Below the pieces are notes generated by a model that did not search any database, had not been told where the DNA came from, and saw only the letters and a list, made by a program, of their open reading frames with translations. The translations under genes and the position numbers were made by a program. From positions 1 to 37,379 of the IMG/VR virus record IMGVR_UViG_3300028394_000010: a stretch of 37,379 bases of DNA; one strand, given 5' to 3'. How positions within the stretch are numbered: position 1 is the stretch's first letter; every line of letters begins with the position of its first letter. Shown here in pieces: positions 1 to 37,379 of this stretch. The stretch is from a virus.

Positions 1-62
1 CAGAGTGCTAGAGAATGCAAAAAACGATCTATACATCAGCCGAAGAGCAGACGTTGATGACG
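1..62. repeat. Terminal redundancy, left copy
   Basis: Bases 1-62 are identical to 37318-37379. The terminase small-subunit reading frame stays open across the join, so the window is a circular or circularly permuted genome opened at an arbitrary point. A 62-base overlap is short for a biological terminal repeat and is more likely an assembly overlap of a headful-packaged genome. Confidence 0.95.
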
Positions 63-97
63 CGGTTGTGGTCACCCGCGATAGCGAACGATCCTGA
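1..97 (+). CDS. Terminase small subunit, 3' end (continues from 36953)
   Basis: This is the C-terminal tail of the gene that starts at 36953 and leaves the right edge of the window. Base 1 is the third base of a Thr codon. The frame runs through the repeated bases and ends at TGA 95-97, with final residues DDAVVVTRDSERS. It overlaps the start of the large subunit (ATG at 15) by 83 bases in another frame, an unusually long terS/terL overlap. The joined protein is about 153 aa. Confidence 0.85.
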   Translation, partial: RVLENAKNDLYISRRADVDDAVVVTRDSERS

Positions 98-1538
98 AGC
101 GTTTGTACTGTTCGCGTTTCCTTGGGGCCAGCCCAACACACCGTTAGCTAAGTTCAGCGGGCCGCGCAAATGGCAGCGCGAGATACTGCGTGACATTACT
201 AAGCACATCAAAGTCAACGAAGGTAAAGTCAACATGGACACGCTACGCGAAGCGGTGTCCAGCGGACGGGGTATTGGTAAGTCGGCGTTAGTTAGCTGGC
301 TGATCTTGTGGATGCTGTCAACGCGGATCGGCTCGACGGTCATTGTCAGCGCCAATAGCGAGGCGCAGTTAAGGTCGGTGACCTGGGGTGAGTTGACCAA
401 GTGGCAAGCGATGATCATCAACTCCCATTGGTGGGAGATCAGCGCGACGAAGATCGTCCCGGCGCAATGGTTGACCGAACTGGTCGAGCGCGACTTAAAG
501 AAAGGGACGCGCTACTGGGCAGCGGAAGGCAAACTCTGGTCAGAAGAAAATCCCGACGCTTACGCCGGGGTACACAACCACGACGGGATGATGTTGATCT
601 TTGACGAGGCCAGCGGTATCGCCGACGCGATCTGGTCAGTCGGGGCTGGCTTCTTTACAGAGAACATTCTGGACCGCTATTGGTTCGCGTTTAGCAACCC
701 CAGAAGAAACAGCGGGTACTTCTTTGAGACGTTTAATAGTAAGCGTGATTTCTGGCAGACGCGCCAGATAGATGCGCGCACGGTCGAGGGGACGGACAAG
801 CAGGTCTACGAGCAGATCATCGCGGAGTACGGCGAGGATTCGATCCAGGCGCGCGTGGAGGTGTACGGCGACTTCCCAAGCGCGGGCGAGGATCAGTTCA
901 TCTCGCCGATGATTGTCGAGGACGCATTCAAGCGACCTAAATACAAAGACGAGACCGCGCCTATAGTAATAGGGGTTGATCCGGCAAGGGGTGGGTTGGA
1001 CTCGACGGTAATTGTTGTCAGACGCGGGCGTGACATTGTAGCGATCAAACGGTACAAAGGTGAAGATACGATGTCGATTGTCGGTCGTGTCATTGACGCA
1101 ATTGACGAGTTTAAACCAACGCTAACTGTAATAGACGAAGGCGGTTTGGGTTACGGAATACTTGACAGACTAACCGAGCAACGGTATAAGGTGCGAGGAG
1201 TTAATTTTGGTTGGAAAGCCAAGAACCCCGTAATGTGGGGCAACAAGCGGGCTGAGATGTGGGGCGCGATGCGCGAGTGGTTAAAGACCGCCAGCATCCC
1301 GCAGGACAAGATGCTCAAGGATGATCTGGTTGGGCCGATGAAAAAGCCCAACTCAGCGGGTACGATCTTTCTGGAAGGCAAGAAAGAAATGAAGTCTAGA
1401 GGATTGGCATCACCTGACGCAGCCGACGCGCTGGCGGTGACCTTTGCTTATCCTGTAGCGCACCGTGAGTACGTTGAACGGCCCCGTACTATTACGATGA
1501 ATCGTGACGCAATGGCCGGATCTTGGATGGGTGCATAA
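15..1538 (+). CDS. terL: Terminase large subunit (packaging ATPase-nuclease)
   Basis: Motor that cuts concatemeric DNA and pumps it into the prohead through the portal. The 507-aa length is normal. Residues 83-90 (SGRGIGKS) form the Walker A loop and MLIFDEAS (193-200) is Walker B with the catalytic Glu at 198. The C-terminal RNase H-like nuclease shows the expected acidic residues: D322 in IGVDPARGG, D374 in TVIDEGG, and D468/D471 in SPDAADALAV. The first ATG in the frame is used; a second Met lies at residue 15. The start sits inside the 3' end of the small-subunit gene. The next gene starts in the stop codon (TAATG). Family assignment is secure; the packaging mode (headful or cos) is not visible from this protein alone. 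Confidence 0.97.
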   Translation: MQKTIYTSAEEQTLMTRLWSPAIANDPEAFVLFAFPWGQPNTPLAKFSGPRKWQREILRDITKHIKVNEGKVNMDTLREAVSSGRGIGKSALVSWLILWMLSTRIGSTVIVSANSEAQLRSVTWGELTKWQAMIINSHWWEISATKIVPAQWLTELVERDLKKGTRYWAAEGKLWSEENPDAYAGVHNHDGMMLIFDEASGIADAIWSVGAGFFTENILDRYWFAFSNPRRNSGYFFETFNSKRDFWQTRQIDARTVEGTDKQVYEQIIAEYGEDSIQARVEVYGDFPSAGEDQFISPMIVEDAFKRPKYKDETAPIVIGVDPARGGLDSTVIVVRRGRDIVAIKRYKGEDTMSIVGRVIDAIDEFKPTLTVIDEGGLGYGILDRLTEQRYKVRGVNFGWKAKNPVMWGNKRAEMWGAMREWLKTASIPQDKMLKDDLVGPMKKPNSAGTIFLEGKKEMKSRGLASPDAADALAVTFAYPVAHREYVERPRTITMNRDAMAGSWMGA

Positions 1539-1666
1539 TGCTCAAAAAGTCTACTAGCGCAAAAGCATTTAAAGAAAACATTAAGACTGAAGTAAAAGCC
1601 GGTAAGCCGGTCAAGCAAGCAGTCGCAATTGCATACGCAACCAAACGAGCGGCGGCTAAGAAATGA
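1538..1666 (+). CDS. Small lysine-rich protein, 42 aa
   Basis: The ATG overlaps the terL stop (TAATG). The 42-aa product begins MLKKSTSAKAFKENIKTEVK and ends in RAAAKK. It is strongly basic, with no Cys, and is predicted to be mostly helical. It is the first of three tiny basic genes chained by 4-base overlaps between terL and the portal gene. I recognise no domain with a known role. Position and charge would suit a small virion or DNA-associated protein, but that is inference. Coding is supported by the tight start/stop chaining on both sides. Confidence 0.7.
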   Translation: MLKKSTSAKAFKENIKTEVKAGKPVKQAVAIAYATKRAAAKK

Positions 1667-1809
1667 AGCCCGGACTCTACGCCAATATAAACGCTAAAAA
1701 AGCACGTATCGCTGCTGGCTCTGGCGAGAAGATGCGTAAACCCGGAACTCCCGGAGCGCCAACAGCTAAAGACTTCAAAGAGTCTGCAAAGACGGCGAAA
1801 AAGAAGTGA
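1663..1809 (+). CDS. Small lysine-rich protein, 48 aa
   Basis: Start and stop overlap the neighbours (ATGA at 1663; GTGA at the far end). The product begins MKPGLYANINAKKARIAAGS and continues with GEKMRKPGTPGAPTAKDFK. I recall closely similar short proteins encoded near terminase and portal genes in many proteobacterial phages (family memory, not a search). No function is established to my knowledge. The Pro/Gly-Lys pattern suggests a flexible, nucleic-acid-compatible chain. Confidence 0.75.
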   Translation: MKPGLYANINAKKARIAAGSGEKMRKPGTPGAPTAKDFKESAKTAKKK

Positions 1810-2063
1810 AAAAAGGCGTATCGTTATCGGTCGGGCGTGGTGAGAAGTTGCCAGTTAGCAAGGGCGCTGGCCTGACCGCCAAAGGGCGTGAGAAGTACAA
1901 CGCCGCAACTGGTAGTAATTTGAAAGCACCAGCGCCCAATCCGAAGACGGAAGCCGATAAGGGTAGGAAGTCTAGCTTCTGCGCTAGAATGGAAGGGGTT
2001 GTAGCCCACGCCAAAGGCGATGCCGAGCGGGCTAAAGCGTCACTTAAACGCTGGAAGTGTTGA
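1806..2063 (+). CDS. Small basic protein, DUF6321-like
   Basis: The 85-aa product starts at GTG 1806, inside the previous stop. No ATG start is available near the 5' end, so this gene is probably translated by coupling. The sequence begins MKKGVSLSVGRGEKLPVSKG, then GLTAKGREKYNAATGSNLKA, and has an SFCARMEGV segment followed by a C-terminal SLKRWKC. This is the pattern I associate with DUF6321, a small phage and prophage family of unknown role. It is the third member of the basic trio between terL and portal. Confidence 0.75.
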   Translation: MKKGVSLSVGRGEKLPVSKGAGLTAKGREKYNAATGSNLKAPAPNPKTEADKGRKSSFCARMEGVVAHAKGDAERAKASLKRWKC

Positions 2064-4234
2064 TGGCTGACTACACTGGTATTAACGCTGTTGGCAACGT
2101 CGCACTGGGTGGCAAACCACTCAAGAGCGACTCAGATGTGTTGTCAACAGCGCGAGATCGCCTGTCGATGGCAATCTCGGCGTACTCTGAGAGTCGAGAG
2201 GATGAGCTAGACGACCTGCGGTTTTACGCAGGTAGCCCTGATAACCAGTGGCAATGGCCGGCAGATGTGCTGGCGACCCGTGGTGCGGTGCAGGGTCAGA
2301 CGATTAACGCTCGGCCATGCTTGACAATTAACAAGCTACCGCAGCACGTACATCAGATTACCAACGATCAGCGCCAGAATCGGCCTAGTGTCAAGGTCAT
2401 TCCGGTTGATGACAACGCGGACGTTGAGGTCGCCGAGATTTTCAACGGCATGATTCGGCATATCGAGTACATCTCGGATGCAGATGTGGCCTACGATACT
2501 GCTTGCGAGAACCAAGTTGCGTATGGCGAAGGTTATATTCGGATTCTGACCGAGTATTGCGACGACGATACGTTTGACCAAGACATCAAGATTGCGCGGG
2601 TTCGCAATAGTTTCTCGGTCTACATGGACCCGCTGATTCAGGACCCATGCGGCAGTGATGCCGAGTGGTGTTTTATCACTGAGGACTTGTCTAAAGCCGA
2701 ATACGCGCGGTTGTTTCCTAACGCATCTCCACTCTCTACGCTTGAGACGCTGGGTGTAGGGGATCAGAACCTGAGCCAGTGGCTAAATACCGATACGATT
2801 CGTATTGCTGAGTATTTTTATTGCGAATACGACACGCAGACGTTGAATTTGTATCCTGGTAATGTGACTGCGTTCCAAGGAACGCCGGAAGACAAAGAGT
2901 TGCGGGCGGTTTACGGCAAACCGAAGAAGTCGCGCCAAGCGGATCGCAAGAAGATTTGCTGGACAAAGATTAACGGCTACGAAATCCTTGAAAAGCAGGA
3001 ATGGGCCGGTAGTTGCATCCCTGTTGTGCGGGTGATTGGCAACGAATACGAGGTTGAGGGTCGGATTTACATTAGTGGGTTGGTGCGTAACGCCAAAGAT
3101 GCACAACGGATGTACAATTATTGGACTAGCCAAGAGGCAGAAATGCTGGCGCTGGCTCCAAAGGCCCCGTTTATTGGTTATGGCGGTCAGTTTGAGGGGT
3201 ACGAGACCCAGTGGAAGACCGCAAACACAAATAACTGGCCTTATTTGGAGGTCAACCCGGACGTAACGGACGGTCAAGGCGCGATATTGCCGCTGCCCCA
3301 ACGGGCGCAGCCGCCAATGGCGTCATCTGGCCTGTTGCAAGCTAAAGTTGGTGCTTCCGAGGACATCAAGTCTGCTACGGGGCAGTACAACGCCTCGTTG
3401 GGCATGACATCTAACGAGCGTTCTGGCAGAGCTATTCTGGCCCGCCAGCGTGAGGGTGATGTTGGTACTTACCACTACCAAGACAACCTAGCACGGGCTG
3501 TACGGTACGTTGGTCGCCAGTTGGTGGACATGATCCCCAAAATTTACGACACGCAGCGCATTGCCAGAATCATTGGGTTGGACGGCGAGACGAAGATGGT
3601 CAAGATTGACCCGACTCAGGCCGAACCAGTGCGTAAGATCCAGAATCAAGAAGGAATTGTGATTGATAAGATCTACAATCCTTCGGTTGGCAAGTACGAC
3701 GTAGTGGTTGCAACGGGTCCGGGGTACGCCACTAAGCGTCAAGAGGCACTTGAGGCGATGGCGCAGCTACTGCAAGGTAACCCGCAATTGTGGGCGGTGG
3801 CTGGCGATCTGTTCGTTAAGAACATGGACTGGCCTGGGGCGCAGGAAATGGCAAAGCGGTTTGCCAAGACGATTGATCCCAAGCTCATGGGTGATGCCGA
3901 GGATAATCCAGCTTTGCAAGCAGCACAGCAGCAGATGCAAGCGATGGCGGCAGAATTGGATCAGTTGCACAATATGCTGCAAAATGTCGGCAAGTCTATG
4001 GAAGCGCAGGACATGGAGCGCAAGGACTTTGAGGCGCAGATTAAAGCGTACCAAGCTGAGACGCAACGTATTAGCGCTGTTCAGGCGGGTATGTCCGAAG
4101 AGCAGATCCAAGACATTGCAATGGGCGTGGTCGCTGCGGCTATTGAGTCTCAGAACCTTATGAATCAAATGCCTGAAATGCGTGAGGAATCCATGCCGAT
4201 GGAAATGATGCCTTCTGAAGGGATGATGCAATGA
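2063..4234 (+). CDS. Portal protein, P22 type
   Basis: Dodecameric DNA channel at the capsid vertex and docking point for terminase and tail. The 723-aa length matches P22-like portals. The N-terminal third (DRLSMAISAYSESREDELDD, then LRFYAGSPDNQW, LTINKLPQHVHQITNDQRQN) and NSFSVYMDP are typical of the P22 portal family. The C-terminal about 100 residues are a Gln/Met-rich coiled coil (helical-barrel-like), ending in a Met-rich tail. A GTG at 2057 is in frame, but ATG 2063 has GGAAG five bases upstream and overlaps the previous stop as TGATG, so 2063 is chosen. The gene ends in an ATGA overlap with the next one. Confidence 0.95.
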   Translation: MADYTGINAVGNVALGGKPLKSDSDVLSTARDRLSMAISAYSESREDELDDLRFYAGSPDNQWQWPADVLATRGAVQGQTINARPCLTINKLPQHVHQITNDQRQNRPSVKVIPVDDNADVEVAEIFNGMIRHIEYISDADVAYDTACENQVAYGEGYIRILTEYCDDDTFDQDIKIARVRNSFSVYMDPLIQDPCGSDAEWCFITEDLSKAEYARLFPNASPLSTLETLGVGDQNLSQWLNTDTIRIAEYFYCEYDTQTLNLYPGNVTAFQGTPEDKELRAVYGKPKKSRQADRKKICWTKINGYEILEKQEWAGSCIPVVRVIGNEYEVEGRIYISGLVRNAKDAQRMYNYWTSQEAEMLALAPKAPFIGYGGQFEGYETQWKTANTNNWPYLEVNPDVTDGQGAILPLPQRAQPPMASSGLLQAKVGASEDIKSATGQYNASLGMTSNERSGRAILARQREGDVGTYHYQDNLARAVRYVGRQLVDMIPKIYDTQRIARIIGLDGETKMVKIDPTQAEPVRKIQNQEGIVIDKIYNPSVGKYDVVVATGPGYATKRQEALEAMAQLLQGNPQLWAVAGDLFVKNMDWPGAQEMAKRFAKTIDPKLMGDAEDNPALQAAQQQMQAMAAELDQLHNMLQNVGKSMEAQDMERKDFEAQIKAYQAETQRISAVQAGMSEEQIQDIAMGVVAAAIESQNLMNQMPEMREESMPMEMMPSEGMMQ

Positions 4235-4593
4235 AGTGCGCGGATTTTGTAGGGCTGTTGTTCTTGGCGCGAGATGTAGCCCATAGCGTACATCTGAACA
4301 CGCGCAGCTACAGCAAGCACAAGGCGCTTGGTCATTTTTATGAGCTAATTGTTGAAGCGGCAGATGACTTTGCCGAAGCGTACCAGGGTCGGCACGGTTT
4401 GATCGGGCCGATCACGCTGATGACAGCCAAAAAAACAACTAATATTGTTGAATTCTTAGAAGAGCAGTTGAAAGAAATTGAGGGTTGTCGGTACGAAATT
4501 GTTGACAAGACGGATATGTCTTTGCAGCAATTGATTGATAACATTATAGAAATTTACCTTCGCGCCTTGTACCGTCTGAGGTTCTTGGCATGA
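4231..4593 (+). CDS. Hypothetical protein, DUF5856-like (ferritin-like helical?)
   Basis: The 120-aa product contains FLARDVAHSVHLNTRSYSKH, KALGHFYELIVEAADDFAEA and YQGRHGLIGP. This resembles the phage family I know as DUF5856, which other annotations sometimes compare with Dps or ferritin-like proteins because of the H...H..FY...D..AE helix pattern. The first helix is hydrophobic but not a convincing signal peptide. It is coupled to the portal gene (ATGA) and to the next gene (ATGA). No virion role is proven; the name is from memory and the function is unknown. Confidence 0.6.
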   Translation: MKCADFVGLLFLARDVAHSVHLNTRSYSKHKALGHFYELIVEAADDFAEAYQGRHGLIGPITLMTAKKTTNIVEFLEEQLKEIEGCRYEIVDKTDMSLQQLIDNIIEIYLRALYRLRFLA

Positions 4594-5444
4594 CATTAAC
4601 TGTCAACCATTCAACCGCTGCCGATGGCTCGTTTAGCGCCACGGGAGCGACCGCGTGGAATGCAGCACATACGTTGTCTGGAACGATTGATATTGCCAAC
4701 GGTGGAACTGGACAGACTACATCGACAGCGGCAATCAATGCGTTGTTGCCAACTCAAGCCACTAATTCTGGTAAATATCTAACCACTGACGGAACCAACA
4801 CTTCTTGGGCTACGGTTAGCGGTTCTGGGACGGTTACGAGCGTCTCAGTTGTGTCTGCAAATGGTTTGGCTGGGTCAGTAGCCAACGCTACTACAACGCC
4901 AGCCATAACGCTGTCTACAAGCATAACAGGGGTATTAAAAGGCAACGGCACGGCGATCAGCGCGGCCACTAGCGGGACTGATTACCAAGCACCTATTACG
5001 TTAACCACAACCGGAACATCTGGTGCGGCTACGTTTGTAAGCAACGTCTTAAATATTCCGCAATACACGGGTGGCGGTGGTGGAACTCCTGGCGGGTCTA
5101 ACACCCAGATCCAATTTAATAATTCCGGTTCGTTTGGCGGGTCTGCAAATTTCACTTGGGATGGCACTAACGCTCAGTTAGGTTCACAAGGAGCGTTGCG
5201 GTTTGCTGATGCGGATAGCAGCAATTATGTAGCGTTTAAATCCCCGGCTACGGTTGCCACAAACGTGACTTGGACGTTGCCAAGTGCAGATGGGGCATCT
5301 TCGCAGGTGCTTTCTACCAATGGTTCTGGCACGTTGTCTTGGGTAACTCAAAGCGGTGGTGGAGGCGGCAGTCCGAATTTGGACGGTGGAACACCATCAA
5401 GTAATTATGGCGGTATTACCGCAATTGACGGAGGTACACCGTAA
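4590..5444 (+). CDS. Tail fibre-like structural protein
   Basis: This 284-aa Gly/Ser/Thr/Asn-rich, nearly Cys-free protein is built of short beta-prone repeats. It carries the IANGGTGQTT motif (about residues 35-44) seen in many phage fibres, then stretches such as TQIQFNNSGSFGGSANF. A flexible GGGGS-like linker sits near the C-terminus. This composition is typical of trimeric fibre shafts. It opens the adhesin island that sits between portal and scaffold. It is coupled to the following gene (TAATG), which also looks like a fibre; they may assemble together. The exact receptor role is unknown. Confidence 0.75.
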   Translation: MTLTVNHSTAADGSFSATGATAWNAAHTLSGTIDIANGGTGQTTSTAAINALLPTQATNSGKYLTTDGTNTSWATVSGSGTVTSVSVVSANGLAGSVANATTTPAITLSTSITGVLKGNGTAISAATSGTDYQAPITLTTTGTSGAATFVSNVLNIPQYTGGGGGTPGGSNTQIQFNNSGSFGGSANFTWDGTNAQLGSQGALRFADADSSNYVAFKSPATVATNVTWTLPSADGASSQVLSTNGSGTLSWVTQSGGGGGSPNLDGGTPSSNYGGITAIDGGTP

Positions 5445-6268
5445 TGGCCGTTCAGATTCAACTTAGAAATGGTACTGCCGCGCAATGGACATCTGCCAAT
5501 CCCACGCTTGCCGTTGGCGAATTAGGTGCTGAAACAGATACGGGCAAATTTAAAATTGGTACTGGGTCAACGGCTTGGAATAGCCTTGCCTATGCGGCGG
5601 TTGGTACTGTTACTTCCGTAGCGCAGTCATTTACCGGCGGTATTGTTTCGGTTGCGGGTTCTCCTGTTTCAACTTCGGGCACTTTGGCTTTGACGGTCGC
5701 CGGGACTAGCGGCGGAGTTCCATACTTTTCAAGCGGCACGGCTTGGGCATCTTCTGCTGCATTGGCGGCAAATGCTTTGGTTATTGGTGGTGGTGCTGGC
5801 GCGGCCCCGGCAACGACCACGACCGGCACGGGTGTTTTGACGTTCTTGGGGACGCCATCTAGCGCGAACTTGCTTTCGGCGATGACTGATGACACCGGCA
5901 CTGGGCTGTTGGTCTTCAACAATGCTCCGGCGCTGACTAATCCGACTGTTACGAACTACGTTGAGACGCTGTATTCGGCCAACACTAGCACGGCAATCAC
6001 GGTTGATTTGACCAACGGAACTGTCCAGAACCTGACGCTGACGGGCAATGCAACGATCACAATGCCAACTGCTGTAGCTGGCAAATCGTTCATTATTATC
6101 CTCTCTCAGGACGCAACCGGAAGCCGGACGGTTACTTGGTCAACCGTATCTTGGCCTTCCGCAACCGCGCCAACAATCACCAGCACCGCGAGTAAACGGG
6201 ATATTTTCTCGTTTTTCTCTAACGGTACAAGCTGGTTTGGAACAACACTCGGACAAAATTACACATAA
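5444..6268 (+). CDS. Fibre protein with Mtd-like N-terminus
   Basis: 274 aa. Residues 1-50 (MAVQIQLRNGTAAQWTSANP, then GELGAETDTGKFKIGTGSTA) match the N-terminal motif of the major tropism determinant family, a virion-attachment module at the base of many phage fibres. The rest is Thr/Ala/Gly-rich beta structure, ending with a segment (residues about 190-270) resembling the small C-terminal knobs of other phage fibres. No diversity-generating reverse transcriptase is present in the genome, so the Mtd resemblance is structural only. Start and stop overlap both neighbours (TAATG). Confidence 0.75.
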   Translation: MAVQIQLRNGTAAQWTSANPTLAVGELGAETDTGKFKIGTGSTAWNSLAYAAVGTVTSVAQSFTGGIVSVAGSPVSTSGTLALTVAGTSGGVPYFSSGTAWASSAALAANALVIGGGAGAAPATTTTGTGVLTFLGTPSSANLLSAMTDDTGTGLLVFNNAPALTNPTVTNYVETLYSANTSTAITVDLTNGTVQNLTLTGNATITMPTAVAGKSFIIILSQDATGSRTVTWSTVSWPSATAPTITSTASKRDIFSFFSNGTSWFGTTLGQNYT

Positions 6269-8262
6269 TGTTTGCTGCATCTAAATCAGGTCGAGTTGCC
6301 GCTGCCGCCGCCACTACGGACCCGTATTTTCCGTATGTCCCGTTGCTGTTGGAGACAACCAGCACTAACGGGCAGCAGAACAATACGTTTCTAGACTCCA
6401 GCACCAACGCATTCACCATCACCCGCAACGGAACCCCGACGCAGGGGTCTGTGACTCCGTACTGGCCTAATGGGCAATGGAGTAATTTTTTTAATGGCAG
6501 TCCGGACTATTTATATAATAGCTCAAACAATGTAGCACTTCAAATGGGGACCGGCGATTATACAGTTGAGTTTTGGGCATATTCACTTGGATTTTTTTCT
6601 GGGTTTCCTGTTCTTTTAGAGATTGGTAGGCCGTCAGCATCAGCGGGTGTTGGATTTCAAATTGACATAAACACAGCTGGTAATGTTGTTGTGTATGGAG
6701 GGACAGGAACCGGAACCTTATTGGTTACTTCTTCGCAAGCTATATCTCAATACAATTGGTGTCATATTGCGTTAGTTAGATCTAGCGCAGGAACAAAATT
6801 GTATATTAATGGTTCTCAATCTGGATCAACTGCGTCTGATAGCACAAATTATACTAATGGCTATTTGTGGATTGGTGTTAACGCTGGTGGGGCAGCTTCA
6901 TTTTATACCGGTTATCTTTCAAATATTCGCGTAGTCAAAGGCACGGCTGTCTACACCTCCAACTTTACGCCTAGCACAACCCCGCTCACGGCAATTACCA
7001 ATACTTCGCTGCTGACCTGCCAAAGCAACAGGTTCATTGACAACAGCGCTAACAACTTTACCATCACGGCGAACGGCACTCCCCGCGTCCAAGCATTCCA
7101 GCCGTTCTCACCGACTGCTTCGTACACCGCTGCGGCGTATGGGGGAAGTGGGTATTTTAATGGAAGCACTGATTATTTAAGTCTTGCCGATAATACTGCG
7201 TTACAACTTGGTACGGGTGATTTTACAATTGAAGGATGGTTCTACATTTCTGGGGCCACTTCAACTGCATACAATTTAATTAGCAAGGGCGCGGCGGCAA
7301 CTGGATGGTCGTTAAATACCACAACCGGCGCAAGGATTCAATTTAGTTATACGGCATCAAATTTGACAGGGGCAACCACAACTCTTGTACAAGGAGCGTG
7401 GTATCACATTGCTGTAGTTCGTTCTGGAAGCGCGTCTGGAAATTTAAAAATTTATATCAACGGAGTTCAAGAAATTGCAAGTGCAGGTGCGGTTAATGAC
7501 GATTTTAACCAAACTAGCACAATGTACATTTCTGCCAGCAGAACTGCTACTTTGCCGTTAAATGGATATTCTTCAAATGTCCGGGTGGTAAAAGGCACAG
7601 CCGTTTACACCGCAGCTTTTACGCCTCCAACAACCCCACTTACAGCAATTACTAACACCAGTCTTCTAGCTAACTACACCAACGCCGGGATCTACGACGC
7701 TGCGGTGCAGAACAATACGCTTACGGTCGGAGATGCCCAAGCATCAACCACGGTATCTAAGTGGTCGCCAACGAGCATGAAGTTTGATGGGACTGGGGAT
7801 TGGTTGACGGCTATTGACAACCCGCAACTACAACTTGGCACGGGAGATTTTACGATTGACGGATGGCTGTACCTATCTGCAAACGGCGTTGTTTACGGGC
7901 TTGTCAGCAAGGGAACGGCAACAACAGGATGGTCGGTCAACGTAACAATATTAAACAAACTTCAGTTTAGCTATACGACGTCCAACTTGACTGGCACAAC
8001 AACATTAGCCACAGGCACTTGGTATTATTTTGCTGTGGTGCGATCTGGCAGCGCAAGTGGGAACCTGAAGGTTTATCTAAATGGATCGGTTGATGCCACT
8101 AGCGGCGGCGCTGTGACGGACAACTTTAACCAAACAAATATTCTGTATGTTGGTGCAGATCGGGTTGGGGCAATGCCTGTAAACGGATACTTGCAAGACG
8201 TTCGGGTTACAAAATACGCTCGCACGATCACGACGCCAACAGCAGCATTCCCAACGAGGTAA
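6268..8262 (+). CDS. Adhesin with three LamG/concanavalin A-like domains
   Basis: This 664-aa protein has three internal repeats of a lectin/glucanase-like jelly roll. Each contains a version of ALQLGTGDFTIEGWFY followed later by WYHIAVVRSGSASGNLKIYI and by VRVVKGTAVYTAAFTPP. The repeats start near residues 70, 285 and 505. LamG_3-type domains bind carbohydrates, so this is a likely receptor or capsule-binding adhesin. The gene is more AT-rich than the replication genes, and repeats 2 and 3 are much more alike than repeat 1, implying a recent duplication. The N-terminus (FAASKSGRVAAAAA) probably anchors it. Coupled upstream by TAATG. Confidence 0.85.
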   Translation: MFAASKSGRVAAAAATTDPYFPYVPLLLETTSTNGQQNNTFLDSSTNAFTITRNGTPTQGSVTPYWPNGQWSNFFNGSPDYLYNSSNNVALQMGTGDYTVEFWAYSLGFFSGFPVLLEIGRPSASAGVGFQIDINTAGNVVVYGGTGTGTLLVTSSQAISQYNWCHIALVRSSAGTKLYINGSQSGSTASDSTNYTNGYLWIGVNAGGAASFYTGYLSNIRVVKGTAVYTSNFTPSTTPLTAITNTSLLTCQSNRFIDNSANNFTITANGTPRVQAFQPFSPTASYTAAAYGGSGYFNGSTDYLSLADNTALQLGTGDFTIEGWFYISGATSTAYNLISKGAAATGWSLNTTTGARIQFSYTASNLTGATTTLVQGAWYHIAVVRSGSASGNLKIYINGVQEIASAGAVNDDFNQTSTMYISASRTATLPLNGYSSNVRVVKGTAVYTAAFTPPTTPLTAITNTSLLANYTNAGIYDAAVQNNTLTVGDAQASTTVSKWSPTSMKFDGTGDWLTAIDNPQLQLGTGDFTIDGWLYLSANGVVYGLVSKGTATTGWSVNVTILNKLQFSYTTSNLTGTTTLATGTWYYFAVVRSGSASGNLKVYLNGSVDATSGGAVTDNFNQTNILYVGADRVGAMPVNGYLQDVRVTKYARTITTPTAAFPTR

Positions 8263-8264
8263 TC

Positions 8265-8681
8265 ATGCAACTCGCTAATCAAGATCTGGTCATTAAAGAC
8301 CACACAGAGTGGTTTCCTAACACTTCGTTTGGCGACCGTGGCCCATCGCTCGATTGGATTGCCGAACAGGGTTACTATGTCATCTCGGTTTGGAAGCCAT
8401 ACAACCACGCAACTGAAAAGTTGGTTTCTGCCGCTCCGCATCTGTTTGACGGAATGTGCTGTCTGGTTGACGTTGAGCCATTGACTGCTGACGAGCTCCA
8501 GGCTCGCATTGACACGCAATGGCAGGTCATTCGCACTCAGCGCAACCAGATGCTTAAGGATACGGACTGGACGCAATTGGAAGACTCCCCCGTTGGCAAA
8601 GCAAAATGGGCGGCGTACCGGCAAGAGCTTCGTGATATAACTACGCAAGATGATCCGTTTGACATCACTTGGCCGAAATGA
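8265..8681 (+). CDS. Tail assembly chaperone-like protein
   Basis: The C-terminal half of this 138-aa protein (RTQRNQMLKDTDWTQLEDSP, then AAYRQELRDIT, ending DITWPK) is the signature of phage tail assembly chaperones of the Phage_tail_APC type, which help fibres fold or attach. The N-terminal half (LDWIAEQGYYVISVWKPYNH) is typical of fibre-adjacent proteins in other phages. A GAGG site precedes ATG 8265. It directly follows the large LamG adhesin, which is the probable client. It ends in an ATGA overlap. Confidence 0.75.
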   Translation: MQLANQDLVIKDHTEWFPNTSFGDRGPSLDWIAEQGYYVISVWKPYNHATEKLVSAAPHLFDGMCCLVDVEPLTADELQARIDTQWQVIRTQRNQMLKDTDWTQLEDSPVGKAKWAAYRQELRDITTQDDPFDITWPK

Positions 8682-8899
8682 ACTTTTTTGGTGGTTCGTT
8701 TTTTAGCGGAAGTTTTTTTGAGACTGTAGCTGGTACATTTTTTGGCGGACAGTTTTTCAGCGGCGGCTTTTTTCAGACGGCCTACAACACTTACTTTAGC
8801 GGGCCGTTTTTCAGCGGCGGGTTTTTTGATTCTGTGGTGGTCGGTGCAGACCAATTGTTGATTAAACTTCGGTCATTCACCGAAAGAAGGAGATTTTGA
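8678..8899 (+). CDS. Phe-Gly tandem-repeat protein, 73 aa
   Basis: An in-frame TTG lies at 8669, but the ATG at 8678 overlaps the previous stop (ATGA) and is the likely start. After Met-Asn come three perfect-length 18-residue repeats: FFGGSFFSGSFFETVAGT (residues 3-20), FFGGQFFSGGFFQTAYNT (21-38) and YFSGPFFSGGFFDSVVVG (39-56). A charged tail ends FTERRRF. Each repeat is three FFxGx-like pentads plus three residues. There is no signal peptide. I do not recognise the family. Its place among adhesin genes suggests a virion component, possibly a short beta-solenoid. Confidence 0.75.
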   Translation: MNFFGGSFFSGSFFETVAGTFFGGQFFSGGFFQTAYNTYFSGPFFSGGFFDSVVVGADQLLIKLRSFTERRRF

Positions 8900-9204
8900 T
8901 GGCTATTAACCTCAAAGCAATTACCTCGGTAATGGGCTACCAGCAGATCACAAGTCTGAGTTCTGCTACCAAATTGACCGTACCGCCCCGCGATATAAGC
9001 GGATTGATTGGATCCCCTCGGATTGCTATCATTACGCCCGAAACGCAAGCCGTGCGCTGGCGTGACGATGGCGTAGCTCCAACCGCAAGCGTTGGGATGC
9101 CGTTGGCCGCTGGTGTTACGCTACAGTATGACGGTGATCTGTCGCAGATTCAGTTCATTGAGCAAACTGCCAGCGCCAAGTTGAACATCACTTACTATTC
9201 TTGA
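8899..9204 (+). CDS. Small virion-associated protein (putative)
   Basis: 101 aa. ATG 8899 overlaps the previous stop (TGATG) and has AAGGAG six bases upstream; a TTG one codon earlier is less likely. The sequence includes AVRWRDDGVAPTASVGMPLA and QIQFIEQTASAKLNITYYS. This is a beta-rich pattern that recurs in small structural proteins of other phages, in my recollection without an assigned function. No membrane segment or catalytic motif is visible. The adhesin context suggests a decoration or fibre-associated role. Confidence 0.65.
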   Translation: MAINLKAITSVMGYQQITSLSSATKLTVPPRDISGLIGSPRIAIITPETQAVRWRDDGVAPTASVGMPLAAGVTLQYDGDLSQIQFIEQTASAKLNITYYS

Positions 9205-9211
9205 GGCCAAA

Positions 9212-9700
9212 ATGCAAGTCTCTAACGACACAACCTCAGTTGACCCAATTGAGTACATTACCAAGCAGTTGCCCAAGGACTTGGTGCAGTTGCTACAGGT
9301 GCGTGACGAGTTGGCTGTTCGCCAAGGTGCTTTGTCTGCGGCTCAAGATGCCATGACTGACCGCGAAGCGGCCAGACAAGAATTGGCTGCGGCTCGTGAA
9401 GAAGCAAACGGATTACGGGCTGAAGCAAAGACCGACCGCGATGCCGCTAGGCTAGAGTTGTACAACGCCAAAGCAAAAGTTAAAGATACTACTGCACAAG
9501 CTAACGCTGCGCTTGCTGCTGCGGTAAACCGTGAGATCGCGGTTGAGTCGCGAGAAAAAGCGGTGGCAGATCGTGAGGCTTATCAGACTGCGGCCCAGGT
9601 TGAGATTGACAGCCAACAGGCTGATCTGAAAGCCAAGACCGCCGCCTTGGACGCTCGCATAAAAGCGTTTCAAGATAAAGTTGCTGCACTTACTGCGTAG
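9212..9700 (+). CDS. Coiled-coil protein
   Basis: This 162-aa Ala/Glu/Arg/Lys-rich protein is almost entirely heptad-like from residue 20 onward (REAARQELAAAREEANGLRA; AVNREIAVESREKAVADREA). It has no Cys or Gly-rich linkers and no membrane segment. It would form a long helical rod or trimerise. A GAGG site lies five bases before ATG. Placed between beta-rich virion proteins, it could be a stalk or chaperone for a fibre. The repeated DREA words make it look like an elongated spacer. Confidence 0.7.
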   Translation: MQVSNDTTSVDPIEYITKQLPKDLVQLLQVRDELAVRQGALSAAQDAMTDREAARQELAAAREEANGLRAEAKTDRDAARLELYNAKAKVKDTTAQANAALAAAVNREIAVESREKAVADREAYQTAAQVEIDSQQADLKAKTAALDARIKAFQDKVAALTA

Positions 9701-9708
9701 GAAAAATC

Positions 9709-10212
9709 ATGCCCGCTGTGTCTCTTTCAATTTTTGGTGGTGTTGGGGCGCAGTTTTTTGACAACAACGGCGTTCCGCTATCCGGTGGCAAGATTTACAC
9801 CTACGAGGCGGGCACAACAACGCCATTAGCCACGTACACCTCATCGTCTGGCAGCACCGCGCACACCAACCCAATTATTCTTAATTCTGCTGGGCGTGTG
9901 CCTAGCGGCGGTGAAATTTGGAATCAGTTACGGTTGTACAAGTTTGTGCTTGAAACCAGCACAAATGTTTTAATTGCCTCATACGACAATGTAGGGAGCA
10001 GCTTCAACGCCACCGCAATCATTGCCAATTTCACCGGCAACGGCTCCACGGTTGCATTTACGTTGGCAAGCGCCCCTGCGGGTGAGAATTCCACCAACGT
10101 GTACATCAACGGTGTGTACCAGCAAAAGAACACGTACAGCGTTGCGGGTGCTGTTCTTACATTCTCTCAAGCACCTCCAGTTACTTCAACTATTGAAGTC
10201 AACTACGTCTAA
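9709..10212 (+). CDS. Tailspike head-binding-like protein
   Basis: The N-terminal about 110 of 167 residues (GAQFFDNNGVPLSGGKIYTY, TTTPLATYTSSSGSTAHTNP, ILNSAGRVPSGGEIW) form the particle-binding beta module found at the base of P22-like tailspikes and fibres. The C-terminal part (GNGSTVAFTLASAPAGENST, VYINGVYQQKNTYSV) is a second small beta domain common in fibres. Here the head-binding module stands alone instead of being fused to a beta-helix. It probably acts as an adaptor for the neighbouring spike. AAGGA-like site before ATG. Confidence 0.8.
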   Translation: MPAVSLSIFGGVGAQFFDNNGVPLSGGKIYTYEAGTTTPLATYTSSSGSTAHTNPIILNSAGRVPSGGEIWNQLRLYKFVLETSTNVLIASYDNVGSSFNATAIIANFTGNGSTVAFTLASAPAGENSTNVYINGVYQQKNTYSVAGAVLTFSQAPPVTSTIEVNYV

Positions 10213-10221
10213 GGAACAATT

Positions 10222-10971
10222 ATGGCCGATACTAAAATTTCCGCTCTTACGGCGGCGACAACTCCTCTGGCGGGGACAGAAGTACTGCCAATTGTTCAAT
10301 CTGGAGCTACGGTTAAAGTCGCAAACAATGATTTGCGCCCAAAACAAATTCAATCAAATGCAACTAGCGGTGTGTTGCAAGTTGCCGGACCTACTGCTGC
10401 TGCGACCCGCGTAATGACGACGCCAGACGCAAATTTTACGGTGGCTCGCACTGATGCGGCACAATCGTTTACTGGCAATCAAACATTAAGTACCGGCAAC
10501 TTGGTTATTGGCACTTCGGGCGGAGGCGTCGACTTTTCTGCCACACCGGGCACCGGCACAAGCGAGTTGCTGGCTGACTATGAAGAAGGCACTTTTACCC
10601 CGCAATTGTTTTTTGGTGCTACTGAAATATCGGTATATAACGCACAAGCAGGCTGGTATACAAAAGTAGGCAACACAGTGTATTTCACAGTGTTTATTCA
10701 AGTGCAGCAAAAAGGCGCTGGAACTGGTGCGGTTACTGTTCGTAATTTACCATTTACCTCTCAATCTTCAAATGACCACAAGTATTCTTTTAGCGTTACA
10801 GGTCAAAGTTTGACGTTGCTTACTGGCGCATTGTTTGGTGTCATGGATCAAAACACAACGCAAGTTGGTATTTTTCAGACTGACTCAACAGGCGGCGTTG
10901 CATTAACTGATGCGGCATTTACCACATTCAGTAACGACAACGTAATCGTCACTGGCACATATCAAGTCTAA
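10222..10971 (+). CDS. Fibre protein
   Basis: 249 aa. The N-terminus MADTKISALTAATTPLAGTE followed by VLPIVQSGATVKVANNDL is a widely shared phage fibre start. A middle segment (DYEEGTFTPQLFFG, AGWYTKVGNTVYFTVFIQ) matches beta domains often found at fibre C-termini. No enzyme motif is visible. It carries a strong ribosome site (AAGGA, six bases). It lies between the head-binding protein and the beta-helix tailspike and is likely part of the same appendage. Confidence 0.75.
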   Translation: MADTKISALTAATTPLAGTEVLPIVQSGATVKVANNDLRPKQIQSNATSGVLQVAGPTAAATRVMTTPDANFTVARTDAAQSFTGNQTLSTGNLVIGTSGGGVDFSATPGTGTSELLADYEEGTFTPQLFFGATEISVYNAQAGWYTKVGNTVYFTVFIQVQQKGAGTGAVTVRNLPFTSQSSNDHKYSFSVTGQSLTLLTGALFGVMDQNTTQVGIFQTDSTGGVALTDAAFTTFSNDNVIVTGTYQV

Positions 10972-10979
10972 GGATTATT

Positions 10980-12695
10980 ATGGCGCTCACTAAAGCTAGC
11001 TACTCAATGGTAAGCGGAACGCCAATCAGCGTTCTGGATTACGGTGCTGACCCAACAGGCGCTGCAAACAGCACTGCTGCATTTCAACTTGCCGTAAATG
11101 AGGCTATTTCCCGCGCTGCATCATTGGCTGCTGGGGGTTCGGTAATTGACCCTACTTTTGTAGCAACACCAAATGTTGTTATCCATTTTCCAAGTGGTAA
11201 ATATTTACTCTCAGACGCAACTGGCGTAGATATTCCACCACAAGCTGGAAGTGCTTTAGTCCAGGCGTGTATCACTTTTTCCTCGGATGAGGGCGGTGCC
11301 ACTATTGTTGGAAATGTTACAAATATAGGGTTTAACTTTACTGGTGGTGGATACAGAAACAAGTTTTCAAATATTTTATTTGCAAAGTTTGGAACTGCTA
11401 TTCGCTTTGACACAAACAATAAAAACGAGTCATTTTTACAGATTGACTCTTGCCGTTCGCAGAGTAATGACATTTTTATTGATACTGTAAGTTATGCAGA
11501 ATCTCGGTCAACAATGATTGACATCCGCAATACTTATTGCGATGACACCCGAGTTTTTGTAAAGCATTACACCGATCACATGACAATTCGTGATTGCTGG
11601 ATGTACGCCAAAAAAGACTCTTACGATGCGCTTTTGTACTTGTCAGGCGATGGTAATGTCAATCTCTACGACAACTTCATGATTCCGTTTGGTTCTCAAA
11701 TTCCAAACCCTCAGAACGCTCGTTGGATTGACTTTGTTTCTGAAAGTGCCCAAAGCACAATGACAGATCGAAGCGTTAAATTTCTAAACATCCGTGGTTG
11801 CCGAATGTCTTTAGAAAGCGCACGACCGTTTATTTGGACGTATTCAAACACACCCCCCGGCCCACCCAATGCCATATCTTCAATCACGATTGAAGACAGC
11901 TACATTGGCGGCACTGGCGGCGCGTCCGTCATCACTTACAAAACGGGATACCCTGGCAGCGTCAATCTTAAAAACTGCAAGGTTCTTTCTGCTCCGTTGA
12001 TTGTCAGCGTTGATGCAGGCAATACAACCTACCCAGAACCAAGTGTTGCAATTGGTGGAGGTGGGTTTTTAACCTATCACACAATCATGGTAGATGAAGC
12101 AACTCGCCTTTCTCAAAATAACAGCTTCACGATCAATCTTGGAAACTTGATTGACCCCAATCTGATGCCATTTTATGTGGACACCACCACACAAACGTCT
12201 AAATACAAGACAACTTTTCCTTGGGAAGTTCCTTCCGACTATCGGATGCGTGCTGAAACAAACACAGGAACAACTGTCAAAACATCGTTCCCAATTTTCT
12301 TTGACTACAACCCGGCGGTTGCCAATAGAGACATTTGCTCTTTCATTCTTGTGACGGTAGGCAATGGAAACAGCGCGTTGTCAACATATCGGGCGCAGTC
12401 TACGTGCTTGGTGACAATCGTCGGTGGATTTACAGCTTCTGCTGAAAAAAGAATCATCACCACTGTTTTGCAAAACGCGCAAGGCGGCATCGCATACGCG
12501 ATTTCCGCAAATCCAACTGTGACTTGGAATGCAACAGGTACAGACACAATAGCTTTTGCAGGTTCTGGAACAACACAGGAGACAATCGATATGGTGTGGA
12601 ACTCGACAAGCGCGAGTGTTTCTTGGGCTTACATCATTCCGTTGTCCGGCATAAGGCCAAATCAACCATCTCTGCAACAATTTAACGTCTGGTAA
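10980..12695 (+). CDS. Tailspike with pectate-lyase-like beta-helix
   Basis: The 571-aa product starts with an adaptor (MALTKASYSMVSGTPISVLD) and the classic entry to a right-handed beta-helix (YGADPTGAANSTAAFQLAVN), as in Pectate_lyase_3 tailspikes. Aromatic/Asn-rich rungs follow through about residue 380, then a C-terminal beta domain. Such spikes bind and often cut host surface polysaccharide; the catalytic residues cannot be located by eye. The gene is AT-richer than the replication region, as expected for exchanged host-range genes. AAGGA five bases before ATG. Confidence 0.85.
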   Translation: MALTKASYSMVSGTPISVLDYGADPTGAANSTAAFQLAVNEAISRAASLAAGGSVIDPTFVATPNVVIHFPSGKYLLSDATGVDIPPQAGSALVQACITFSSDEGGATIVGNVTNIGFNFTGGGYRNKFSNILFAKFGTAIRFDTNNKNESFLQIDSCRSQSNDIFIDTVSYAESRSTMIDIRNTYCDDTRVFVKHYTDHMTIRDCWMYAKKDSYDALLYLSGDGNVNLYDNFMIPFGSQIPNPQNARWIDFVSESAQSTMTDRSVKFLNIRGCRMSLESARPFIWTYSNTPPGPPNAISSITIEDSYIGGTGGASVITYKTGYPGSVNLKNCKVLSAPLIVSVDAGNTTYPEPSVAIGGGGFLTYHTIMVDEATRLSQNNSFTINLGNLIDPNLMPFYVDTTTQTSKYKTTFPWEVPSDYRMRAETNTGTTVKTSFPIFFDYNPAVANRDICSFILVTVGNGNSALSTYRAQSTCLVTIVGGFTASAEKRIITTVLQNAQGGIAYAISANPTVTWNATGTDTIAFAGSGTTQETIDMVWNSTSASVSWAYIIPLSGIRPNQPSLQQFNVW

Positions 12696-12705
12696 AGGAG
12701 TCATC

Positions 12706-12993
12706 ATGGCACTTAGGCAAACAATCACAAAAACCTGTCCTTCAATTGCTTTGTTTGATGGGGTAAAAGTTGAATCTAATCCTGTTACTGTTTCAGATGT
12801 TTTTTACATTAAGGTTGAGGCAGTCACTGGAACAAAAGAAAAAGCAAATTGTTCTGTTTCTTTTACAGGTGAAAAAATTAAAATTCAAAAAATGTTTGAG
12901 TTCACCCCGTCAATGATGGCTGGAAACTTTATCGCGCAAGCATACGCGCACTTAAAAACCCTGCCAGAATTCGCTAGCGCAACTGACTGCTAA
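12706..12993 (+). CDS. Hypothetical protein, 95 aa
   Basis: This 95-aa protein begins MALRQTITKTCPSIALFDGV and shares its MAL.. opening with the spike before it. It contains alternating beta-like stretches and a C-terminal MMAGNFIAQAYAHLKTLPEF. Codons are markedly AT-rich. It has a very strong ribosome site (AAAGGAG, five bases). No family is recognised. Similar-size partner proteins beside spikes can be decoration or assembly factors, but nothing in the sequence proves it. Confidence 0.6.
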   Translation: MALRQTITKTCPSIALFDGVKVESNPVTVSDVFYIKVEAVTGTKEKANCSVSFTGEKIKIQKMFEFTPSMMAGNFIAQAYAHLKTLPEFASATDC

Positions 12994-13005
12994 AAAGGAA
13001 ATATC

Positions 13006-13257
13006 ATGACTCTCGAAAAAATCATCTCTGTTGATCTGATTGAAATTGTCGAATCTGGCATTATTCAAGTCCGTACCAAGACCGCCATTAAAGAAGATGG
13101 CGTTGAGATCAGCAGCAACTTTCACCGCCACGTTGTCGTGCCCGGTGCTGACGTAAGTGGTGAAGATGCCAAAGTGCAAGCTATTGCTGCATCTATCCAC
13201 ACTGCTGAAGTTGTTGAAGCATATAGACTTGCACAACTTGACAAAACCCTTGCATAA
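13006..13257 (+). CDS. Hypothetical protein, 83 aa
   Basis: This 83-aa acidic protein contains KIISVDLIEIVESGIIQVRT, a VEISSNFHRHVVVPGADVSG centre and a helical C-terminus. The SNFHRHVVVPG motif is familiar from small phage structural genes that follow tail-fibre genes, but I know no assigned function. AAAAGG site eight bases before ATG. It is the last gene of the adhesin island before the scaffold. Confidence 0.65.
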   Translation: MTLEKIISVDLIEIVESGIIQVRTKTAIKEDGVEISSNFHRHVVVPGADVSGEDAKVQAIAASIHTAEVVEAYRLAQLDKTLA

Positions 13258-13299
13258 TACTGTACCGGCCCAGCAGACCGGGGAATCTTAGGATTCAAA

Positions 13300-14037
13300 A
13301 TGTCGGAAGAAGTAGCGATTGAAGCGGAAGTAGCGCCCGCGCCGGAACTGGAAGCCACGGCGGCCCCGGAACCTGTAGTAGATACGCCGGAAGTTGCGCC
13401 CAAGACATTCTCGCAAGAGGAACTTGATGCCGCGATTCAAAAACGTCTCGCAAGAGAACAGCGAAAGTGGGAGCGTGAGCGTCAAGCACCGCCGCCCGTT
13501 GCCGTTGATGTCCCGCCCGTAGATCAGTTTGATTCGGTCGATGCTTACGCAGAAGCCAAAGCAATCAAGCTAATCGAGCAGCGAGAACAGCATCGTCAAC
13601 AGACGGAGATTCTTGAGGCATACCACGAACGTGAGGAAGAGGCTCGGTCCAAATACGATGACTTTGAACAAGTTGCGTACAACCCAACCCTCAAAATCAC
13701 GACCGTGATGGCGCAAGCGATTCAAGCCTCTGATGCTGGCCCTGATGTAGCTTACTACCTCGGGTCCAATCCAAAAGAGACAGATCGCATTTCCCGTCTT
13801 AGCCCGATCTTGCAAGCAAAGGAGATTGGACGCATTGAGGCTAAAATAGCCAACGATGTCCCGGTCAAACGTACTACGTCCGCGCCCGCACCGATTAGTC
13901 CGGTAACTGCCAGAACTTCAGGCAATCCGAGTTACGACACGACGGACCCCCGGTCCACCAAAACGATGTCTGCCTCGGAATGGATTGAAGCAGAACGGCT
14001 GCGCCAGACTAAGAAATGGCAAGCTCAGAATCGCTAA
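13300..14037 (+). CDS. Scaffolding protein (putative)
   Basis: 245 aa. An acidic Ala/Pro/Glu-rich N-terminus precedes a helix with KTFSQEELDAAIQKRLAREQ (about residues 44-63) and a long charged helical middle. A Pro/Thr linker leads to a basic C-terminal helix (ASEWIEAERLRQTKKWQAQN) that would bind coat protein. Immediate placement before the coat gene and the helix-linker-basic-helix layout match P22-type scaffolds. AGGA six bases before ATG. Assignment is by position and composition rather than strong sequence identity. Confidence 0.85.
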   Translation: MSEEVAIEAEVAPAPELEATAAPEPVVDTPEVAPKTFSQEELDAAIQKRLAREQRKWERERQAPPPVAVDVPPVDQFDSVDAYAEAKAIKLIEQREQHRQQTEILEAYHEREEEARSKYDDFEQVAYNPTLKITTVMAQAIQASDAGPDVAYYLGSNPKETDRISRLSPILQAKEIGRIEAKIANDVPVKRTTSAPAPISPVTARTSGNPSYDTTDPRSTKTMSASEWIEAERLRQTKKWQAQNR

Positions 14038-14053
14038 CTTTTAAGGAATTACC

Positions 14054-15265
14054 ATGTCAAATAGCATTCTTACGATTGACATGATCACCAGGAAGGCCCT
14101 GGAGATCTTGGAAAACAATCTGGTTCTTACCCGTAACGTCAACCGTCAGTACGACGACAGCTTTGCTGTTGAAGGCGCAAAGATCGGTTCGACCCTGCGT
14201 ATTCGTCTGCCCGATCGCGCTCTGGTGACCGACGGTGCTGCCCTGCAAGTTCAGGACGACAACGAGCAGTTCACAACCCTGACCGTGGCTTCGCAGAAGC
14301 ATATCGGCGTGAACTTTACGTCTGCCGAACTGACAATGCAGTTGGATGACTTTGCAGAGCGCGTCCTCAAGCCGCGTATCTCGCAGTTGGCCTCTAGCAT
14401 TGACGCTGACGTTGCCAATGCTTACAAAGCAATTGGTAACACGGTTGGCACCCCAGGCACCACGCCAGGAACCTCGCTCGTTTTGTTGCAAGCGCAGCAG
14501 AAGCTGAACGAGAACGCCGCTGTGATGTCGCCACGTTATGCAACGGTTAACCCCGCTGCCAACGCTGGTCTGGTTGAAGGCATGAAGGGTCTGTTCAATC
14601 CTACGGACACAATCTCCAAGCAGTTTAAGAACGGCATGATGGGGACTGGTGTTCTTGGGTTTGACGAGATCAATATGTCTCAGTCGATCAAGCAGCACAC
14701 CACGGGTAACTTCCCTGTTTCGCCTATTGTTTCTTCTAGCGCCACGTTTGCTGAAGGTCAATCGACCCTCGCCATTACGTTCTCTAGCGGGACCAAGACG
14801 GTTAAGCAAGGCGACGTGTTCACCATTGCTAACGTGTACGCTGTTAACCCACAGACCCGTGAGTCAACTGGCAGTTTGCAGCAGTTCGTTGTGACCGCTG
14901 ACAACAGCGTGACCTCGGGCACTGCAATGACCTTGGCAATTTCTCCGGCGCTTTACACGTCGGCAAATGCTTTGGCTACCATTGATGCGTTCCCAGCCAC
15001 CAGCGCGGTTATCACGTTTGTTGGAACTGCATCAACTCAGTACCCACAGAACTTGGTCTACCACAAAGACGCAATCACGTTTGCCACGGCTGACTTGTTG
15101 CTGCCGCAGGGTGTTGATATGGCTGCCCGCGCAGTGCATAACGGTATTTCGTTGCGTGTCGTGCGCCAGTACGATATTAACAACGACCGTCTGCCATGTC
15201 GTATTGACGTTCTGTATGGCTTCAGCACGATTCGTCCGCAGATGGCTTGCCGCGTCTGGGGTTAA
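14054..15265 (+). CDS. Major capsid protein, P22 coat type
   Basis: Shell subunit (HK97 fold with an inserted domain in P22 relatives). 403 aa, close to P22 gp5. The N-terminus (SILTIDMITRKALEILENNL), NRQYDDSFAVEGAKIGSTLR and the LTMQLDDFAERVLKPRISQL stretch are typical of the P22 coat family. A Ser/Thr-rich segment at about residues 225-320 would be the insertion (I) domain. AAGGA seven bases before ATG. A strong hairpin terminator follows one gene downstream. Confidence 0.95.
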   Translation: MSNSILTIDMITRKALEILENNLVLTRNVNRQYDDSFAVEGAKIGSTLRIRLPDRALVTDGAALQVQDDNEQFTTLTVASQKHIGVNFTSAELTMQLDDFAERVLKPRISQLASSIDADVANAYKAIGNTVGTPGTTPGTSLVLLQAQQKLNENAAVMSPRYATVNPAANAGLVEGMKGLFNPTDTISKQFKNGMMGTGVLGFDEINMSQSIKQHTTGNFPVSPIVSSSATFAEGQSTLAITFSSGTKTVKQGDVFTIANVYAVNPQTRESTGSLQQFVVTADNSVTSGTAMTLAISPALYTSANALATIDAFPATSAVITFVGTASTQYPQNLVYHKDAITFATADLLLPQGVDMAARAVHNGISLRVVRQYDINNDRLPCRIDVLYGFSTIRPQMACRVWG

Positions 15266-15285
15266 TTTAATTTAAGGAAATTATT

Positions 15286-15693
15286 ATGGCTCTCCCTAAT
15301 GGTGGTGGTGGTTACCAAGTTGGTGCTGGTAACCGTCAAGAAACAATCCTGAGCGCTATGGCCGCTCCTCAAACGGCTACGGCTACTGCAACTCTTACCG
15401 CAGCGCAAATCGTTGGTCAAATGTTGGTGGCTAACCCATCAACGTCTGCCGCAACGTACACGCTGCCTTTGGGCACGGCAATTGATACTGCTGTTCCTAA
15501 CGCTACGGTCGGCAGCACTTTTGACCTGTCAATCGTCAATATCGGCACTTCGTCCGGCGCGGTGACGTTGGCTGTTAACACTGGTGTGACCGATGGCGGC
15601 AACGCTTTGGTTGCTATCGCTGTTACAACCAGCCAGTTGTTCCGTTTCCGTAAGACCGGCGACGGTACTTACGTTGTGTATCGTTTGGGCTAA
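15286..15693 (+). CDS. Decoration-like virion protein (putative)
   Basis: The N-terminus of this 135-aa product is Gly-rich (MALPNGGGGYQVGAGNRQET). A compact beta domain follows (ATYTLPLGTAIDTAVPNATV, TFDLSIVNIGTSSGAVTLAV, QLFRFRKTGDGTYVVYRLG). Its place right after the coat gene and its strong ribosome site (AAGGA) argue for an abundant capsid decoration or head fibre protein. A terminator hairpin lies directly downstream, so it is co-transcribed with the coat. Function is inferred from position and composition only. Confidence 0.7.
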   Translation: MALPNGGGGYQVGAGNRQETILSAMAAPQTATATATLTAAQIVGQMLVANPSTSAATYTLPLGTAIDTAVPNATVGSTFDLSIVNIGTSSGAVTLAVNTGVTDGGNALVAIAVTTSQLFRFRKTGDGTYVVYRLG

Positions 15694-15705
15694 AAGCCTA
15701 AATCT

Positions 15706-15737
15706 AAGGGGGAGGGCCACAAGCTCTCCCCTTTTTT
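15706..15737 (+). terminator. Intrinsic terminator after capsid genes
   Basis: A GGGGGAG/CTCTCCCC hairpin with loop around GGCCACAAG is followed by a run of six T. It lies 13 bases after the stop at 15693. It probably lowers expression downstream relative to the coat gene. Confidence 0.85.
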
Positions 15738-15750
15738 AAAGGAATTAAAA

Positions 15751-16203
15751 ATGGGTAATACAAAATCTATTGGCGTTGCTTATAGCGATCAAGATATTGA
15801 TGGCGGTACGATTGGCGCTGTTATTCCATCGACGATTGTTGGCACGACAATTTACGCTACCACTGAAATCGGCTACAGCGCAGCAGCCCAAGGTACTGTC
15901 ACGCAAGCAACCAGCAAATCAACGGCTGTTACGTTGAACAAGTCTGCTGGTCAAATTACAATGAACAACGCATCGTTGGCAGCCGCCACGAATGCTACGT
16001 TTACACTAAACAATTCTTTGATTAGCGCAAACGATGCAGTAATTTTGACTATTGCTGGTGGTCAAACAACCCCTGGTTCGTACAACGTTTTTGCTAACTC
16101 TCTAGCTTCTGGATCGGTTAGTATTACGTTGCGAAACATCTCGGGCGGCACTTTGTCTGAGGCAATTGTCATCAACTTTGCTATCATTCATTGCACTGTC
16201 TAA
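15751..16203 (+). CDS. Virion beta-sandwich protein (putative)
   Basis: The 150-aa product contains VTQATSKSTAVTLNKSAGQI and NATFTLNNSLISANDAVILT. This beta-sandwich pattern appears as a knob-like domain in many phage structural proteins. It is Ser/Thr/Asn-rich with a single Cys near the C-terminus. AAAGGA seven bases before ATG. It lies between two hairpins, so it may be expressed as a separate short unit. Possibly a second decoration or head fibre protein; the role is unproven. Confidence 0.7.
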   Translation: MGNTKSIGVAYSDQDIDGGTIGAVIPSTIVGTTIYATTEIGYSAAAQGTVTQATSKSTAVTLNKSAGQITMNNASLAAATNATFTLNNSLISANDAVILTIAGGQTTPGSYNVFANSLASGSVSITLRNISGGTLSEAIVINFAIIHCTV

Positions 16204-16204
16204 A

Positions 16205-16225
16205 CGGCGGGGCTTCGGCCCCGTC
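16205..16225 (+). terminator. GC hairpin with TTCG loop (weak terminator or processing site)
   Basis: CGGGGC-TTCG-GCCCCG hairpin just after the stop at 16203. No T tract follows, so it may stabilise the 3' end or be an RNase processing point rather than a strong terminator. Confidence 0.6.
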
Positions 16226-16239
16226 TACTGAGGTTTACG

Positions 16240-16971
16240 ATGGCAACATATTCGGCTGGCGATCAGATCAACCGCGCCCTGCGTTTGTTGGGGGTTCTGG
16301 CAGAAGGTGAAACGTCATCGGCGTCAGTGATGCAAGATTCACTGATGGCAATGAATCAGATGATTGATTCATGGAACACTGAGCGGTTGTCGGTGTTCTC
16401 AACCATAGACCAGATCGTTAATTGGCCTGTCGGTTCAATCAACGCCACGCTAGGCCCGTCAGGGTCTTTGGTACGTCTAAACGGTACTGCTGTTCGTCCC
16501 ATTCTGGTTGATGACGCAACGTATTTTCGTGATCCGCAGACGAATGTGTCTTACGGGATCAAGCTGATCAACCAACAGCAATACGATGGTATTGCGGTCA
16601 AGACTGTAACGTCTACTTATCCACAAGTCATGTTCGTAAACATGACCTACCCAGACATCGACATTTACCTTTACCCCAAGCCAACGCGCTTGCTAGAGTT
16701 TCACTTTATTAGCGTGCAAGAGTTGTCTGAACCGGCAACGCTATCAACCACGTTGGCGTTTCCCCCAGGTTACCTGCGGGCGTTTACTTATAACCTAGCG
16801 ATGGAGATCGCGCCGGAGTTTGGCGTTGAACCCTCGCCGCAAGTGCAGCGTATTGCTATGACCAGCAAACGTAACTTGAAGCGCATCAACAATCCTGACG
16901 ATGTGATGTCAATGCCGTATGCAATCGTTGCAACGCGCCAGCGGTTTAACGTGTACGCCGGGAATTATTGA
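16240..16971 (+). CDS. Tail accessory / head-completion protein, P22 gp4-like
   Basis: The 243-aa product starts with DQINRALRLLGVLAEGETSS, then ALMAMNQMIDSWNTERLSVF, the signature helices of the P22 gp4 family. Gp4 binds under the portal and closes the filled head, creating the site for the next tail factors. A C-terminal beta segment and a conserved basic tail (MTSKRNLKRINNP) follow. Gene order (coat, gp4, gp10) equals that of P22. GAGG six bases before ATG. Ends in TGATG with the next gene. Confidence 0.85.
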   Translation: MATYSAGDQINRALRLLGVLAEGETSSASVMQDSLMAMNQMIDSWNTERLSVFSTIDQIVNWPVGSINATLGPSGSLVRLNGTAVRPILVDDATYFRDPQTNVSYGIKLINQQQYDGIAVKTVTSTYPQVMFVNMTYPDIDIYLYPKPTRLLEFHFISVQELSEPATLSTTLAFPPGYLRAFTYNLAMEIAPEFGVEPSPQVQRIAMTSKRNLKRINNPDDVMSMPYAIVATRQRFNVYAGNY

Positions 16972-18509
16972 TGAAAAGTCCCATTTTGGGATCGGCGTAT
17001 GTTGCTCGGTCGGTCAACGCCGCCGACAACAGAATGGTGAACTTGTTCCCGGAAATTGTGCCGGAAGCAGGTAAGGAACCGGCGTTCCTAAACAGAGCGC
17101 CAGGACTCAAACTGTTGGCAACAATCGGTGGCGGGCCGATCCGTGGCGTATGGGCGTTCTCGTCTCAAGACGGCACCGGCTTTGTAGTGTCTGGCACCGA
17201 GTTGTACAAGATTAACAACTCCTACACTGCGACACTTTTGGGGACCGTAGCTGGCACAGGCCCCGTCAGCATGGCTGACAACGGTACGCAATTGTTCATT
17301 GCGGCTAACGGCCCTAGTTACATCTACAACAACACGACTGGCGCGTTTGGAGCAATCACCGATCCTGACTTCCCCGGCGCTGTAACCGTCTGCTATCTGG
17401 ACGGCTACTTTGTGTTCAACGAACCCAACAGCCAGAAATTGTGGGTGACTGCGCTGCTAGACGGTACGTCTATTGACCCGCTGGAATTTGCCAGCACCGA
17501 AGGCTCGCCCGATGGTTTGATTGCGGTAGCTGCAAACTTCCGCGAAGTGTGGGCGTTTGGCACCAACTCCATTGAAGTCTGGTATGACTCCGGCGCAACG
17601 GATTTTCCGTTGCAACGCATTCAAGGCGCGTTTAATGAGTTAGGTTGCGCTGCACCATATTCTGTTGCCAAGATGGACAACGGGATGTTTTGGCTTGGGC
17701 GTGATCGGCGCGGTCAGGGCATGGTCTACCGTGCCAACGGCTACACCGGCCAGCGCATCTCTACCCATGCAATTGAATGGCAGATCCAGCAATACAGTGA
17801 CATTTCTGACGCGATTGCTTACACGTACCAGCAGGGCGGTCATTCTTTCTATGTGCTGATTTTCCCAACTGGCAACGCTACTTGGGTGTACGACGCGGCT
17901 ACGGAAGCGTGGCACGAACGGGCCGGTTGGGTAAACGGTGAGTTTACTCGTCACCGCAGCAACTGCCAGATGTCGTTTAACAATCAGATTGTTGTTGGCG
18001 ACTATGCCAACGGCAACATTTACGCTTTTGACTTAGATGTGTACGCTGACAACGGCAGCATCCAAAAGTGGTTGCGCTCATGGCGGGCGCTGCCAACTGG
18101 TCAGAATAACCTAAAACGCACCGCGCACCATAGCCTACAACTTGATTGTGAGTCTGGCGTTGGGCTAAACGGGTTTGTTGTAAACGAAGACATTTACCTA
18201 CAAACGGAAGATGGCGATTATTTAATTACTGAAGCTAGCGACTATTTGATCGCAGACCAGCAAGCAATTGCCACGCAAGGCGCTGACCCAAAAGTAATGT
18301 TGCGTTGGTCGGATGACGCGGGTCACACTTGGTCAAACGAGCACTGGTCGCCAATTGGCAAGATTGGCGCTTATTATCATCGGGTGTTCTGGCGGCGCTT
18401 AGGTATGACCCTAAAATTGCGCGATCGGGTATACGAGGTTTCGGGCACCGATCCAGTCAAGACGGTGATCATGGGTGCAGAATTGATTCTTAGCCCGACC
18501 AATGCCTAG
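16971..18509 (+). CDS. Packaged DNA stabilisation protein, P22 gp10-like
   Basis: This 512-aa beta-propeller-like protein contains SAYVARSVNAADNRMVNLFP, then NRAPGLKLLATIGGGPIRGV and the WYDSGATDFPLQRIQGAFNE motif, which are hallmarks of the P22 gp10 / Phage_stabilise family. Gp10 forms the tail hub below gp4 and holds the packaged DNA in. An in-frame TTG one codon upstream exists, but ATG 16971, overlapping the previous stop (TGATG), is the natural start. It ends 8 bases inside the next gene. Confidence 0.9.
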   Translation: MKSPILGSAYVARSVNAADNRMVNLFPEIVPEAGKEPAFLNRAPGLKLLATIGGGPIRGVWAFSSQDGTGFVVSGTELYKINNSYTATLLGTVAGTGPVSMADNGTQLFIAANGPSYIYNNTTGAFGAITDPDFPGAVTVCYLDGYFVFNEPNSQKLWVTALLDGTSIDPLEFASTEGSPDGLIAVAANFREVWAFGTNSIEVWYDSGATDFPLQRIQGAFNELGCAAPYSVAKMDNGMFWLGRDRRGQGMVYRANGYTGQRISTHAIEWQIQQYSDISDAIAYTYQQGGHSFYVLIFPTGNATWVYDAATEAWHERAGWVNGEFTRHRSNCQMSFNNQIVVGDYANGNIYAFDLDVYADNGSIQKWLRSWRALPTGQNNLKRTAHHSLQLDCESGVGLNGFVVNEDIYLQTEDGDYLITEASDYLIADQQAIATQGADPKVMLRWSDDAGHTWSNEHWSPIGKIGAYYHRVFWRRLGMTLKLRDRVYEVSGTDPVKTVIMGAELILSPTNA

Positions 18510-18972
18510 CCCTAACGCAAACCCCACGCCAATCACTCCACCACGGGTGCCGCTGGTTGACCCGCGCACGGGGTACATTGACCGCGCTTGGTATCTGTTC
18601 TTTTTGTCGCTCAACAACGCAGCGATTGCGATTATTGATGACTCTGGGCTTACATTTAGCGCCGAGTCAACAATTGCTTCTGTTGATGCGGAACTGCAAA
18701 CGCTGGCGCAATTTGTGGAGACGCTACCGCCTGTTGTTGCTTTACCGGCCCCAGACGTATTGACGGATTGCTGCTCGGGCTTGGTGTCGCAGATTGCCGA
18801 GATGCAAAAGCAGATTGACTCGCTGGCGTTGCTGCCCGCACAAGTAACCGCTATGCTTTCGCAATTGGCTGATGTGAGCGCAATGAACCCGTCTAACGGT
18901 GACAAGCTGATCTACAACGGCACCACCGGAAAATGGGAGCAAGACTCTCGCAGCTACCTCATGCTTGAATAA
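18502..18972 (+). CDS. Virion protein in the tail-needle position (putative)
   Basis: 156 aa. A Pro-rich N-terminus includes RVPLVDPRTGYIDRAWYLFF, a motif common at the N-terminus of phage tail proteins. A helical heptad-like middle follows (GLVSQIAEMQKQIDSLALLP), then a small C-terminal domain (NPSNGDKLIYNGTTGKWEQD) seen on fibres. In P22 the gene after gp10 is the tail needle gp26. The coiled-coil core and location fit such a role, but there is no clear sequence match. Confidence 0.6.
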   Translation: MPSPNANPTPITPPRVPLVDPRTGYIDRAWYLFFLSLNNAAIAIIDDSGLTFSAESTIASVDAELQTLAQFVETLPPVVALPAPDVLTDCCSGLVSQIAEMQKQIDSLALLPAQVTAMLSQLADVSAMNPSNGDKLIYNGTTGKWEQDSRSYLMLE

Positions 18973-18983
18973 AGGATCTTTAC

Positions 18984-19319
18984 ATGGCTGTTTCAGTAAA
19001 AGTTTTAGTCCCCGCCAAGTACGCGGAGTCCTCGCAAACGACCCAGTACACCGCGACTGGTCTTACCGCAATCATTGACAAGTTTACGGCGACCAACATC
19101 AGCGGTTCTGCTGCTACAATTTCCGTCAACTTGGTTACACTGGCTGGTTCTGCTGGCAATACTAACCTGATCACCAAGACCAAGACGTTGGCCGCATCAG
19201 AGGTCTACACGTTCCCAGAGTTGGTTGGGCAAGTTCTAGGTGTCGGCGACTTTATCAGTACAATTGCTGGAACGGCCAGCGCAATCAACATCCGGGTTTC
19301 TGGGCGGGAGGTAACATAA
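18984..19319 (+). CDS. Small beta-rich virion protein (putative)
   Basis: This 111-aa product is almost all beta strands (SVKVLVPAKYAESSQTTQYT, ATNISGSAATISVNLVTL, VGDFISTIAGTASAINIRVS). This looks like an immunoglobulin-like small structural domain found beside phage tail genes. AAGGA eight bases before ATG; coupled to the next gene by TAATG. No defined function. It could be a tail or head decoration. Confidence 0.65.
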   Translation: MAVSVKVLVPAKYAESSQTTQYTATGLTAIIDKFTATNISGSAATISVNLVTLAGSAGNTNLITKTKTLAASEVYTFPELVGQVLGVGDFISTIAGTASAINIRVSGREVT

Positions 19320-20056
19320 TGAGTTGGCTTGACAAATTAGCTCCAGTTTTAGGTGGTGTTGGTGGGTTTTTAGTTGGTGGACCAACCGGAGCAATGTTAG
19401 GAGCTTCTTTGGGTTCTGGCATTAGTGGCGCGTCTGCCGCTAAAAACGCTGCCAATGTACAAGCGCAAGCAACTCAGGCCGCGCAAGATGCTCAAGAACG
19501 AATGTTTGAGCGTCAGGTTGAACTGCAAGAGCCGTTTCGTCAAGCCGGCGTTAATGCGCTTAACAAACTGATTCCGCTATCTGACTATACCAAGTTTGGT
19601 ATGGATCAGTACCAAGCCGACCCTGGCTACGGGTTCCGCTTGTCAGAAGGCATGAAAGCACTTGACCGCACGGCAGCAGCGCGTGGTGGTTTGTTGTCTG
19701 GCGCTACGCTTAAAGGGGCGCAGCGTTACGGTCAAGACCTTGCATCGCAAGAGTATCAAAACGCTTTTAACCGTTACCAGACCGAGCGAGCGGCGCAACT
19801 TAATCCATTGCAATCATTGGCGGGCGTAGGGCAGACCGCAGCAGGTACGTTAACTAACGCATACGGCGCTTTCGGTGCGCAGATGGGTCAGAATCTGCAA
19901 GACATTGGGTCTGCCCGCGCCTCTGGTTATCTTGGTGGTCAAAACGCTTTAAATCAAGCACTTGGTCAAGCTGGTCAAATGTATCAGTACGGGCAGCGTA
20001 CAAATGCGCTGGCTGATTTCTACGGCAGGACTCCAGCGCCAATTGAAAATAGGTAA
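19319..20056 (+). CDS. DNA ejection (transfer) protein, P22 gp7-position
   Basis: The 245-aa product has a hydrophobic Gly/Ala-rich N-terminus (GGVGGFLVGGPTGAMLGASL). A helical core follows, with GYGFRLSEGMKALDRTAAAR, GGLLSGATLKGAQRYGQDLA and SQEYQNAFNRYQTERAAQLN. This pattern is common in proteins annotated as DNA transfer/injection proteins of P22-like and related podoviruses. They are packed in the virion and leave with DNA to breach the envelope. It lies first in a row of three candidate ejection proteins, as gp7-gp20-gp16 in P22. Confidence 0.8.
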   Translation: MSWLDKLAPVLGGVGGFLVGGPTGAMLGASLGSGISGASAAKNAANVQAQATQAAQDAQERMFERQVELQEPFRQAGVNALNKLIPLSDYTKFGMDQYQADPGYGFRLSEGMKALDRTAAARGGLLSGATLKGAQRYGQDLASQEYQNAFNRYQTERAAQLNPLQSLAGVGQTAAGTLTNAYGAFGAQMGQNLQDIGSARASGYLGGQNALNQALGQAGQMYQYGQRTNALADFYGRTPAPIENR

Positions 20057-20061
20057 TTGAC

Positions 20062-21540
20062 ATGGCACTTCGACCTCTTGATCCGTCAATCGTCAACGCT
20101 TACCAAGCGCCCAAGTTCAATATGCCAGATCCTTTGCAGGATGCTGTTGCTATGGAACAACTTAGAAATTATAAAGCGGCGCGGCAAATCCGTGAGCAGG
20201 ATTTGGCAAATGAAAACGAGTCTAAAACATTTTTGACAAACATACAGAACACAATTACACAAGAGGGTGGGCCAGAACTGCGATTAGCAGTACCAAAAAT
20301 GCTTGCTCACCCAAACGCTAAAATTAGGCAAGCTGCTGGTGCAATTCAAGAGCATCTTGATCGTCTTGATCGAATAGCTGAGTACAAAAAACTTAACCCA
20401 GAAGAACCAATCCAACCTACAGAAGGCGCAATAACGTCACGCGTAGCGCCGTTAAGTGTTTCAATGCTTGAGACAGGGCCGGAAGGTGCTGCCCCACGCA
20501 CGTTTCCAAATGCGCCGCCGGGAATGGCGGGGGTTACTGTAGGAACTGCTGAACGCGGAAGCAATGTTAGCCCTGCTGCCGCAGCGTCTACTAATGCTTT
20601 AATTCCTGATGCGTTTAAGCAACAGATACAAAACGAGTTAGCCAGAGCAGAAAAATTTGCTAGATTCTATGAAATTCAAGCGTTACGAGACCCTAAAGAA
20701 TATAAAGACGCGGCAAAACAAGCCCGCGAACAAGTAAATGCTTTAAGGAAAATGCAATCAATTGAACCAAACAGATTGCTGATGTTGGGCGACGTTTCCA
20801 TGATGACGCCCCCCGCGCCAGAAGGAATGCCAGCAGATCAACGCTTGTTTAATGCGTACATGAGTATGACGCCTGATCAACAAGCGGCATTTGATAAATT
20901 TCGAATGGCTACCAAACCGACTACAACCATAAACGTCAGCGCCACAAACACGCCCCCCGGGAAAAGTTTAGCCGCGCCGATTGGACAACGCGCCGAAGCG
21001 TCTTTGGTAAAAGCTGAAGGCGCTACGGAAATTATGACTGCCGCGAATTCTGTGCGGGACGCGCTTAACACCGGCAACGTGATTGCTGGTCCGGGCGCGG
21101 GCATACGAACTAAGTTTGCTCAAGTTCTTGAAATGGCCGGCGTTGGCGATAAAGAAAAGTTGACCGCCACCCGTACCGCTATTCAAGGTATGGCTGACTT
21201 GACTTTGCAAAGCCGCGCTGAATTGAAAGGCCAAGGTCAGATCACAGACGCGGAAACCAAGTTGCTGGAGCGCGCGCGGTCTGGCGATATTGCCGATATG
21301 ACTATCGCAGAACTTCAAACCGTTGTTAATGTATCGCAGCGTTTGGCTGGCCGGTTGTGGTCTAACCATCAGACGTTGCTAGGTACAATGAAAACCGATC
21401 CCGCTGCCGCTGACGTATTTAAATACTACACCCCGACTGCGGCTATGCCGCAAGCTCTTGAGGAAGGTAAGTCTGTATCTGAGCAAGAGAAAAAAGATAG
21501 ATTATCTGGGCTAAAAACTATCTTTGGTACAAAACAATGA
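20062..21540 (+). CDS. Internal virion / ejection protein (gp20-position)
   Basis: This 492-aa mostly helical, Ala/Glu/Lys-rich protein has MALRPLDPSIVNAYQAPKFN at its start, typical of internal podovirus proteins, and a low-complexity Pro/Ala segment in the middle. No enzymatic motif is visible. It starts 5 bases after the previous stop and ends in an ATGA overlap with the next. Position in the P22-like ejection cluster is the main evidence; sequence similarity is weak. Confidence 0.7.
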   Translation: MALRPLDPSIVNAYQAPKFNMPDPLQDAVAMEQLRNYKAARQIREQDLANENESKTFLTNIQNTITQEGGPELRLAVPKMLAHPNAKIRQAAGAIQEHLDRLDRIAEYKKLNPEEPIQPTEGAITSRVAPLSVSMLETGPEGAAPRTFPNAPPGMAGVTVGTAERGSNVSPAAAASTNALIPDAFKQQIQNELARAEKFARFYEIQALRDPKEYKDAAKQAREQVNALRKMQSIEPNRLLMLGDVSMMTPPAPEGMPADQRLFNAYMSMTPDQQAAFDKFRMATKPTTTINVSATNTPPGKSLAAPIGQRAEASLVKAEGATEIMTAANSVRDALNTGNVIAGPGAGIRTKFAQVLEMAGVGDKEKLTATRTAIQGMADLTLQSRAELKGQGQITDAETKLLERARSGDIADMTIAELQTVVNVSQRLAGRLWSNHQTLLGTMKTDPAAADVFKYYTPTAAMPQALEEGKSVSEQEKKDRLSGLKTIFGTKQ

Positions 21541-23093
21541 GCGAACAATTTCGCGAGCAGATCAACACCGCGCGGCGGCGCGGGTACAGCGACGATGAGA
21601 TCGTTGACTTCCTAAAGCAAAGCGACAAGCGCGTAAGCGAAGCGTTGTCGTCTGGGTACAAGTCAAACGAGATCCTTGATTTCCTTGCGCCCAAACCTTC
21701 AATGGGTGAAGAAGCAGTACGGAAAGCGGGTATCGTAGGACGATCTGCAAGCGAGGCAATGATTGGCCCCGCAGCGGGCGCGCTGATGGGTGCGCCGTTT
21801 GGCCCAGTCGGTGCGGCGGTAGGTGGTTTAGTTGGTGGTTTGGCAATTCCCGCTGCCGATGTTTTAGTTCAAGGCTACAACCGTCTTGCCGACAGTAACC
21901 TAAGAACGCCATCTCAAGTTATTTCAAATTTCCTTCCCGGCCCCCGCCCAGAATCTTCTGGTGAACGTATGCTTGGCGCGGCCACTAACGCGCTTGCGGG
22001 TACTGTTGGATCGGTAGCAACTGGGCGCGGCGCTATGGCGATGCCAGGGATGTTTGGCGCGGCGGGTAAAGAAGCTGCTCGCGCGCCAGTTGGTCAGATT
22101 GTTACCGCGCCAGTTTCGGCGGCTACGGCGCAAGGCGTAACCGAAGCGACGGATAGCCCATTGGCGGGTCTACTCGCAGGAACTGCGGTTAGCGGAGCGG
22201 CGGGTCTGCGGCCTACAAAACGTGAAGCAGTTCCGTCAACTGAGCAATTGAAAGCGCAGTCTGACGCAGCGTATAAAGTGCTAGATAACTCTGGTTTTCA
22301 GTTCTTTAGGAAAGAATTTAACCAGCACATGGACACGCTGCCTAGCAAACTGCGGTCTGAAGTTGGGTACGCAGAAGGCTTGTCGCCTAAAATCGACGCG
22401 GTAATGGCCCAACTTAAATCTGACCGACCTAAAGATATTGTTGAGTTGCAAGCACTTAGAAAAGTAATTGGGGGTGCGGCTAAAAGTCCCGACCCTCAAG
22501 AGCGTTTAATCGCGAGTAGAGTATTGGATGAGTTTGATGATTATTTGTTAAACGCGCCCAACAAAGCGTTGATAGTGCGAGATCCTGCGGCGCTTGAGGC
22601 TTGGAAAACTGCCAAGTCTGACTACGCCAAGATGAAAAAAAGCGAGCTAATTACCGACATCATCGAACGCGCCGACGTTTCCCAAGGAAACAAAGAAGGA
22701 AACATGGCGTCGCAATTGTCGGCGCTGGCTAAAAACGAAAAGAAAATGCGGTTCTTTACGCCGGACGAACAGCAAGCTATTAAGGACGCCGCCAAAGGTG
22801 GGGTTACGCAAAACATCCTTCGCACGTTAGGGAAGTTCACGCCGCTAACGCCCGCGTCAACTATCTTTACTGTTGTAAGCCCGTTCGGCGCATATACCGC
22901 CGGTGCTGGTTATGCTGCGCGTGAGTTGGCAACCATACGGCGAGAGCAGGAAATTAACAGACTGGCTAGTCAAATGCGTCTGGGCGCGCGGCCAAAAGTT
23001 ATCGAAGGCGCTGGCGCAAATGTACCGGTATTTGCAGGGCGCGCTGCGTTAAACTCTCTTTATTCTGAAAACCAAAACCAACTGGCCCCATGA
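21537..23093 (+). CDS. Internal virion / ejection protein (gp16-position)
   Basis: 518 aa. The N-terminus has two copies of a short GYSDDEIVDFL / GYKSNEILDFL helical repeat (residues about 16-50). A Gly/Ala-rich hydrophobic stretch follows (GPAAGALMGAPFGPVGAAVG) that could insert in a membrane, and the rest is a long helical body. This mix is usual for phage proteins injected to form a channel across the envelope. It is coupled at both ends (ATGA). The identification is positional and compositional. Confidence 0.7.
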   Translation: MSEQFREQINTARRRGYSDDEIVDFLKQSDKRVSEALSSGYKSNEILDFLAPKPSMGEEAVRKAGIVGRSASEAMIGPAAGALMGAPFGPVGAAVGGLVGGLAIPAADVLVQGYNRLADSNLRTPSQVISNFLPGPRPESSGERMLGAATNALAGTVGSVATGRGAMAMPGMFGAAGKEAARAPVGQIVTAPVSAATAQGVTEATDSPLAGLLAGTAVSGAAGLRPTKREAVPSTEQLKAQSDAAYKVLDNSGFQFFRKEFNQHMDTLPSKLRSEVGYAEGLSPKIDAVMAQLKSDRPKDIVELQALRKVIGGAAKSPDPQERLIASRVLDEFDDYLLNAPNKALIVRDPAALEAWKTAKSDYAKMKKSELITDIIERADVSQGNKEGNMASQLSALAKNEKKMRFFTPDEQQAIKDAAKGGVTQNILRTLGKFTPLTPASTIFTVVSPFGAYTAGAGYAARELATIRREQEINRLASQMRLGARPKVIEGAGANVPVFAGRAALNSLYSENQNQLAP

Positions 23094-23281
23094 TGGTTAC
23101 ATTATCTGAAGTCGATCACAAGATTGACGCCCACGTTGACATCTGCGCGATTCGGTACGAAGGTATCGAGAAAGAGACGCGCGGTATCCACGCCCGGATC
23201 AAGCGTCTAGAGCAGATCTTGATCACGGGCGGCGGGGCCATCATTATGATGCTGCTGACGATGCTAATAAAAGTTCATTAA
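23090..23281 (+). CDS. Small membrane protein, holin-like (DUF7201-like)
   Basis: 63 aa. A cytosolic helix (ETRGIHARIKRLEQIL) is followed by one C-terminal membrane helix (ITGGGAIIMMLLTMLIKVH). The ATG overlaps the previous stop as ATGA; a second Met follows at once. Short phage proteins of this layout are often placed near lysis genes; the DUF name is from memory. It may be an accessory holin or membrane anchor. Confidence 0.65.
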   Translation: MMVTLSEVDHKIDAHVDICAIRYEGIEKETRGIHARIKRLEQILITGGGAIIMMLLTMLIKVH

Positions 23282-23330
23282 ACGGTAATCGTCAGTTCGT
23301 AAAATGAAGTTCCTTTTCTTGGAGCCTCAC

Positions 23331-23543
23331 ATGAAAGACGACATCCTTGCCGCTATCGACGCTTCTGAGCCAGTTGACGCCCTGAACGCTCTGTTCTCGG
23401 TCGCCTTTTTGGTTGCTAAAGCATCGAACATCAACGAGTTCACGCTGTCTTCGCTGTTCTCCTCAACCGCCGACGCTCTCTTCCAAGCTCACGTTGAAGA
23501 AGAAGAAGAAGTTGAAGAGTTTGACGAACAGACTGACGAGTAA
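23331..23543 (+). CDS. Small acidic protein
   Basis: 70 aa starting at ATG 23331, chosen because GGAG lies seven bases upstream. An in-frame ATG at 23304 would add nine residues but lacks a good site. Residues 1-52 are helical, ending with a run of Glu/Asp (VEEEEEVEEFDEQTDE). A strongly acidic tail could mimic DNA or bind a partner. No family is recognised. A strong hairpin follows directly. Confidence 0.65.
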   Translation: MKDDILAAIDASEPVDALNALFSVAFLVAKASNINEFTLSSLFSSTADALFQAHVEEEEEVEEFDEQTDE

Positions 23544-23551
23544 TGATTAGG

Positions 23552-23572
23552 CCCCCCGATGACCTCGGGGGG
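23552..23572 (+). terminator. Strong GC hairpin after ejection block
   Basis: CCCCCCGA/TCGGGGGG stem (8 bp) with a five-base loop (TGACC), 8 bases after the stop at 23543. No T run follows, so termination may be partial. Confidence 0.65.
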
Positions 23573-23632
23573 TCACCCAACCGCAACAAAACTGTGGTAT
23601 TTGGGGTGCTTCTCCTAAAAGGATGAAGAATA

Positions 23633-24583
23633 ATGTCACCAAAAATCACGGACGAAGAATTTTTGCGGTTATGGGAAGAGCACAAATCACCACTTAAAGT
23701 AGCAAGAATTGCTGGCATTTCTGAACGCCGCGCGCACACTCGGCGGCGCAATTTAGAAAGCAAATTAAACATCAAACTGGCAATTGGTAAACCAATCCAT
23801 ATCAAAAAAGCCAGACACGAAGCTGGCCTGACTGATGGCATCGCCATCATCTTTTCTGACGCACACTTCTGGCCCGGTATCCGGTCAACCGCTTTTAAGG
23901 GCCTGTTATGGGCAATAAACGAACTTAAACCGCACGTTGTAATCGCCAACGGCGATATTTTTGACGGAAGTTCGATCAGCAGACACCCTAGAATAAATTG
24001 GGGCGCGGTCCCAAACGTGAAGCAAGAACTTGATGCTTGCAAGGAAGCACTTAAAGAGATTGAAGACGCCTGCGAGAAGGCCCGCCATCACACACAACTG
24101 ATCTGGCCCTTAGGTAACCATGATTCGCGCTTTGAAACGCGCTTATCTGAGGCCATACCCCAATTTGAAGGGGTCGGCGGTACGGCGCTTAAGGATCATT
24201 TCCCCAAGTGGCATCCGTGCTGGTCCTGCTGGTTGTCAGATAGCGTAGTGGTCAAGCACCGCTACAAAGGCGGCGTTCACGCAACGCACAACAATACAGT
24301 CGCTGCCGGTACAACCATCATTACCGGACACCTTCACAGTCTAAAAGTCGCGGCGTTTTCGGATTACAATGGCGTCCGTTGGGGAGTAGACACCGGTACG
24401 CTGGCCGAAACGGATGGGCCACAGTTTATTGATTACCTTGAAGACGGCCCTGTTAACTGGCGCAGCGGGTTCGCGGTCATAACCATGAAAGACAGTAAAC
24501 CGCTCTGGCCTGAGTTGGTCAGCAAACACGCCGAAGGTATCATTGACTTCCGTGGTCAACTTATTGATGTAAGTAGGTACTAA
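23633..24583 (+). CDS. Calcineurin-like metallophosphoesterase with N-terminal HTH
   Basis: 316 aa. Residues 1-45 look like a helix-turn-helix (FLRLWEEHKSPLKVARIAGI then SERRAHTRR). From residue 68 there is a binuclear metal phosphoesterase fold: D76 and H78 in FSDAHFW, D108 in NGDIFD, N162/H163 in GNHD, H216 or H219, and H233/H235 in TGHLHS. Such phage enzymes are often proposed as DNA nucleases or phosphatases; substrate unknown. The HTH suggests DNA targeting. It separates the ejection genes from the lysis genes and ends in TAATG overlap. Confidence 0.85.
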   Translation: MSPKITDEEFLRLWEEHKSPLKVARIAGISERRAHTRRRNLESKLNIKLAIGKPIHIKKARHEAGLTDGIAIIFSDAHFWPGIRSTAFKGLLWAINELKPHVVIANGDIFDGSSISRHPRINWGAVPNVKQELDACKEALKEIEDACEKARHHTQLIWPLGNHDSRFETRLSEAIPQFEGVGGTALKDHFPKWHPCWSCWLSDSVVVKHRYKGGVHATHNNTVAAGTTIITGHLHSLKVAAFSDYNGVRWGVDTGTLAETDGPQFIDYLEDGPVNWRSGFAVITMKDSKPLWPELVSKHAEGIIDFRGQLIDVSRY

Positions 24584-24741
24584 TGGAAATTGTTGAACTT
24601 TTTCTTAAGGCTTGGCCAGTACTGCTCGGTCTTGTGACGCTCATCATTGTGCTGTCCAAACTTGACCTGCGTGTTGCGGTTCTTGAGGAAAAGGTCAAGT
24701 CTGCGTTTGAGATCATCAACAAGATGAAGGACAAGCAATGA
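24583..24741 (+). CDS. 52-aa single-pass membrane protein
   Basis: Start overlaps the previous stop (TAATG) and the stop overlaps the next start (ATGA). The product MEIVELFLKAWPVLLGLVTL continues IIVLSKLDLRVAVLEEKV: one N-terminal membrane helix and a short charged coiled coil. It lies at the head of the lysis group, so an accessory holin or spanin-like role is possible. No signal-peptidase or lipobox motif is seen. Confidence 0.7.
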   Translation: MEIVELFLKAWPVLLGLVTLIIVLSKLDLRVAVLEEKVKSAFEIINKMKDKQ

Positions 24742-25049
24742 GCGAAAAACTTGAAGCCAAAAGTCAGCTTATTGAAAAGACCGCGTTTGCGGTGCTTCCC
24801 ATTCTTTTTACCTGTGTGGTCTACCTGATGTCTGCGTTAGACAAACTTACGCATGAGGTCACTGTACTCAACGCCAAGATTAGTCTTGTTGTTACATCTG
24901 ACAACAAACAAGCCGTGAACTCCGGTGCGGAACTAGCGCGGGAAAAGTTGCGGCAAGAGCTTGAGAAAGAGATTCAGCGCAACCGCGACATGATCCATGA
25001 CAACCAGAAGCACATCAGTATCATCGAAGACAGAATGGCGAGGAAATAA
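24738..25049 (+). CDS. Membrane-anchored coiled-coil protein (DUF7365-like)
   Basis: 103 aa. The N-terminal cytosolic part is followed by a hydrophobic helix (FAVLPILFTCVVYLMSAL, residues about 17-34). A long coiled coil comes next (SGAELAREKLRQELEKEIQR). Topology resembles an inner-membrane spanin, but no outer-membrane lipoprotein partner is visible nearby. I recall this as DUF7365, a phage family found beside endolysins. Overlaps both neighbours. Confidence 0.7.
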   Translation: MSEKLEAKSQLIEKTAFAVLPILFTCVVYLMSALDKLTHEVTVLNAKISLVVTSDNKQAVNSGAELAREKLRQELEKEIQRNRDMIHDNQKHISIIEDRMARK

Positions 25050-25564
25050 TGGCTAACTTTGAGCAAGCCTTTGAACAGATGATCCGCGACGAAGGCGGCT
25101 ACGTTCTACACACTATTCCCGGTGATACCGGAGGGATGACTTATGCTGGAATTGCACGAAACAAAAACCCCCAGTGGGGCGGATGGAACCTCATCGACCA
25201 CAAAGAAATCAACAATCCGCTCCTTACTGGAATGGTACGTGGATTCTATAAAGCTGAGTTTTGGGATCGTTTACGAGGGGATGAGATTACGAACCAAACT
25301 GTTGCGGAATCGGTTTTCAACTTCGGCGTAAACACCGGAATGGGCGTCGCGGTCAAGCTCGCGCAGTTGATCGTGGGCGCTACACCAGACGGATCGGTTG
25401 GCGACAAGACCGTGGAAAAGTTCAACAGTGTTGAACCAGAAGCGTTTAGAAAATCTTACGCGCTGGCGAAGATTACGCGCTACGCTGACATCTGCAACAA
25501 GAATCGTACCCAGTCTAAATTCTTATTAGGTTGGATTAATCGCACTCTGGCGGGGCTTAAATAA
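25049..25564 (+). CDS. Endolysin, GH108 muramidase family
   Basis: This 171-aa product has the GH108 catalytic motif near the N-terminus (MIRDEGGYVL, with E15 as expected acid), then GDTGGMTYAGIARN and FYKAEFWDRLRGDEITNQTV. The C-terminal region after VFNFGVNTGMG resembles the peptidoglycan-binding part usually found with GH108. There is no signal peptide, so it needs the holin for access to the wall. Sandwiched between membrane proteins and the 3-TM holin, it completes a lysis cassette. Coupled by TAATG both sides. Confidence 0.92.
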   Translation: MANFEQAFEQMIRDEGGYVLHTIPGDTGGMTYAGIARNKNPQWGGWNLIDHKEINNPLLTGMVRGFYKAEFWDRLRGDEITNQTVAESVFNFGVNTGMGVAVKLAQLIVGATPDGSVGDKTVEKFNSVEPEAFRKSYALAKITRYADICNKNRTQSKFLLGWINRTLAGLK

Positions 25565-26001
25565 TGGACCTGATTGGTATTGGGAGCATCATTGAAGGCG
25601 TGGGCAAGGTCGCGGGCGACCTCATTACGACAGACAAAGAACGCCTTCAAATGGCGCTGGAAGACCGCAAGCTCGACCTTGAAGAGAAGCGTATCGACCA
25701 AGCTACAGACCTCGCGCAAGTGGACATCAACAAGATCGAAGCGGCGTCTACTAGCGTATTTGTCTCTGGCTGGCGTCCTGCTGTGGGCTGGGTTGGGGTT
25801 GCTGGCTTGGCTTACCAGTTCCTCGGCTACCCTCTGATGCAATGGATCTGGGCGTTTGGTCAGGGCGTGGACTTGATTCCGAAGGGTCTGGCCGCACCGC
25901 CAGACCTCCAGGTAGAACAGTTGATGACTTTACTCGCCGGTCTTTTGGGCTTCGGCGGAATGCGTAGCTTCGAGAAGTACAGAGGCGTCGCGGCGAAGTA
26001 G
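25564..26001 (+). CDS. Holin, 3-TM GTA-type family
   Basis: 145 aa. After an amphipathic coiled coil (residues 25-62), hydrophobic segments lie at about 68-98 (RPAVGWVGVAGLAYQFLGYP and on) and 119-135 (LMTLLAGLLGFGG), followed by the FEKYRG tail. This matches the holin-of-3TMs family described in gene transfer agents. It would form the membrane lesion for endolysin export. Its last 72 bases overlap, on the other strand, the end of the minus-strand operon at 25930. Confidence 0.85.
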   Translation: MDLIGIGSIIEGVGKVAGDLITTDKERLQMALEDRKLDLEEKRIDQATDLAQVDINKIEAASTSVFVSGWRPAVGWVGVAGLAYQFLGYPLMQWIWAFGQGVDLIPKGLAAPPDLQVEQLMTLLAGLLGFGGMRSFEKYRGVAAK

Positions 26002-26139
26002 GTCGCGGTAGGCGTTAATCGCCGCTTTTAAGTCGGCGTTTAGCGCATCAACCTCCGCATTTAGCAAGGTCATACGTTCGGTTGCTTCCTTGGCAAACTG
26101 GACAAGGTTCTCGTAGCGCCATGCAGCAAAGTCGGTCAT
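25930..26139 (-). CDS. Small helical protein, end of early operon
   Basis: This 69-aa charged helical product starts MTDFAAWRYENLVQFAKEAT. It overlaps the preceding minus gene by ATGA. Its last third is encoded antisense to the holin 3' end, an uncommon convergent overlap. No known family. Coding is supported by the coupling and by the helical, low-Cys composition. Confidence 0.55.
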   Translation of the reverse strand: MTDFAAWRYENLVQFAKEATERMTLLNAEVDALNADLKAAINAYRDLLRRDASVLLEATHSAEAQKTGE

Positions 26140-26327
26140 GGTTGTTTAGCCTCTTGAAGTAGTTCGATACGCTCGCGCGATACGCGGAGCACGTTATAGC
26201 GTTGGTGTATACGGCGCAGGATGCTGGCGCGAGCCTCAGTCGCTTTCTCGTGGTTCAGCATCTCCAGCACCATCTGCTCGTCCAGCGTCTTCAGAGCTAC
26301 GTTTAAGCCCCTCCAAGTGTGATTCAA
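26136..26327 (-). CDS. Small helical protein, early operon
   Basis: 63 aa from ATG 26327 (MNHTWRGLNVALKTLDEQMV, then LEMLNHEKATEARASILRRI). A later in-frame Met at about 26273 would shorten the long overlap with the previous gene. In the shared 92 bases this frame looks more protein-like than the other. No function is known. Ends in ATGA with the next gene. Confidence 0.5.
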   Translation of the reverse strand: MNHTWRGLNVALKTLDEQMVLEMLNHEKATEARASILRRIHQRYNVLRVSRERIELLQEAKQP

Positions 26328-26454
26328 TTCGCACCTCTAAATCTTTAAGCGTTTCAAGTACGCGGTTGTAGTTGCGCTGCGCTGCGGCCAGTTCGCGCTG
26401 ACGAATTATAAGTTCTTCCCGCGCGGCGATCAGTTTTGCCCGGACTAGCTTCAT
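26236..26454 (-). CDS. Small coiled-coil protein, early operon
   Basis: 72 aa starting MKLVRAKLIAAREELIIRQR and continuing ELAAAQRNYNRVLETLKDLE. It has a good ribosome site (GAAGGTG, six bases) and an ATGA overlap with the preceding gene. After about residue 50 the sequence becomes low-complexity (SEDAGRADGAGDAEPRESD), where it overlaps the next gene. A frameshift joining the two is possible; see findings. Confidence 0.6.
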   Translation of the reverse strand: MKLVRAKLIAAREELIIRQRELAAAQRNYNRVLETLKDLEVRIESHLEGLKRSSEDAGRADGAGDAEPRESD

Positions 26455-26621
26455 CGGATCACCTTCTCTAGTAGTGTGCGCGCCAGCGGTTGCTTACCCA
26501 GTAGCCAGCTTTGAACCCTGCCCATGTCCCACGTGATGATCTGGAACTGTGGCGGGCGCTGGTAGGCGGTACTGATCTGGGACTTGTCCCAGTCTTTGAT
26601 GAATTTGCCGTTGATGATCAA
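26451..26621 (-). CDS. 56-aa protein with TTG start
   Basis: The start TTG at 26621 overlaps the previous stop (TTTTGA), with AGAGG seven or eight bases upstream; no ATG is available in this open stretch, so TTG start with coupling is likely. The product includes INGKFIKDWDKSQISTAYQR, PPQFQIITWDMGRVQSWLL and a basic end. The FIKDWDKSQI...RPPQFQIITW layout looks like a real folded small protein. Function unknown. Confidence 0.55.
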   Translation of the reverse strand: MIINGKFIKDWDKSQISTAYQRPPQFQIITWDMGRVQSWLLGKQPLARTLLEKVIR

Positions 26622-26761
26622 AATAAAGCCTCTGGTACGTTAGACAAGTCCAATTTGGGTTTACGTTTGCGTTTGATTCGTTCGACTATGTGAGGGTATG
26701 GCGGCATATGCCACACCCACCGCACTACGTTGCCTTCGTCGTCAAGGATGCCGTATCTCAT
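26618..26761 (-). CDS. 47-aa hypothetical protein
   Basis: Begins at ATG 26761, overlapping the helicase stop (ATGA). The product is MRYGILDDEGNVVRWVWHMP followed by PYPHIVERIKRKRKPKLDL. Similar short proteins with the MRYGI.DDEG.V.R opening occur beside helicases in other phages, in my recollection. No function known. Confidence 0.65.
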   Translation of the reverse strand: MRYGILDDEGNVVRWVWHMPPYPHIVERIKRKRKPKLDLSNVPEALF

Positions 26762-28080
26762 TTCAGCGCCTCCATAGCAATGTCAGACACGGCGCGTTTG
26801 TCCTGAAGCGCCGTCCAAATTTTTTCGTCAATCGTCTTCTGAGTTGACATAATGTAGACCCACACGTCGTGGCGCTGGCCGCTGCGGTGTAGCCGCCCGA
26901 CCGTCTGCTCAAACAATTCCAGCGACCACGGCAGCGACACAAAGACCATCTTGCAGCCGCCGTGTTGCAGGTTCAGACCGTGACCGGCAGACTTAGGATG
27001 GACCGCCAACAGTTCAATCTGACCGGCGTTCCAACGCCCGATGGCGTCCTCATCGTCAAGCGTGACAAGGTTGGAATAGCGGCGGTGCAACTCCGCAAGT
27101 TCTTCTTGGTATTGGTACACCAGAATCGTGTTGGCGTGCTGGTTTTCAGACAGCAGGTCGTCCAGCGCCTCAAACTTATGTTTGGAAAACCAGATCGGCG
27201 TCTGATGCGTGATGAACTTGCCCTTCATAACCAAATCGGGCGTTTGATGCGTGTCGTATATGAACCCAGACGCCATCTGTTGCAGCTTGCCCGTTACCAC
27301 GCCAGCGTTTAAAGCGACAATGTTTGCGGTGTCGTACTCCAGCACAAACTCTTTTTTAAGTTTGTTGTAGTGATCCATCGGCATCTGACAGTCCACATGG
27401 ACGATGTGCAGCGGCGGTAGCTTGTCGCTGTACTCCCCAGGTTCAAGGACGTAGGTGGCCGGTTTGATACGCTCCATAACGTGTTCCAGACTGCCCACGC
27501 GCGGCGTCCATTGGCCAAACTCAGGGTTTATGGCGATGAAGTATTGCTGCAAGAACGCGCCTTTAGAGCGCCCTAGCAGCGTTTGGTCGATGATCTTGCA
27601 CTGCCCGTACACATCTTCTAACCCGTTACTGGTAAACGATCCGGTCAAGCCCCACCGGATTTCGATGTGGTGGATCAGCTTGGCGAGCGCCTTGAACCGC
27701 GCGCCATACGGGTTCTTGAGCCGCGTCAGTTCATCAAAAATAATGCAGTCAAAGTCCAAATGCGGCATTGACTGGATGTTGTCGTAGTTGGTCACCACCA
27801 CCTGCGCGCCGGACTCAAACGCTTTTTGGCGCTGTTTGGGTGTGCCGACCGCGACCGCGACGGTCAACTCCGGCGCCCACTTCGCGGCCTCGGTCGCCCA
27901 TACGCTTTCGGCTACCCGTTTGGGCGCAAGCACTAAGGCGTTGCGTTTAATCTTCAGCAGCGCCGACAACGCGGTCAGCGTGATTGCCGTCTTGCCAGCC
28001 CCCACGGGCGCTAAGATCATCGCTCGATCCTGGCCGTAGAGGAAGTCGGCGGCTACTTCTTGGTAAGGTCTAAGGACCAT
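26758..28080 (-). CDS. SNF2-type DNA helicase/translocase
   Basis: The frame is open up to 28224, but ATG 28080 has AAGGGG about eight bases upstream and begins with the conserved LRPYQ motif, so 440 aa is chosen. Motifs in order: LRPYQEVAADFLY (Q-like), Walker A APVGAGKT (24-31), NYDNIQ, IIFDELTRLKN (DExx box, D116 E117), LTGS (motif III, about 145-148), and C-terminal VGRLHRSGQRHDVWVY (motif VI). SF2 ATPases of this class move on duplex DNA; with the VRR-NUC protein upstream it is likely a remodelling or recombination enzyme. It overlaps the VRR-NUC gene by 28 bases. Confidence 0.92.
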   Translation of the reverse strand: MVLRPYQEVAADFLYGQDRAMILAPVGAGKTAITLTALSALLKIKRNALVLAPKRVAESVWATEAAKWAPELTVAVAVGTPKQRQKAFESGAQVVVTNYDNIQSMPHLDFDCIIFDELTRLKNPYGARFKALAKLIHHIEIRWGLTGSFTSNGLEDVYGQCKIIDQTLLGRSKGAFLQQYFIAINPEFGQWTPRVGSLEHVMERIKPATYVLEPGEYSDKLPPLHIVHVDCQMPMDHYNKLKKEFVLEYDTANIVALNAGVVTGKLQQMASGFIYDTHQTPDLVMKGKFITHQTPIWFSKHKFEALDDLLSENQHANTILVYQYQEELAELHRRYSNLVTLDDEDAIGRWNAGQIELLAVHPKSAGHGLNLQHGGCKMVFVSLPWSLELFEQTVGRLHRSGQRHDVWVYIMSTQKTIDEKIWTALQDKRAVSDIAMEALK

Positions 28081-28334
28081 TGTGCTACCCCTTCTAGATT
28101 CCAGATTACTGTGTAGTTTTGGTTGAGTTGGCGCATGGTTGCGCCGAAGTGTTCCTGTAATTTGCTGAGTTTGCCCCCCTTGGTTTTGAGTTCCACGAAC
28201 CACGTCGACCCGTCCGGCAGACACGCCACACGGTCAGCCACGCCCCGAACGCCGGGGCTTGTGAACTTGTACGTCTTGCCGCCCATCGTCTCGACGGCCC
28301 AGACGAAGTGGCGCTCGATCTCGCTTTCTTTCAT
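28053..28334 (-). CDS. VRR-NUC domain nuclease
   Basis: 93 aa from ATG 28334. Catalytic PD-(D/E)XK pattern: E5 in ESEIERHF, D34 in GVADRV, E48-x-K50 in FVELKTKGG, Q60. This is the minimal stand-alone VRR-NUC nuclease frequent in phages, proposed to cut branched DNA. A longer in-frame start exists at 28406, but a well-formed promoter places transcription start on the A of ATG 28334, so the short form is preferred. It heads the minus-strand early operon and overlaps the helicase gene. Confidence 0.88.
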   Translation of the reverse strand: MKESEIERHFVWAVETMGGKTYKFTSPGVRGVADRVACLPDGSTWFVELKTKGGKLSKLQEHFGATMRQLNQNYTVIWNLEGVAQWSLDLTKK

Positions 28335-28340
28335 GCCGCC

Positions 28341-28369
28341 ATCATATCTTGCGAAAAAGTTGTTGACAA
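28341..28369 (-). promoter_or_regulatory. Sigma70-like promoter for minus early operon
   Basis: On the minus strand, TTGTCA (28369-28364), a 17-base spacer and TATGAT (28346-28341). Six bases later comes ATG of the VRR-NUC gene, so the predicted transcript is leaderless. The -35 overlaps a TTGACA (28363-28368) facing the other way. Confidence 0.7.
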
Positions 28370-28370
28370 G
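28354..28370. repeat. 17-bp control element, copy 1
   Basis: AAAAAGTTGTTGACAAG, exactly repeated in inverse orientation at 36393-36409. It contains the TTGT-TG-ACAA inverted repeat and overlapping -35 boxes for both strands. Candidate operator shared by the two early control regions. Confidence 0.7.
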
Positions 28371-28427
28371 CAGATTGTGATCGGGCACAGTGATGTCTCC
28401 AACCACTTCACTAAACGGGAATCCAAA

Positions 28428-28586
28428 GTGAAAATCATCCTAGAACGCGAAGAGATCAAGAACATCCTCATCACCTACCTTGAGAGCTTGTTGCCTAACG
28501 CCGAGTTCAACAAAGTAGAGTTCGATTGCAGCGGGTATTCCACGCTGTACAAGGTCACTATCAGCCATGAAAAGGATGCAGAATGA
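28428..28586 (+). CDS. 52-aa hypothetical protein
   Basis: GTG 28428 is chosen (GGGA about nine bases upstream). The product reads MKIILEREEIKNILITYLES then LLPNAEFNKVEFDCSGYSTL. A longer frame from 28308 would run through the promoter region and is unlikely. Short proteins with this opening occur at the head of phage early operons, in my recollection. Unknown role. ATGA overlap with the next gene. Confidence 0.65.
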   Translation: MKIILEREEIKNILITYLESLLPNAEFNKVEFDCSGYSTLYKVTISHEKDAE

Positions 28587-28882
28587 ACCTTATCCACATC
28601 ATGAAAGACGACAACGGCGACTTTGAGCCGTTGGACCTGACCCCCGTGTTTTACAAGGGCAACATAATGTGTGTGCCGCATTGGCGTATCAAAAACACTT
28701 GGGTCTTCCCTGGCGGCAAGACCTACACCACGGCAGAGTTGCTGGCCCTTGGCGCTAAAGTGTCCGTGTCGCTGCTCTGGCCGCGCGGGTGGGTTACAAA
28801 GATGCTCGGGCGTCACAACCCTGCGATGCTGTCGCAGGAGTCACTAACGAACCTAATCAAGGGAAAAGCAAATGCACTCTAA
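28583..28882 (+). CDS. 99-aa hypothetical protein
   Basis: Starts MNLIHIMKDDNGDFEPLDLT and contains WRIKNTWVFPGGKTYTTAEL and LWPRGWVTKMLGR. Mixed alpha/beta with Trp-rich centre, no catalytic pattern. Coupled to the previous gene; its end overlaps the start of the nuclease gene by 11 bases. No family recognised. Confidence 0.65.
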   Translation: MNLIHIMKDDNGDFEPLDLTPVFYKGNIMCVPHWRIKNTWVFPGGKTYTTAELLALGAKVSVSLLWPRGWVTKMLGRHNPAMLSQESLTNLIKGKANAL

Positions 28883-29996
28883 TATCGTAGGTGGTAGTAC
28901 CGCCAAGCGCGTCGTCAACTGCCCAGGCTCGGTCGCGCTGGTGCAGAAAATGCCTCCCAAATTGGGAAGCGACGCCGCCGATCAAGGCACGTTATGCCAC
29001 AGTGCAATGGCGATGCTATTAGAAGATTCTAGTTTAGAGATCAAGAGCGTGCTCGGCATGGTCGAGAACGACCAGACTATGACCGAGGATCTGATCGACG
29101 AGAAGATCGTCCCGGCGATGGCGGCGTTGAACGAAATCGACCCAGACGGCAACATGGAGTACAAGGTCGAGTCGCACGTCAACTTTGGCAAACTACTTCC
29201 CGGCGTGTTTGGGTCTGCTGACCTGATTGGCCGGATCGACGACCGCGCCGTTGTGCTCGACTGGAAATTCGGGCGCGGTGAAGTAGACGTCGAAGAGAAC
29301 GAACAGTTGCTGTTCTACGCCGCTGCTGCGATGCGGACCAAGGGTCTGGAATGGGCGTTTGAGGGTGTAGAAACGGTCGAGATGGTCATCGTCCAACCAC
29401 CAGCGGTCAAGCGGTGGACGACCACGGTCGCGCGCGTTAAGCAGTTTGAGCGTGATCTAGTACACGCCGTCACAGCGTCACAAAACGCCTCCGCACCGCT
29501 TAAGGTTGGCGACCATTGCCGCTACTGCCCTGCCAAGCCAATTTGCCCACAGATGACCGGCGCGGCAGAGCGCGCGCTAAAGGTGCAAATCAAAGACCTA
29601 GACCCCGCTAAGATCGGCGAGTATTTGGCGACTGCTGATCTGGTCGAGAAGTGGATCGCTGACCTGCGCGATCTGGCGCATCAGATTCTTGAGTCTGGCG
29701 AGCCGGTTCAGGGTTACAAACTGGTCCCTAAACGCGCGTTGCGTCAGTGGGTTGACGAAGACAAGGCTTACGCTGCGCTGACTAAGCTAGGCGTTGACCG
29801 TGAAGAATTGGTGGAGACAGCCCTGCTGTCGCCCGCCAAGGTTGAGAAGATCCTGAAAAGGAGTAAACTCAGCCTCCCCGATGACATCGTAGTTGCGGTG
29901 TCGTCGGGAACCACAATTGCCCCGGAGAGTGATCCCCGGTCAGCGGTTGTGTTCCTCCCCGAGCAGATGAAAACTGCTCTTCTTAAACTAGGATGA
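28872..29996 (+). CDS. DUF2800 family, Cas4/RecB-like Fe-S nuclease
   Basis: 374 aa. Nuclease core: H43, D117 in GSADLIG, D130-x-K132 in VVLDWKFGRG, Q145 in ENEQLLFYA. Four Cys positioned as in Cas4/AddB iron-sulphur nucleases: C17 in VVNCPGS and C216-x2-C219-x5-C225 in CRYCPAKPIC. Likely a DNA end-processing exonuclease for phage recombination. A strong AAGGGA site precedes ATG. It directly precedes the putative SSB gene, the common exonuclease-SSB arrangement. Confidence 0.88.
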   Translation: MHSNIVGGSTAKRVVNCPGSVALVQKMPPKLGSDAADQGTLCHSAMAMLLEDSSLEIKSVLGMVENDQTMTEDLIDEKIVPAMAALNEIDPDGNMEYKVESHVNFGKLLPGVFGSADLIGRIDDRAVVLDWKFGRGEVDVEENEQLLFYAAAAMRTKGLEWAFEGVETVEMVIVQPPAVKRWTTTVARVKQFERDLVHAVTASQNASAPLKVGDHCRYCPAKPICPQMTGAAERALKVQIKDLDPAKIGEYLATADLVEKWIADLRDLAHQILESGEPVQGYKLVPKRALRQWVDEDKAYAALTKLGVDREELVETALLSPAKVEKILKRSKLSLPDDIVVAVSSGTTIAPESDPRSAVVFLPEQMKTALLKLG

Positions 29997-29997
29997 A

Positions 29998-30624
29998 ATG
30001 ATGTCAAATTTAGTAGCCTTCAATAAAGCTGGCTTGCCAGCACTTGCCGCAATCGCAACGGCCATCAAGACCGTTGCCGCCCCGGCGGCTTCCGCTGGTT
30101 CGGTCATCCTGAAAATGGACAAGACCGGCCATTGGGTGTTCGGCGCGGATCAGACTGAAGTTGAGCCTGATTCGAAGTGGGCCGTAAACCCCTTCAGTTT
30201 CGTACATGGTTGGATCGCCTGGGGCGACGGCGTAGTGCTTGGCGAGAAGATGGTTGCGTTGACCGACCCGTTGCCCGATACCGATGACGCGCCGCCTAAC
30301 TCCGCAAGGGGTTGGGAGAAGCAAGTCGGGTTTAGCTTGAAGTGTTTGACGGGCGAAGACAAGGGCCTAGAGGCGCGTTATTCGACGACTTCGGTCGGCG
30401 GTAAGCGTTCCTACGAAGCCTTGGCAAGCGCGTTTGCAAACCAAGTGTCTGTAGATGAGTCGAAGCCGGTGCCAGTGGTGTTGCTCAAGAAAGAGCACTA
30501 TCAGCACAAAAGCTATGGTCGCATTTACACGCCGATCTTTGAGATCGTCGAGTTTATGTCGATGGACGGACCTGAAGAGGAAGAGGAAGCCCCCGCGCCG
30601 ACGCGCCGTCGTCGCGCAGGGTAA
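29998..30624 (+). CDS. Putative single-stranded DNA-binding protein
   Basis: 208 aa. Two adjacent ATGs (29998 and 30001); AGGA lies four or seven bases upstream. The core (WAVNPFSFVHGWIAWGDGVV, VGFSLKCLTGEDKGLEARYS, TTSVGGKRSYEALASAFANQ) resembles proteins annotated as phage SSB between exonuclease and polymerase genes. The tail is unusual: an acidic run (GPEEEEEAPAP) followed by TRRRRAG; most SSBs end acidic. Function rests on context and remembered similarity. Confidence 0.6.
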   Translation: MMSNLVAFNKAGLPALAAIATAIKTVAAPAASAGSVILKMDKTGHWVFGADQTEVEPDSKWAVNPFSFVHGWIAWGDGVVLGEKMVALTDPLPDTDDAPPNSARGWEKQVGFSLKCLTGEDKGLEARYSTTSVGGKRSYEALASAFANQVSVDESKPVPVVLLKKEHYQHKSYGRIYTPIFEIVEFMSMDGPEEEEEAPAPTRRRRAG

Positions 30625-32481
30625 GTGATCCTGTGGGTTGACTTCGAAACCCGTAGCACCTGCGACCTTCGGGTCGCGGGTGTCTATAACTACGCGCAGG
30701 ACTTGGAAACCGAAGTCATCTGTATGTCCTACGCTTTCGACGACGGGCCTGTTAAAACTTGGACGCCAGATTTAACATTTCCCGTCGATGTGTTAAACCA
30801 CAAAGGTCAGATCCGCGCGCATAACGCCGCGTTTGAGCGTCTGATCTTCTGGTACGTGCTTCAGATCAACTTCGATCTTAAGCAGTTCTATTGCACCGCA
30901 ACACAAGCCCGCGCTAACTGCGCGCCGGGGTCGCTTGAGGACGTCGGTCGCTTTGCGGGCGCTGACATGAAGAAAGACCGCCGGGGCGATTACCTTGTGC
31001 GGCAATGCTGCGTGCCGCCGTATAACGACAAGCTCATCCCAGAACTCATAGAGTACTGCGAGCAGGATGTGCGCGCTATGCGCGCCGTGAGTCTCGCTCT
31101 GCGTGAACTGTCGGATGAGGAGTTGCTCGACTATCACGTCAACGAGCGCATAAACGACCGAGGCGTGAAGGTGGACGTTGCGCTATGCAAGGCCGCTATC
31201 CGCTACGCTGACGCCGAACTAGCTGAGATACAAGCGATTGTGACCGAGATCACGGGCGGTCTAGCCGTGCGCTCGCCACGTATGCGCGAGTGGGTGCTGG
31301 CGCGCGTTTCGGATGAGCAGAAGAAGCTCATGTGGGTCGGTGAGAAGTACAGCATCGACAAGGCCGTTCGCGCTAATCTATTAGCGTGTGATGATTTAGA
31401 CCCAGATGTGCGCGAGGTGGTGCAATGCGCGGACGATCTATGGGCGTCCTCGATTGCAAAGTTTAAACGTCTACAGGAGTTGGCTGATGTTGAAGATGAC
31501 CGAGTACGAGGCGCATTTGTTTTTGCTGGCGGATCTGCGACGGGGCGAGCCTCTTCTTACGGAGCACAGGTCCACAATTTCACCCGCAAGACCGCCAAAG
31601 ATCCGGCTGGAGTCCGTGACGATATGGTCGCCGGTCGAGCAATTGTCCCTCTTCACGGACGAAGAGTTACAGATGTGCTCAAGGGGATGCTTAGACCCGC
31701 GCTCGTTGGTAATTTCGTAGTCGCCGACTGGTCGGCTATCGAGGCGCGCGTCAACCCGTGGCTGTCGGGCATGGGCGAGGAGAAGCTCAAGCAGTTCGAC
31801 CAAGACATCTATAAGATCAACGCCGCTGCGACCTTCGGATGCTCGGTCGATCAGGTGACCGACGATCAGCGTCAGATCGGCAAGGTTCAGGAACTTAGTT
31901 GCGGCTATGCGGGCGGCGTAGGCGCGTTTGCTGCGATGGGTCGGGCCTATGGTATTCATCTGCCAGAGGCCGATGCCAAGCGCATGGTAGACGCTTGGCG
32001 ACGGTCTAATCAGTGGGCCGTGCGGTTCTGGTCGGAGTTGGAGCGGGCTTACACGTCGGCCATGCACACGCCTAACGCCGAGTTCAGCGCGGGGCGTGTG
32101 ACTTATTTATTTGATCGGCAGCATCTCTGGTACATTCTTCCTTCGGGCCGCGTTCTGTGTTACCCGTTCGCCAAACTGGAAGAAGATGGCATTTCATACT
32201 GTAAAGCCGCTTGGAAGCCCGCCGCTGACGCTAAAGAGTGGCCGCGCGCTAGATTATGGAAGGGATTGGCTTGCGAGAACATCACGCAAGCAGTCGCCAA
32301 TGATGTGCTGCGCTACGCGCTACGTCAGTTAGATAACGTAGTGCTCCACGTACACGACGAGATCGTCCTTGAGGACGGAGACCCGGACCTATTGCGCCGC
32401 GTCATGTGTACGTCGCCGCCGTGGGCGGCAGGACTGCCCCTAAAGGCAGAAGTTAAGCAAATGACCCGTTACGGTAAGTAA
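30625..32481 (+). CDS. DNA polymerase, family A
   Basis: 618 aa with GTG start immediately after the previous stop. Proofreading exonuclease: D6/E8 in VDFETRS, HNAAFER at 66-72, YCEQDV at 144-149 (D148). Polymerase: motif A DWSAIEAR (D368), motif B region RQIGKVQELSCGYAGG (R416, K420), motif C VHDEI (H577, D578, E579). In exo II the usual Asp is Glu (E71), a change I have seen in related phage enzymes. It is the replicative enzyme, partnered here with a primase-helicase and a sliding clamp encoded nearby. Confidence 0.95.
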   Translation: MILWVDFETRSTCDLRVAGVYNYAQDLETEVICMSYAFDDGPVKTWTPDLTFPVDVLNHKGQIRAHNAAFERLIFWYVLQINFDLKQFYCTATQARANCAPGSLEDVGRFAGADMKKDRRGDYLVRQCCVPPYNDKLIPELIEYCEQDVRAMRAVSLALRELSDEELLDYHVNERINDRGVKVDVALCKAAIRYADAELAEIQAIVTEITGGLAVRSPRMREWVLARVSDEQKKLMWVGEKYSIDKAVRANLLACDDLDPDVREVVQCADDLWASSIAKFKRLQELADVEDDRVRGAFVFAGGSATGRASSYGAQVHNFTRKTAKDPAGVRDDMVAGRAIVPLHGRRVTDVLKGMLRPALVGNFVVADWSAIEARVNPWLSGMGEEKLKQFDQDIYKINAAATFGCSVDQVTDDQRQIGKVQELSCGYAGGVGAFAAMGRAYGIHLPEADAKRMVDAWRRSNQWAVRFWSELERAYTSAMHTPNAEFSAGRVTYLFDRQHLWYILPSGRVLCYPFAKLEEDGISYCKAAWKPAADAKEWPRARLWKGLACENITQAVANDVLRYALRQLDNVVLHVHDEIVLEDGDPDLLRRVMCTSPPWAAGLPLKAEVKQMTRYGK

Positions 32482-32497
32482 CTAAATAAATTTTGAG

Positions 32498-32528
32498 TTA
32501 AAAAAAGCCCGCCGGGAAGGGCGGGCTT
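32498..32528 (-). terminator. Hairpin terminator facing left
   Basis: AAGCCCGCC/GGCGGGCTT stem (32505-32513 and 32520-32528), loop GGGAAG. The run of A before it gives a T tract on the minus strand; the plus side has only two T. It is thus a better terminator for leftward RNA coming from the convergent minus operon than for the polymerase transcript, though it may work weakly both ways. Confidence 0.65.
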
Positions 32529-32545
32529 CAACAGGAGAAAAGCAC

Positions 32546-34798
32546 ATGGAACTGGTGGATCATATCATAGCCCTCGCGCCTGAGGGTGAAGTAGTTTTAT
32601 TCACTAAACAAGTCGAGCGCGAGGGCGGGTACGCTTACCCTGCGTTTCGTAAGCCGCGCGGTGAGGGCGCTTGGTACGTCAACATCGGCTCGTTCATCGA
32701 GTCGCGCTTTGACGGCCAGCGGGTCAGCGCGGGTGCTGCGTTCTGTGAGAACGTGTGGTGCTTGGTTCTAGATGACGTCGGTACGAAGTCGAAAACGCCT
32801 ACGATTCGCCCGACGTGGATCATTGAAACGTCGAAGGACAACTTTCAGTGGTGTTACGTATTCCGGCTAGACGATCAGCCCCACAAATCCGTCTATAGCG
32901 CGGCGATCAAGGCCATAGCAGCGGCGGGTTATACGGACCCCGGCGCTATCAATCCGGTCCGCAATATACGCATTCCCGGCTCGATCAATCTAAAGCCCGG
33001 GCGCGACCGTTTCGCCGCGCGCTTGGTTGAGTTCAACCCGTCGCGCGAGTTTAGTCTTGAAGAGATCTGCGGCGCTCTGTCGGTCGTCCCCGGCGCGGTC
33101 GAGACCACAACATTCCGTCCGGGTGTCCTAAAGGATGACGGGTCGGATGACGTTCTAGCGTGGCTTGTCGAGCGTAAGGAAGTCACACAAAAAGGCAATT
33201 CTGCGGGCTGGTGGGGCGTGATCTGCCCTAACAGCGCGGAACACTCAGACGGCAACCCAGAGGGCCGCTATATGCCCGCTTCGCGGGCGTATTGTTGTCT
33301 GCACTCGCATTGCACCGAGTGGGACTCCGCGCGGTTTCTAGCTTGGGTCGAGCAGGAGGGTGGGCCTAAACGGACCTATGGCCTACGTGACGAGCTTTTA
33401 GCGTCAGTCGTGAACGGCGCGTTGTCTAAGCTAACGCCTACGGAGATGTTTACAGATGACGCTAAAGCCGTGATCGCCCAGGTTGAGGCGCGTGAGCGGG
33501 CGCGGGTCGAGCGGTCGGATTGGTTCAAACGCTTCGCCTATGTGCAGTCGGACGACGCCTACTTCGACCTAGTTGACCGTGTGCTTATATCGCGTCGGGC
33601 GTTCGACGCGACCTATCGCGGGATCATGTGTCATTCGATGCACAATAACGGCGGCAAGGCCCGCATCATTAACCCGTCCCTATGGTTCGATGAGAACCGA
33701 ACGGCCGCTGGCGGCCACATCCTGGCGGGCTTGACCTATGCGGCCGGTGAGTCGGTTCTAGCCGTGCGGGACAATCTACCCTATGCGAACCGTTGGGTCG
33801 ACGCGCGGCCGACGCCTATGGCGGGGCCTATACAGGCATGGATCGACCATTGCCGCAAGCTCGTCCCAGTACAGTCGGAGCTAGACCATGTCTGGGACGT
33901 TATGGCCTATAAAGTGCAGAACCCGCGTGTGAAGATCAACCATGCAATCCTTCATGCGTCGGATGAGGGATCGGGTAAGGATACGATGTATGACCCGTTC
34001 ATCTGGGCCGTCTGCGGGGACAATAAGCATAATTTAGGGTTAGTCGACAATGAATCGCTCACGTCCCAATGGGGCTATCAACTAGAGTCGGAGATTCTAG
34101 TTATCAACGAGCTAAAAGAGGCCCTCGCGGCTGATAGGCGCGTCTTGGCCAATAAACTCAAGCCTATCATCGCGGCCCCGCCTGAGGTTCTAGCCGTGAA
34201 CAGGAAAGGATTGCATCCATATATGATGGCAAACCGGGGTTTCGTGCTCGCATTTTCTAACGACCTATTGCCTATTAGCATCAGCGCCCAGGATCGCCGT
34301 TGGTTCTGTATTTGGTCGCACGTGGGCCGCATGAGCGATTCTGACGGGGCCGCGATATGGCAATGGCTGAGAACGGGCGGGCGGGCGGCCGTAGCGGCTT
34401 GGTTGCACGCGCGCGACGTCTCGCGCTTCAATCCTGGGGCCGCTCCGCCTATGACGGAATTTAAACAAACTATGACTGAGAATTCGTTATCGGGCGCGGA
34501 GAGTTATATCCTTGAATTGATGAAGCATCGAAAGGGTGTTTTCACGCGTGGCGTAATCGCGGCCCCGTTACAGGCCGTTTTGGACGATCTAGCGCGTAGC
34601 GCGCCCGCTGGCTTGAAACTGTATCAGCAAGCGTTATTGCAAGCGATCAAGGAAGCCGGGTGGATCGACTGTGGGCGCGTCGCTGCGCGCGGGTTAGAAT
34701 CGAAGCGACACGTGTATTGCGCGCCCGATCTAGCGGCCGTGGGCGCGTCCACGCTGCGTCGGATGGTAGAGCCGGACTATCAACCGAACCCGCAATGA
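32546..34798 (+). CDS. Primase-helicase (AEP-like plus SF3/DUF5906)
   Basis: 750 aa. N-terminal RepB/AEP-like primase features: LVLDDVG (D76 D77), WIIETSKDNFQWCYVF, NPVRNIRIPGSIN. A Cys/His cluster follows (C227, H233, C250, C251, H253, C256) as in primase Zn sites. C-terminal superfamily 3 helicase: Walker A DEGSGKDT (473-480), Walker B ILVINE (517-522), sensor Asn N572 in LAFSND, arginine pair DRRW (583-586). A single chain would unwind and prime for the family A polymerase. AGGAG before ATG. The stop overlaps a hairpin. Confidence 0.9.
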   Translation: MELVDHIIALAPEGEVVLFTKQVEREGGYAYPAFRKPRGEGAWYVNIGSFIESRFDGQRVSAGAAFCENVWCLVLDDVGTKSKTPTIRPTWIIETSKDNFQWCYVFRLDDQPHKSVYSAAIKAIAAAGYTDPGAINPVRNIRIPGSINLKPGRDRFAARLVEFNPSREFSLEEICGALSVVPGAVETTTFRPGVLKDDGSDDVLAWLVERKEVTQKGNSAGWWGVICPNSAEHSDGNPEGRYMPASRAYCCLHSHCTEWDSARFLAWVEQEGGPKRTYGLRDELLASVVNGALSKLTPTEMFTDDAKAVIAQVEARERARVERSDWFKRFAYVQSDDAYFDLVDRVLISRRAFDATYRGIMCHSMHNNGGKARIINPSLWFDENRTAAGGHILAGLTYAAGESVLAVRDNLPYANRWVDARPTPMAGPIQAWIDHCRKLVPVQSELDHVWDVMAYKVQNPRVKINHAILHASDEGSGKDTMYDPFIWAVCGDNKHNLGLVDNESLTSQWGYQLESEILVINELKEALAADRRVLANKLKPIIAAPPEVLAVNRKGLHPYMMANRGFVLAFSNDLLPISISAQDRRWFCIWSHVGRMSDSDGAAIWQWLRTGGRAAVAAWLHARDVSRFNPGAAPPMTEFKQTMTENSLSGAESYILELMKHRKGVFTRGVIAAPLQAVLDDLARSAPAGLKLYQQALLQAIKEAGWIDCGRVAARGLESKRHVYCAPDLAAVGASTLRRMVEPDYQPNPQ

Positions 34799-34823
34799 GA
34801 AACGGCCCTTTCGGGCCGCTCTC
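34797..34823. terminator. Hairpin between convergent operons
   Basis: CGGCCC-TTTC-GGGCCG core with an outer GAGA/TCTC extension. It begins at the primase-helicase stop. No T tract on either side, so it may block or process convergent transcripts. Confidence 0.6.
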
Positions 34824-34881
34824 ATAAGTCTAAGATGATCACTAGGATCGCGGCCAAAACGGCCGCGATGACTAGCGACAC
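34822..34881 (-). CDS. Possible 19-aa hydrophobic peptide
   Basis: GTG start overlapping the end of the 32-aa membrane protein gene; sequence MSLVIAAVLAAILVIILDL. Entirely one membrane helix. No good ribosome site, and it lies over a GC hairpin. Speculative, but continuous with a run of tiny membrane peptides. Confidence 0.25.
   Translation of the reverse strand: MSLVIAAVLAAILVIILDL
34847..34869. terminator. Second hairpin in convergent gap
   Basis: ATCGCGGCC/GGCCGCGAT, perfect 9-bp stem with loop AAAAC. No T tract. With the hairpin at 34797 it makes the gap between the convergent operons highly structured. Confidence 0.6.
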
Positions 34882-34970
34882 AATGCGCCGATTAGAGCTT
34901 CAAACAGTATGATTGTGGTAACGACAATCCAACCAATAAGCGCGCCTGTTGCGAGGGTTTCGAGTTTCAT
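34872..34970 (-). CDS. 32-aa single-pass membrane peptide
   Basis: ATG 34970 overlaps the previous stop (ATGA) and has GGAG seven bases upstream. Product MKLETLATGALIGWIVVTTI then ILFEALIGALCR: one membrane helix. Size and coupling support a real small gene; the role (superinfection exclusion, host membrane effect or none) is unknown. Confidence 0.55.
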   Translation of the reverse strand: MKLETLATGALIGWIVVTTIILFEALIGALCR

Positions 34971-35212
34971 TGTGCGCTCCGCTTTTTTGGCAAGCATACG
35001 AACACGGTCGACCCATCGGGTAAGTCGCCTGACGCTAATTCAAAATCCCAGCCGAGCTTGTCAAGTAACGCGCGCGCAGCCTTTTCGTGGCGCTCATATA
35101 GATTTAGTTCGTGCGGGAAAGGGATTGTGACGTTACCAGCGCTGGCGCTTGCCTTGATACGCGCGCCCTTAATATTGGTTGGTCCGATATATTTAGTGAC
35201 GATTGCTTGCAT
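34967..35212 (-). CDS. 81-aa conserved phage protein
   Basis: ATG 35212 is chosen because GAGGA lies seven bases upstream; the frame is open further to 35254. Sequence MQAIVTKYIGPTNIKGARIK, then AARALLDKLGWDFELASGDL and STVFVCLPKK. I recall the YIGPTN.KG.RIKA opening from many phages and plasmids of Proteobacteria; no function known. The start lies 10 bases downstream of the clamp gene stop. Confidence 0.75.
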   Translation of the reverse strand: MQAIVTKYIGPTNIKGARIKASASAGNVTIPFPHELNLYERHEKAARALLDKLGWDFELASGDLPDGSTVFVCLPKKRSAQ

Positions 35213-35222
35213 GATGTTTTCC

Positions 35223-35822
35223 TCAGAATGTTTCGAGTGTCCAGGCGGGCGCAACGTAGGCGGTCAACCCTTCCGGATCACGATAGGGCATCAGGCATCC
35301 AAAAAAGTCAGGTTCCTGGAGCGTAACGGCCGCGCATGACGTCCCGTTATGCCAGATTTTAGGGGCCCATGTTTTCCCGAATAACTTGTTAGCGGCCGCA
35401 AACTTTGCCAATACGGCCGGGTTTATCTGAGCGGGTTCTCCTGAGCATTTTTGCGGGATAACGCGCGGAATATCGGGAAACTTGCCGTCGACGGCCGCCC
35501 ATCCAATTGTCATGCCACCCACTACGCTAATCGTACCCTTCAACCCGTCGTCAGTTTCGATGACGGCCGCGTCGAGTTTATTCTTGGCCGGTTTGAGCAT
35601 TTTGATGACGTCGAACGGTAGCAGAATCGTTACCTTGTCGCTGACTTCGTTTTCCGCGCGCAGTGTGCGGTGAATGCCCAAGCAATGCCCGTCAGTCGCG
35701 GTTAAGATTGTGCGGTTTTGATCCGCTTCGACCCGAACCGTGTTCAGATAATAGCGAATATCTTGATCAGCGCTGAATTGTGAAATTGCGCGCAGCGCTG
35801 AAAGTTTGACGTTGATTTTCAT
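35223..35822 (-). CDS. Short beta-type sliding clamp (two domains)
   Basis: 199 aa. SQFSADQDIRYYLNTVRVEA and LTATDGHCLGIHR match domain 2 of bacterial DnaN; AVDGKFPDIPRVIP matches the end of domain 2 (E. coli LVDGRFPDYRRVLP). FFGCLMPYR corresponds to the C-terminal VVMPMR of domain 3, but about 18 residues follow it. Nothing corresponding to domain 1 is present (DnaN is about 366 aa). It would serve as processivity factor for the family A polymerase, probably as a trimer to keep six domains in the ring (inference). No clear ribosome site before its ATG. Confidence 0.85.
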   Translation of the reverse strand: MKINVKLSALRAISQFSADQDIRYYLNTVRVEADQNRTILTATDGHCLGIHRTLRAENEVSDKVTILLPFDVIKMLKPAKNKLDAAVIETDDGLKGTISVVGGMTIGWAAVDGKFPDIPRVIPQKCSGEPAQINPAVLAKFAAANKLFGKTWAPKIWHNGTSCAAVTLQEPDFFGCLMPYRDPEGLTAYVAPAWTLETF

Positions 35823-35895
35823 TTAGTGTAGTCCAGGTTACCGGGTCAAAACGCCCGCCAATGCGCGCAGTGTGACGCGCGCATGAGCTGGAATT

Positions 35896-36321
35896 TTAGG
35901 CCGCTACAGTTTCACGTTCGCGCCGTGAATCCTCATAGAGTCGACACAATTTTGCAATTTCGTCGACGTCAGCGTGTACGTTGTCGCTGTACCCGTCGCA
36001 ACATTCGCTCCACACTCCGTCGACGTCATCGTGCATCAGCTGGACGCAAGCGTGGAGCTTCCACGCTTTCCCGACGCCAGCTAACGAGTGGAGCATTTTT
36101 CGATAGGCCGCATGAGCGGGATACTTGGCAAGAAAATCGCGTTGATGCTCGACCGCTTTTTGATAAACGTCGACAATATCAGCGCCCGGTTTAACTTTAC
36201 CGGCCATCTTCCATCCGAACCCGTGGTTTTTCATAACCGTCCCATCCGAACGATAGGATTTTACGTAATCAACGTAAACCAAGCGCCCAATTTCGGTTCC
36301 GTGTTTCGAGAGTGTTGCCAT
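35896..36321 (-). CDS. 141-aa hypothetical early protein
   Basis: Good ribosome site (AGGAGA, seven bases). Contains LSKHGTEIGRLVYVDYVKSY, RSDGTVMKNHGFGWKM and a Cys/His-bearing middle (WKLHACVQLMHDD, SECCDGY). The MATLSKHG.E opening is familiar from phage and plasmid proteins without function. First gene of the rightmost minus operon; expected 5' leader about 44 bases from the promoter at 36372-36400. Confidence 0.7.
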   Translation of the reverse strand: MATLSKHGTEIGRLVYVDYVKSYRSDGTVMKNHGFGWKMAGKVKPGADIVDVYQKAVEHQRDFLAKYPAHAAYRKMLHSLAGVGKAWKLHACVQLMHDDVDGVWSECCDGYSDNVHADVDEIAKLCRLYEDSRRERETVAA

Positions 36322-36371
36322 TGTATGTTCTCCTGAGTTGTTAGCGTCGCGGTTTGCGTCGCCATGTGTGT

Positions 36372-36400
36372 ACTTTACGCGCGCGATCTTGCCTTGTCAA
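36372..36400 (-). promoter_or_regulatory. Promoter for rightmost minus operon
   Basis: Minus strand: TTGACA (36400-36395), 17-base spacer, TAAAGT (36377-36372). Gives a 44-base leader to the gene starting at 36321. An ATG also lies six bases after the -10 and opens a 34-codon frame that overlaps the next gene. Confidence 0.65.
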
Positions 36401-36409
36401 CAACTTTTT
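36393..36409. repeat. 17-bp control element, copy 2
   Basis: CTTGTCAACAACTTTTT, exact reverse complement of 28354-28370. It overlaps the -35 of the promoter for the minus operon, as copy 1 overlaps the VRR-NUC promoter. Confidence 0.7.
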
Positions 36410-36433
36410 GACTAGGGGAAACCCTAAGTTGAG

Positions 36434-36491
36434 AGTGTGGACACAATGTTAGCGTTTTGTTGGCGTTTTTTGGCGTGCGAGTGTCCACACT
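36434..36491. repeat. 11-bp inverted repeat
   Basis: AGTGTGGACAC at 36434-36444 and its reverse complement GTGTCCACACT at 36481-36491, 36 bases apart. The core GTGTGGACAC recurs directly at 36833-36842. Likely protein-binding sites. Confidence 0.75.
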
Positions 36492-36648
36492 TTTTGGCTT
36501 AACCACGCGGGTTTGCGGCCTGTACCCGGATGTTAACTAGTCTACTTTTGAAAAAATTTGAGTTTATATATATATGGGAATTTGGCGGGCGACGGCCACG
36601 AAAATCCGCGCGCATTTTCCCAGCGCAATTTTTTACCCGGTCAAAAAC

Positions 36649-36770
36649 CGCTCACATGTGGGTACACGCTCACACACTAAAAAATAGAACGATTTTTGTA
36701 GGCCGCTCACATGCGGGTACATACCACTCCACTTTATAACGGTTTTTTAAGACGCTCACATGTGGGTACA
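36649..36770. repeat. Three 18-bp direct repeats (iteron-like)
   Basis: CGCTCACATGTGGGTACA at 36649-36666 and 36753-36770, with one mismatch (ATGCGGG) at 36704-36721. Starts are 55 and 49 bases apart. Two copies contain the palindrome CACATGTG. A partial GTGGGTACA follows at 36772-36780 and GCGGGTACA at 36852-36860. Confidence 0.85.
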
Positions 36771-36778
36771 AGTGGGTA

Positions 36779-36820
36779 CACATCGGGGGCGCACATCGGG
36801 TGCACATCGGGGGCGCACGG
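36779..36820. repeat. Tandem CACATCGGG units
   Basis: Three near-tandem units: CACATCGGGGGCG (36779-36791), GCACATCGGGTG (36791-36802) and GCACATCGGGGGCGCACGG (36802-36820). They lie directly beside the 18-bp repeats. Confidence 0.8.
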
Positions 36821-36938
36821 CCGCATCGACCCGTGTGGACACGGCAAACAGGCGGGTACACAAGGGGGGCCGGGTAGGGCCGACGGCCGACCGGTCACGT
36901 AAACGCACCCCCCGCAAACATTTTTTAAAATTTTTTTT

Positions 36939-36946
36939 GTTACACT
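36939..36946 (+). promoter_or_regulatory. Possible extended -10 promoter for terS
   Basis: TGT-TACACT, an extended -10 pattern without a good -35 (ACATTT at 17-base spacing). The -10 ends six bases before the terS ATG, and no ribosome site is visible, so a leaderless late transcript is possible. Weak evidence. Confidence 0.35.
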
Positions 36947-36952
36947 TCAGCC

Positions 36953-37379
36953 ATGTTCAAATCTTTGCCACTAACTGTCAGAAATGTTCAGGCAACAGAG
37001 GCGCGTCTTCAGTCAATCTATGACGCGGCGAAGTTAGGTCTGAAAGGTGACTCGCTGGCGCTGGCTGCTGGTATGCTGCCCGCTGAGTATCGGCAACTGT
37101 GTCAGCTAGATCCGTTAGCGGAAATGGCAGAACAAAAAGGCCGCGCTGACAATGAAAAAGAGATCTCGCAAGTTCTCAATAACGCGGCGTTAAATGGCGA
37201 CGCTAAAGCCGCGTTAGAGATCTTGCGTCACCGGCACGAGTGGACGGCCAAGCAGGAAGTCAGCGTTGATGTGTATCAGCGGATCAGCATCACACAGGCG
37301 CTAGAAGCCGCGCAAACCAGAGTGCTAGAGAATGCAAAAAACGATCTATACATCAGCCGAAGAGCAGACGTTGATGACG
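36953..37379 (+). CDS. terS: Terminase small subunit, 5' part (continues to base 97)
   Basis: Begins MFKSLPLTVRNVQATEARLQ; residues about 24-50 (AAKLGLKGDSLALAAGMLPA, then EYRQL) look like the helix-turn-helix that recognises the packaging site. A helical oligomerisation region follows (KEISQVLNNAALNGDAKAAL). The frame leaves the window and ends at base 97 after circular closure, giving about 153 aa. It sits right after the repeat cluster, its probable target. No ribosome site is visible; see promoter note. Confidence 0.85.
   Translation, partial: MFKSLPLTVRNVQATEARLQSIYDAAKLGLKGDSLALAAGMLPAEYRQLCQLDPLAEMAEQKGRADNEKEISQVLNNAALNGDAKAALEILRHRHEWTAKQEVSVDVYQRISITQALEAAQTRVLENAKNDLYISRRADVDD
37318..37379. 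repeat. Terminal redundancy, right copy
   Basis: Identical to bases 1-62; marks circular closure of the genome. Confidence 0.95.

Follow-up and report, generated by a model that had tools for sequence, protein, structure and literature searches.

The mini-clamp gene and its surroundings

The window, i.e., the whole 37,379-nucleotide stretch of viral DNA that was analyzed, carries on its minus strand a short gene for a relative of the bacterial sliding clamp DnaN, here called the mini-clamp. The following genes are relevant.

35223–35822, minus strand: mini-clamp gene (199 amino acids plus stop codon), defined by its open reading frame (ORF), Pfam, an AlphaFold model, fold superposition and half-domain profiles
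34967–35212, minus strand: PHROG 3199 gene, function not known, with its ATG 10 nt past the mini-clamp stop codon and a GAGGA-like ribosome site
30625–32481, plus strand: family A DNA polymerase (PolA) of the phage, from profile matches; context gene
32546–34798, plus strand: primase/helicase-like protein (DUF5906), with a weak RepB-primase match under cut-off; context gene

The mini-clamp ORF starts with ATG, whereas the plus-strand frame of 35223–35822 is broken by several stop codons. A TAA codon lies in frame immediately 5′ of the ATG, so the mini-clamp has no N-terminal extension. The dN/dS ratio was 0.05–0.19 against five relatives, which indicates purifying selection and, together with the in-frame TAA, that the ORF is a real and complete gene. 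The PHROG 3199 gene is probably co-transcribed with it. A PADLOC search of two proteins gave no match. A perfect clamp-binding motif, QLSLF, was observed in a 104-residue open frame (31406–31720, plus strand) that overlaps the PolA gene out of frame; this occurrence is probably due to chance.

A DnaN derivative of one and a half domains

The sole Pfam match of the window protein was to the central domain of DnaN (PF02767, residues 16–117, 2e-9, 38.2 bits, cut-off 27). Beta clamps matched it at 4e-9 among PDB sequences, the family profile matched it at 2.5e-28, and the DnaN motifs cited in the first-pass annotation, which had proposed a beta-type clamp relative, are present. The NCBIfam DnaN model TIGR00663 scored 34.3 bits, far under its cut-off of 137.65. 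All 43 members of alignment set A4 matched DNA_pol3_beta_2 (E up to 0.1). Matches of distant members were weaker: the Eta protein had no Pfam match at 0.01, and those of EP23, Rb1, and TC7 were under cut-off; Eta, EP23, and Rb1 weakly matched TIGR00663 and TC7 weakly matched PF02767. The mini-clamp descends from bacterial DnaN. The resemblance as such was already known, as the deposited labels "DNA Pol III b subunit fragment" and "putative beta-clamp protein" indicate.

A full DnaN has three domains in ~366 residues. The 82 full-length DnaN proteins used here (two from phages and 80 bacterial, i.e., E. coli K-12 plus 79 of 80 loci, with mostly Gammaproteobacteria in the titles) were cut into six half-domains, and the profiles were compared by hhalign, whose single-template E-values are uncalibrated. 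The window protein was resolved into the following parts, all on the minus strand.

35652–35822: DnaN half-domain 2A, residues 1–57 (hhalign 99.3%)
35457–35651: DnaN half-domain 2B, residues 58–122, ending in DGKFPD..RVI (hhalign 97.95%)
35277–35453: DnaN half-domain 3B, residues 124–182 (hhalign 96.7%), with 3A absent at the 2B/3B junction
35226–35276: C-terminal tail past the DnaN end, residues 183–199, with "PAW" (alignment and model)

The third part matched 3A at 0.05%, and the highest other pairing was 4.97% (2A against 1A). In an alignment with full-length phage clamps (L030, 349 residues; L031, 379 residues), the short proteins began at domain 2 and jumped from the RVIP boundary to the latter half of domain 3; in the Eta branch, the sequence past this jump reads IGFN..Y ... 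VVMPMRL.

The AlphaFold (AF2) model, built for the window protein from 43 sequences (pLDDT 92.9, pTM 0.88), contains two beta-alpha-beta-beta-beta units and a third unit of one helix and three strands; the first strand of this third unit was left unassigned by DSSP. Residues 1–182 of the model superposed on residues 126–366 of the E. coli clamp (6fvl_D) with Z 16.5 and rmsd 2.5 Å over 173 aligned residues. The best superposition was on 6ap4_B (Z 17.9, rmsd 2.6 Å, 173 aligned), and that on 1jql_A gave Z 14.2 and rmsd 2.6 Å, again with 173 aligned. The model of the Serratia phage Eta branch (31 sequences, pLDDT 94.7) has the same build with a 2B half lacking its helix, and superposed on 7evp_A with Z 14.3 and rmsd 2.5 Å over 166 residues.

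The mini-clamp thus consists of one and a half domains (2A, 2B, and 3B), with domain 1 and half-domain 3A missing. That domain 1 is lacking, as first annotated, was borne out by the TAA before the ATG and by half-domain profiles that begin at 2A. The description of the protein as "domains 2 and 3" holds for domain 2 and the second half of domain 3 and fails for 3A. It had also been placed in the size class of the two-domain clamps T4 gp45 and PCNA, which, according to PMC4858162, assemble as homotrimers from protomers with two clamp repeats each. The mini-clamp has three half-domain units instead of two complete clamp domains and is like these proteins in length only; the 50 structural matches listed for the window model are bacterial clamps, with neither gp45 nor PCNA among them, although these may rank below the listed ones.

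In the first full-length MAFFT alignment, the last helix of most mini-clamps was placed on the 3A helix (occupancy of 0.97–0.98 at E. coli positions 261–280, columns that include I272 and L273), and Y323 was left empty. This placement was rejected, as the half-domain profiles and alignment A2 put the helix on 3B, with its IGFN..Y motif. The helix most probably belongs to 3B, with residual doubt for that helix. The last strands with MPxR are 3B, and E298–E304 were absent in the first MAFFT alignment also. The N-terminal clamp domain PF00712 gave weak matches in 3 of 43 A4 members (best 0.0016); the match in L071 was dismissed as a cross-match, as it lay under cut-off and covered residues 26–91, the same stretch as the central-domain match of that protein.

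Mean pLDDT in the tail region was 69 for residues 181–190 and 88 for residues 191–199. Tails resembling that of the window protein recur in part of the family, and among the 40 post-MPxR tails of at least 8 residues, P.W, P..W, or DTSW was observed in 22 (e.g., L038, L048, L058, L068). A tail of the P.W type may cover the surface bared by the loss of 3A.

The RusA-like label

The window protein matched PHROG 3007, labeled RusA-like, at 1.3e-29 (residues 1–182 on 1–186 of 190), and many family members are annotated in phage records, like PHROG 3007 itself, as "RusA-like Holliday junction resolvase". RusA was absent among the ten families listed for the 43 A4 members, all of which matched the clamp domain, and the window protein had no match to RusA (PF05866). 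In Bcep781, PF05866 is matched by a separate protein, gp22 (1e-16), whereas gp15 matches the clamp. We consider it next to impossible that the mini-clamp is a RusA-like resolvase, and on these profile matches the RusA label of PHROG 3007 is judged to be wrong.

Family size and origin

Searches with tblastn returned 201 phage records for the window protein (165 at 80% coverage) and 264 for the Eta protein (E ≤ 1e-5), 260 of them at 80% coverage; these records include some full-length clamps, such as L030 and L031. In IMG/VR, 453 relatives were found for one query and at least 510 for a second. From these, the best 80 of 453 (full-length clamps possibly included) and 80 of at least 510 were sampled, 30 of the latter being extracted. 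The 124 proteins analyzed comprised 81 family ORFs, these 30, 12 from named phages, and the window protein, and 68 of them were kept at <75% identity. Loci L014, L019, L020, L021, and L028 were outside the 124-protein set; BcepC6B was inside it as L092, before thinning.

The 81 ORFs encode 183–257 residues, with start codons chosen mostly as the nearest upstream ATG. The frame stayed open for at least 40 codons further upstream in 7 of 111 cases (154 codons in L082, 42 in L095–L099, and 41 in L150), and the extended frames in L082 and L095 revealed no second clamp domain. For BcepC6B (L014), the deposited start of gp31 at locus position 13079 lies too far downstream; the alignment favors a start close to the GTG at 12992 (gene 12992–13594). 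A member is also encoded by the cultured E. coli phage Bas79 (Bas79_0040). Short clamp relatives annotated as hypothetical were also observed in prophage-like stretches of plasmids from Salmonella (L269, 3983–4549, 188 residues) and Klebsiella (L270, 2983–3546, 187 residues).

In the tree, a branch (100/98) separated the 68 mini-clamps from five full-length clamps, the only ones included; L023, L026, and L186 formed long branches. This topology is consistent with a single origin of the mini-clamps. Bcep781 gp15, Serratia phage Eta Eta_0010, BcepC6B gp31, and Shigella phage EP23 EP23p08 belong to the same family and share the 1.5-domain build. The window sub-branch differs from these in having a tail beyond the DnaN end and PolA in the phage.

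Ring contacts are lost and the peptide pocket is kept

The dimer contacts of the E. coli clamp, as given in PMC11139829, are I78, F106, K74, R96, R103, and R105 on the domain 1 side and I272, L273, E298, E300, E301, E303, and E304 on the 3A side. All 13 of these published residues belong to domain 1 or 3A, the parts absent from the mini-clamps, which therefore have no interface of domain 1 with 3A (one helix being ambiguous in the first MAFFT alignment). The peptide pocket, as given in PMC11139829, is formed by R152, L155, T172, G174–L177, P242, R246, V247, N320, Y323, V344, V360, and M362–R365. All 18 of these positions fall in 2A, at the end of 2B, or in 3B, i.e., in the parts that are kept.

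Among the 68 non-redundant mini-clamps, conservation was 3.20 bits at the 18 pocket positions and 1.73 bits at the 143 other alignable positions, and identity to E. coli was 75% in the pocket compared to 21% elsewhere. None of 20,000 random position sets was as high by either measure; as the positions are not independent, this is a ranking and not an exact probability. R152 and P242 were kept in all 68 proteins, L155 and G174 in 66, M362 and P363 in 64, T172 in 63, H175, R246, and R365 in 60, V247 in 56, N320 and Y323 in 45, and V360 in 41. Variable positions were R176 (27/68), L177 (30/68), M364 (31/68), and V344 (0/68), the last of which is also variable in DnaN. Eleven of the 25 best-conserved positions belong to the pocket, 13 lie within five residues of a pocket position, and only I194 lies elsewhere.

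The window protein is identical to E. coli at 13 of the 18 pocket positions and differs at 5. In 2A, its R23, L26, T43, G45, H46, and L48 correspond to R152, L155, T172, G174, H175, and L177, and C47 stands where E. coli has R176. The remaining identical residues are P116, R120, and V121 in 2B and N134, M178, P179, and R181 in 3B. As judged from this conservation, the mini-clamps appear to retain the DnaN peptide pocket at the 2A/3B junction, although its conservation could instead serve the folding of this junction.

Because the dimer contact joins 3A with 1B and the pocket junction joins 2A with 3B, inter-domain contacts of the clamp pair each A half with the B half that follows. The one A half of the mini-clamp touches both of its B halves, which leaves none free, and on the published residue lists a canonical head-to-tail ring would thus lack a partner face. 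A canonical ring or a gp45-like trimer of mini-clamps is therefore unlikely. That trimerization would restore a ring of six domains cannot be concluded from the build, as the published ring-closing residues fall in the missing parts.

Charge of the channel-facing helices

Outside the pocket, most of the basic residues of DnaN domain 2 were lost; PMC11139829 yielded no statement on which of these residues contact DNA. Lys or Arg was present at R197 in 11, at K198 in 13, and at K235 in 12 of the 68 mini-clamps, and an acidic residue was found instead at K198 in 29 and at K235 in 18 of them. Basic pocket residues were mostly kept as Lys or Arg (R152 68/68, R246 65/68, R365 61/68), but R176 only in 32/68. 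The summed net charge of the three helix cores was 0.78 in DnaN, 2.47 in the mini-clamps, and 6 in the window protein. The gain came mainly from 3B (p 2e-10) and to a smaller degree from 2B (p 0.006), with none in 2A (p 0.5), the p values being uncorrected for kinship. All three helices gained charge when insertions were counted, and the shared part as a whole went from a net charge of −5.9 in DnaN to +1.4 in the mini-clamps. The loss of the non-pocket basic residues of domain 2 argues against a simple retention of DNA contact. The ordinary contact of the DnaN channel with DNA thus seems not to be conserved; a direct contact of mini-clamps with DNA through another residue pattern is possible.

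Replication genes and neighbors in carrier phages

The first-pass annotation had paired the clamp with a family A polymerase. PolA does lie nearby in the window, yet the pairing is not characteristic of the family, as a PolA match was found in 19 of the 55 carrier records (two of them, W12 and G031, being EP23) and none in 36. A function of the mini-clamp as an accessory of PolA is weakened by these 36 records. No family B polymerase (PF00136) and no phrog_17 polymerase was found in the 36 records without PolA, and neither the family C polymerase DnaE (PF07733) nor the clamp-loader subunit PF13177 was found in 40 records that include these 36. Records from IMG/VR may be incomplete; among the 36, 12 come from named phages and were searched over their full length (TC7 being deposited as a partial genome). 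Many carrier phages therefore appear, from their gene content, to use the host replicase.

In several carriers, the mini-clamp gene has neighbors with roles in DNA metabolism. In BcepC6B, these are PolA and an endonuclease; in Gungnir39, a primase, a helicase, and a nuclease; and in Rb1, "recombination-dependent growth factor C" and SSB. In Hafnia phage yong1, the gene lies between cII and a Phage_rep_org_N gene, which is followed by a "DNA replication protein". A polymerase exonuclease subunit is the neighbor in L071, a member of the "recombination-associated exonuclease" family in L082, and PolA lies directly upstream in L173. The genes adjoining the mini-clamp in L023 (recombination-dependent growth factor C, 2988–3947) and L082 (recombination-associated exonuclease, 10579–11550) are RdgC-like by a reading of their labels. 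In Bcep781, the mini-clamp gene stands alone and opposite to the surrounding structural genes, and in EP23 it stands with one other gene.

Clamp-binding motifs were scanned for in greedy ORF calls on locus stretches, not on whole genomes. No clear excess was found in phage ORFs near the mini-clamp gene, with 20 matches observed and 15.65 in shuffled sequences (45 loci). Single matches were QLALF (L082), QLGLF (L173), and QLSLF in a 695-residue ORF of Bcep781 annotated as portal protein. The sole match in the window was QIELL, in an SNF2-like helicase; the clamp-binding peptide suggested for the window PolA (30625–32481) did not materialize, as no in-frame match to the two patterns scanned was found there. 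The absence of a motif excess is compatible with partners outside the phage. A non-canonical phage partner, beyond the reach of motif scanning, is also possible.

Proposed working and alternative explanations

We propose, with a probability of roughly 55%, that the mini-clamp is a ringless DnaN derivative that works without a loader and whose pocket holds the motif of a client, probably one of the host, with tethering as the first choice of use. It would probably be monomeric, or would at least not form a closed ring of the DnaN type, and would need no clamp loader. The ligand of the pocket at the 2A/3B junction would be a short clamp-binding motif, most likely from a host protein of replication or repair. 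The retention of the pocket without the ring parts, together with the many phages that apparently depend on the host replicase, suggests a capture of host clamp clients. As a tether or recruiter, the mini-clamp would touch phage DNA with a basic helix face and keep the host enzyme in its pocket, by analogy with herpesvirus UL42, which PMC9690074 describes as monomeric and loader-free, with a basic helix on DNA and the polymerase on the outer sheet. The likeness to UL42 would lie in this proposed working principle; the mini-clamp derives from DnaN, and the hint of its DNA contact consists of mixed charge indications. The fuller statement that phages cut the sliding clamp down to its peptide pocket and use it as a ringless, loader-free, UL42-like tether of the host replicase or another client on phage DNA, partly mislabeled as a resolvase, is put forward tentatively.

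The same conservation of the pocket would also be expected of a decoy that captures host clamp clients and blocks the host replicase. According to PMC11139829, the binding of E. coli delta to a monomeric mutant of the clamp is ~50-fold stronger than that to the dimer, and this mutant is unable to tether Pol III, both of which would suit a decoy, as would the isolated position of the gene in Bcep781 and its position with one other gene in EP23, which may be typical of moron-like genes. Against it, the gene of yong1 (W05) lies amid replication genes in a phage with no detected family A, B, or C polymerase, to which a block of the host replicase would be harmful, and other members are near replication or recombination genes. 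Tether and decoy both fit, and the evidence separates them poorly. Tethering is preferred on account of the basic face and the replication-gene neighborhoods, and a decoy is regarded as possible but doubtful. It is very improbable that the mini-clamp joins the host clamp, docking on or replacing part of a DnaN monomer to give a hybrid or an opened ring. Its 2B face, which is kept, would be the counterpart of the 1B face, the partner of 3A in the dimer (PMC11139829), but no second conserved interface is evident, as only I194 among the 25 most conserved positions lies away from the pocket.

A true ring-forming clamp for a phage polymerase, either a trimer with two domains per subunit or a tetramer with 1.5, is very improbable. 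The mini-clamp is a real DnaN relative with PolA nearby in the window phage, and four copies could supply the twelve beta-alpha-beta units that a ring of six domains contains. However, 3A and domain 1, which bear the interface residues published in PMC11139829, are missing, and on these grounds the ring or trimer reading was rejected; a like-with-like canonical contact would, on the residue lists, find no free A face, the Eta model lacks the 2B helix, no loader was found in 40 records, and 36 of 55 carriers have no PolA match.

Relation to known clamps and significance

The mini-clamp shares with E. coli DnaN the half-domains 2A, 2B, and 3B, the peptide pocket, and a superposable fold, and differs from it in lacking domain 1, 3A, and the dimer interface and in a helix face that is on average more basic. 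The E. coli clamp mutant I272A/L273A (PDB 1JQL) is likewise ring-incompetent with its pocket kept, and binds delta tightly (PMC11139829), but it is a laboratory point mutant of the full three-domain protein.

Among the matches listed from open-licence PMC titles and abstract starts, we found no DnaN fragment family of this build, no mention of a lost ring matched with a kept pocket, and none of a wrong RusA label of PHROG 3007. To judge from these matches, the 2A-2B-3B build, the loss of ring contacts against the retention of the pocket, and the mislabeling of PHROG 3007 appear to be new. Many phage genes would accordingly receive a corrected label, from RusA-like to clamp-derived.

The clamp pocket is the site targeted by antibiotics such as griselimycin, and the mini-clamp may be a compact natural binder of clamp-binding motifs. 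Mini-clamps offer a natural tool for studying pocket function without topological linkage. Sliding clamps are thought to work as rings, and a large phage family that keeps the pocket but lacks the ring parts suggests that the pocket alone can be under strong selection.

Follow-up and report, generated by a model that had tools for sequence, protein, structure and literature searches.

Phage lambda carries its replication origin within the initiator gene and recruits its helicase. The lambdoid O/ori system consists of iterons beside an AT-rich stretch, and exchange of replication genes alters its specificity, as in a lambda/P22 hybrid (PMC3349717). A different arrangement is found in SaPI Rep and SCCmec Cch2, self-loading initiator helicases with a C-terminal domain that recognises short repeats downstream of their own gene (PMC7581432). 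P4 alpha joins primase, helicase and a winged-helix domain binding origin repeats in one protein (PMC4234260, citing Yeo et al. 2002 and Ziegelin and Lanka 1995), and among the PLE satellites of Vibrio cholerae only cognate RepA/ori pairs replicate (PMC8263062). NrS-1 carries an 8-nt recognition sequence twice in mid-genome, and the available part of the source describes no iteron array (PMC7102993). Iteron origins with covarying initiators are already known from lambda O/ori, P4, SaPI and PLE.

Here we analyse a 37,379-bp stretch of viral DNA (IMG/VR record IMGVR_UViG_3300028394_000010; hereafter the window), a closed circle whose first 62 bases are identical to its last 62. We propose, with a probability of about 0.86, that positions 36435-36860 are an iteron-type replication origin, the iterons of which would be bound by the C-terminal winged-helix domain of the primase-helicase. 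The features concerned are the following, with repeat types A and B as defined below.

32546-34798, plus strand: primase-helicase of 750 aa, the proposed origin-binding initiator (DUF5906, PHROG DNA primase and NrS-1 helicase matches)
33506-34798, plus strand: covarying part of the primase-helicase, residues 321-750, which tracks repeat type
34457-34780, plus strand: predicted C-terminal winged-helix domain, residues about 638-745 (from model, structural matches and column ranking)
35223-35822, minus strand: 199-aa clamp protein with a DnaN clamp middle domain (Pfam)
36372-36400, minus strand: promoter-like TTGACA-17-TAAAGT for the leftward early genes, by consensus match only
36435-36490, no strand: inverted pair GTGTGGACAC (36435-36444) and GTGTCCACAC (36481-36490), with a third copy at 36833-36842
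36521-36537, minus strand: inverted distal iteron GTTAACATCCGGGTACA, beyond the AT box, conserved in type A relatives near -430 relative to terS
36534-36580, no strand: AT box, the proposed DNA unwinding element and least stable duplex of the genome
36649-36666, plus strand: iteron dimer 1, CGCTCACATGTGGGTACA, an exact match whose position is kept in type A relatives
36667-36674, plus strand: half-site CGCTCACA, by sequence match
36704-36721, plus strand: iteron dimer 2, CGCTCACATGCGGGTACA, an exact match whose position is kept in type A relatives
36753-36770, plus strand: iteron dimer 3, CGCTCACATGTGGGTACA, an exact match whose position is kept in type A relatives
36774-36780, plus strand: half-site GGGTACA, by sequence match
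36779-36811, plus strand: three CACATCGGG units, probably variable GC-rich filler, not conserved in relatives
36844-36860, plus strand: iteron dimer 4, GCAAACAGGCGGGTACA, degenerate with 3 mismatches
36866-36940, no strand: near-invariant box GGGTAGGGCC..ACCGGTCACG..AACGCACCCCCCGCAAACATTTTTT between array and terS, the same in types A and B (the constant box)
36953-37379, plus strand: terS, which runs off the window end, gives 153 aa once the 62-bp terminal repeat is closed, and overlaps terL

The proposed origin resembles that of lambda in its iterons adjoining an AT-rich stretch (PMC3349717), but it is remote from the initiator gene, the product of which would itself be the helicase. Primase and helicase are united in one chain in the window protein as in SaPI5 Rep (PMC7581432), SaPI Rep being compared here by description. 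In contrast to SaPI Rep and Cch2, the proposed window origin is situated ~2 kb further downstream, past variable genes and beside the packaging genes of an autonomous phage, and its iterons are dimers about 50 bp apart. Rather than directly downstream of the helicase gene, as in the SaPI Rep type, it is found at the far end of a gap to terS that measures 1.6-3.2 kb among relatives and contains variable genes. With P4 alpha (PMC4234260), the window protein shares the combination of primase, helicase and winged-helix domain, the last of these predicted here; the P4 alpha primase is of Toprim type, whereas residues 1-320 of the window protein match no Pfam family and show motifs like those of an archaeo-eukaryotic Prim-Pol by eye only. 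In the PLE system, too, the origin covaries with part of the initiator, there its DNA-binding domain, and is exchanged as a module while the rest of the initiator gene is conserved (PMC8263062), although RepA is a RepA_N protein of a satellite and the window initiator would be the primase-helicase of a free-living phage with many more specificities. The NrS-1 primase-polymerase-helicase has the helicase domain in common with the window protein (PMC7102993). New here are the phage group, the distance between initiator and origin, the position of the origin beside packaging genes and the number of specificities in one lineage.

A preliminary description of this DNA had reported three 18-mers, CGCTCACATG[T/C]GGGTACA, with start spacings of 55 and 49, next to three CACATCGGG units and near an AT-rich stretch. 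All three elements were recovered, the 18-mers as exact matches (dimers 1 to 3), the CACATCGGG units at 36779-36787, 36792-36800 and 36803-36811, and the AT-rich stretch at 36540-36580, with TATATATATA at 36565-36574. The cluster is real, but the limits originally given to it were too narrow, as the inverted copy, a fourth forward copy and the half-sites also belong to it. Each site comprises two 7-8-bp elements, CGCTCACA and GGGTACA, roughly ten bases (one turn) apart, and multiple oriented copies of this short repeat are clustered at one place, as in iteron origins. Allowing up to three mismatches, the 17-mer core is matched at five places in the 37,379-bp window, every one of them inside 36521-36860, compared to 0.12 expected from shuffles (at most one in any of 100), indicating that the cluster is more than chance. 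The genome contains 11 copies of GGGTACA itself where 2.6 are expected, and six of them fall inside the repeat stretch.

Searches of IMG/VR with TerL and TerS yielded about 150 loci from relatives. These have a conserved intergenic layout of ~400 bp, consisting of the inverted site, AT box, three to four forward dimeric sites ~50 bp apart, the near-invariant box and terS; across relatives this layout is constant and the repeat sequence varies. Phages with 98-99% identical TerS carry two unrelated repeat types, type A as in the window (CGCTCACA..GGGTACA) and type B (TTGCTGACA, TTGCCTACA), with sites spaced by 55/49 and 51/56, respectively, and by 9-10 bp inside a site. The sites of one genome have a common sequence and therefore vary in concert. 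Type B loci possess a corresponding inverted pair, GTAGGCAAC/GTTGCCTAC, at the same place as the GTGTGGACAC/GTGTCCACAC pair of the window, and the dimer 4 variant occupies other array positions in relatives L014 and L007. An exact-pattern scan of 2.9 million viral contigs found the A 17-mer and the B 21-mer confined to this phage family bar two single matches in unrelated coding DNA, and always paired with the matching helicase where a helicase was present on the same contig. Of 58 loci fetched by helicase alone, 54 had their densest repeat cluster in the 900 bp ahead of terS (4.6 expected), and the other four had it elsewhere. Types A and B co-occur in metagenome 3300027971.

More distant phages were also inspected. 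DSL-LC05 has a different array at the same place, and homology to the window proteins was detected for neither its primase nor its TerS. MW202483 likewise has an array, with a homing endonuclease gene (L005 5139-5585) located between it and terS and thus adjoining the proposed origin; no repeat array was found in the scanned stretch of MW202898. A DNA search of named phages with this region returned only one weak match, over terS/terL.

An easily melted AT-rich stretch next to the repeats is a further property in common with iteron origins. Genome-wide, the least stable duplex segments of 40 and 60 bp start at 36534 and 36523, and the former (36534-36573) sits between the inverted and the forward iterons. 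For 84 of 92 relatives, compared to 7.7 expected, the stability minimum of the locus falls in the last 900 bp ahead of terS. GC skew, previously suggested as a check for the origin, was uninformative, giving no signal and extrema that differ between the four circular genomes; this absence of an origin mark in the skew counts against the origin reading.

Comparison of types A and B identified the protein that goes with the repeats. In the group with 98-99% identical TerS, repeat type separates exactly with the primase-helicase (95-100% identity among A loci, 76-79% between A and B); for the polymerase, TerS and nearly all TerL, identity across repeat types is 96-100%. The break in identity is abrupt and occurs inside the primase-helicase gene near residue 320: between types, residues 1-320 are about 86-100% identical and residues 326-744 fall to 41-84%, with values for residues ~321-750 of 97-99% (A-A) and 65-66% (A-B). 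Among all window proteins compared across 11 long contigs, helicase residues 321-750 average 98 for A and 66 for B without overlap; the clamp gene also splits by type (96/67) and no other gene does so consistently. Two loci, L094 and L117, have an A helicase and A array yet a B-type triplet next to terS and are natural recombinants; the array sorts with the helicase when recombination parts it from terS. The A/B contrast alone may represent only one or a few transfer events.

The same association was observed across 103 non-redundant loci. Repeat similarity for locus pairs, which are not independent of one another, was 0.004 where TerS was alike and the winged helix different (143 pairs), 0.221 where both were alike, 0.126 where TerS was different and the winged helix similar (242 pairs), and 0.008 where both were different; TerS had a beta of 0.000 (p 0.51) in a multiple regression on all domains. 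Due to this non-independence of pairs, changes of repeat type were also counted on trees. The winged-helix and helicase-C trees need the fewest for the ten types (13 and 14), the primase-N tree needs 19 and that of TerS 25. Over the 103 loci, repeat type follows the C-terminal half of the helicase, not TerS. As in iteron origins, the array is accompanied by a candidate cognate initiator, recognised here by its repeat-covarying part.

These data bear directly on the two uses first suggested for the repeats, namely an origin recognised by the primase-helicase or a packaging (pac) site to which the small terminase, whose gene follows directly, would bind. TerS of headful phages binds sites in or near its own gene, which together with the location of the repeats directly upstream of terS favours packaging. 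The sequence of a pac site should however be conserved with TerS or track it, and the repeats are unrelated between phages with 98-99% identical TerS, no position in TerS tells 14 type A loci consistently apart from 8 type B loci, TerS distance predicts nothing further when the helicase is accounted for, and of the four trees that of TerS fits the repeat types worst. A packaging role of the repeats is contradicted by these results and is very improbable. A TerS site is more plausibly sought in the constant box at 36866-36940, because TerS is also constant across A and B.

This box, G-rich and then T-rich directly before terS, is recognisable in many relatives with TerS 65-71% identical. It is a candidate pac site, with a late leader or promoter equally possible; an R-loop/primer region is a further candidate role, and no intrinsic terminator was found at 36866-36940. 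The terS product has no Pfam or PHROG match, and the gene is named from its position and from an ISITxALxxAQxRV end in common with the annotated TerS of DSL-LC05.

Simple repetitive DNA, growing by slippage and recombination, could in principle covary with the helicase only through linkage. The stretch at 36779-36811 does behave in this manner, the CACATCGGG units being absent from close relatives or swapped for other GC-rich simple repeats (CCGC, GCACGC), and probably has no function as such. Co-inheritance by linkage also contributes to the covariation, since helicase gene and array are only about 2 kb apart. The iterons, in contrast, keep their spacing and orientation while all sites change sequence in concert, and they are unaltered where the gene content between helicase and array is reshuffled within type A. 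Furthermore, pairs with differing TerS and a similar winged helix still have common repeats, and arrays of different sequence occur at the same place in nearly all relatives. Slippage is consequently an extremely improbable source of the array as a whole.

The region also separates leftward genes from rightward late genes, and the repeats might be operators of a transcription regulator for divergent early and late promoters. A sigma-70-like promoter on the minus strand (36400-36372) is in keeping with this, as the single such pattern found where 0.6 were expected, and so are three extra iterons at -35, -26 and -17 of terS in type B phages (L088-L098, L112-L116), which suggest that the type B initiator could control terS expression as well. 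However, no regulator gene separates with repeat type genome-wide, many type A loci with the same repeats lack a 141-aa neighbour, and an origin accounts better for the AT-box minimum and the layout. We regard a regulator of this kind as improbable, noting that operator and origin roles are not exclusive in that the initiator could repress promoters too.

Two neighbouring gene products were rejected as repeat binders, the 141-aa protein (35896-36321) and the clamp (35223-35822), because many type A loci without both retain the repeats. The clamp gene is dispensable, being absent from three of five A, one of four B and both M contigs, with no effect on the repeats. Its product scores best as RusA-like in PHROGs despite the Pfam DnaN match, and in many relatives its place is taken by an unrelated gene of about 236 aa.

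The primase-helicase is assigned to DNA primase in PHROGs and matches DUF5906 at residues 472-585. Its only detectable relative of known structure is the NrS-1 polymerase helicase domain (6K9C/6K9E), which matches residues 465-667 (E 5e-8), and an SF3/D5-type helicase core was identified. The full-length AlphaFold model was poor (pLDDT 58.7) and served only as a hint; folded alone, the C-terminal domain is predicted to be a winged helix, with pLDDT near 90 over that part. A structural search (VIA) with this domain recovered mainly winged-helix domains at Z scores of 5-6, which are moderate for a fold that is common, and the P4 alpha domain was not among the matches listed. Foldseek against the PDB gave no significant match, which speaks against the origin reading, as do the commonness of the fold, the four of 58 clusters located elsewhere and the arrayless stretch of MW202898. 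The alignment columns that track repeat type best include wing residues 712, 713 and 718, among several in 712-720, and the loop 367-369, and none of the top 40 is within residues 1-180. A row from MW202483 was left out of the structure alignment. In L118, L115 and L015, the protein ends about five residues before that of the window and has a different tail, which looks like a normal stop and not a broken gene.

The view that the primase-helicase recognises an origin here, already raised in the preliminary description, is strongly supported by the covariation with residues 321-750, the position of the AT box as the least stable duplex of the genome and the precedents. We posit that the dimeric iterons would be bound by the C-terminal winged-helix domain, probably assisted by a second binding surface in the 321-450 region, and that oligomers would assemble on the forward sites and the inverted site, to both sides of the AT box. 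The assembled protein would open the AT box between the iterons, load itself as helicase and prime synthesis for the phage DNA polymerase A. Binding and initiation are proposed by analogy with SaPI Rep and Cch2 (PMC7581432), PLE RepA (PMC8263062) and P4 alpha (PMC4234260); melting, and the covariation as a sign of direct contact, are likewise our interpretation.

Because the repeats change in step with half of the primase-helicase, it appears that site and reader are exchanged together, like a lock and its matching key, such that a phage would exchange half of a replication gene together with a distant target site. In Vibrio satellites and lambda, exchange of this type changes the set of nucleases or competing replicons able to interfere (PMC8263062, PMC3349717). 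As an idea that is less likely than not, and more doubtful than the origin itself, at least ten mutually distinct initiator/iteron pairs might pass as cassettes between phages that inhabit the same waters and are ~98% identical in other respects. Selection against sharing an origin would drive these swaps, through escape from satellites, from origin-targeting nucleases or from competing phages that would bind or titrate common iterons. If true, replicon type would act like an immunity group. The locus also offers an origin and an initiator that can be tested in a P22-like phage group widespread in freshwater, of which we found no studied member. Its natural series of at least ten recognition sequences, all belonging to a single protein family, could allow the code of the winged-helix domain to be derived.

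Many relatives (L201, L209, L213, L221 and others) carry TTGTCCACA iterons about 300-450 bp before terS. This sequence is one base away from the DnaA box TTATCCACA, and the window has three copies of the GTGTGGACAC type. Elsewhere in the genome, the tail-fibre/tailspike region (window 4590-12993) varies greatly between relatives whose identity is otherwise about 95-99%.
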